This document shows positions 1 through 41,068 of a stretch of 41,068 bases of DNA, piece by piece; the stretch's first letter is position 1, and each line of letters opens with the position of its first letter. Both the position numbers and the translations under genes were made by a program. The notes under the pieces are model-generated. The model was not told the origin of the DNA. It worked only from the letters and a program-made list of their open reading frames with translations, and made no database searches. The stretch is from assembly GCA_947478405.1 (NCBI GenBank), contig CANJVX010000027.1, positions 1-41,068 on the forward strand. The letters are read 5' to 3'. The stretch is from Beijerinckiaceae bacterium. GTDB lineage: Bacteria; Pseudomonadota; Alphaproteobacteria; Rhizobiales; Beijerinckiaceae.

Positions 1-99
1 GCTTTCTGTCCGCAGGCCTGTTATGCGGGCGGGCCATCACCCTTCCGCTATTTGCTCTACAAGGATGTCAACCGCCATCCATCGCTGACGCGCTTCTGA
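1..99 (+). CDS. C-terminal end of an unrecognised protein (5' end outside window)
   Basis: Frame 1 is open from the first base and ends at TGA 97-99, giving a 32-residue tail that finishes PSLTRF. The tail holds two Cys spaced four residues apart (CPQAC) and an aromatic, basic end. It converges with the TSUP permease gene, whose stop lies 2 bases further on, so this is plausibly the real 3' end of a gene and not a chance frame. I do not recognise the family from this piece. Confidence 0.55.
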   Translation, partial: AFCPQACYAGGPSPFRYLLYKDVNRHPSLTRF

Positions 100-100
100 C

Positions 101-928
101 TTAGAAGAAGAGCTGGCGCAGCGGATTGGCGGGATCGAGCAGAAATTTTGCCGTCAGCGCAAATGACATGACAACCAAAAGCGGGCGCACACCGCGCCCG
201 CCATACCGCATGGCCAGCCGCGCGCCGATCTGATTGCCGACAATATTCGCCGCGGCCATGGTGAAGCCAATCGCCCAAAGCACCTGACCACCAATGATCA
301 TGGTGATCACGCTCGCCAGATTGGTCGAGAAATTAAGCAACTTCGTATTGCCAATAGCGCGCACCAGACCAAGCCCGCCAAGAACAACCAGTGCGGTTGT
401 AAAAAACGAGCCCGTGCCGGGACCAAAAAAACCGTCGTAAAAACCAATGATTGTGGTGACGATGGTGAGGCCGACACGACCAAGACGCGCCTTGCGATCC
501 GCATCGCTCATGGATGGTGCGAAGAGAAAATAAAGTCCGATGAGAATGAGCAGCACGGGCACAAGCGCGGCCAGAAACGACGAATCCACACCCTGAACCA
601 GAATGGTCCCCGCAGCTGAGCCCAGAAAGGCGCCAAGCGCGGGCAGCCAGAACATGTGCAGATCAACATGGCCCTTGCGCCAAAAAGCAAGAAAAGCACT
701 GCCCGTGCCAAAAGTGCTCTGCAACTTGTTGGTGGCCAAAGCCTGAACGGGCGGAATGCCTGCTGCCAGAAGCGCTGGAAGGGTCAGCAAACCACCACCG
801 CCCGCCATAGAATCAATGAGCCCCGCCAGAAAAGCGGTGGCCGCCAAAAAGCTCATGGTTTCGAGAGTGAATTGCATGCGGGCAGAGCCATAACCGGTCG
901 CGTCGCCCCTTTCAATGGCGCCACCCAT
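101..928 (-). CDS. TSUP-family (TauE/SafE) membrane permease
   Basis: The protein is a polytopic inner-membrane protein of up to 275 aa, the usual size for the TauE/SafE (TSUP) family. These proteins move sulfite, sulfoacetate or other small organic anions. Its N-terminal half carries the Gly-rich stretch SMAGGGGLLTLPALL and an NKLQSTFGT segment. The second half repeats the plan with FGPGTGSFF and NTKLLNFSTN, which is the internal duplication typical of the family. The start is uncertain: the long form begins at 928, while an internal Met (MQFTLETM) at 877 gives 258 aa and puts the first hydrophobic helix close to the N-terminus. The gene is divergent from the ligBA-like operon about 35 bp away, so it could share regulation with it. 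The substrate cannot be told from sequence. Confidence 0.85.
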   Translation of the reverse strand: MGGAIERGDATGYGSARMQFTLETMSFLAATAFLAGLIDSMAGGGGLLTLPALLAAGIPPVQALATNKLQSTFGTGSAFLAFWRKGHVDLHMFWLPALGAFLGSAAGTILVQGVDSSFLAALVPVLLILIGLYFLFAPSMSDADRKARLGRVGLTIVTTIIGFYDGFFGPGTGSFFTTALVVLGGLGLVRAIGNTKLLNFSTNLASVITMIIGGQVLWAIGFTMAAANIVGNQIGARLAMRYGGRGVRPLLVVMSFALTAKFLLDPANPLRQLFF

Positions 929-965
929 GCCTTATTTTCCAGACATGACTTTTTGAGGGATGGAT

Positions 966-1802
966 ATGGCCAAGATCATCGGCGGCATTGGCACATCACA
1001 TGTGCCCACCATTGGCGTAGCCTATGACAAGGGCAAGCAGGATGATCCCGCTTGGGCACCTTTGTTCAAAGGCTACAAGCCCGTGGCCGATTGGCTCGCC
1101 GAGAAAAAGCCTGACGCTCTGGTATTTTTCTACAATGACCATGCGACGACCTTCTTCTTTGATCTCTATCCAACCTTTGCGCTAGGCATTGGCGCGCAAT
1201 TCGAAATTGCCGATGAAGGTGCGGGCAAACGCCCATTGCCACCCATGCGCGGCAATGTCGATCTCTCGATCCATATTGCGGAATCTTTGGTGAATGACGA
1301 ATTCGACATCACCACTTTTCAGGATCGCCCGATTGATCACGGTTGCGCCTCGCCGCTGCCGCTGCTCTGGCCCCATGCGCCCGACTGGCCGGGCGTGATT
1401 GTGCCGATTGCAATCAATGTGCTGCAATTCCCGATTCCCACCGCCAAACGCTGCTACAAACTCGGCCAAGCCTTGCGCCGTGCGATTGAATCCTATCCGG
1501 AAGATCTGAAAGTTGTGGTCGTCGGCACAGGTGGCCTCTCGCACCAAGTGCATGGCGAGCGCGCGGGCTTCAACAATGAAGAATGGGATATGGAATTTCT
1601 CGATCTCTTTGTGAAAAATCCGGAAGAACTCACCAAGCTACGCCATGCCGATTATATTCGTCGAGGCGGGGCCGAAAGTGTCGAGCAGATCATGTGGCTC
1701 GCCATGCGCGGCGCGCTAGAGGGCGAGATCCGCGAATTGCATCGCAATTATTATCTGGCCACCACAACGGCCATGACCGTCACACTTTACGAACCGGCTT
1801 GA
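966..1802 (+). CDS. ligB: Class III extradiol dioxygenase, LigB-type beta subunit (protocatechuate 4,5-dioxygenase family)
   Basis: This is the catalytic beta subunit of a non-haem Fe(II) ring-cleavage dioxygenase. The 278-aa sequence follows the known LigB closely. The iron ligands are visible as His12 (GTSH), His59 (YNDH) and Glu240 (ESVE), and the general-base His193 is in GTGGLSH. ATG at 966 is preferred over ATG at 960 because the Shine-Dalgarno GAGG at 955-958 sits 7 nt before 966 but only 1 nt before 960. The alpha subunit gene follows after 9 nt, and an alpha/beta hydrolase after that, so these form one operon. No ligC, ligI, ligJ or ligK is visible nearby, so the substrate may be protocatechuate, gallate or a related catechol. 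Family is secure; substrate is inferred. Confidence 0.88.
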   Translation: MAKIIGGIGTSHVPTIGVAYDKGKQDDPAWAPLFKGYKPVADWLAEKKPDALVFFYNDHATTFFFDLYPTFALGIGAQFEIADEGAGKRPLPPMRGNVDLSIHIAESLVNDEFDITTFQDRPIDHGCASPLPLLWPHAPDWPGVIVPIAINVLQFPIPTAKRCYKLGQALRRAIESYPEDLKVVVVGTGGLSHQVHGERAGFNNEEWDMEFLDLFVKNPEELTKLRHADYIRRGGAESVEQIMWLAMRGALEGEIRELHRNYYLATTTAMTVTLYEPA

Positions 1803-1811
1803 GGACAACAG

Positions 1812-2171
1812 ATGAACCCGCAACTCGCCGGATTGGAAGATCTCGAAGGCACTTATGTCTTCGATCTGCACACAAGCAACCGCGCCATGAAACTCAATCG
1901 CTTCCTCTGGAAGATGATTGGCACAGAAGCCCGTGCGCATTTCAGCAAAGACCCAGAAAATGCCATGACTGAGGCCGGTCTCTCCGACACGGAAAAAGAC
2001 CTTGTGCGCCGTCAAGACTGGATTGGTCTCATCCGTGCGGGCGCCAGTTTCTTTGTGCTCGAAAAATTCGCCCGCGTGGCCCAGCGCACCAATCTCGAAG
2101 TCTATGCCATGATGCGCGGCGAAACATTTGACGAATTCATGGCCACGCGCCGCGTGCCCGAGTGCCGCTGA
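1812..2171 (+). CDS. ligA: LigA-type alpha subunit of the extradiol dioxygenase
   Basis: A 119-aa, mostly helical protein of the LigA family. In protocatechuate 4,5-dioxygenase the small alpha subunit covers the active-site cleft of LigB. The FLWKMIGTEAR and LIRAGASFFVLEKFARV segments are typical of this family. It lies 9 nt downstream of the beta subunit gene and its TGA overlaps the ATG of the next gene by one base (A at 2171). The order here is beta then alpha, the reverse of the classical ligAB arrangement in sphingomonads. Confidence 0.85.
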   Translation: MNPQLAGLEDLEGTYVFDLHTSNRAMKLNRFLWKMIGTEARAHFSKDPENAMTEAGLSDTEKDLVRRQDWIGLIRAGASFFVLEKFARVAQRTNLEVYAMMRGETFDEFMATRRVPECR

Positions 2172-2881
2172 TGAGCCAGAAAGAAACGCTCTATCTGCTC
2201 TGCGGCTTGCTCTGCGATGCCTATACATTCGCACGCCAAAAGGCGGCTCTCAGCGCACATTATGATGTGCGTGTGGTCGATTTCTTCGGCCTCCAGTCTA
2301 TGGAAGCCATGGCGCGCAAAGTCTTGGATGATGCGCCGCCGCGCTTTTCTGTCTGCGGCTTTTCCATGGGCGGGCGTGTCGCATTAAAAATCATGGCGCT
2401 TGCGCCCGAACGCGTCACGCGCCTGTGCCTGCTCGACACAGGTGTCGGCCCCGTGGTTGAGGGCGAAGCAGAAAAACGCCAAGTGCTCATCAATCTCGCA
2501 CAAGCCAAAGGTAATGCAGCGCTCATCAGCACATGGTTGCCACCCATGCTGCATCCCACGCGCCAGAAAGACCCTGACTTTATCGGCCCATTGGGCGAGA
2601 TGATATGCCGCGCAACGCCCGACATTTTTGCGCGCCAGCAAAAAGCACTGCTCACGCGTGATGACGCACGGCCATTGCTGCCCAAGATCAACATCCCGAC
2701 CTATGTGGTGGTCGGCCGACAAGATGTCTGGAGCACAGTCGAACAACATGAAGCTTTTGCGCGGGAGATCGCGGGCGCCAAACTCATCGTCATTGAAGAG
2801 AGCGGTCATTTTGTGCCTGTCGAGCAGCCGGACCAACTCTCGGCCGTGCTGGATGAGATGATGCAGGTCCACGCCGCCTGA
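2171..2881 (+). CDS. Alpha/beta hydrolase
   Basis: The 236-aa protein has the alpha/beta-hydrolase fold with a full catalytic triad in the expected order. The nucleophile is Ser65 in the elbow GFSMGG, the acid is Asp185 in VGRQDVW, and His213 is in ESGHFVP. The lid lies roughly between residues 95 and 170. An upstream in-frame ATG at 2162 exists, but the TGATG junction with the alpha subunit gene makes 2171 the likelier start through translational coupling. Co-transcription with a ring-cleavage dioxygenase suggests it hydrolyses an ester or C-C bond before or after ring opening, or an aromatic ester feeding the dioxygenase. That role is inference only. Confidence 0.83.
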   Translation: MSQKETLYLLCGLLCDAYTFARQKAALSAHYDVRVVDFFGLQSMEAMARKVLDDAPPRFSVCGFSMGGRVALKIMALAPERVTRLCLLDTGVGPVVEGEAEKRQVLINLAQAKGNAALISTWLPPMLHPTRQKDPDFIGPLGEMICRATPDIFARQQKALLTRDDARPLLPKINIPTYVVVGRQDVWSTVEQHEAFAREIAGAKLIVIEESGHFVPVEQPDQLSAVLDEMMQVHAA

Positions 2882-2945
2882 ACCCGCTGGCCAGCACAAG
2901 GCTTTTTGAATTGCTTTTCTGGTCTTCACCCGCCATGCAGGACGG

Positions 2946-4238
2946 ATGAAACAGAAACATCAACGCATCGGCAAATTCATGCGCTTGGCACAGCTCGCCA
3001 CGCTAGCGCTCACGCTTTCTTTTGCGAGCGTGGGCGCACAAGCCCGCGATCTTTATCGTTGGGTGCAATATGGCCCCAGTGGGCTTGAAGCGCGCGTGGT
3101 GACGGATGATCCCGCCTGCCCTACGGCCAATGTCGATGGCCAGGAAACGCGCATGGTCGAGCGCTCTGCTCCGGGCAAAGATTATCCCGTGCGCGGCTGC
3201 GCGCTTACGCTCCCCAAATCTGTCAAACTTGTCACGATTGAAGGCGTGCCAATGCCGCTGCCCAAGCCGCGTGCTGATCGCATTCTCATCATGGGTGATA
3301 CGGGTTGCCGTTTGAAAGGCGTAGATCGCGCGCAAGCCTGCAATGACATCAGCGAATGGCCCTTCCGTCTGGGTGCGGCCATGAGTGCCGATTTCAAACC
3401 AGATCTCGTCGTGCATGTCGGCGACATGCATTATCGCGAAACCCCATGCCCGCAGAACAATCTGGGCTGTGCTGGCTCGCCATACGGTGACACATGGCAA
3501 GTCTGGAAAGAAGATTTCTTTGATCCGGCCGAGGCTCTGCTCAATGCAGCCCCTTGGGTGATGGTGCGCGGCAATCACGAAGAATGTGGACGCGGCGGCA
3601 TTGGCTGGGCGCGCACGCTTGATCCTTATGTCTATGACATAAAGAGCGGACGCGATGGATGTTTAGGGCCCCAGCAACCCTATCGCGTTGATTTAGGCGG
3701 CCTCACAATGGTCGTCATGGATGTGTCCACGGCCGACGAGCAGCGCCTCAATGAACAGCAGGCGGCTTTCTTCCATCCGCAATTCGAGAGTGCGAAAAAC
3801 ATTCAGGGCCCTGTCTGGTTTGCTTTTCATCGTCCCATTTGGGCGGTGGAATATATCGTCAATGGCGTGCCCGGCGGCGACAACAAGACACTGGCTGCAG
3901 CAGCCAAAAGCGTTCTTTCTCCCAATGTGCAGGCCATTCTATCTGGCCATCACCATGTGTTCGAAGTGGTGAAATATGAGAATGATCTGCCCTTGCAGGT
4001 GATCTCGGGCCATGGCGGCAATGAATTATCTATGGATGTCCCTGACCCTGTCGGACAATTGGTCAATGGAGAGAAGATTGTTGCGGGCCTGGCACGGCCG
4101 GGCATTTTTGGCTTTGCCATGATTGAACGCGACGCATCCGATCTTTCAGCCACGACATGGCGTCTCACCGGTTATGATCGGCGCGGTCAAAGCATCGGCA
4201 CCTGCAAGCTGGCTGGGCGCAATCTCACCTGCCCTTGA
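2946..4238 (+). CDS. Secreted metallophosphoesterase
   Basis: A 430-aa protein with a basic N-terminus and a hydrophobic signal segment ending in GAQARDLY, so it is probably periplasmic. The core is a calcineurin-like metallophosphoesterase. Metal-binding blocks appear in family order: GDTGC (about 117-121), VGDMHY (about 158-163), GNHEE (209-213), FHRP (near 295) and SGHHH (near 338). An N-terminal part of about 110 residues precedes the catalytic domain. Several Cys residues fit an exported, disulfide-containing enzyme. The start at 2946 has AGGACGG just upstream; a shorter start at 2979 is possible. Phosphatase activity is likely, but the substrate is unknown. The gap of 64 nt after the hydrolase gene leaves operon membership open. 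Confidence 0.85.
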   Translation: MKQKHQRIGKFMRLAQLATLALTLSFASVGAQARDLYRWVQYGPSGLEARVVTDDPACPTANVDGQETRMVERSAPGKDYPVRGCALTLPKSVKLVTIEGVPMPLPKPRADRILIMGDTGCRLKGVDRAQACNDISEWPFRLGAAMSADFKPDLVVHVGDMHYRETPCPQNNLGCAGSPYGDTWQVWKEDFFDPAEALLNAAPWVMVRGNHEECGRGGIGWARTLDPYVYDIKSGRDGCLGPQQPYRVDLGGLTMVVMDVSTADEQRLNEQQAAFFHPQFESAKNIQGPVWFAFHRPIWAVEYIVNGVPGGDNKTLAAAAKSVLSPNVQAILSGHHHVFEVVKYENDLPLQVISGHGGNELSMDVPDPVGQLVNGEKIVAGLARPGIFGFAMIERDASDLSATTWRLTGYDRRGQSIGTCKLAGRNLTCP

Positions 4239-4244
4239 GAAAAT

Positions 4245-4820
4245 TTAGCGCTTCTTGGCCGCCCAAGCTTTCACCGCTTCCAGAGATTTCTGCACATGAG
4301 GCTGGGCATCGCCAGCCTTCACTTGTGAGAGAATGCTGCCATCTGGTGCAATGACGAAAGACACGCGATCCGCAAAAGGCAGGATCGCGCCCACCATGCC
4401 AAAAGTGACCTGATAGGCTCTGATCACTTTCATCTCAGGATCAGCGGCCACGGGAAAACGATCCCGACATTCGGATGTCGAGAATTGGCGCTGCGTCTCG
4501 ATTGTGTCAGATGAAATGCCGATCACGCTGGCGCGATGGGCTTCGAATTCATCCATAGCTTCAGCAAAGAGATGGGCTTCTTCCGTACACACGCTGGTGA
4601 AAGATTTCGGATAGAAGAAGATAACAACGGGGCCCTTCTTCAAGGCCTGCGCCAGCGAGAAGGACATGTCCTTGCCGCCTAGCGCTGCCTGTAGGCTGAA
4701 ATCGGGTGCGGCCTGGCCAAGCTTCAATTGCGCCTGCGCGGGGGCGCTGAAGGCCAGCGCAAACAGCGCATGCCCGGCAACAGCCAGCCATTTCATGATG
4801 CCGTGATTCGCGGATGTCAT
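4245..4820 (-). CDS. Exported peroxiredoxin (AhpC/TSA, BCP-like)
   Basis: A 191-aa thioredoxin-fold peroxidase that reduces hydroperoxides. The peroxidatic site is visible as PKSFTSVC with Cys78, and a second Cys118 (TSECRDRF) could act as resolving cysteine. An N-terminal hydrophobic segment ending SAPAQAQL (about residues 9-31) predicts export to the periplasm, which is less usual for BCP-type enzymes. The open frame extends up to 5024, but ATG at 4820 is chosen because GGAGAGGG stands 4-5 nt before it and because the signal peptide begins there. The gene is convergent with the metallophosphoesterase (6 nt apart) and divergent from the 90-aa hypothetical. Confidence 0.85.
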   Translation of the reverse strand: MTSANHGIMKWLAVAGHALFALAFSAPAQAQLKLGQAAPDFSLQAALGGKDMSFSLAQALKKGPVVIFFYPKSFTSVCTEEAHLFAEAMDEFEAHRASVIGISSDTIETQRQFSTSECRDRFPVAADPEMKVIRAYQVTFGMVGAILPFADRVSFVIAPDGSILSQVKAGDAQPHVQKSLEAVKAWAAKKR

Positions 4821-5022
4821 GTGCCCTCTCCATGGGTCAAATTTCGCTGTTTTGTTTATTACGTGCGCGCCGGCAGCTTGGACCGATTGCGCTTTTCGAC
4901 AAATTCTGTGGATGAAGGCGTGAGCTGCGCCACAACGAGGCCGCATTTTCGCGTTGACGTCACATAGTAAAGAAAGAGTTAAGCGAGCGTGATTCGCGTT
5001 CCTCGAAAGACGGAGATTCGCC

Positions 5023-5295
5023 ATGGGTTATGCAGCGGCCGACCTCATTCCGTTAGAAGACGACCTCGCCGTTCTGACCGACGAGATTTTCAGTGAAATT
5101 GGCAATCGCGACCGTCTGGTCGACGAAAAAGCCCGCGCCGAGGCCATTGCCCGGGTCGGGCGTCTGCTAGCCCGCGCCATATTGCACCCAGCCGAGCCAA
5201 CGCCGGATTTGACCGCCGAGGATCTCGCCGCGGATATCGCTTTCGGGCGGATGGATGCGGAATATGCCTTCGAGGACCGCCCCGTCAGAGATTGA
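5023..5295 (+). CDS. Conserved hypothetical protein, 90 aa
   Basis: A small acidic, soluble, predicted mostly helical protein with no signal peptide, no membrane segment and no Cys. It opens MGYAAADLIPLEDD and contains the Arg/Ala-rich helix ARVGRLLARAIL. GGAG lies 8 nt before the ATG. Codon use looks like that of neighbouring genes, so I take it as a real gene. I do not recognise a function. It is transcribed away from the peroxiredoxin from a shared intergenic region of about 200 bp. Confidence 0.7.
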   Translation: MGYAAADLIPLEDDLAVLTDEIFSEIGNRDRLVDEKARAEAIARVGRLLARAILHPAEPTPDLTAEDLAADIAFGRMDAEYAFEDRPVRD

Positions 5296-5384
5296 GGGGC
5301 GAGAAGTCAATGATGGGCCCGCGCGCGTAAATCCGGGCGCGGCATGCTCCACTCGCGTTCTTTGTGCTGTGACTGTGCATTAAA

Positions 5385-5460
5385 TGGTGCCCGGGGGCGG
5401 GATCGAACCACCGACACTGCGATTTTCAGTCGCATGCTCTACCAACTGAGCTACCCGGGC
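5385..5460 (-). tRNA. tRNA-Phe (anticodon GAA)
   Basis: Read on the minus strand this gives a complete 76-nt cloverleaf: acceptor GCCCGGG pairs with CCCGGGC, the D-arm carries AGCTCAGTTGGTAGAGC, the anticodon loop is CTGAAAA with GAA, the T-arm has GGTTCGATCC, and the CCA end is encoded (5385-5387). The anticodon GAA reads UUC and UUU, so it charges phenylalanine. A well-matched promoter lies upstream. Confidence 0.97.
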
Positions 5461-5495
5461 GTCTCGCCGACGGCAAGGCCATCAGGAGTGGCCGG

Positions 5496-5524
5496 TTTAT
5501 AGAAAGGCCACGGCCTCTTGTCCA
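5496..5524 (-). promoter_or_regulatory. Sigma-70-type promoter of tRNA-Phe
   Basis: On the minus strand TGGACA (5519-5524) and TATAAA (5496-5501) are separated by exactly 17 nt. Transcription would start near 5489, about 30 nt before the mature tRNA 5' end at 5460. It lies between yacG and the tRNA, so the tRNA need not depend on readthrough from infA-maf-yacG. Confidence 0.65.
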
Positions 5525-5567
5525 GCGCCGGGCAGGCTTTTCTCAAGGCCCATGCCATCTTTCTGGA

Positions 5568-5801
5568 CTACTCGTCCTCGCCTTCGAGCGAGATCAGGCG
5601 CGGGCGCGGACGGGGTTGTTCTTCTTCCTCATCCGGATCATCAGAGGGCGCGGCAGGGATTGCATAAGTCCCTCCAAGCCAACGCCCCAGATCAAGGTCC
5701 GCACAGCGCTTGGAGCAAAAAGGCCGGTAGTCGAGCGTTGCGGCTTTCTTGCAGATCGGACAAGGCACTGCCTTTCCCTCATTGTCATTGGCACTGTTCA
5801 T
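5568..5801 (-). CDS. yacG: YacG-type zinc-binding protein (DNA gyrase inhibitor family)
   Basis: A 77-aa protein with the four-cysteine zinc knuckle of YacG: Cys14 and Cys17 (CPIC), Cys29 and Cys33 (FCSKRC), followed by the family signature ADLDLGRWL. The C-terminus is acidic and Pro/Arg rich. In E. coli YacG binds GyrB and inhibits gyrase; that role is carried over from the family. It starts 4 nt after the maf stop, with the SD-like AAGG inside the end of maf, so the two are translated together. Confidence 0.93.
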   Translation of the reverse strand: MNSANDNEGKAVPCPICKKAATLDYRPFCSKRCADLDLGRWLGGTYAIPAAPSDDPDEEEEQPRPRPRLISLEGEDE

Positions 5802-5805
5802 GGGA

Positions 5806-6462
5806 TCAGGCCTTTAACGACCAGAGCGTCGACACAGGAAAACCCTCACCCGATAGCAGCGATGCTGTCTCATAAAGTGGCAATCCGACAACGCCGGGAT
5901 AGGAGCCGACAAGGTTCACGACAAAGGCGCCTGCGAGGCCCTGGATAGCATAGCCACCTGCTTTGCCGTGCCATTCACCTGAGGCCAGATAAGCATCCAT
6001 CTCGGCATGCGACAGGCGCTTGAAGGACACGCGGCTTTCAACAACGCGATGGCGCAAAGTGCCTTTCGGTGTGACCAAAGCCACGCCCGTATAGACGCGA
6101 TGCGCGCGGCCCGAGAGCAGCGACAGACATTGCTTTGCCTCGTCCCTCATCTCGCATTTGGGAAGAATACGCCGCCCCACTGCAACAACCGTGTCGGCTG
6201 CCAGCACGAACGCATTTGCATAGAGCGGATTTTTACGCGCCAACATTGCAGCACTCTGTGCCTTTTGTTGTGCAAGACGCTGGGCAAGAGGGCGCGGCAA
6301 TTCATTCTGCTCGGGCGTCTCATCCAGATCAGCGGGCAGAAGATGATCGGGCTCGATGCCCATTTGCTGCAAAAGCGCAAGGCGCCGCGGCGAGGCCGAG
6401 GCGAGAACGAGCTTGGGAAGACCCTGTCCGTTGGCCTGCGTCACGCGACTGTCCGTTGTCAC
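5806..6462 (-). CDS. maf: Maf-like nucleoside triphosphate pyrophosphatase
   Basis: A 218-aa protein of the Maf/YhdE family, which hydrolyses non-canonical or modified nucleoside triphosphates to monophosphates. The N-terminal signature [16 protein letters not shown] is clear, as are the ADLDETP, ADTVV and YAIQGLAG blocks further along. The start at 6462 is GTG; an alternative GTG at 6444 also precedes the conserved region, and no strong SD decides between them. It sits between infA and yacG in one minus-strand run, an order common in alphaproteobacteria. Confidence 0.92.
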
Positions 6463-6482
6463 GAGCGGAAAAGAAGCCGCTC

Positions 6483-6701
6483 TTACTTGAAGCGATAAGT
6501 GATCCGGCCCTTGGTCAGATCATAGGGGGTCATTTCGACGAGAACCTTGTCACCGGTCAGCACACGAATGCGGTTCTTGCGCATCTTGCCAGCTGTATGG
6601 GCGATGATTTCGTGATCGTTCTCGAGCTTCACACGGAAGGTCGCATTGGGGAGCAATTCGCTCACCACGCCCGGAAATTCGAGCAATTCTTCTTTCGACA
6701 T
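6483..6701 (-). CDS. infA: Translation initiation factor IF-1
   Basis: A 72-aa OB-fold protein with the full IF-1 sequence, including [11 protein letters not shown], the [12 protein letters not shown] strand pair and GRITYRFK at the end. IF-1 binds the ribosomal A site during initiation together with IF-2 and IF-3. AGGA stands 5 nt before the ATG. It is the first gene of the infA-maf-yacG group, with a 20-nt gap to maf. Confidence 0.98.
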
Positions 6702-6871
6702 GTCTATCCTGTCTTTGGCGGCAGCCGCGCCGCGCTCAAGGGGAGCGAAGCCATCCGGTCAGCCAATCCATTGGTGAAGTGGGCGGACCCTAATAGAGAA
6801 CCATCCATTTGTGAACAGATGAGCGGGCTGCAAAGCCCTCAAACAGGCCCAAATCCCGCAAAAATCGGGGC

Positions 6872-7723
6872 TCAAGGCGTCTTGGGAGCCTCAAGCGTTG
6901 CGCTGGAGACGCCTAACCCCGCCTCAGATTGCGCAGAAAGGCGCGCATGACGGCGGATCGCGATAGGTAACAGCGCGAGATAAGAGACGGTCAGCGCGAT
7001 CAGCACTTCCATCGGGAAGGAGGCCAGCGCCAGAATGAACACAGCCACCGCAAACAAAACGACGATGAAATATTCGCGCGGCACACGGCCAATCTGCTTG
7101 CCTGAAAAATGCGGGATGCGGCTCGCCATCAAAAAAGCGATGCCCAGCAGATAGACGATCTCTAGCGCCGAATAGATGCGGCCCTGCGGCAGACCAAACA
7201 CGGAATAGCTCAGATAGATTGGAAGCAGCGCGGCAATTGCTCCAGCAGGCGCTGGCATGCCGACAAAAAATTGTGCCTGCCAGGCCGGCTTGTTGGGATC
7301 GTCAATCATCACATTGAAACGTGCCAGACGAAGTGCGGCGGCAATGGCAAAGACGAGAGCGGCAAACCAGCCGAAACTGGGAATTTCGTGTAGGCTCCAG
7401 AAATAGAGCAGGAACGCAGGCGCAACACCGAAGTCGACGAAATCCGCCAGCGAATCAAGCTCGGCACCGAAACGCGATGCACCATCAAGCGCGCGAGCGA
7501 GCCGACCATCGAGACCATCGAGCACGGCAGCGAGCACAATAAAGATCGCAGCCATTTCAAATTTCTGTTCGGTCGCGAAACGGATCGAGGTCAGGCCCAG
7601 ACAAATAGCCAGAAGCGTCACGAGATTGGGCAGAACAAAGCGCATCGGAATGCGCGAGAAACGGCGCTTACGCCTCGTATTGGCGGTTGTTTCGTCCATT
7701 TTCGTGCCGCTCTCTTCGCTCAT
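6872..7723 (-). CDS. pssA: CDP-diacylglycerol-serine O-phosphatidyltransferase
   Basis: The enzyme makes phosphatidylserine from CDP-diacylglycerol and serine at the inner membrane. The 283-aa protein has the complete CDP-alcohol phosphotransferase motif: D72-G73, A76-R77, G86, D90 and D94 (DGRLAR, then GAELDSLAD). About seven hydrophobic helices follow the basic N-terminus. Its ATG overlaps the psd stop as TGATG at 7721-7725, so psd and pssA are translationally coupled. Length is close to other alphaproteobacterial type II PssA proteins. An alternative start at the second Met (residue 9) is possible. Confidence 0.95.
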   Translation of the reverse strand: MSEESGTKMDETTANTRRKRRFSRIPMRFVLPNLVTLLAICLGLTSIRFATEQKFEMAAIFIVLAAVLDGLDGRLARALDGASRFGAELDSLADFVDFGVAPAFLLYFWSLHEIPSFGWFAALVFAIAAALRLARFNVMIDDPNKPAWQAQFFVGMPAPAGAIAALLPIYLSYSVFGLPQGRIYSALEIVYLLGIAFLMASRIPHFSGKQIGRVPREYFIVVLFAVAVFILALASFPMEVLIALTVSYLALLPIAIRRHARLSAQSEAGLGVSSATLEAPKTP

Positions 7724-8421
7724 CAGCCAACCTTGTAGCTGCGGCGCTGTTCTGTCGAGGACAGATCGGCAAGGATCGTTTCGCCCGCGATCGCCTTGGA
7801 ACCCAAGCCCACCAACGGCACGGCATTGTCGGGCATATAAACGTCGACACGCGAGCCGAAGCGGATGAGGCCGAAGCGCTCACCCGTGCCAATCGCATCG
7901 CCCTCGCGCGCAAAGGATATGATGCGACGTGCGATCAGGCCTGCAATCTGCACGACGCCAAACTGGCCCTGCGCGGTTTCGATGATGAGCGAATTGCGCT
8001 CATTATCTTCGCTAGCCTTATCGAGATCGGCACTGAGGAAGAGGCCAGGCTTGTAAGCGATGCGCTTGATACGTCCGGTCACAGGTGCACGATTCACATG
8101 GCAATCGAAGACCGACATGAAAACAGAAATGCGCGACATCGGCTGATCGCCCAGGCCCAACTCGGGCGGCGGCACAAAAAAACCAATCGACGACACAATG
8201 CCATCGGCGGGCGAGACGACAAGTCCCTCACGCAAGGGCGTGACACGCGGCGGATCGCGGAAGAAATAGCAGCACCAGACGGTGAGGATTCCTCCAATCC
8301 AACCAAGCGGGGACCACACCCAACTGAGGATAAGGGCAATCACCGCAAAGATCGCGATGAAGACATAGCCTTCCGGATGGATGGGAACGATCTGGCGACG
8401 GATGGAATCGATCATAGACAT
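7723..8421 (-). CDS. psd: Phosphatidylserine decarboxylase proenzyme
   Basis: Decarboxylates phosphatidylserine to phosphatidylethanolamine and works right after PssA. The 232-aa form from ATG 8421 matches the short alphaproteobacterial Psd class. The self-cleavage site is [11 protein letters not shown]: cleavage before Ser190 would make the pyruvoyl group and split the beta and alpha chains. Two hydrophobic segments near the N-terminus anchor it to the membrane. The frame is open up to 8625, but the extra 68 residues look non-conserved and have no membrane or domain signal. No strong SD precedes 8421, so the start stays uncertain. Confidence 0.92.
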
Positions 8422-8750
8422 GGGGCTGGGGAACTCGCTCTCAGCTTCGGTTGAGGCCTTTTCGCAAATCGGCGCAAGGAAGTCACGCGGCAGCGTGGAC
8501 GCAGGCGCGGTCACGGAGCGCCCAAGGAAGACCAATGGCTCGGCCTTGCCACGCAAGAGGCATGTCAAATAGGATGAACGAGACCTGCTGAAGACTTGGG
8601 CAAAAACTGGCCCTCGCTTAGGCATGTCGATGAAAGTTCTGGCAAATCAACGATTTACTGCCCTTGCCGCAGCCGCTTTTCATTGACAGGACACAGGCTG
8701 GGACGAAACTAGGGCTTGCGTTTCCGTCCCTCGCCTGAAGGTGTCGCCCT
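8422..8750. other. Divergent intergenic region between psd and the transglutaminase operon
   Basis: About 330 bp if psd starts at 8421. The psd frame continues through 8625 without homology that I recognise. On the plus strand a perfect -35 hexamer TTGACA is present at 8683-8688, but nothing close to a good -10 follows at 16-18 nt, so I do not call a promoter with confidence. SD-like GAAGG occurs at about 8737-8741, before the GTG start at 8751. Confidence 0.5.
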
Positions 8751-11700
8751 GTGTCGATCCGTGTCGCTCTCCATCATGTGACCTCCTACACCTATGACCG
8801 ACCGGTGGCGCTGGGCCCGCAAGTGATCCGGCTGCGTCCGGCCCCCCATTGCCGGACAAAAATCCTCTCCTATTCCCTGAAAGTGACGCCCGCCGATCAT
8901 TTCGTAAATTGGCAGCAGGACCCGCATGGCAATTGGCTGTCGCGCCATGTCTTCGCAGAAAAGACCACGCAATTCAAAATCGAAGTCGATCTGACGGCGG
9001 AAATGTCGGTCATCAATCCGTTCGACTTTTTCATCGAGACGCATGCGGAAGAATTCCCCTTCGCCTATACGCCGGAAGAAGCGATTGAACTGGCGCCCTA
9101 TCTGGTCACCGAACCGCAGGGCAAAAAATTCGAGTCCTATCTCGCGGGCATTTCGCGCGAGCCCCTGCGCACGGTTGATTTTCTTGTGGGCCTCAACACA
9201 AGTCTCCAGCAAGACATTCAATATGTGATCCGCATGGAGCCCGGTGTGCAAACGCCGGAGGAAACACTCACGCTGCGCTCTGGCTCATGCCGCGATTCTG
9301 CTTGGTTGCTGGTGCATCTCGCGCGCCGTCTTGGACTCGCCGCGCGCTTCGTCTCAGGCTATCTCATCCAGCTCAAAGCAGATGTTGATCCGGTCGATGG
9401 CCTCAAAGGTACGGATCATGATTTCACAGATCTTCACGCCTGGGCTGAAATCTATGTGCCGGGCGCAGGCTGGATCGGGCTTGATGCGACCTCTGGCCTT
9501 ATGTGCGGCGAAGGCCATTTGCCGCTAGCGGCCACACCTCATTATCGCTCTGCTGCACCTGTCTCCGGACTTGTCGAGCCAGCACAATGCGAATTCGGCT
9601 TCCACATGCAGGTTGATCGCATCCGCGAGCAACCGCGTGTCACTTTGCCTTTTTCCGATGATGCTTGGTCCAAGCTCGATGAACTGGGTCATGGGGTGGA
9701 TCGCGACCTTAACGCGCAAGATGTGCGGCTCACCATGGGAGGTGAGCCCACCTTCGTGTCCATCGATGATTTTGAATCGGCCGAATGGAACACGAGTGCC
9801 GTTGGCCCGACAAAACGTCTTTATGCCGACACGCTGATCCGCCGCCTGCGCGAACGTTTCGCACCCGGTGGTTTTCTCCATTATGGGCAAGGCAAATGGT
9901 ATCCCGGTGAAAGCCTGCCGCGCTGGGCCTTTGCGCTTTATTGGCGCAAGGATGGCAAGGCGATATGGACCAACCCGGATTTGATCGCAAATGAAAGCGG
10001 CAAAGGTCGCTTCAAAGACAAGATCGCCTTGATTGCGGATGCCGAACGGCTCGCGCATGAAACCGCAACCCGCCTTGGCATTCCCACCGATTGCGCCATG
10101 CCCGCATATGAAGATCCGGCACATTGGATTTTGAAAGAAGCCGAACTGCCGGTGAATGTCGACCCAAGCGATCCCAAGATTGAAGATCCAGAAGCACGTG
10201 CGCGCATGGTGCGCGTGTTTGAACGCGGATTGGCCCATCCCACCGGCTATGTTCTGCCCGTGCAACGCTGGAATGCGGCAGCGGCAAAAACGCCGCGCTG
10301 GAAAAGCGAGAAATGGGCGCTGCGTCGCGGCAAACTCTTTCTGGCGCCCGGCGATTCACCCGCCGGCTTCCGTCTGCCGCTCAATGCGCTGCCCTATGTG
10401 CCGCCCTCCTCTTATCCCTTTATTATGCCACAGGATCCAACCGATAAGCGCGGCCCCCTGCCAGATCCCAATGAGATCCGGCGGGTCTATAGCGAAAGCG
10501 CCAGCGATCCCTCACGTCAGAAACAAAATGAACAAGTTGCCATCGAGGGCGAGGTGCGCACGGCACTCGCCATCGAGCCACGCGACGGTGTACTGCATGT
10601 CTTCATGCCACCCGTGGAACGTCTGGAAGATTACATCGAGCTTCTGGCCGTCATAGAACTGGCCGCGGAAGCCAGCAAAGTGCCCGTGCATATTGAAGGC
10701 TATCCGCCACCGCAGGATCCGCGCATCGAAGTGATCAAGGTCACGCCTGATCCCGGCGTGATCGAAGTCAATGTGCACCCAGCGGCAAGCTGGCGCGAAG
10801 CGGTTGAGAACACGGTTACCCTTTACGAAGAAGCGCGCCAGACACGCCTCGGCACCGACAAATATCTCACCGATGGACGCCACACCGGCACGGGCGGTGG
10901 CAATCATGTCGTGCTGGGCGGCGCGACGCCGATGGATTCACCGTTCCTGCGTCGCCCCGATGTGCTGAAAAGCCTGGTGCTCTATTGGCAGCGCCATCCC
11001 TCGCTCTCTTATCTTTTCTCCGGGCTTTTCATCGGGCCAACGAGCCAGGCACCGCGCATTGATGAAGGGCGTCATGACAGTCTCTATGAATTAGAGATTG
11101 CGCTCTCCCAAGTCCCTTCACCTGATCACGGCCAGACGCCGCTCTGGCTGGTGGACCGCCTGTTTCGCAATCTGCTTGTCGATGTCACCGGCAATACGCA
11201 TCGCGCGGAAATTTGCATCGACAAACTCTTCTCACCCGATGGGCCCACTGGCCGCCTCGGCCTGATCGAATTCCGTTCCTTCGAAATGCCGCCGGATGCG
11301 CGCATGTCGCTCGCCCAGCAATTGCTGTTGCGTGCGCTGATCGCCTGGTTCTGGCGTGAGCCGCAGCAAGGCGATTTCGTGCGCTGGGGCACGGCACTCC
11401 ATGATCGCTTCATGCTGTCGCATTTCGTCTGGGAAGATTTTTCTGGCGTGCTCTCCGATTTGCGCGGAGCTGGCTATGATTTCGATCCGCTCTGGTTCGA
11501 AGCGCAGCGCGAATTCCGTTTCCCCTTCTATGGCGATGTCGAACATGCCGGCGTGACGATGACCTTGCGTCAGGCCTTGGAGCCTTGGCATGTGCTGGGT
11601 GAGGAAGGCGCCATTGGCGGCACCGTGCGCTATGTTGATTCCTCGCTGGACCGGCTCGAACTTCATGCTAGGGGTTTTGTCGCAGGACGCCACATCATCA

Positions 11701-12065
11701 CCTGCAATGGTCGACCTTTGCCGATGACGTCAACGGGTCACAACAATGAGGCTGTGGCGGGGGTGCGCTTTAAAGCCTGGCAACCAGCGTCAGGACTTCA
11801 TCCGGTGATCCCGGTGCATGCACCACTCACATTCGATCTTGTCGATACATGGAACGGTCGCTCGCTGGGTGGCTTTGTCTATCATGTCTCCCATCCGGGC
11901 GGGCGCAATTACGACACTTTCCCCGTCAATTCCTATGAAGCGCAAGCCAGACGCTTGGCCCGGTTCCAGAATCATGGCCATACTCCCGGCCCGATCAATG
12001 TGCGACGGGAGCAACCATTGGCGGAATTCCCGCTAACACTCGATCTCAGGAGGAAACTTGCCTAG
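8751..12065 (+). CDS. Transglutaminase-like protein with C-terminal DUF2126
   Basis: A very large 1104-aa cytoplasmic protein with no signal peptide. Residues 1 to about 100 form the transglutaminase N-terminal beta domain ([12 protein letters not shown]). A papain-like transglutaminase core follows with all three catalytic residues: Cys180 (GSCRDSAW), His229 (LHAWAEIY) and Asp245 (GLDATSG). From about residue 300 to the end it matches the DUF2126 type, with blocks such as [25 protein letters not shown] and GGNHVVLGG. The start is GTG with GAAGG 9 nt upstream. It opens a three-gene operon and overlaps the next gene by 8 nt. Such proteins occur beside ATP-grasp and alpha-E genes and have been proposed to act in peptide modification (Iyer and colleagues, amidoligase survey); no activity is proven here. 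Confidence 0.92.
12048..12053 (+). promoter_or_regulatory. Strong Shine-Dalgarno that fixes a TTG start
   Basis: AGGAGG at 12048-12053, inside the end of the upstream gene, is followed after 4 nt by TTG at 12058. No ATG or GTG in this frame lies at a comparable spacing, and the predicted protein frame is open from here, so this site decides the TTG start of the ATP-grasp/alpha-E gene. Confidence 0.8.
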
Positions 12066-14592
12066 CGAAAGCGCCGCGCCGCGCAACCGCGATCGTCGGC
12101 AAAATGGTGGCTCGCCGCGCCGCGTCGAAAGCTGGACGGCAGGATACCAAGCCTTGCCTGGAGTCCCCGATGAATTCATCGACGGGAACGGGAAACCGCG
12201 CGCGCATTGGCAAGCTTTCCTCAACGCGCTGTCACGCATCGAAGATGATCAGATCGACCGTCGCTTTGCCGCAGCTGACCGACATATTCGCGATCTCGGC
12301 GTCTCCTATCGCGTTTATGGCGAAACCAATGAGCGCTCTTGGCCGCTCTCGCATGTCCCGTTGCTCATTCCCGAACGCGACTGGAACGAGATTGCAGCAG
12401 GGGTCACCCAACGCGCCGAATTGATGGAGCGGATTCTCGCTGATGTGTATGGCGAGGGAAACTTGGTGAATGAAGGCGCCCTGCCCGCAGCTGCCGTGAC
12501 CGGCAGCGCGGATTTCATGCGCCCCATGCAAGGCGTGAAAGCGCCGGGCGGCCGCTGGCTGCGACTGTTTGCATGCGATATCGGGCGTGGTCCCGATGGG
12601 CGCTGGTGGGTGCTGGGCGACCGCGCGCAAGCGCCATCCGGCTCAGGCTATGCCCTGGAAAATCGCCTCGTTCTGTCGCGTGCCTTTCCCAATCTTTATC
12701 GCGATATGAATGTGCAGCGGCTCGCGCCCTTCTTCCGCGAATTCCGCAAGGGTCTGGCCGATTCCGCCACGCGCCCTGAACCTCGCATCTGCCTTCTCAC
12801 TCCTGGACCCTATAGCCAGACCTATTTCGAACAGGCCTATCTTGCTCGCTATCTTGGTCTTCTCCTCGTCGAGGGTGATGATCTCATCGTGCAGGATGGC
12901 ATGGTGCATGTGCGCACCATTGCCGGCCTGAAGCGCGCCGATGTCATCTGGCGCCGCGTCGATGCGGATTGGTGTGATCCGCTCGAAGCCAATGCTGCCT
13001 CTCATCTGGGTGTGCCCGGCCTCATTCAGGCGATCCGCAACGGCACGGTGACGGTCGCCAATATGCCTGGCACTGGCCTTGTAGAATCGCGCGCCCTTCT
13101 GGGCTTCATGCCCGCGCTGTGCAAACGCCTATTGGGCGAAGAGCTGCGCCTGCCCAATATCGCGACGTGGTGGTGTGGTCAGGAGAGCGAGCGCAAGCAA
13201 GTGCTCGAACGCCTTGATGAGCTGGTCATTTCCAGCGCCTTCTCCGAAACGCTGCCGGGAATGAAAGGCCAGCGCAATCTCATCGGCGCTGATCTCGATG
13301 CGCAGGCGCGCGCGCGCCTCATGGCTGACCTCGACAATCGCGCGATTGATTATGTCGGTCAAGAAATGGTGCAATTGTCGACCACGCCCGTATGGGACAA
13401 CGGAAAGCTGACACCGCGACCCTTCGTGCTGCGCGTTTATGCAGCGGCGACTGAAAATGGCTGGGAAGTCATGCCCGGCGGATTCTGCCGAGTCTCCGAT
13501 CAAGGTGATGCACGTGCAGTTTCCATGGGGGAAGGTGTGCAATCGGCCGATGCATGGGTGCTCGCTGACAAGCCGGTAGAAATGACAACTCTTCTGCCCA
13601 CAGGCGATTCTGTGCGCGTGCGCCGTCTGCTCGGCAATCTGCCGAGCCGCGCCGCTGACAATCTGTTTTGGCTCGGCCGCTATATGGAGCGCGCCGAAGC
13701 GACGTTGCGCATCGTGCGTTGCCTGTGTGCACGCATCATGGATCCTGATTCAATGACGGGCGGCGGGCGCCAATCGACCATCCGACTTGTGCGTATGCTG
13801 AGTTCATGGGGGGCTGTGCCGCCGGAAATGGCCGAAGCCAGCACGGCAGAAATCGCCGCCACCGCGCTCCATGATAGGGCGCAAGTGGGCTCGTCTTTGG
13901 CCATCGCCACGGCTGCGCGCCGTGCAGCAGGCGTCATCCGGGAACGTCTGTCGCCAGATGCCTGGCTCTTGCTCAGTTCCTTGGAAACACGCCTCACCAA
14001 AGAAGATGTCAAATCTCTGCCCGAAGCTGAAGCCTATGATCAGGCCGACGCGGCGCTTCGCATCATCGCGGCCCTGTCGGGTCTCTATCAGGAAAATACC
14101 AATCGCGTGGCGGGCTGGCGTTTTCTCGACATGGGAAAACGCGTCGAGCGCGCCATCAACACCTGCCGATTTGCGCGCACATTCGCCGACAAGGATGCAA
14201 CGGCCGAAAATCTCGACGTCCTGCTCGATCTGATCGATTCACAAATCACTTATCGCTCGCGCTATCTGATTGGCGTGGCGCTGGCGCCTGTGCGCGACAT
14301 GGTTCTGCTTGATACATTCAATCCGCGCTCTGTCGCCTTCCAGGCGGAGCGCATCAATGAACATCTGGCCACTCTGCCAATCTTGCAAGAGGACGGCATT
14401 CTGGAAGCCCCCAGTCGCTTGTCTGTGAAGATCGTCTCCGACCTGAAGGTCGAAGCTGCGGATCATCTCGACCAGCAAAAAATTCTGGCCGTAGAGCAGC
14501 GCCTCATGGCGCTCGCAGAAGCGATTGCGCAGCGCTACTTTCTGCAAGGCGCGGGCGCGACGCGGCAAGGCCGCGAAATGGATCTGGCATGA
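12058..14592 (+). CDS. Fused circularly permuted ATP-grasp and alpha-E domain protein
   Basis: The 844-aa protein joins two parts that are separate genes in many genomes. Residues about 60-470 correspond to the circularly permuted ATP-grasp type (COG2308-like), with [33 protein letters not shown] and the [15 protein letters not shown] block. Residues about 520-840 form the all-helical alpha-E (DUF403) domain, beginning [23 protein letters not shown]-grasp enzymes usually form amide bonds through acyl-phosphates, so an amidoligase or peptide ligase role is plausible but unproven. The start is TTG behind AGGAGG, overlapping the upstream gene by 8 nt; the stop overlaps the next ATG as ATGA at 14589-14592. 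This tight coupling argues for a fixed stoichiometric set. Confidence 0.92.
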
Positions 14593-15509
14593 TCTACGAT
14601 ATTCGCCACGTCACGACCTATCGCTACGATTCACCGGTCTCGGCCGCGCGTTGCACATTGCGTCTTCTACCCTCCAATGATGATGGCCAGCGTGTCTTCG
14701 ACAGCGGGCTTGAGGTGGCCCCGCATCCTGCCTCGGTTATCGAGCGCGCAGATTTCTTTGGCGCACGCGTCGCACAAGTCACGATTGCCAGCACGCATCG
14801 CGAATTGCGCATCACCGCTTTGTCACGTGTTGAAGTGGAGCGTCGCCCTGCACCGGCTGGCGAATTGACCCCGGGTTGGGAAAATGTGCGCCAGAATGCA
14901 TCCGCATCTAATGCACTGGGGCCAAAAGCGCCGGCGCATTATCTTTATCCAAGCCGCGTCGTGCCGTTGCACGCGCCAGCAACCGCTTATGCGAAGGAAA
15001 GCTTTTCGCAAGGGCGCCCGATAGTGGAAGCGGCCGCTGAGCTGATGACCCGCATCCGCAACGACTTCAAATATGATCCCAAAGCGACAGCCGTCTCGAC
15101 GCCCTTGTCAGAAGCATTTGAAGCTAGAGGCGGCGTCTGCCAGGATTTTGCCCATATTATGATTGCGGCTTTGCGCGGTCTTGGCCTGCCTGCTGCTTAT
15201 GTGTCGGGCTATATCCGCACCCTGCCACCCGCGGGCAAACCACGCCTCGTTGGCACAGATGCCTCGCATGCTTGGGTGTCGCTCTGGTGCGGAGAAGCTT
15301 TCGGCTGGCTTGATTTCGATCCCACCAATGCGTTGATGGCCGGCAATGATCACATCGTTATCGCGCGCGGACGTGATTATGCAGATGTGTCGCCGATCGA
15401 TGGCGTGATCCTGGCGTCAGGCAATCAAACGCTGACCGTCAGTGTGGATGTGGCCCCCAGCCAACGCATGGCCAATGATCCGCCTGCACATATTGAGGCA
15501 TTGGTTTAG
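14589..15509 (+). CDS. Transglutaminase family protein, short form
   Basis: A 306-aa paralogue of the N-terminal part of the first operon gene. It has the beta-rich N-terminal domain (IRHVTTYRYDSPV) and a transglutaminase core with a complete triad: Cys184 (GVCQDFAH), His227 (ASHAWVSL) and Asp244 (DFDPTNA). No signal peptide or membrane helix is visible. It is the third gene of the operon and starts within the ATP-grasp/alpha-E stop codon. Bacterial members of this class may be proteases or amide-bond transferases; the substrate is unknown. Its end converges on the ABC transporter gene with a gap of 16 nt. Confidence 0.92.
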   Translation: MIYDIRHVTTYRYDSPVSAARCTLRLLPSNDDGQRVFDSGLEVAPHPASVIERADFFGARVAQVTIASTHRELRITALSRVEVERRPAPAGELTPGWENVRQNASASNALGPKAPAHYLYPSRVVPLHAPATAYAKESFSQGRPIVEAAAELMTRIRNDFKYDPKATAVSTPLSEAFEARGGVCQDFAHIMIAALRGLGLPAAYVSGYIRTLPPAGKPRLVGTDASHAWVSLWCGEAFGWLDFDPTNALMAGNDHIVIARGRDYADVSPIDGVILASGNQTLTVSVDVAPSQRMANDPPAHIEALV

Positions 15510-15525
15510 GCCATCATTGCGAGCG

Positions 15526-17421
15526 TTATATTTCGATGGCCACCCGCGCACTCTGGCCTTCTTCTTCGGCCGCACGACGCAAAGCTTCCTGCGCAGCATC
15601 AACTTCGCGCTGGCGGTTCCACATGGCCTGATAGACACCACCCCGCGCCAGAAGCGCTTCGTGGCGACCGCGTTCGACAATCTCGCCCTTGTCGAGTACG
15701 AGAATTTCGTCCGCATTCACAATGGTCGACAGGCGATGAGCGATCACAAGCGTTGTGCGACCCCTCGAGACGCGATCAAGTGCAGTCTGAATTTCGCGCT
15801 CGGTAAACGAATCCAGCGCAGAGGTTGCTTCATCCAGAATAAGGATGGGCGGGCCTTTCAAAATGGTGCGCGCAATCGCAACGCGCTGCTTTTCACCACC
15901 CGACAATTTTAAGCCGCGCTCGCCGACCTGCGCCTTGTAGCCATTGGGCACGGAGCGGATGAAATCATCGATCTGCGCAGATTTAGCGGCCTCGAAGACT
16001 TCTTCTTCCGTCGCATCCCAGCGTCCATAACGGATGTTATAGGCAATTGTGTCATTGAACAGGACGGTATCTTGCGGAACCATGCCAATCGCGTCACGCA
16101 GAGATTCCTGCGTGACCGATGAGATCTCTTGGCCATCAATGGTGATGTGGCCCGATTGCAGATCATAGAAGCGGAACAACAGGCGCGAGATCGTCGATTT
16201 GCCCGCGCCCGAGGGACCCACGATGGCGAGCGTCTTGCCTGCCGGCACTTCGAAACTAATGCCCTTGAGAATCGCGCGCTTAGGATCATAAGAGAAATGC
16301 ACATTATCGAATTTCACATGTCCGGCTGCGACCTTCAACGGCTTCGCATCAGGGCTGTCCTTAATCTCGGGGTGCTGACCCAGAATCGTAAACATCATTT
16401 CAATGTCGATCACCGCCTGCTTGATCTCGCGATAGACCATGCCCATGAAATTCAACGGCTGGTAGAGCTGGATCATCATCGCATTGACCAGAACGAAATC
16501 GCCAATCGTATTGCGCCCATCGCGAATGCCCATGATGCACAGGATCATCACCGTCATCAGTCCAAGAGAAAAGATGAAACCCTGACCTGAATTCAGCACC
16601 GAGAGCGAGACATAGCTCGACACGCTGTTGCGCTCATAGCGCTCCATCGAGCGATCATAGCGCTGCGCTTCGCGCGCCTCGGCTCCGAAATATTTCACCG
16701 TTTCATAATTCAGAAGCGAGTCGATGGCCTTTGTATTGGCATCCGTATCGCTCTCATTCATGTTGCGGCGGATGGAAATACGCCAGTCCGTCGCAATCGT
16801 GGTGAATTTCAGATAGGCGAGGATCATGACGATCACCGCCAACGCATAGCGCCAATCAAATTCAAAGAAGAAGACGGCCAGAATCAGCGCGAATTCTACC
16901 ACTGTCGGCACACCAGTGAGCATGGACATGCGCACGATCTGCTGGATCGCTTCGCGACCGCGCTCAAGAACGCGCGTCAGCCCGCCCGTCTTGCGCTCCA
17001 GATGAAAGCGCAGTGAAAGCTGGTGCAGATGGACGAACAATTCGTTAGCGATACGCCGCACAGCATGCATGGCAACGGCAGCAAACAATGCGTCACGAGC
17101 CTGCGTGAAGAACTGCATGAAGATGCGCAGCAAGGTATAGACAACCACCACCGCAATCGGCCCAACGAGAATCGCCGGCAGCGGCACATCGGCCTTGGGA
17201 TCGGTTATGAGATCGGTTGTCCATTTGAACGAATAGGGCACAGCAATGGTGACAAATTTCGCGATCAACAACAGCGCCAGCGCACCCAGCACCCGGAATT
17301 TCAGATCGGTGCGCTCACCGGGCCAGATATAAGGCCACAAATGCTTCACCGTGGTGGCGAGCGAGGCATCGGCCTTGATGTTGCTGAAGGAGGACGAGTT
17401 CTGCTTGTGGTGCGGCGTCAT
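15526..17421 (-). CDS. Atm1-type ABC exporter (fused permease and ATPase)
   Basis: A 631-aa half-transporter. The N-terminal membrane domain has about six helices and carries the Atm1/HMT signature region (NYETVKYFGAEAREAQRYD, then LNSGQGFIFSLG). The ATPase domain shows Walker A GPSGAGKST, the Q-loop VPQDT, signature LSGGEKQR and Walker B ILILDEATSALD, plus the switch His in AHRLS. Bacterial Atm1 proteins export glutathione-linked metals or persulfides; the assignment rests on the family signature. The frame continues to 17472, but ATG at 17421 begins a more usual N-terminus. It lies downstream of the LysM gene on the same strand, 134 nt apart. Confidence 0.9.
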   Translation of the reverse strand: MTPHHKQNSSSFSNIKADASLATTVKHLWPYIWPGERTDLKFRVLGALALLLIAKFVTIAVPYSFKWTTDLITDPKADVPLPAILVGPIAVVVVYTLLRIFMQFFTQARDALFAAVAMHAVRRIANELFVHLHQLSLRFHLERKTGGLTRVLERGREAIQQIVRMSMLTGVPTVVEFALILAVFFFEFDWRYALAVIVMILAYLKFTTIATDWRISIRRNMNESDTDANTKAIDSLLNYETVKYFGAEAREAQRYDRSMERYERNSVSSYVSLSVLNSGQGFIFSLGLMTVMILCIMGIRDGRNTIGDFVLVNAMMIQLYQPLNFMGMVYREIKQAVIDIEMMFTILGQHPEIKDSPDAKPLKVAAGHVKFDNVHFSYDPKRAILKGISFEVPAGKTLAIVGPSGAGKSTISRLLFRFYDLQSGHITIDGQEISSVTQESLRDAIGMVPQDTVLFNDTIAYNIRYGRWDATEEEVFEAAKSAQIDDFIRSVPNGYKAQVGERGLKLSGGEKQRVAIARTILKGPPILILDEATSALDSFTEREIQTALDRVSRGRTTLVIAHRLSTIVNADEILVLDKGEIVERGRHEALLARGGVYQAMWNRQREVDAAQEALRRAAEEEGQSARVAIEI

Positions 17422-17555
17422 GTTGTTCTTTGGGTGCCAGCCTGCCACGCCCCGAGAGGCGCACAAGATCATCAGGGAAAGTCAGGTGGTAGATATAGGC
17501 GCAAAAGCGCCTCCATGCACCCCAGCCGGGATGCAGAACACACAGGCAAGCGCCC

Positions 17556-18593
17556 TCAATTGGGTTTTGCGCCGCCCGGAACCACCAAAATCTGGTTGGG
17601 GTAAATCAACGAAGGGTCGCGGATTTGGTTCGTATTGGCCGCATAGATTTGCGTGTAGCGATAGCCTGAGCCCAAAAGGCGCTGGCTGATCCGCCACAGG
17701 CTGTCGCCAGGTTGCACGGTTACGCTCTGAACCTCGGTGAGGACGGCATGGGAGGCGCTGGGTGCCAGACCCGCTTGTGCAAAACCTAAGGGGCGGGCGG
17801 GATAATCAAAAGGCACTTCAACCTGCGCCAGAATTTGGCCCGCGCCATCCAGCTGATCAGCCCTGACGGCATAGGCACCTGCCGCCATGCCCTTTTCAAT
17901 CTTCAATGACCAGCGACCATCTGGCCCGGCCTGAACATGGGCGAGCGCTGTGCCGTTCAGCGAAAGGCGAATCTGCGCCCCCGGCGTGCCTGAACCCGTG
18001 GCGTAAAAACCACCTGCCTCATCTGCCTCCACCGAGCGAATGGCCAGCACAATCGGGACCACCGCCTGCGCTTTGCTTGCCGCTGACGCCGGCGTGCGAT
18101 CGGACAAAATCCGCGTTGGCGCGCCGGGCTCAGTCAGCGCAACCACAGGCTCGCCTTTGCCATTCTTAGGCAGGGCCACAGCGACAGTCTGTGCACGCTC
18201 GGCCGGCTTGCCGTTCATCGTCAGGCTCAGCAGATGCTCGCCCGGATTCAGCGCCGGCGGCACAATAACAAATTGTCCATTCAGATCGGCGGTCACGGTC
18301 GCAATGATCACGCCATTATTGAGCAATTGCACCTGCGCACCAGGCTCGGCCCGGCCGGCAACCACCGTCGAACCATCAGGTTCCACACTCACAATATCGA
18401 ACGTAGCGACAACAGGTTGAGCGGGAGCTGGTCGTGGTGCGTCAGCCGGTTTCTGTGCAGGCATGACGACAGGCGTCGTGACGGCAAACAATTGCGGTGA
18501 TTGCTCCATTGCGCGCCAAGCCAGAAACGCAATAGCCCCCACGGCCAAAGCCGTGCTGACACCGAACAAAAGGGGCCGCGATTGCGCCTGCAT
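17556..18593 (-). CDS. Membrane-anchored LysM protein with Ig-like repeats
   Basis: The 345-aa protein has a short basic start, one N-terminal hydrophobic helix (about residues 8-27) and a Pro/Ala-rich linker. Two beta-rich repeats of Ig/Big type follow (GSTVVAGRAEPGAQVQLLNN and GFYATGSGTPGAQIRLSLNG). A C-terminal LysM domain covers about residues 289-340 (VQPGDSLWRISQRLLGSG, ending IYPNQILVVPG). It probably faces the periplasm and binds peptidoglycan. AAGGCGAC stands before the ATG. This architecture is frequent in alphaproteobacteria, often annotated only as LysM peptidoglycan-binding protein; a precise role is not known. Confidence 0.9.
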   Translation of the reverse strand: MQAQSRPLLFGVSTALAVGAIAFLAWRAMEQSPQLFAVTTPVVMPAQKPADAPRPAPAQPVVATFDIVSVEPDGSTVVAGRAEPGAQVQLLNNGVIIATVTADLNGQFVIVPPALNPGEHLLSLTMNGKPAERAQTVAVALPKNGKGEPVVALTEPGAPTRILSDRTPASAASKAQAVVPIVLAIRSVEADEAGGFYATGSGTPGAQIRLSLNGTALAHVQAGPDGRWSLKIEKGMAAGAYAVRADQLDGAGQILAQVEVPFDYPARPLGFAQAGLAPSASHAVLTEVQSVTVQPGDSLWRISQRLLGSGYRYTQIYAANTNQIRDPSLIYPNQILVVPGGAKPN

Positions 18594-18697
18594 GTCGCCT
18601 TGCTCAAATTGAACCAGAATGAAGTCTAATCCGACACCGCGCTGAAAGCCAGAGCCCGTGTCTTGACCTCGTCATAAGGCAAAGCGAAAAGGAAAAC

Positions 18698-19285
18698 ATG
18701 ACTGAGATTCGCAACATCTGCGTGTACTGCGGCTCCGCTAACGGCGTTGATGCTCTTTTCGTGGCAGCAGCCGCCGAGCTGGGCCGCGCCATGGCCGAAC
18801 ACGGAATTGGCCTTGTTTACGGCGGTGGGGACAATGGCCTGATGGGCACAATTGCCCGCGCCGTGCTCGACCATGGCGGGCATGTAACAGGTGTCATCCC
18901 CAGTTTCTTGCGCAAACGCGAATCCATGCTGGAGACAGCCCAAGAACTCGTGCTGGTGGATGACATGCATACGCGCAAGCGCATCATGTTTGAGCGCGCT
19001 GACGCCTTCGTGGCTTTACCCGGCGGCATTGGCACGTTGGAAGAACTGGTCGAACAATTGACCTGGGTGCAGCTCGGCCGCCATGGCAAGCCTGTGCTCG
19101 TCGCCGATGTCGGCGGGTTCTGGAAACCTTTACTGTCGCTCTTTGCACATATGCGCGAGCATGGCTTTATCCGCGAGGAATTCGAATTGCGCTATCTCGT
19201 CTCAGAAAAAATGAGCGATGTCGTGCCCATGCTGAAACAGGCCGCAGCCCGCAGCCAGACACGCGCACTCGACGAGCGCTTTTAA
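18698..19285 (+). CDS. LOG-family Rossmann protein (cytokinin riboside 5'-monophosphate phosphoribohydrolase type)
   Basis: A 195-aa TIGR00730/LOG-family protein. The nucleotide-binding signature PGGIGTLEE is at residues 108-116, preceded by VYGGGDNGLMG (40-50) and RKRIMFERADAFVALP. Characterised LOG proteins remove ribose-5-phosphate from nucleoside monophosphates; many bacterial members are uncharacterised. The SD AAAAGGAAAAC precedes the ATG. Its TAA overlaps the citramalate synthase stop on the other strand by 3 nt (19283-19285 against 19282-19284). Confidence 0.92.
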   Translation: MTEIRNICVYCGSANGVDALFVAAAAELGRAMAEHGIGLVYGGGDNGLMGTIARAVLDHGGHVTGVIPSFLRKRESMLETAQELVLVDDMHTRKRIMFERADAFVALPGGIGTLEELVEQLTWVQLGRHGKPVLVADVGGFWKPLLSLFAHMREHGFIREEFELRYLVSEKMSDVVPMLKQAAARSQTRALDERF

Positions 19286-20871
19286 GCGCCCGCCTTCATC
19301 AGCTTCCAGTTGATGCCGTCGATCAAAGCCTGGAACGAGGCATCAATCACATTCGACGACACGCCAACAGTCGACCAACGCGAACCTTCACTGTCACCAA
19401 ATTCGATCAGCACGCGCGTCACCGCATCCGTGCCGCCATTGAACACGCGTACGCGGTAATCGAGCAGCTCGAGGTCGTTGATGTGGCGCTGGTATTTGCC
19501 CAGATCGCTGCGCAGCGCCAGATCGAGCGCATTGACCGGACCATTGCCTTCGGCCACCGAAATCAGCGTTTGCCCGTCGACCGCAACTTTCACTACCGCT
19601 TCCGCCACGCTGACAAGATCGCCGTCTGCATTGTGCCGGCGCTCCATCACGACACGAAAACGTTCGACATTGAAAAAGTCTGGTACTTGGCCCAGCATGC
19701 GGCGCGCCAGCAATTCGAAAGACGCATCGGCACCTTCATAGGCATAGCCCAGCGCCTCTTTCTCTTTTACTTCGTCCAGCATGCGCGCCACGCGTGGATC
19801 ATCCTTGGCAACATCCACGCCCAGCCGATCAAGCTCTGCCAGAATGTTCGACTTGCCCGCCTGATCGGAGACCAGAACCTTGCGGCGATTACCAACACTC
19901 TCGGGCGTCACATGCTCATAGGTGCGTGGATCTTTCAGCACAGCCGAAGCATGAATGCCCGCCTTGGTCGCAAAAGCTGAGCCGCCGACATAAGGCGCAT
20001 GACGGTTTGGCGAACGGTTTAGCAGCTCGTCGAGCGTATGCGAGATTTTCGTGATCTGTGCGAGCTTGGACTCATCAACGCCGATTTCGAAACGCTCCGC
20101 ATAATCCTTCTTCAACAGAAGCGTCGGGATGATGGTGACAAGATTGGCATTGCCGCAGCGCTCGCCCAAACCGTTGAGCGTGCCCTGAATATGGCGCACA
20201 CCCGCGCGGATCGCGGCAAAAGAATTGGCCACACCATTGCCCGTATCATCATGGGCATGGATTCCCAGATGATCACCGGGAATGACTTTCGTCACCGCGC
20301 CCACAATATGTTCTATTTCATGGGGCAGTGTGCCGCCATTGGTGTCGCACAACACAATCCAGCGCGCGCCATTTTCAAACGCAGTCTTGGCGCAGCACAA
20401 TGCAAATTCCGGATTGGCTTTGTAGCCATCGAAAAAATGCTCGCAATCGAGAATAACTTCACGCCCCGCTTTGCGCACATATGCGATGGAATCGGCAATG
20501 CCTTCGATATTTTCATCCAGCGTGCAACCGAGTGCGACATGGACATGATAATCCCATGTCTTGGCCACAAAGGTGATTGTGTCGGCTTTGGCATCAAGCA
20601 AAGCAGCAATGCCCGGATCATTGGCGGCCGAACGACCGGCGCGCTTGGTCATGCCGAAGGCTGCGAATTTCGCCTTGATCTTGGGGCGGCTAGCAAAAAA
20701 TTCCGTATCGATCGGATTGGCGCCCGGATAGCCGCCTTCGACATAATCAATGCCCAGCGTGTCGAGCAGCGTCGCGATCTGGCGCTTGTCTTCCAGCGAA
20801 AAATCGACGCCGGTCGTCTGCGCGCCATCGCGCAATGTCGTATCGAAAAGGGTCAGTCTTTCGCGGGTCAT
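19282..20871 (-). CDS. cimA: (R)-citramalate synthase
   Basis: The 529-aa protein belongs to the isopropylmalate/citramalate synthase family and condenses pyruvate with acetyl-CoA in threonine-independent isoleucine synthesis. The N-terminal TIM barrel has LFDTTLRDGAQTTGVDFS and the metal-binding HxH in GIHAHDDTGN; the catalytic region GTLNGLGERCGNANL is complete. A regulatory LeuA-type dimer domain occupies about residues 390-525. The TTGVDFS signature and length fit the CimA subgroup of TIGR00977 better than LeuA. The start ATG overlaps the TGA of the upstream GNAT gene by 4 nt, so the two are coupled. Confidence 0.93.
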   Translation of the reverse strand: MTRERLTLFDTTLRDGAQTTGVDFSLEDKRQIATLLDTLGIDYVEGGYPGANPIDTEFFASRPKIKAKFAAFGMTKRAGRSAANDPGIAALLDAKADTITFVAKTWDYHVHVALGCTLDENIEGIADSIAYVRKAGREVILDCEHFFDGYKANPEFALCCAKTAFENGARWIVLCDTNGGTLPHEIEHIVGAVTKVIPGDHLGIHAHDDTGNGVANSFAAIRAGVRHIQGTLNGLGERCGNANLVTIIPTLLLKKDYAERFEIGVDESKLAQITKISHTLDELLNRSPNRHAPYVGGSAFATKAGIHASAVLKDPRTYEHVTPESVGNRRKVLVSDQAGKSNILAELDRLGVDVAKDDPRVARMLDEVKEKEALGYAYEGADASFELLARRMLGQVPDFFNVERFRVVMERRHNADGDLVSVAEAVVKVAVDGQTLISVAEGNGPVNALDLALRSDLGKYQRHINDLELLDYRVRVFNGGTDAVTRVLIEFGDSEGSRWSTVGVSSNVIDASFQALIDGINWKLMKAGA

Positions 20872-21365
20872 GGCTGTGTTCCCGGGGCCGCAGAGGCGTT
20901 AAGGTCTTTGATCATCGTCATATAAGCAAGCCATTGCTCATCGACGATGCGTGTGTTCCGACTTTGCGGCACATAGTCCCGCTGCCGGAAGAAGGGTTCA
21001 GCTGTATCGCTGGCATCAACGGTGATTTTTTTGGCGCCACGCGCAGCCGCGAGCTTTTCCAGCGCATCACACAAAGCTGTGGCGACGCCTTCACGGATGA
21101 TATTTGGCGAAACATAAAGATGCTCGATCAACAAATTGTCGCGCAGGGAAACAAAGCCAACAGGCTCGCCTTCGACCAGCGCCACCAGCGTCAGTGTCAA
21201 TTCCAGTCGTTGGCCAAACGTCTGCTCGTCTTCGGCCAGCGCAATCCAGGCATAGCGCTGCTCTTCTGTGTAATCTTCAGCCGTCAGATCTTCGATGGCA
21301 GCCGCATAAATGGCGGCCAAGATAGGGGCATCTGCGGACAGGTAAGGGCGAAGTGCGATGGTCAT
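20868..21365 (-). CDS. GNAT-family N-acetyltransferase
   Basis: A 165-aa protein with the GNAT fold. The acetyl-CoA pyrophosphate-binding segment is in LYVSPNIIREGVATALCDAL (about residues 84-103), and the C-terminal block EPFFRQRDYVPQSR resembles the YafP/ElaA-like subgroup. It starts at 21365 and overlaps cimA by 4 nt at the end. The acetyl acceptor cannot be inferred. A palindromic repeat lies just upstream, between it and cysS. Confidence 0.87.
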   Translation of the reverse strand: MTIALRPYLSADAPILAAIYAAAIEDLTAEDYTEEQRYAWIALAEDEQTFGQRLELTLTLVALVEGEPVGFVSLRDNLLIEHLYVSPNIIREGVATALCDALEKLAAARGAKKITVDASDTAEPFFRQRDYVPQSRNTRIVDEQWLAYMTMIKDLNASAAPGTQP

Positions 21366-21384
21366 GAGGCCACCACCTTTACGC

Positions 21385-21482
21385 CGTCATTGCCAGCGCA
21401 GCGAAGCAATCCATGGCACCAACCTCTGTTGATTTGCACTATGGATTGCCGCGTCGGGCCTGCGGCCCTCCTCGCAATGACG
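21385..21482. repeat. REP-like palindromic element, copy A (degenerate)
   Basis: The element begins CGTCATTGCCAGCGCAGCGAAGCAATCCA and ends with an imperfect inverse, TGGATTGC...CTCGCAATGACG. The arms have diverged and the centre is longer than in the other full copy. It lies between the cysS stop and the GNAT start. It resembles copy C at 29223-29300 and half-length copy B at 28391-28422. Such elements are widespread in Bradyrhizobium-type genomes, from general knowledge. Confidence 0.8.
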
Positions 21483-21495
21483 GAGAGGGCGCGTT

Positions 21496-22914
21496 TCATC
21501 GCTTCACCTCCCATGTCGTCACGGCTTCACCATTTGCGCCTTTGCCGTCTTTCAGCTGCACGCCCATGACTACAAGTTCATCACGCAGACGGTCGCTTTC
21601 GGCAAAATTTTTCTGTGTACGCGCGTCCAGTCGCGCCGTGACCAACCGCTCCACATCTGCCTTGAACTGCGGATCAAGATTTTCCACCGCACTTTCTTCG
21701 GCGCGCGCAATCCAGGAATCGGCGTTGAAGCCGAGCCATTTCGCACTATTGGCCAAATTCTGCGCGGCTGAATAATCATGCCGCGCTGCTTTGGCGAGTT
21801 CGGCCAGAGCAGCAAAAGCTGCAGCTGTGTTCAAATCATCCAGCAGGGCATCGATGATGCTGGCATGTGGCAGAGGCTGCGCCGAGGCAATTTTGTGACG
21901 CGCAACAAGCTCCCCCCAGGTTTCGAGTGTGTTTTCCGCTTCGTCCAAAGCGCGCGCGGTCCAGTCGATGGGCTGGCGGTAATGGGTGCGCAGCATGGAC
22001 AATCGCAGCACATCACCGCTCCATGCCTTGCCGCCGAATCTATCACTCGCCAAAAGCTCGCGGATGGTGATGAAATTGCCGAGGCTCTTCGACATTTTCT
22101 CGCCTTCGACCTGCAGGAAGCCATTGTGCATCCACACATTGGCCAAGACCTGATGACCGAAAGCGCAACGCGATTGCGCGATCTCGTTTTCATGGTGTGG
22201 GAAAACAAGATCGATCCCGCCACCATGAATATCAAAGGTCTCACCCAAATGTTTCCAGCTCATCGCTGAACATTCGATATGCCAACCCGGACGCCCACGC
22301 CCCCAGGGTGAATCCCAGCCAGGCTCGTGATCTTTGGAGGGCTTCCACAAGACAAAATCCATGTCATCGCGCTTGTAGGCGGCGACATCCACGCGCGCAC
22401 CCGCGATCATCTCATCCAATGGGCGACGCGAAAGCTGGCCGTAATCGCTCATCGAGGGCACGGAAAAGAGCACATGTCCTTCCGCCGCATAGGCGTGGCC
22501 AGCAGCGATCAGCTTTTCGATGATGGTGATCATCTCGCCGATATGCTCGGTCGCGCGCGGCTCAACGTCAGGCTTCAAGCAGCCGAGTGCTGCCACATCT
22601 TCGTGGAAGATGCGTGCGGTCTCTTCCGTCAAGGCGCGGATGGAAATGCCCCGCTCCGCCGCGCGTGCGTTGATCTTGTCATCCACATCCGTGATGTTGC
22701 GCACATAAGTGACTGAGCTCTGCCCATAGAGATGGCGCAGCAAGCGATAGAGCACGTCAAAGACAATGATCGGGCGGGCATTGCCGATATGGGCAAAGTC
22801 ATAAACGGTCGGCCCGCACACATACATGCGCACATGTGACGCATCGATCGGCGCGAAGTCTTCCTTCTGCCGCGAGAGCGTATTGGTGAGCCGCAATTGC
22901 GGAGCCTGAGACAT
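21496..22914 (-). CDS. cysS: Cysteinyl-tRNA synthetase
   Basis: A 472-aa class I aminoacyl-tRNA synthetase. The zinc ligand Cys33 is in [14 protein letters not shown] (42-45) is the HIGH motif, GWHIECSAM supplies further zinc ligands, and [10 protein letters not shown] (around residue 272) is the KMSKS loop. The C-terminal anticodon-binding part is present and ends near [23 protein letters not shown] stands before the ATG. It is followed by a degenerate palindromic element and the GNAT gene. Confidence 0.96.
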
Positions 22915-23180
22915 AGTTTCCCCTTCGGACCTGCTGGCCGGGGGCTTTGCTTCTTTACGAAGGTCTTGGGATGCAAGACGGCGCCAGCCAGCAGGGATGC
23001 TAGCTGATAATAATCCGGCAGATGGTGCAGGTCGTGCGCGTCATGGGGCGCAACATGGTCTGAAAGCCCCTGCCCCGTCAAGGCGGACCCGCTAAACAGG
23101 TTAACGGCTTTAACAAAGTCTCAACGGCTTTGCGCCATGCTGCACAACTGATCTCACCCTTTGCCCTGTTAGGCCGACCC

Positions 23181-23456
23181 ATGCGTCTCGTGTCCCGCGT
23201 TCTTTGCCTTTTTGCGCTCCTCCTCCCCCCGTTTACGACAAAGGCGCAGGAAACTTTTTTTATCCCAAAAGACGAAGGCTATGGGGTCGGGGATTGTCTG
23301 GCGAGCGGGGCGAGCTGTGCCCGCACGGTGGCCGATGCCTGGTGCGCCGCCATGGGCCGGGGCCCTTCGGTCTCCTTTGGCCTGGCTGATGAGGCCACCC
23401 TTGAGCGCATTTCAACCAAGGCGCAGCGCGGCTACCGGGTCACCTGCGCCGATTAA
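23181..23456 (+). CDS. Small exported hypothetical protein, 91 aa
   Basis: ATG 23181 starts a signal peptide (RLVSRVLCLFALLLPPF, cleavage after TKAQ or nearby). The mature part is about 65 residues with four Cys, two in CLASGASC, so disulfides are likely in the periplasm. The last part, LERISTKAQRGYRVTC, looks conserved-type but I do not recognise the family. The frame is also open to an earlier ATG at 23130, but the signal peptide favours 23181. Its TAA overlaps the creA stop on the other strand. Confidence 0.7.
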   Translation: MRLVSRVLCLFALLLPPFTTKAQETFFIPKDEGYGVGDCLASGASCARTVADAWCAAMGRGPSVSFGLADEATLERISTKAQRGYRVTCAD

Positions 23457-23962
23457 TCGCGGATCCAGTTCCCGAATTTGGGCGTGTCGCCGGCCGCTCC
23501 CCAAGGCTGCACCGGTACGCTGGACGTCGAGATCTTTGGGCTACCATCAACCATCTTGTCTGAATAGACCACATAAACCAGCACATCGCGCTTGGCATCA
23601 CACCCGCGCACGATCTCCATCGTCTTGAAAATCAAAGATCTTCTCTTGCGGGGCATGACATCGCCTTGCTCGCTCTTCTCGCGAAACCGGATCGGACCAT
23701 ATTGTTGCCAGGCCAAGGAAATGTCGAAGACTTCCTCCGACAATCCCAAGGCACCGGAAATGCCCCCGCTCGGTCAATGTGTACCAGCAGTCAACCCCAC
23801 CACGAGCAGGTCATCATTGGCATACATCGCGAACTTGTCGTTGGTGGGCAGGAGCTTGAAGACGGTAGATTTGCGGAAGATGGGGTCTGGTTCGCCCGCG
23901 GCCACCGCCACGCCCGGGGGGAGCAGTCCAAGCAAAAAGGCTGACGTGCGGTAACGCGTCAT
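23453..23962 (-). pseudogene. creA: creA-like gene broken by two compensating frameshifts
   Basis: Translation from ATG 23962 (SD GGGAGA) gives a signal peptide and a CreA-like start (KSTVFKLLPTNDKFAMYAND) but hits TGA at 23774-23776. The same frame beyond the stop carries the rest of CreA: SGGISGALGLSEE, AWQQYGPIRF, RSLIFKTMEIVRGCDAKRD and YSDKMVDGSP. Between them, the neighbouring frame reads GVDCWYTLTERG, the expected CreA stretch with its conserved Cys. Adding one G to the run at 23795-23798 and removing one from the run at 23765-23769 restores a continuous frame of about 169 aa that aligns with E. coli CreA without gaps here. Either the gene is inactivated or these are homopolymer sequencing errors. 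CreA is a periplasmic protein of unknown function. Confidence 0.75.
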
Positions 23963-24108
23963 GGTCTCCCGATCTCCGCTCTGATATGGGAATGCACATC
24001 TGCCCGGCACAAGGCCCTGCCTTTTTACCGCCACCAAAGGCGCTCAAAAGAAGGGGAACGGACCCCGACTCGGGGCAGGCAAGACCAGGACAGGCTCAAG
24101 AGGATTTC

Positions 24109-25287
24109 ATGACGCGGCATTCCCCTCAAAAACCCGCAGCGCGCATGCGCAGCATGAGGCATGTGCTGGCCGCGCTATTCCTGTTGAGCGGCGTGGGCGC
24201 GGCTGAGACTGACGCCCTCGCCCAAGCGGTAGACTGTAACCGCCTTCAGCAGCAACTCATTGCGATGGGGCCTGCGAGCCCCGCCGATCCCGCGCGCGTG
24301 CAACAATTCCGCGAAGCCGTGCAGCGCCAGGCGGGCGAGCTTGATCGAACAGTCGCCTATTCCAATTCCATCGGCTGCGGACGCCGCCAGTTTCTCTTCT
24401 TCGATGACAGCCCGCGCGAATGTGGAGCAATAGGCCAGCAAATCACGCGTATGCGCGCAAACCTCGAACAGCTAAGCACGCAGGCCGCACAGGCCGGCGG
24501 CGATGATCCTGCACGTCGCGAGCTGGTAGCCCGTTTTGATGCTTCATGCCGTGGCAACACTCAGCCGCGCAATGCGGGTGGCGGTTTCTTCGAGCAATTA
24601 TTCGGCGGCAGCCGCACTGGCCAATCTGCGAGCGGCATCCCGCTCGACGCAGACCAGCCACCGGAAGAACCCGGCAGCGGTGCGCTCGCCTTGTGTGTGC
24701 GCACCTGCGATGGTGGCTTCTTCCCAGTCTCTTATTCAGCCAATCGCACGCGCTACCAAGAACTGGGCGAGCTCTGCCAAGCCATGTGCCCCAATGTGGA
24801 AACGCAGCTCTACACTATGGCCTTCGGCCGCGAAGTGGAGCAATCGGTCTCCGTCGATGGTCGACCCTATATGTCGCACCCAAATGCGGGACGTTTCCGT
24901 ACAAAATATGATCCTGCATGCACCTGCAAAAAAGCAGAGCAGAGTTGGTCTGAAGCTTTGGGCAATGCCGAGCGCATGCTGGGTCGCGACAGTCGTCGCG
25001 ACCAGATCGTGACGCCCGAGCGCGCCGCCGAATTGTCGCGCCCGCAAGCGGCTAAAGCACAGCCTGCCAAAAAGCCGGATCCGAAAGCCAGCCAAGCTGA
25101 CCGCGATGCAGCTGCCGAAGCCGCAATTGGCTCACAAGCGCCAACCGCTTCACGCGACGCGACCGGCATTGCTGCGGGCGCTGTCAACAACAGCCGTAAT
25201 TATACGCTGAGCGATGGCGCAAAACGCGATGTCGTAACGCCCGATGGAACTAAGAAGAGCGTCCGGACAGTCGGGCCGCAGCTTTAG
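24109..25287 (+). CDS. Exported DUF2865-type protein
   Basis: A 392-aa protein with a signal peptide ([21 protein letters not shown]). A helical N-terminal part (about 45-150, coiled-coil-like, LNEQLSTQ-type heptads) and a Gly-rich stretch ([11 protein letters not shown]) precede the conserved Cys-rich block: [27 protein letters not shown], and [13 protein letters not shown]. The end is low-complexity and Ala/Lys/Asp rich. This arrangement is that of the DUF2865 family found in Hyphomicrobiales; its role is unknown. ATG 24109 has AAGAGGA upstream, and the in-frame extension to 23986 lacks a signal peptide start. The last 38 nt overlap the end of gltX on the other strand. Confidence 0.87.
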
Positions 25288-26590
25288 GCCGCCCGATCAA
25301 TGGCAAGAGCTGCGCGAGTTCCGGCCCGGATTCTCGTCCCGTCAAAGCTAAACGTAGCGGATGAAACAGCGTTTTGCCTTTACGTCCCGTCTGCTCCTTG
25401 ATCGCACTCGTCCAGTGACTCCAAGTCTGCAGATCAAGAGGCTCTTGCGGCAAAAGTGCCAACGCAGCATTACAAAAATCGGCATCCTCGATAATCGGAT
25501 CAACCACCTGATCGACAACATGCCACCAAAGCCGCACGTCGATGAAGGCTTCGAGATTGCCGCGCACCGCAAGCCAAAAGCTTTCAGCCTTTGCGCCAGT
25601 CACCCCTGCTTCCGTCAGGCGCGGAGCGATGGTGGCAAAAGGCAGGGCATGCAAGGTACGAGCTGAAAGTGTGGTGAGCTCCGCCTCATCAAAGCGCGCT
25701 GCACCACGCGACACATGCGATAGATCGAAGGCCGCGCCTAATTCCTCAAGCGAAGCCACAGGATGCACAGCATCTGATGAGCCTGTCAGGGTCGCCAGAG
25801 CGGCAATCGCCAAAGGCTCAATGCCCGCTTCGCGCAAACTGGCAATCGACAAGGCGCCGGAGCGTTTAGATAGGCCTTCGCCGCTCGCTGTTGTCAGCAG
25901 ATTGTGATGGCCGAAGATCGGCGCTGCGCCTGCCAGAACTTCAAAGAGCTGAATCTGCACCGCGGTATTGGTGACATGATCTTCGCCACGAATGACATGG
26001 GTGATCTTGAGATCAATATCATCAACCACTGAGGGCAGCGTATAAAGATAGGTGCCATCTTCGCGGATCAGCACAGGGTCAGACAGCGAGCCTGCCTCAA
26101 TCCGGCTTTCACCACGTACGAGATCCTTCCAATGCATTGTTCGCTCTTCGAGCTTGAAACGCCAATGGGCTTTACGCCCCTGAACTTCAAGGGCTGCACG
26201 GTCATCATCCGTCAGCTGCAGCGCTGCGCGATCATAGACCGGTGGCGCACCACGCGCGATCTGGCGTTTGCGGCGACGGTCCAACTCATCGGCTGTTTCA
26301 TAGCAAGGATAGAGCCGGCCCATGCCCTTCAGCTTTTGCGCCGCTGCATCATAGAGTGCGAAACGCTGCGACTGGCGCACAATGAGATCAGGCGCAATGC
26401 CCATCCAGCGCAGATCCGTATCGATGCCTTGCGCATATTCCTCACGCGAGCGCTCCAGATCCGTGTCGTCGAAACGCAGGACAAAGGAGCCGCCATTTTT
26501 CTTCGCAAAAAGGAAGTTGAAAAAAGCCGTACGGGCATTGCCGATATGAATATTGCCCGTGGGCGAAGGAGCAAAACGAACGCAGGTCAT
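25250..26590 (-). CDS. gltX: Glutamyl-tRNA synthetase (short form)
   Basis: A 446-aa class I Glu[18 protein letters not shown] at residues 6-21 holds the HIGH-type motif and GLSKRSGAL the KMSKS-type loop. The anticodon-binding part is complete but compact. Alphaproteobacteria often carry two GluRS genes; this looks like one of the pair, and which tRNA it charges (Glu only, or also Gln for amidotransferase conversion) is not visible. ATG 26590 is chosen because GAGGA within the nadE end precedes it and the nadE stop is one base upstream. The 3' end overlaps the DUF2865 gene by 38 nt. Confidence 0.93.
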
Positions 26591-26591
26591 G

Positions 26592-28343
26592 TCATTCCTC
26601 GAAACGCTCTGACGTGCCGAGCGGCTTTTTGGGGGCCAGCGCCGCATCAGGTGTGCGAACAGGCAGGCCAGGATCACAGAAGCGGTTGATGATCGGATAG
26701 CGGCGATCGCGGCCGAAATTTTTCAGCGTCACCTTCACGCCAGGCGCTGATTGGCGGCGCTTATATTCAGCCAGATAAAGCAAGCGTTCGATTTTTTTGA
26801 CCACATCGACATCATGCCCACGGGCAACAATGTCGGAGACGCGCATCTCGCGTTCCACCAGACATTCGAGAATATCATCCAGCACCGGATAGGCGGGAAG
26901 CGAATCCTCATCCTTCTGGTTGTCACGCAATTCAGCGGACGGCGGCTTGGTGATGATATTTTGCGGGATCACCACGCCATCAAGGCCCAAGGCGCCCTCG
27001 GGCTTCCAGCGATTGCGCAAGCTGCACAGCCGGAAAACCTGCATTTTATAGAGATCTTTGATCGGATTAAAGCCACCATTCATGTCGCCATAAATAGTCG
27101 CATAGCCCACCGACATTTCTGACTTATTGCCGGTTGTCACCAGCATGGGGCCGAATTTATTCGAAACCGCCATGAGCAAAGTGCCCCGCACGCGGCTCTG
27201 CAAATTTTCTTCTGTCAGATCACGCACGCGCTCTGCAAAAAGGGGTGCCAAAATCTGTTCCATCCCCTCGACCGCAGGGGCTATAGGCAGATGATCATAT
27301 CGCACCCCCAAAGCCTCGGCGCAGGCTTTCGCATCATCCAGAGAATCCTGCGACGTGTAGCGGAAGGGCAGCATGATGCAGTGAACACGCTCGGGCCCCA
27401 AAGCATCGGCCGCCATCGCTGCGCAAAGTGCCGAATCAATACCGCCCGACAGGCCCATGACCACGCCGGGAAAATTGTTTTTCTCGACATAATCGCGCAG
27501 GCCCAGAACGCAGGCCGCGTAATCAGCCTCATCGCCTTCAGGCAGCAATGCGCGCTCACCGGGTGCGCAGACCCAACCATCGCGTCCGCGCTCAAACGTG
27601 CACAAAGACACCGTCTCGCGAAACGCTGGCAATTGCACCGCAAGCGCACGATCCGCGTTCAGCACAAAAGAGGCGCCGTCAAAAACCAGCTCATCCTGCC
27701 CGCCCACCTGATTGAGATAGACGAGCGGCAGCTGGTTTTCGATTACGCGTGAAAGCGCAATTTGCACACGCTCATCATTCTTCGCGCGCCAATAGGGCGA
27801 GCCATTGGGCACGAGCAGAATTTCCGCGCCCGTCTCGGCCAGACACTCGCAGACTTCATCGCCCCAAATATCTTCGCAAATCGGAATCCCGATCCGCACG
27901 CCCTTGAAGACAATGGGACCGGGCACAGGTCCGCGGGCAAAAACGCGCTTCTCATCGAAGACGCCGTAATTGGGCAGATCGACTTTGAAGCGCACGGCCT
28001 CGATGCGGCCACCTGCCAGCAGTGCATAGGCATTGTAGAGTTGACCATCCTCGGCCCAGGGCAAACCAACCAGAAGTGCCGGGCCACCATCTGCCGTCTC
28101 GCGCGCAAGCTCTTCGGCCGCCGCCCGGCAGGCTTCCTGAAAGGCGGGTTTCAGCACGAGATCTTCCGGCGTATAGCCCCCCAGATTCATCTCGGGGAAC
28201 ATGACGAGATCAGCGCCCTTGGCCGCAGCTTGCGCCCGCACGGCACGCACGCCGCCCGCATTGCCGGCAATGTCACCGACAATGGAGCGGGTCTGGGCAA
28301 GGGCGAGGACGAGGCGATCCGTCCGGGCGGGGGAAAGGGTCAT
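26592..28343 (-). CDS. nadE: Glutamine-dependent NAD+ synthetase
   Basis: A two-domain enzyme of 583 aa that makes NAD+ from deamido-NAD+, ATP and glutamine. The N-terminal nitrilase-type glutaminase shows its Glu-Lys-Cys triad at about Glu51 (FPEMNLGGY), Lys120 ([10 protein letters not shown]) and Cys156 ([10 protein letters not shown]). The C-terminal ammonia-dependent synthetase has the ATP P-loop SGGIDSAL and the [12 protein letters not shown] and [11 protein letters not shown] blocks. A second ATG 9 nt upstream (28352) is possible. It is followed by gltX after a single base, so the pair is probably one transcription unit. Confidence 0.96.
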
Positions 28344-28390
28344 GGAAATCATCTAACCCGACAGGAGCTAAGGGGCAAATTCTGCCCTTC

Positions 28391-28422
28391 CGTCATTGCG
28401 AGCCAAAGGCGAAGCAATGACG
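28391..28422. repeat. REP-like palindrome, copy B (short)
   Basis: A 32-bp palindrome with CGTCATTGC and GCAATGACG as outer arms and GAGCC...GCGAA in the middle. It carries the outer ends of copy C but lacks the central part. It lies 3 nt beyond the stop of the dioxygenase gene and could act as a 3' RNA stem. Confidence 0.8.
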
Positions 28423-28425
28423 ATG

Positions 28426-29208
28426 TTATTGGAACACATAAGCATCCATCATCAGCACGCCATATTCGCAAGATGTGTGGACGCGTGTGCCTTTGGCACC
28501 CTCGCCTGCCGCCCCGTAGGCGAAAGGCAGGGGCAGGAAATGTTCGGGGCTTGGGTGGTTTTCGCGCGCATAGGGCGCGCTCACAGCCCAATCGGCCAGA
28601 TCATCAGCATGGCCCGTGCGCAGCGTCTCATATGTCCAATCAGCAAAACCGGTCACCCACTCCGGCGGCGGCAGATCGCCACCCGCACGGCGCAATTCGT
28701 AAAGATTATGCGTGAGCGAGCCAGAGCCGACGATGAGCACGCCCTCTTCGCGCAAAGGCGCCAGCGCACGACCCATAGCAATATGATGCCCCGCGCTCAT
28801 CTGCGTCTGCACCGAGATTTGGACCACCGGAATATCAGCATCCGGATACATGAGCTTCAAAGGCACCCATGTGCCGTGATCAAAGCCACGATTTTGCAAA
28901 CGCTGCGCATCCATGCCCGCAGCGCCCAGCATATGCGCGGCGCGCGCGGCAAGCGCGGGATCACCAAGTGCCGGATATTGCATTTCAAACAGCGGGCGCG
29001 GAAACCCTCCGAAATCATAGATCATGGCGGGCTGAACATCGGCGGTCAGCGCGGGCAGGTGTGTTTCGAAATGCGCGCTGGCAATGAGAATGGCTTTTGG
29101 ACGACCAAGCTCCTTGCCAAATCCTGTCAGAAAACCGCGCGCAGGCGTCTCCCCAAGCATGATCAGCGGCGAGCCATGTGAGACGAAGATGGAGGGGTAT
29201 GCGCTCAT
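28426..29208 (-). CDS. DODA-type (LigB superfamily) extradiol dioxygenase
   Basis: A 260-aa single-chain class III dioxygenase of the 4,5-DOPA dioxygenase type (YgiD-like). Conserved histidines are visible: His11 (SHGSP), His46 (SAHFET), His111 (FDHGTW) and His167 (SLTHNLYE), and a near-C-terminal HTSCEYG. This set fits the zinc or iron site of the family. ATG 29208 is set by GGAG 8 nt upstream; the upstream in-frame start at 29220 lacks this. Bacterial members open catechol rings such as L-DOPA in vitro, but physiological substrates are mostly unknown. The gene is bracketed by two palindromic repeats and is unrelated in sequence detail to the LigB at 966. Confidence 0.88.
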   Translation of the reverse strand: MSAYPSIFVSHGSPLIMLGETPARGFLTGFGKELGRPKAILIASAHFETHLPALTADVQPAMIYDFGGFPRPLFEMQYPALGDPALAARAAHMLGAAGMDAQRLQNRGFDHGTWVPLKLMYPDADIPVVQISVQTQMSAGHHIAMGRALAPLREEGVLIVGSGSLTHNLYELRRAGGDLPPPEWVTGFADWTYETLRTGHADDLADWAVSAPYARENHPSPEHFLPLPFAYGAAGEGAKGTRVHTSCEYGVLMMDAYVFQ

Positions 29209-29222
29209 GAGAATCTCCAACT

Positions 29223-29300
29223 GTCATTGCGAGCGTCAGCGAAGCAATCTAGGGGCACCACGTGAGGCTTCTGGATTGCTTCGCTGACGCTCGCAATGAC
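29223..29300. repeat. REP-like palindrome, copy C (perfect 27-bp inverted repeat)
   Basis: Left arm 29223-29249 (GTCATTGCGAGCGTCAGCGA then AGCAATC) and right arm 29274-29300 are perfect reverse complements over 27 bp, around a 24-nt loop. The arms share their sequence with copies A and B. It lies between the DAHP synthase stop and the dioxygenase start. The RNA stem would be very stable, but no U-run follows, so it is not a standard terminator. Confidence 0.93.
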
Positions 29301-29315
29301 GGGGCTTAAGCCTCG

Positions 29316-30701
29316 TCATTCCGCTGCGTTGGTTGCGGGCTGCGCTTTTCCGGCGTGTTCCACTTTCAGCAATTCAGCCACCAGAAAAGCCACTTCAATC
29401 GCCTGTTCAGCGTTGAGGCGTGGATCGCAATAGGTGTGGTAGCGGTCACGCAGATCTGTTTCGAGAATTTGGCGGGCACCACCCGTGCATTCGGTCACAT
29501 TCTTCCCCGTCATCTCGAGATGCACGCCGCCCGCATAAGTGCCTTCCGCCTGATGAATGGCAAAGAAGGAGCGGATCTCGCTCATAATGCGCTCGAAGGG
29601 CCGCGTCTTATAGCCCGAAGCAGAGATCGTATTGCCGTGCATCGGATCGCACGACCAGATGACCTTCCGGCCTTCGCGCTCAACCGCACGTATAAGCGAT
29701 GGCAAATGATCAAAAATCTTCTCCGAACCAAAACGCGCAATCAATGTCAGGCGTCCAGGTTCATTCGCAGGATTGAGCACATCAATCAGGCGTAACATAT
29801 CATCAGGCTTGAGCGAGGGGCCGCATTTCAGACCGATCGGATTTTTGATCCCGCGGCAATATTCAATATGGGCATGATCGATCTGGCGCGTGCGGTCGCC
29901 AATCCACACCATATGGCCGGAAGTGGCATAAGGATCGCCGCTGGTGGAATCGATGCGGGTCAGCGCCTGCTCATAGCCCAGTAGAAGCGCCTCATGCGAC
30001 GTATAGAAATCCGTCTGCCGTAACTCCTGATGTGCTTCACTGTCAAGACCAATGGCCTTCATGAAGGCGAGCGTCTCAGTAATGCGATCAGCCAATTCCT
30101 GATACCGCGAGGATTGCGGGCTGTTGCCGACAAAACCCAACATCCAGCGATGTGCATTTTCCAGATTGGCATAACCCCCGGTCGCAAAAGCGCGCAGGAG
30201 ATTGAGCGTGGCAGCTGATTGCCGATAGGCCTCGATCTGGCGGCGCGGATCGGGCGTGCGCCCTTCCAGCGTGAATTCGGAATCGTTCACAATATCGCCG
30301 CGATAGATCGGCAGCTCGACTCCATCAATTTCTTCGGTCGGATTCGTGCGCGGCTTGGCGAATTGGCCTGCGATGCGGCCCACTTTCACCACCGGCAAAG
30401 AACCCGCAAAAGTCAGCACCACCGCCATTTGCAAAAACACGCGGAAAAAATCGCGGATATTGTCAGCCGAATGTTCGGCAAAGCTCTCGGCGCAATCACC
30501 GCCCTGCAGCAAGAAGGCCTCGCCAGCCTGCACTTTCGCCAAAGCTTTCTTCAGCTTGCGCGCTTCGCCCGCAAAAACCAACGGGGGAAAGCCAGACAGC
30601 TGGCGCTCCACATCGCCCAATGCGGTGGCATCGGGATAGACGGGGGCCTGCTGGATCGGCTTTGAGCGCCAGGATTCAGGGGTCCAATGTTCGACAGGCA
30701 T
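29316..30701 (-). CDS. Class II DAHP synthase (3-deoxy-7-phosphoheptulonate synthase)
   Basis: First step of the shikimate pathway, condensing phosphoenolpyruvate with erythrose 4-phosphate. The 461-aa plant/Streptomyces-type (class II) protein shows its family blocks: [60 protein letters not shown] and [18 protein letters not shown] 30701 follows GGAG by 8 nt; the longer frame begins with TTG at 30713 and has no SD. It is unrelated to the E. coli AroG class. Neighbours do not form an aromatic operon. Confidence 0.95.
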
Positions 30702-30833
30702 CACAAACTCCAATGGCTCCGCGCCATGACCGTGACACCCCTCCCCGGCCCCGGTCCAGCACGCGAGGCCTTATACAACAAAGCTGGCGCATAGGGTGAT
30801 GGATTTTCCGCAACCTTTGTCGCAGACGCCGCC

Positions 30834-32234
30834 TCAAACGGCGACGTCAGGTCCGGGCGTCTCGCGCAAATAGCGCGCGGTGCGGTTGCGCAAGGTCACC
30901 AGCTCTTCAGCTGCTGTCGGATGCACGGCCATTGTGGAGTCGAAATCGGCTTTTTTCGCCTTGAGCTTCACAGCGATACCAAGCAGCTGCGCCATCTCTC
31001 CGGCCTCATGGCCCAGAATATGAACACCCAGCACACGATCTGTTTCGCCATCGACGATAATTTTCATTAGCGTCTTTTCAGCCCGCCCCGACAAAGTGCC
31101 TTTCATCGGGCGAAAGCTCGCCTGATAAATATCGACAATGTTGAAGCTGCGACGCGCCTCGCTTTCGCCGAGGCCCACTGTGCCGATCTCTGGCGTGGTG
31201 AAGACGGCTGTCGCAACATCGCTGTGATCGACCGCCACCGACTTGCCGCCAAATTGCGTATCGGCAAAGGCATGGCCTTCACGAATAGCCACTGGCGTCA
31301 GATTGATGCGATTGGTCACATCACCCACCGCAAAGATCGACGAGACATTGGTGCGCGAAAAGGCATCAACCTTGATCGCGCCAACGCCATCCATCGCCAC
31401 GCCAGCAGCCTCAAGCCCAAGTCCGTGCGTATGCGGGCGCCGTCCTGTAGCCAGCAATATCTGATCGAAGATGCGTGTCTGCCCATCAGCAAAGGCGACA
31501 TGCAGGCCATCGGCCTTTTTGTCGATGTGTGTCGGCAATGTGCTGGCCAGAATATCAATGCCCGCATGCTGCAATTCGACGCGCAAACCATTGCGCACGT
31601 CTTCATCAAATCCGCGCAGAACATTGTCAGCGCGGAAGGCGAGCGAGACTTTCGAACCAAGCCGCACAAAAAGGCTGGCAAATTCCACCGCAATATAGCC
31701 GCCGCCGATCACAAGCAGGCGCTGCGGAAAGTCTACCAGATCGAACAGCTCGTTGGACGAGATCGCATGCTCGACGCCGGGCACGGCTGGCTCCAGCACG
31801 GGTGTTGCGCCAGTTGCCACAAGGATCATCTTCGCCGTGATGCGACGACCATCCTTCTTCAGCACGATTGTGTGCGGATCGAGGATCTCAGCGCGATCCT
31901 GCACAATTTCGACACCAGCCTTAGCGAGATTGGTCCCGTATATGGCCGAGAGCCGCGTGATTTCTTTTTCCTTGGCTGCAACAAGCGTTGGCCAATGAAA
32001 TACAGGCTTTTCGGGCAGCGTCCAGCCAAAGCCTGCAGCATCCGCAAAATCATCCGCAAAGCGGCTCGCGTAGACATAAAGCTTCTTGGGCACACAACCA
32101 CGAATGACGCAGGTGCCGCCCATGCGGAATTCTTCAGCAATCATGACCTTTGCGCCATGAGTGGCCGCAATGCGGGCAGCACGCACGCCACCCGAACCAC
32201 CACCTATGACGAAAAGATCAACATCGAAGGACAT
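30834..32234 (-). CDS. gor: Glutathione-disulfide reductase
   Basis: A 466-aa FAD/NADPH flavoprotein that reduces oxidised glutathione. The FAD-binding GGGSGGVRAAR is at 11-21 and the redox disulfide Cys42/Cys47 is in GGTCVIRGCVPKK. The pyridine-nucleotide fold is GGGYIAVEFAS, and the C-terminal interface base lies in AVHPTAAEE. These match bacterial glutathione reductase (the short TIGR01424-like group) better than dihydrolipoamide dehydrogenase. It starts 15 nt downstream of the DUF2059 stop and probably shares its transcript with DUF2059 and rpiA. Confidence 0.94.
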   Translation of the reverse strand: MSFDVDLFVIGGGSGGVRAARIAATHGAKVMIAEEFRMGGTCVIRGCVPKKLYVYASRFADDFADAAGFGWTLPEKPVFHWPTLVAAKEKEITRLSAIYGTNLAKAGVEIVQDRAEILDPHTIVLKKDGRRITAKMILVATGATPVLEPAVPGVEHAISSNELFDLVDFPQRLLVIGGGYIAVEFASLFVRLGSKVSLAFRADNVLRGFDEDVRNGLRVELQHAGIDILASTLPTHIDKKADGLHVAFADGQTRIFDQILLATGRRPHTHGLGLEAAGVAMDGVGAIKVDAFSRTNVSSIFAVGDVTNRINLTPVAIREGHAFADTQFGGKSVAVDHSDVATAVFTTPEIGTVGLGESEARRSFNIVDIYQASFRPMKGTLSGRAEKTLMKIIVDGETDRVLGVHILGHEAGEMAQLLGIAVKLKAKKADFDSTMAVHPTAAEELVTLRNRTARYLRETPGPDVAV

Positions 32235-32249
32235 GCGCCTTGCTTTCGC

Positions 32250-32786
32250 TTAGAGGTCGTGACCCTTTTTCTTCATCTCCGCGCGCACACGGTCAACGAC
32301 CGTGACCGAGAGATCGCGGTTCCACGAATCCATCGACTGCATGATCCGGTTCATCGAGACCGGCTGCGTCTCGACATATTTCTTGCCTGCCGGCGTCTTC
32401 AAAAAGGCCACAACGTCCTTGAGTTCCGGCTCGGTCATGGAGCTGGCCAGAATGCGGGCCGATTGATCGACCATCTCATCCGTGCGCTTGTTGAATTCCG
32501 GCAGGATGATTTCTTTCAGCACTTTGTCGAGATCGGCGGCAATCTCCGGACGCGTGCGCGTGAAATTCATCTGCATCTCGCGCAAGATGCCCGGTATCAA
32601 GCTCTCAAACCCCTTGTTAAGGCCCGATAGAATCGACAGCTCCTTGCCGAGCGCAAATTGCACATCGCTCACGACAGGTGCGGCCGGCATGAAGGCCGGA
32701 GCCTTGGGCTGAGCCTGCGCCAAAACAGGAAGCGGCGCGGCTACCAAGAGCGCGACAGCGACAAGGCGAATAAGATTGGTGTTCAT
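32250..32786 (-). CDS. Exported DUF2059-type protein
   Basis: The 178-aa protein starts with a signal peptide (LIRLVAVALLVAAPLPVLAQ). The mature part is all-alpha, and its end carries the DUF2059 pattern: SSMTEPELKDVVAFLKTPAGKKYVE. It is placed between rpiA and gor, an arrangement seen in other Hyphomicrobiales. Function is unknown. ATG 32786 is preferred to the in-frame 32813 because the signal peptide starts there; the 32813 start would also overlap rpiA. Confidence 0.88.
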   Translation of the reverse strand: MNTNLIRLVAVALLVAAPLPVLAQAQPKAPAFMPAAPVVSDVQFALGKELSILSGLNKGFESLIPGILREMQMNFTRTRPEIAADLDKVLKEIILPEFNKRTDEMVDQSARILASSMTEPELKDVVAFLKTPAGKKYVETQPVSMNRIMQSMDSWNRDLSVTVVDRVRAEMKKKGHDL

Positions 32787-32809
32787 CTGGGTCCGTCCCT
32801 TAAAAAAAG

Positions 32810-33517
32810 TCACGCGAGAGTGCCGATCACTTCAAGACCCGCCTCATCCGCTACGATCACTGCACGAGCGAGCCCGATGAAGAGGCCGTGCTCGACGACC
32901 CCCGGGATCACGTTCAGGGCCTGAGCAAGTCCATCGGCATCGGGAATCGCACCGAAATGGCAGTCGAGAATGGCATGCCCGCCGTCCGTGACCAAAACAT
33001 GACCGTCAGCGGTCCGGCGCAGCTTCACCTCGCCCGAGCAGCCATAGGCCTTTCCGGCGGCAATCACATGCAGGCGGCTCGATTCGAGGCCGAAGCGGTC
33101 GACTTCCACCGGTAACGGGAATTTTCCCAGCACATTGACCTGCTTGGACCGGTCGGTGACGACCACCAGGCGGGTCGAGGCAGCCGCCACGATTTTCTCG
33201 CGCAGGAGTGCCGCGCCGCCGCCCTTGATGAGACGCATCTGCGGGTCAAATTCATCCGCGCCATCGATGGTCAAATCAAGTTGGGGGGTCTCATCCAGCG
33301 TCGAGAGGGGAATATTGAGCTTTTCCGCCTGTTCGCGGGTGCGCTCGGAGGTCGGAACGCCAACCACTTGGAGGCCCTGGGCTACTTTCTTGCCAAGCAG
33401 CGCGACAAAATGGGCGGCGGTCGAGCCTGTTCCTAGGCCAAGCTTCATACCGGGCATGACCAGTTCGACGGCACGCGCGGCCGCAAGACGTTTGGCGGCA
33501 TCGGCTTTGTCGATCAT
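32810..33517 (-). CDS. rpiA: Ribose-5-phosphate isomerase A
   Basis: Interconverts ribose 5-phosphate and ribulose 5-phosphate. The 235-aa sequence has [11 protein letters not shown] near the N-terminus, the catalytic-site blocks TIDGADEFD and [13 protein letters not shown], and ends as expected for RpiA. ATG 33517 follows GGAG by 8 nt; the longer frame to 33535 adds six residues without homology. It is divergent from gph and heads the rpiA-DUF2059-gor group, with 23 nt to the next start. Confidence 0.96.
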
Positions 33518-33629
33518 AGGGAGCGCTCCGGCCACAAAATCAGGATCCTCCGGCGCTTAAAGGCTTCCCCGACGAAAGGCAATCGGGTGTGATTTGACGG
33601 TACGGGCTTTTCCCCCTAGGGCGAGGCCC

Positions 33630-34334
33630 ATGATCCAAATCCCCGACGCTCCACTTCTCGTTTTCGACCTCGATGGCACTCTGGCCGAAACAGCCGGTGA
33701 CCTGACCAACACACTCAATGTCATTCTCGAACGGGAGGGCTTAGCCCCCGTGACGCTGGATGATGCCCGCAAAATGGTCGGCGCAGGAGCACGCGCGCTG
33801 ATCCAGCGCGGCTTTGCCGCAGAGGGGCGCAGCGTCGACGGCGCAAGGCTCGACAAGCTCTTTTCCGATTTCCTTGCCCATTATGAAGCCCACATTGCAG
33901 ATGTCAGCCATCTCTATGATGGCGTGACCCCGGCACTCGATCGGTTTGAGGCGGCGGGCTACGGCTTTGCCGTCTGCACGAATAAGGTAGAAGTGCCCTC
34001 GAAAAAATTGCTGAAGGCGCTTGGCATTGACCACCGCTTCCGTGCCATCTGCGGTCAGGACACCTTTCGCGACAATGGCGTCAACATTGCCAAGCCGGAT
34101 CCGCGCATGTTGAACATGACCATCGAAATGTCGGGTGGGCATCCTTCGCGCGCGATCATGGTGGGCGATTCACGCACCGACATTGATACGGCCAAAGCAG
34201 CAGGTATCCCCGTAATTGCTGTAGATTTCGGCTATACGGACCAGCATGTCTCGGCTTTTGCTCCTGACATCGTGATCAGCCATTTCGATCAATTGTGGGA
34301 TGCTGTGCATACAATCGAAAAAACGAGGGCCTGA
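33630..34334 (+). CDS. gph: HAD-superfamily phosphatase, phosphoglycolate phosphatase type
   Basis: A 234-aa haloacid-dehalogenase phosphatase. The nucleophile Asp13 and acid Asp15 lie in FDLDGT, motif II in AVCTNK, and motifs III/IV in KPDPRML and MVGDSRTDIDTAKAAG. A helical cap sits between residues 20 and 90. Length and position divergent to rpiA match phosphoglycolate phosphatase of Hyphomicrobiales, but the substrate is not certain from sequence. ATG 33630 follows GCGAGG. Confidence 0.88.
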   Translation: MIQIPDAPLLVFDLDGTLAETAGDLTNTLNVILEREGLAPVTLDDARKMVGAGARALIQRGFAAEGRSVDGARLDKLFSDFLAHYEAHIADVSHLYDGVTPALDRFEAAGYGFAVCTNKVEVPSKKLLKALGIDHRFRAICGQDTFRDNGVNIAKPDPRMLNMTIEMSGGHPSRAIMVGDSRTDIDTAKAAGIPVIAVDFGYTDQHVSAFAPDIVISHFDQLWDAVHTIEKTRA

Positions 34335-34338
34335 GAGA

Positions 34339-34503
34339 ATGATCCGCGACACAAGACTGGCGGTGGGAATGGGTGTGGCCTTCCTGCTCGGGCTCCTTTG
34401 GGGCGTTTATGAAGGGGGAACGCCGGGTGAAATTTTCCTGAGTGGCTCGTTAGCAGTCGCCGGCTCGGTCGCCACTTGGCCCTTGTGGCGCCCGCGCAAC
34501 TGA
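34339..34503 (+). CDS. Small membrane protein, 54 aa
   Basis: Two hydrophobic segments (LAVGMGVAFLLGLLWGVY and IFLSGSLAVAGSVATWPLW) make a two-helix membrane hairpin with a charged N-terminus and the end RPRN. It starts 4 nt after the gph stop, so it is likely co-transcribed, with a weak SD (GAGAGA) over the junction. No family recognised. The stop lies 4 nt from the end of the convergent Ntn-hydrolase gene. Confidence 0.7.
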   Translation: MIRDTRLAVGMGVAFLLGLLWGVYEGGTPGEIFLSGSLAVAGSVATWPLWRPRN

Positions 34504-34507
34504 ACTC

Positions 34508-35242
34508 TCAGCGTTCGCCCTGACGAGGACCAGTCAGCTTTTTCCGCTGCACCCACCGAAAACCTTCGTGCCGCGTGATGACCGCCATATCGATGGGCCC
34601 GCCCACGGTCTTGGGCTGCACATCGGCACGGAAACGCACATAACCGACTGTCGCATCTGCCAGAAAGCGCGCCAGTGCAACCGCATCATGGATGGGCATA
34701 CCAGGTGTCACCAGTGTCGGGCTTGAGGTTTCGTTCATGCCTTCGAGTGTGAAGTCATCACTCATCAGGCGATGCAGGCATTCACCGGCACCTTCCCAGC
34801 AAACGCCATATTCGGTGGGCGACCAAACCTGCGACACGCCCACGCCCTGACTGGAATCGAAAACCAGGTTCCAGACTTCCGGCGTGTCAGAAAGCGCAGA
34901 ATAACCCGCAATGATAAGCGTGGAGCGCAGCTTGGCCACCTGCATGGGGGCCATTGAACGCAGATAATCCTGCAAACGATGCACCACGGATTCAACCGTA
35001 TAATTTGTCTTGTCGAAAGATCCTTGACCCTTGCGGTTCAGCGCACCAAAATCTTTCAGCACATCAATAAAGGCTTTGTTGTTGATCGCAGCGTCGCCTG
35101 CCACCAGCACACCAATCGGTAAACCCTTGATGAGCTGCATGGTTTTTTCGGCCGAATAATAGACCTGCCCACGATGCTCCACCGCGCTGTCGGATGCGAG
35201 CACGACGCCGTCTTGTACGGAAATGGAAATAACAATTGTCAA
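34508..35242 (-). CDS. Proteasome-like Ntn hydrolase
   Basis: From TTG 35242 the protein reads M-TIVISISVQDGVVLASDSA. Counting the Thr as residue 1, Asp17 falls exactly where proteasome beta subunits have catalytic Asp17, and Lys32 (SAEKTMQ) is one position from Lys33. GVLVAGDAAINNKAF matches the following beta-strand and helix of the fold. The 244-aa length is close to Anbu-type proteasome relatives, but the sequence is not an obvious Anbu or HslV. The TTG is preceded by GAGTGG at 6 nt, whereas the in-frame ATG codons at 35281 and 35278 lack an SD and would add 13-14 residues; these could alternatively be a propeptide. Removal of Met would expose Thr1. No ATPase partner is adjacent. Fold is confident, function inferred. 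Confidence 0.75.
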   Translation of the reverse strand: MTIVISISVQDGVVLASDSAVEHRGQVYYSAEKTMQLIKGLPIGVLVAGDAAINNKAFIDVLKDFGALNRKGQGSFDKTNYTVESVVHRLQDYLRSMAPMQVAKLRSTLIIAGYSALSDTPEVWNLVFDSSQGVGVSQVWSPTEYGVCWEGAGECLHRLMSDDFTLEGMNETSSPTLVTPGMPIHDAVALARFLADATVGYVRFRADVQPKTVGGPIDMAVITRHEGFRWVQRKKLTGPRQGER

Positions 35243-35363
35243 TGCAAACCACTCGAAGCTTAAACGTCGCCGTCTCATCATCGCGGCGGCTCGGATTTAT
35301 GAAACATCTATAATGAGCCGACAAGAGCCTGCTCAAGTCAGACATTGCTTCGCTCAGAAAAAA

Positions 35364-35669
35364 TTAGCGCGCAGACCGCGCAGTATAGCCACGCCTCTGC
35401 ATGCATCTGACATAGGCCGATTGGTCCAAGCCAGTACTTGCACTTGCCTCACCGCGACACTCTGCTTGATCTCTCTGCCCTTGGCGCAACAAGCCCGGAT
35501 CTCCGGCCATGCGGCGACCATCATTGCGGGCCCAGACATAGCCCTCAACGGAGGGAGTATTTTGCGCTACGCGCGCAGAGACCTGAAAGGGATTGGGACG
35601 ACCAATACGGCCCGAGCAACCTGCAAGAAGAGAGCAGAGCAACACACCTGAAACGCATTTCATGATCAT
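35364..35669 (-). CDS. Small lipoprotein, 101 aa
   Basis: The N-terminus MIMKCVSGVLLCSLLAGCSG has a hydrophobic core and the lipobox LAGC, so it should be lipid-anchored in the envelope. The mature part is hydrophilic and ends with a pair of Cys in AECRGEA and VRCMQRRGY, a pattern seen in small alphaproteobacterial envelope proteins. ATG 35669 has GGAAAG upstream; ATG 35663 is an alternative. It lies upstream of the Ntn hydrolase on the same strand, about 120 nt apart. Function not recognised. Confidence 0.65.
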   Translation of the reverse strand: MIMKCVSGVLLCSLLAGCSGRIGRPNPFQVSARVAQNTPSVEGYVWARNDGRRMAGDPGLLRQGQRDQAECRGEASASTGLDQSAYVRCMQRRGYTARSAR

Positions 35670-36039
35670 GTCGACATGCTTTCCAAGATCAAGACGGAGC
35701 AAAAACGACCAGAAACATCAGCCTGGGCAGCGGGCCCGCCACGGCCATGCCAGGGATAAAGGCACGTCAGCTGCAACAAGCCAGCCTCCCCAGACAGGAT
35801 ATTGAGCCTTGTCGACCCAGCCGGAAGCTCAACCATTGCGATGCAAAACGAATAGTAAATCCATGCTGCCCAAAGAAAAAAGACAAATCAAGCCCCATTG
35901 AAGGAGGCTTTTGCAAAGGTCCGTGAGGGAGCTTCAGCTGCGCCATATTTTTACAGCTTGATCTTCACAGAAGAGCATTCACAGCCGCCATTGGCCGTCT
36001 ATACTGACCTCATAAAAAAAGAACAGGGAGGTCGTCACT
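35670..36039. other. Intergenic region upstream of the OCD/TctC/YeiH operon
   Basis: About 370 bp between the divergent lipoprotein gene and the first OCD gene, with base composition more A/T-rich near 35840-36020. I see no convincing gene; short frames here lack start signals. A promoter-like pair near 35978-36005 is listed separately. No tRNA, repeat or clear operator palindrome was found. Confidence 0.5.
35978..36005 (+). promoter_or_regulatory. Likely promoter of the OCD/TctC/YeiH operon
   Basis: TTCACA (35978-35983) and TATACT (36000-36005) are separated by 16 nt. Transcription would start near 36012, leaving a short leader that contains GGGAGG (SD) before ATG 36040. This is the best sigma-70 match in the intergenic region. 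Confidence 0.55.
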
Positions 36040-37176
36040 ATGCTCATCATCGACAATGCAACCGTCAGCGAAATCCTGTCCATGAAGGACTGCATTCGCG
36101 TGCAGGAAGAGGCCTTCCACAAATTGCCGGAAGGCGGCGCCATTCATCGCCCGCGCATCGACATGTATTTTCCTTGCGAGCGCGAGGATGGTTATTTCCG
36201 CTGGGGCTCGATGGAAGGTGCAAATGATGGCTATTTCGCCATTCGCATGAAATCCGACATTATCACCTGGCCGAAAACTGCCGATGGCGGCTGGACCGAA
36301 GACAAGTGGTGCGGAGAACCAGGCACTTATTGCGGCGTCATCTATCTCATCTCGACCAAAAATGCTTTGCCGCTGGCTTTCATCAATGATGGCGTGTTGC
36401 AGCATATGCGTGTGGGGGGTGGTGCCGGCATTGGCGTGAAATATCTCTCGCGTGAAGATTCCCATGTGGTTGGTATGCTGGGATCAGGCGGCATGGCGCG
36501 CACATTCTTGGAAGCTTTCTCCTGCGTCCGCGATATCAAGCAATGCAAGGTCTACAGCCCCAACCCAAAGAACCGCGAAGCCTTTGCGGAAGAAATGTCG
36601 AAAAAACTCGGCATTGAAGTGATCGCCGTCGACAATCCAAAAGCGGCACTCGATGGCGTGGATATTGTCTCTTCGGCCACCGACAGCATGAAGCCCGTTT
36701 ATGATGCCGATTGGCTGCGCCCCGGCCAGCACGTCACCAATCTGGGCCGCCGCGAAATGCCTGATGCTGCGACCAATAAATTTGACGTGGTCGTGCGCCA
36801 GGGCACAGCAGGCCTGCAAATGAAACAGACGGAGCGCTTCCAGGCTGAGCGCGGCCTTTCGCCTGCGGCCTATATCGGCGGTAGCGTTGAAGAGATGAAG
36901 CGTATTCCTGAAAAAAATCCGCAGCCTGGTTTTGGCGGCGACAATCCCGACTTCATGGATCGCGGCAAGGGCGGCGACAAGCCCGACTTTGCTGATCTTG
37001 TGACCGGCAAATGCAAGGGCCGCACAGATCGCGACCAGATCACTTTCTATCGCAATGTCGGCAATCAGGGCCTGCAATTCTCCTCCGTCGGCGGCCTCGT
37101 CTATGAGGAAGCGCGCCGGTTGAAGCGGGGCCGTGAAATCCCGACAGAATGGTTTCTGCAAGATATTCGTGACTGA
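36040..37176 (+). CDS. Ornithine cyclodeaminase/mu-crystallin family protein, copy 1
   Basis: A 378-aa NAD(P)-dependent enzyme of the OCD/alanine dehydrogenase/ketimine reductase superfamily. The dinucleotide-binding loop is LGSGGMAR (147-154), and the substrate-side block INDGVLQHMRV holds Arg124. By eye, the position of the usual catalytic Lys (GVK in relatives) is an Arg here (AIRMKSD, Arg69); the same holds in copy 2. It is longer than canonical OCDs (about 315-350 aa), partly due to an insert near residues 285-325 with a doubled GGDxPDF. GGGAGG precedes the ATG. Product and substrate are unknown; deamination or reduction of a cyclic imine or alpha-amino acid is plausible. Confidence 0.85.
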   Translation: MLIIDNATVSEILSMKDCIRVQEEAFHKLPEGGAIHRPRIDMYFPCEREDGYFRWGSMEGANDGYFAIRMKSDIITWPKTADGGWTEDKWCGEPGTYCGVIYLISTKNALPLAFINDGVLQHMRVGGGAGIGVKYLSREDSHVVGMLGSGGMARTFLEAFSCVRDIKQCKVYSPNPKNREAFAEEMSKKLGIEVIAVDNPKAALDGVDIVSSATDSMKPVYDADWLRPGQHVTNLGRREMPDAATNKFDVVVRQGTAGLQMKQTERFQAERGLSPAAYIGGSVEEMKRIPEKNPQPGFGGDNPDFMDRGKGGDKPDFADLVTGKCKGRTDRDQITFYRNVGNQGLQFSSVGGLVYEEARRLKRGREIPTEWFLQDIRD

Positions 37177-37188
37177 CGGAGATTGATC

Positions 37189-38229
37189 ATGTTGCGCCGC
37201 CTTGCCCCTGCTATTGCTCTCATCACTTTTGCAGCTCTGGTCTTGCCCGCTCACGCCCAAAGCGACGCGGATTTTTACAAGGGCAAAACAATGTCGGTGC
37301 TGATCGGCTTTGGGCCGGGCGGCGTGAACGATGTCTGGGCGCGCCTTCTGGCGCGCTACATGCCCCGCCACATGCCACATGAACCGACCATGGTGGCACA
37401 AAATATGCCGGGTGCGGGGACGCTGAAACTGGCCAATCATCTGGCCACTGGCGCCCCGCGCGATGGCTTGGTCTTTGGCCTGATCAGCCGCGGCATCCCG
37501 CTGGAGCCGCTGCTGGGGGGCGCCAATGTGCAGTTTGATCCGCTGAAGATGAACTGGATCGGCTCACCGGATACAGACACAACAGTGTGCGCCACGCGCA
37601 AAGATGCGCAAGTGCAGAAGCTCGCTGATCTGCGCACAATGGAACTGGCTGTTGGTGCCACAGGCTCTGGAGCCGACAGCGCGATCTATCCGGAATTTCT
37701 TGCCGAATTTCTCGGCTTCAAATTCAAGACGATCAAAGGCTATCCCGGCTCCAACGAAATCGTCATGGCAATGGAGCGCAAGGAAGTGCAAGGCATTTGC
37801 ATGGCCTATTCATCCGTTGCCCGTACACGCCTGTTCAATGACGGTGAGCTGAACCTGCTCTTCCAGGCCGGGCTTGAAAAAGACCCCGCCATTCCAGCCT
37901 CTGTGCCCCTGACGACGGAAATGACCGCCGGCAACCAGCAAGACACGGATGCGCTGCGCCTATTTCTAGCCCGCGCGGCTTTGGGGCGGCCATTTATGGC
38001 GCCACCTGGCGTGCCCGAAGGGCGCATTAAAATCCTGCGCAAAGCTTTTGACGATACAATGGCCGACAAGGCTTTGATTGATGAAGCCCAAAAGCTGAAA
38101 CTGGCGGCCGAACCGATCTCCGGCGAGCGACTTGCGCAGATCATTGCCGGGATCTACACGACTCCTCCACAGGTCGTACAGCGCGTCACCAAGATTCTGG
38201 GCAATGTGTCCGGGCCGGCCCAACAATAA
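37189..38229 (+). CDS. TctC/Bug-type periplasmic solute-binding protein
   Basis: A 346-aa exported protein with the signal peptide LRRLAPAIALITFAALVLPAHA, then the TctC (Bug) fold: FYKGKTMSVLIGFGPGGVND at the start and the PGAGTLKLANHL block. These receptors bind carboxylates and work with TctA/TctB in tripartite tricarboxylate transporters. No tctA or tctB is in the operon, so it is an orphan receptor here. ATG 37189 is set by GGAG 7 nt upstream; the in-frame TTG at 37183 is less likely. It lies 12 nt after OCD copy 1. Confidence 0.9.
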   Translation: MLRRLAPAIALITFAALVLPAHAQSDADFYKGKTMSVLIGFGPGGVNDVWARLLARYMPRHMPHEPTMVAQNMPGAGTLKLANHLATGAPRDGLVFGLISRGIPLEPLLGGANVQFDPLKMNWIGSPDTDTTVCATRKDAQVQKLADLRTMELAVGATGSGADSAIYPEFLAEFLGFKFKTIKGYPGSNEIVMAMERKEVQGICMAYSSVARTRLFNDGELNLLFQAGLEKDPAIPASVPLTTEMTAGNQQDTDALRLFLARAALGRPFMAPPGVPEGRIKILRKAFDDTMADKALIDEAQKLKLAAEPISGERLAQIIAGIYTTPPQVVQRVTKILGNVSGPAQQ

Positions 38230-38256
38230 GAAACGCGCGGAAAAGAAAGCAGCGGA

Positions 38257-39303
38257 ATGGCAGGAGCCGAACCTCTGGGTGCGCCGAAAGGTTTTGAGGC
38301 TGTGCTGCCAGGGCTTGCTTTGGCTGGCGCACTCGCGCTCGGTACCTATCTGCTGGCACCCTTCATTGCGCCCGTCGCACCCCTGCCCGCGCTTGTGATT
38401 GCTCTGATTGTCGGAATCTGGCTGCATCCACTTGCCGCGCGTCCGCTGTTTGCGCCGGGCCTGCGTTTCTGTGTCTCAACCATCTTGCGCATCGCGGTTG
38501 CGCTGCTGGGCCTGCGTGTCGCCTTGGGCGATATTGCGGCGCTTGGACTGACCACGGCAATCATTGTCATGCTCGCCATGGCGGCAACCATTGTGTGCGG
38601 CCTCTGGCTTGCGCAGGCCCTTGGCCTGTCGCGTAGTTTTGGTGCACTCGCGGGCGTGGCAACGGGTGTGTGCGGAGCCTCCGCCGCCCTCGCCACATCG
38701 AGCGTATTGCCTACCTATCCGGGCAAGGATGCCGACACCGTCTTCGTGATTGTCGCCGTCAATCTGCTCTCGACCATAGCCATGGTGGCCTATCCGCCAC
38801 TGGCGCAAGTACTCGGGCTTAGTGAGACGGCCACGGGCACGCTTCTGGGCGGTACAATTCACGATGTGGCGCAGGTGGTGGGGTCCGGCTATGCTGTCTC
38901 GGAAACAGTGGGCGCCTCAGCCGTCATTGTGAAATTGTTCCGCGTGCTTCTGCTCCTGCCGGTAATCCTGATCATCGGACGCCTTTTTGCACAGCCAGCC
39001 AATGACGCGAAAGTGCCATTGCCGATCTTCGCTTTCGTCTTTCTAGCGCTTTGTCTGCTGAACAGCGCTATGCCGCTTGTACCAGGATTGATGCCCATCT
39101 ATACGCCCGCCAAGGCCATCGCAGGCACGCTTTCCAGCTGGGGCTTGCTCATCGCTATCGCCGCTCTTGGGCTCAACACATCGATTACCTCGATCACAAA
39201 ACTCGGTATCCGCCATATAGCGACGGTCACGGGCACGACGCTGGTTATTCTGGCTTTTGTCGCCACAGGCCTCGCCTTGAGTTCGCAGCTAGGCATCCTG
39301 TAA
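38257..39303 (+). CDS. YeiH-family (UPF0324) putative anion exporter
   Basis: A 348-aa polytopic membrane protein with about ten hydrophobic helices. The family blocks are visible: LRIAVALLGLRVALGDI, GVATGVCGASAALATSSVLP, TLLGGTIHDVAQVVGSG and LNTSITSITKLGIRHI. Members are annotated as putative sulfate exporters, and some occur near sulfonate-utilisation genes; biochemical proof is limited. It starts 27 nt after the TctC-type gene and is followed by OCD copy 2, so it probably exports a product of this operon's pathway. Confidence 0.88.
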   Translation: MAGAEPLGAPKGFEAVLPGLALAGALALGTYLLAPFIAPVAPLPALVIALIVGIWLHPLAARPLFAPGLRFCVSTILRIAVALLGLRVALGDIAALGLTTAIIVMLAMAATIVCGLWLAQALGLSRSFGALAGVATGVCGASAALATSSVLPTYPGKDADTVFVIVAVNLLSTIAMVAYPPLAQVLGLSETATGTLLGGTIHDVAQVVGSGYAVSETVGASAVIVKLFRVLLLLPVILIIGRLFAQPANDAKVPLPIFAFVFLALCLLNSAMPLVPGLMPIYTPAKAIAGTLSSWGLLIAIAALGLNTSITSITKLGIRHIATVTGTTLVILAFVATGLALSSQLGIL

Positions 39304-39326
39304 CTTAGAGAAAAAAGGAGACGATC

Positions 39327-40403
39327 GTGACGCTGATCTTGTCGAATGACGATGTCGAAAACCTTCTCTCCATGCCAGATTGCATCGAAGCATTGGAAAC
39401 CGCCTATCTTGATCTTGCAGAAGGACGCGGTGTCTCGCGCCAGCGCTCTGATTGCATTACGCCCACGACCTGGCACGAAGATGCCATCTACGGCCTGAAA
39501 TCCATGGATGGTGTGGTGCCAGCCTTGGGCGTCAGCGCCATTCGCATCAATTCCGACATTGTCACCAATCCGCTGGTCGGCAATTCGCGTCGCCGCGTCA
39601 AAGTGCCCGCCGCGCCAAATCAGCGCTATGTCGGGCTTGTGCTTCTCTTCTCGACACATAATGGCGAACCACTCGCCATTTTTCCCGACGGCGTATTGCA
39701 ACATATTCGCGTGGGCGCCACCAACGGTTTGGGCATAAAATACATGGCGCGGCCTGATGCGCGCTCAATTGGCATTTTGGGATCAGGCTGGCAGGCCGAA
39801 ACACAACTCACCGCAGCCTGCGCGGTGCGAAAGATCGAAACCATCCGCTGCTTCTCGCCCAATAAAGACAATTGCGAGGCTTTTTCTGCGCGCATGAGCG
39901 AGGTTTTGGGTATTGAAGTGCGCCCCGTCGGCCAGCCCGAAGATGCCATTGCGGGTGCTGACATTGCGATGTGTGCCTCAAATTCGATTGACCCTATTTT
40001 CTTCCAGCAATGGATTGAGCCCGGCATGCATCTGTCCTCAATCAAAAAACCCGAGATTGAGCCCGCCGCCATCCGCGCCGCCGACAAGATTGCCGTCCAT
40101 ACCCATGACACCGCGCCGATACTTGTGGTGGCGAAAGATGCCAAGTTCCGCGAAAGCGCAAAGCAAGCGGGATGGAATGCAGCCAAACAACTCGACTTCA
40201 AAGCCTTCCCAACTTTGCCTGACCTGATTGCCCATCGCGTGACCGGACGCGATGCGCCAGAACAAGTCACCTGCTTCCTGAACAATCTGGGCCTGGGCTA
40301 TCAATTCGCCGCGGCTGGATCCGTGATCTATCGCCGCGCAAAAGAGCGCGGCATCGGCAATGAATTGCCCACCGACTGGTTTACCGAGACCGTACATCCC
40401 TGA
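39327..40403 (+). CDS. Ornithine cyclodeaminase/mu-crystallin family protein, copy 2
   Basis: A 358-aa paralogue of the gene at 36040. It shares the block DGVLQHIRVG (Arg128), the nucleotide loop LGSGWQAE (151-158), the SPNK segment and the C-terminal ELPTDWF. At the place of the usual catalytic Lys it also has Arg (AIRINSD, Arg73). It lacks the GGDxPDF insert of copy 1. The start is GTG at 39327 with AAAGGAG 7 nt upstream. Two divergent copies in one operon suggest either two steps in a pathway or a heteromeric enzyme. Confidence 0.85.
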   Translation: MTLILSNDDVENLLSMPDCIEALETAYLDLAEGRGVSRQRSDCITPTTWHEDAIYGLKSMDGVVPALGVSAIRINSDIVTNPLVGNSRRRVKVPAAPNQRYVGLVLLFSTHNGEPLAIFPDGVLQHIRVGATNGLGIKYMARPDARSIGILGSGWQAETQLTAACAVRKIETIRCFSPNKDNCEAFSARMSEVLGIEVRPVGQPEDAIAGADIAMCASNSIDPIFFQQWIEPGMHLSSIKKPEIEPAAIRAADKIAVHTHDTAPILVVAKDAKFRESAKQAGWNAAKQLDFKAFPTLPDLIAHRVTGRDAPEQVTCFLNNLGLGYQFAAAGSVIYRRAKERGIGNELPTDWFTETVHP

Positions 40404-40414
40404 GGACAAGACTG

Positions 40415-40801
40415 ATGAAACTGATCTATGCCGCAGCTATCACCATCGGATTTTTTGCCACGCCCGCCTTGGCGCAGCAATTCCCGAAAGATTTTCAGGG
40501 CGAATGGATTGCCGAAGGTGATGAACCATCGATCTGCAAGCCCGGTGCGTTTGATCGCATGGAATCGGATGCGATCATGAAAGTGACAGCGCGCGATACC
40601 ACACAGATTGAATCAAGCTGCCAATTAAAAGGCTTCAAAGGCCAGACCTTCGGCGCAAACGTGCGCCTGTCCTGTTCAGGCGAGGGAAATACATGGCAAG
40701 TCAATGACATCTGGAGCGTGCGCAAAGTCGCAGGCCGCACGTTGCTGATCACAGCCAGCGCAAAAGACAACCGCATTTCGGTTCTGGCAAAATGTGAGTG
40801 A
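40415..40801 (+). CDS. Small exported hypothetical protein, 128 aa
   Basis: The signal peptide LIYAAAITIGFFATPALAQ is clear. The mature 109 residues are predicted beta-rich (FQGEWIAEGDEPSICKP, then NTWQVNDIWSVRKVAGRTLLI), with four Cys (SICKP, SSCQL, LSCSG, AKCE) that may form two disulfides. It starts 11 nt after OCD copy 2 with GAGGACAAG upstream and is probably the last gene of the operon. I do not recognise the family. Confidence 0.78.
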   Translation: MKLIYAAAITIGFFATPALAQQFPKDFQGEWIAEGDEPSICKPGAFDRMESDAIMKVTARDTTQIESSCQLKGFKGQTFGANVRLSCSGEGNTWQVNDIWSVRKVAGRTLLITASAKDNRISVLAKCE

Positions 40802-40843
40802 ACGAATTGGAGGGCGCCAGACCAAAGCTGGACATCTGCTTGC

Positions 40844-41068
40844 ACAAAGTTTGCACTCGGCTTTCTGTTAGCATGTGTGAGCACGCATGCATTTGCCCAG
40901 ACGAATTTGCTCACTTGCGTCAACACAGAAAATGGGTTCACGACGACCTTCCTTGTCGACAATCGGGAGCGGTCGATCACGCATCTGTCATCTTATGCGC
41001 CAGATACCAAGCAACGATTTTCAATCAACGAAAAAATGAATTTGCTGGAATTCAATGCATCCCGTGCC
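40844..41068 (+). CDS. Start of an exported protein, cut by the window end; start codon unresolved
   Basis: One frame is open to the last base and reads a signal-peptide-like TKFALGFLLACVSTHAFAQ, then TNLLTCVNTENGFTTTFLVD and hydrophilic residues. The sequence after the putative cleavage site resembles a small periplasmic protein. No ATG, GTG or TTG lies in this frame before the hydrophobic core; the frame begins after the TGA of the previous gene. A non-standard start (CTG 40865), a lost start or a frameshift are the options. GGAGG is present at about 40809-40813. Coordinates are therefore approximate. Confidence 0.5.

Follow-up and report, generated by a model that had tools for sequence, protein, structure and literature searches.

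An open reading frame of 244 amino acids on the minus strand of a Beijerinckiaceae contig (34508..35242, TTG start) probably encodes a compact, stand-alone Ntn hydrolase of the proteasome type that employs an N-terminal threonine, Thr1, and that most probably belongs to the PMI series of proteasome homologues (Fuchs, Alva and Lupas, 2021; PMC8665760). This assignment draws on residue conservation, a predicted fold and the published descriptions of the series. The whole stretch of 41,068 bp is here termed the window. The protein is most likely a real proteasome-like enzyme of a recently described and functionally blank kind, and is not wholly new. New here are compact members in phage contigs, a patchy distribution of the gene within one genus and a host genome that has no hslVU. 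For the prokaryotic proteasome relatives that it described in 2021, PMC8665760 gave no known function. The window copy offers a handy test case, being short, propeptide-free, dispensable in the genus and alone in an HslVU-less genome.

The gene and its start codon

The reading frame extends from the TTG at 35242-35240 to a stop codon that ends at 34508, as an earlier note on this DNA had placed it. Forty-two homologous loci were found among GTDB genomes as relatives of the window protein, the closest (89% identity) in Beijerinckiaceae MAGs. N-termini were compared in 34 sequences, which comprise the window protein and the 33 loci with a readable N-terminus. In all 34, the start codon directly abuts a Thr codon (TTG in 10, GTG in 19 and ATG in 5), and 17 contain no other possible start between this codon and the upstream stop; this stop is only two codons before the start in loci L004 and L033. 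In several Roseomonas-type genes, an AGGAGG-like sequence precedes the start with typical spacing. An upstream in-frame ATG at 35281, 13 codons 5′, was rejected as the start because of the abutting Thr codons and the 17 homologues that are devoid of any upstream start. By sequence comparison, TTG 35242 is the true start. The earlier note had also placed Thr directly after the TTG, which the homologues bear out; conservation from the upstream ATG together with a variable Thr, which it had named as contrary evidence, did not appear.

Nine of the 42 loci are outside this count. Seven (L013, L036, L038 and L040-L043) have no matched N-terminus, L009 diverges in the residues that precede residue 10 and is a possible exception to the rule of a start before Thr, and in L034 an ATG precedes Thr in a broken frame. 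Synonymous codon changes exceed replacement changes in ten of ten comparisons with near relatives, e.g. 84 versus 27, and the locus is therefore considered a real gene under strong purifying selection.

Active-site residues and predicted fold

The predicted nucleophile after Met removal is Thr1 (ACA codon, 35237..35239, minus strand), which is invariant in alignments A1, A2 and A3. In the same numbering, Asp17 (35189..35191, minus strand; invariant D18 when counted from Met) occupies the proteasome Asp17 position, and Lys32 (35144..35146, minus strand; invariant K33 from Met) the proteasome Lys33 position. Gly48 (35096..35098, minus strand; invariant G49 from Met) is the presumed oxyanion glycine and the putative equivalent of proteasome Gly47. 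The Thr/Asp/Lys triad is invariant in the 34 rows of A1 and the 21 rows of A3; A2 is A1 minus L007, L021, L029 and L037. Translation and alignment both confirm the spacing given in the earlier note, with Asp at 17 and Lys at 32. The equivalent Lys is residue 33 in Roseomonas-type homologues, which implies a hairpin that is one residue shorter in the window protein.

Structure prediction gives the window protein a proteasome beta fold, and the unrelated fold that might have emerged from structure or profile searches did not. A chance origin is excluded because the triad is invariant in 34 rows and the fold matches. Predicted fold and alignment together support the proposal that the protein has an Ntn fold of the proteasome type and that loss of the initiator Met exposes Thr1. 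The window model displays helices at residues 58-68 and 83-97, a short S3-S4 hairpin and, at its end, a strand (227-232) followed by a disordered tail; two of the five AlphaFold models were poor, with mean pLDDT of 57.8 and 54.2. The H3-H4 linker (residues 161-183 in Met numbering; 34694..34762, minus strand) consists of 23 residues that are disordered in the model and of low confidence. In the model of a phage relative, L081, this linker has 41 residues with extra helices at 182-189 and 194-208. The Pfam Proteasome model scores 16.5 bits against the window protein, under the cut-off of 22.4. Searched by sequence on their own, the C-terminal 70 residues retrieved no proteasome and one chance hit (E 2), and the assignment of the C-terminal half thus rests on the predicted fold. 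A Foldseek search of viral models produced 12 matches at E ≤ 0.001, the best of which is named as a phage 'Proteasome beta type-2 subunit'.

Threonine is a permissive second residue for methionine aminopeptidase. This enzyme would remove the initiator Met and expose Thr1, and a propeptide would therefore not be needed. By analogy with proteasomes, the Thr1 hydroxyl would attack the peptide bond with the aid of Lys and Asp. Thr1 would serve as both nucleophile and base, with peptide bonds cleaved in an ATPase-free manner. More tentatively, the protein might act as a small oligomer on unfolded or short substrates with no dedicated ATPase, since no partner gene is common to the clades and the contacts expected in the H3-H4 region would differ from those of proteasomes.

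Comparison with known proteasome homologues

In profile-profile comparisons, the compact family matches a family of longer relatives at E 5.8e-26, versus 1.9e-7 (probability 94) for Anbu and 3.4e-5 for HslV. The HslV match covers the first ∼110 residues only. The Anbu profile was built from 6 of 14 loci, which are taken here to be Anbu; the other 8 were missed by the start motif used. HslV is likewise bacterial and has the Met-Thr start and the T1/D17/K33 spacing, but is ∼175 amino acids long compared with 244. Membership in HslV was rejected on the partial profile match and on NCBIfam TIGR03692 (HslV), which has no match over cut-off in the window's genome; the NCBIfam scan of the window protein also returned no HslV family. 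A HslU partner over cut-off was not found in this genome, nor an AAA family among the 8 neighbouring open reading frames.

Membership in Anbu was rejected as well, given the weak profile match and an Anbu query that found nothing in the genome at E ≤ 0.001. The C-terminal coiled-coil helix H5 ascribed to Anbu in PMC8665760 is absent from the window model. These results uphold the earlier view that the protein is neither HslV nor classical Anbu. No 20S alpha/beta pair was detected: genome-wide, Pfam Proteasome finds the window gene and one other locus (L080, E 0.146), both below cut-off, and the latter reads by eye as an unrelated enzyme. Connectase, as described in the same paper, has no H1/H2 and carries two helices inserted between S3 and S4 (PMC8665760), an architecture that differs from the two helices and short hairpin of the window model.

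Fuchs, Alva and Lupas (2021) reported 22 uncharacterised, stand-alone prokaryotic proteasome homologues. By their account, propeptides are confined to proteasome beta and HslV, residues T1/D17/K33/Gly47 are conserved, AAA+ partners are absent and genomic context gives no functional clue (PMC8665760). The PMI series (PMI-1 to PMI-6) forms group II, proteasome homologues with multiple insertions. An H3/H4 insertion characterises PMI-2 to PMI-6, a long insert after H1/H2 is found in PMI-3 and PMI-4, the latter also present in phages, and PMI-5 and PMI-6 have a long S3/S4 insert (PMC8665760). The window protein shares with the series the lack of a propeptide, the T1/D17/K33/Gly47 core, its stand-alone nature and the lack of an AAA+ partner. 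An H3-H4 insertion is present as its linker and as the two extra helices of L081; the long S3/S4 insert of PMI-5 and PMI-6 and the long post-H1/H2 insert of PMI-3 and PMI-4 are both missing.

Judged by this anatomy, the window protein most probably belongs to the PMI series (group II). From the published insert descriptions set against the models, there is a resemblance between the compact family and PMI-2 (or PMI-1), and between the long family and PMI-4, in both cases by description only. The suggestion in the earlier note of an undescribed branch stands in part: the protein is real and is neither HslV nor Anbu, but 22 such families had been reported in 2021 (PMC8665760). That paper is among the references of PMC13022661, and a phage gene called BPH is mentioned in PMC8953757. 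Within the literature searched, which was covered partially, no functional studies of these homologues or of the PMI group were found.

The long family and phage relatives

All 30 compact members scanned match phrog_5990, a phage family of unknown function (427 positions), and on this sequence evidence the long family is equated with phrog_5990. Four of the 30 also match phrog_1040 ('peptidase HslV family'). The long members comprise 414-431 residues; both ends are common to the compact family, and they carry extra segments. They are found in a Porphyromonas phage, a Providencia phage, a Ruegeria megaplasmid and several genomes of the class, at L044 (1939-3183), L045 (1885-3180), L046 (2074-3324), L066, L068, L070, L071, L073 and L076. 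The annotation of the three named records lists a hypothetical protein. Pfam scans of the long members detected Proteasome in L044 only, at E 0.0061 and below cut-off.

Of the 240 genomes in the class sample, 14 have a match. Their translations are compact in two cases (the window's genome and G138) and long in eight; the others are presumably two HslV, one Anbu-type and one further homologue. Locus L072 in genome G204 contains an open frame of 268 residues that has a proteasome-like start of the Met-Thr type and by eye is neither HslV nor Anbu.

A phylogenetic tree splits long and compact rows at 100/100 support and places three phage rows immediately outside the bacterial set of 29 rows. The tree was rooted at its midpoint and the program flagged long branches in it; the direction of transfer between bacteria and phages is therefore unsure. 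It excludes L085, L086 and L083, the last because its frame is interrupted.

Proteasome-like homologues are present at six loci in viral contigs. The loci L081 to L083 carry compact homologues. A portal gene directly follows the gene at L083, with a major head gene further downstream; terminase genes are ∼1 kb downstream at L082, and a transglycosylase-like protein gene ∼0.3 kb downstream at L081. At L084 the neighbour is an HNH/ParB-like protein gene and not a head gene. The position of phage relatives beside packaging genes is a first contextual clue to a role. Two viral contigs display shorter proteasome-like genes, one at L085 (1414-2088) and seemingly two within ∼2 kb at L086 (3665-4318, and near 2069 on the minus strand), one of which resembles the L085 gene.

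Genomic distribution and possible functions

Of 61 related genomes, 18 carry the gene, and each of these is one of the 37 from the genus; among 43 genomes of good quality, 8 carry it. It is thus patchy in the genus. In the window, its neighbours are rpiA, a HAD phosphatase and an unassigned 112-amino-acid open reading frame, as well as a pair of genes of the ornithine cyclodeaminase type, one for a TctC receptor and a Cons_hypoth698 gene. This gene order recurs in the genus. Among the 8 neighbouring reading frames scanned there is neither an ATPase nor a tagging gene, as the earlier note had stated. Across 64 genus loci (the genomes may overlap, and the window's own is counted more than once), the recurring clusters are the HAD phosphatase (19), the 112-amino-acid frame (18) and rpiA (15). 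This recurrence has the appearance of ordinary chromosomal synteny, and a conserved operon was rejected.

At G000:C1:607-806 (L123), the window's genome has a stretch of 198 bp in the place of the hslV and hslU genes of a congener (L117:7117-9017); the flanking genes are taken to be hisB on one side and trpS on the other. This site and the absence of an HslV match from the genome would fit a gene that replaces HslV where HslVU was lost, but this is very improbable. Of the 37 genus genomes, 7 lack HslV as well as HslU, and several of these 7 are incomplete; they make up 3 of 18 gene-bearing and 4 of 19 gene-less genomes (Fisher p = 1; counts from incomplete assemblies, the hslVU site itself viewed in the window's genome only). 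The replacement was rejected for want of any association. A non-enzymatic or decaying proteasome-fold protein is also highly doubtful: the patchy distribution and the broken frames of some copies elsewhere (L034, L037) are consistent with decay, and the invariant triad and strong purifying selection argue against it. A specific protein ligase or transpeptidase similar to archaeal connectase, rather than a protease, is unlikely. Connectase is a monomeric proteasome relative with the same Thr1 chemistry and fold that acts as a ligase (PMC8665760), and the lack of a neighbouring unfoldase is compatible with such a role, but the window model with its H1/H2-type helices is unlike connectase and no substrate motif is known. 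It is possible, if rather unlikely, that the gene was domesticated from a phage, where it originally served in virion assembly or lysis, for example the processing of head proteins. The portal/head, terminase and transglycosylase-like neighbours, the three phage rows in the tree and the phrog_5990 matches point in this direction; the ordinary chromosomal neighbours in the genus, the uncertain direction of transfer, the HNH/ParB-like neighbour at L084 and the small number of viral loci point away from it.

As a quite unlikely and more specific proposal, a phage-derived Thr1 enzyme might have been captured by Alphaproteobacteria, with phage members that process or ligate virion proteins independently of an unfoldase and chromosomal members that act on a substrate of their own. 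Were this true, it would be the sole proteasome-fold enzyme in chromosomes devoid of HslVU and Anbu such as the window's, and would represent a class that differs in function from HslV, Anbu and connectase. A role in antiphage defence was rejected, as PADLOC gave matches at E ≤ 0.1 in 0 of 30 members.

At Roseomonas-type loci, neighbouring clusters 16, 17, 22-25 and 30-34 recur in 5 to 8 loci and may include a group-specific partner. Overall, gene lists were inspected for 24 loci, and by eye only. In three Roseomonas-type genomes, two different contigs each carry a match (L029 and L037; L040 and L041; L042 and L043), and the L037 copy has lost the family reading frame near the C-terminus. In the window at 36040-40403, the two ornithine cyclodeaminase-type genes flank the TctC-type receptor and Cons_hypoth698 genes in what might represent a catabolic cluster.
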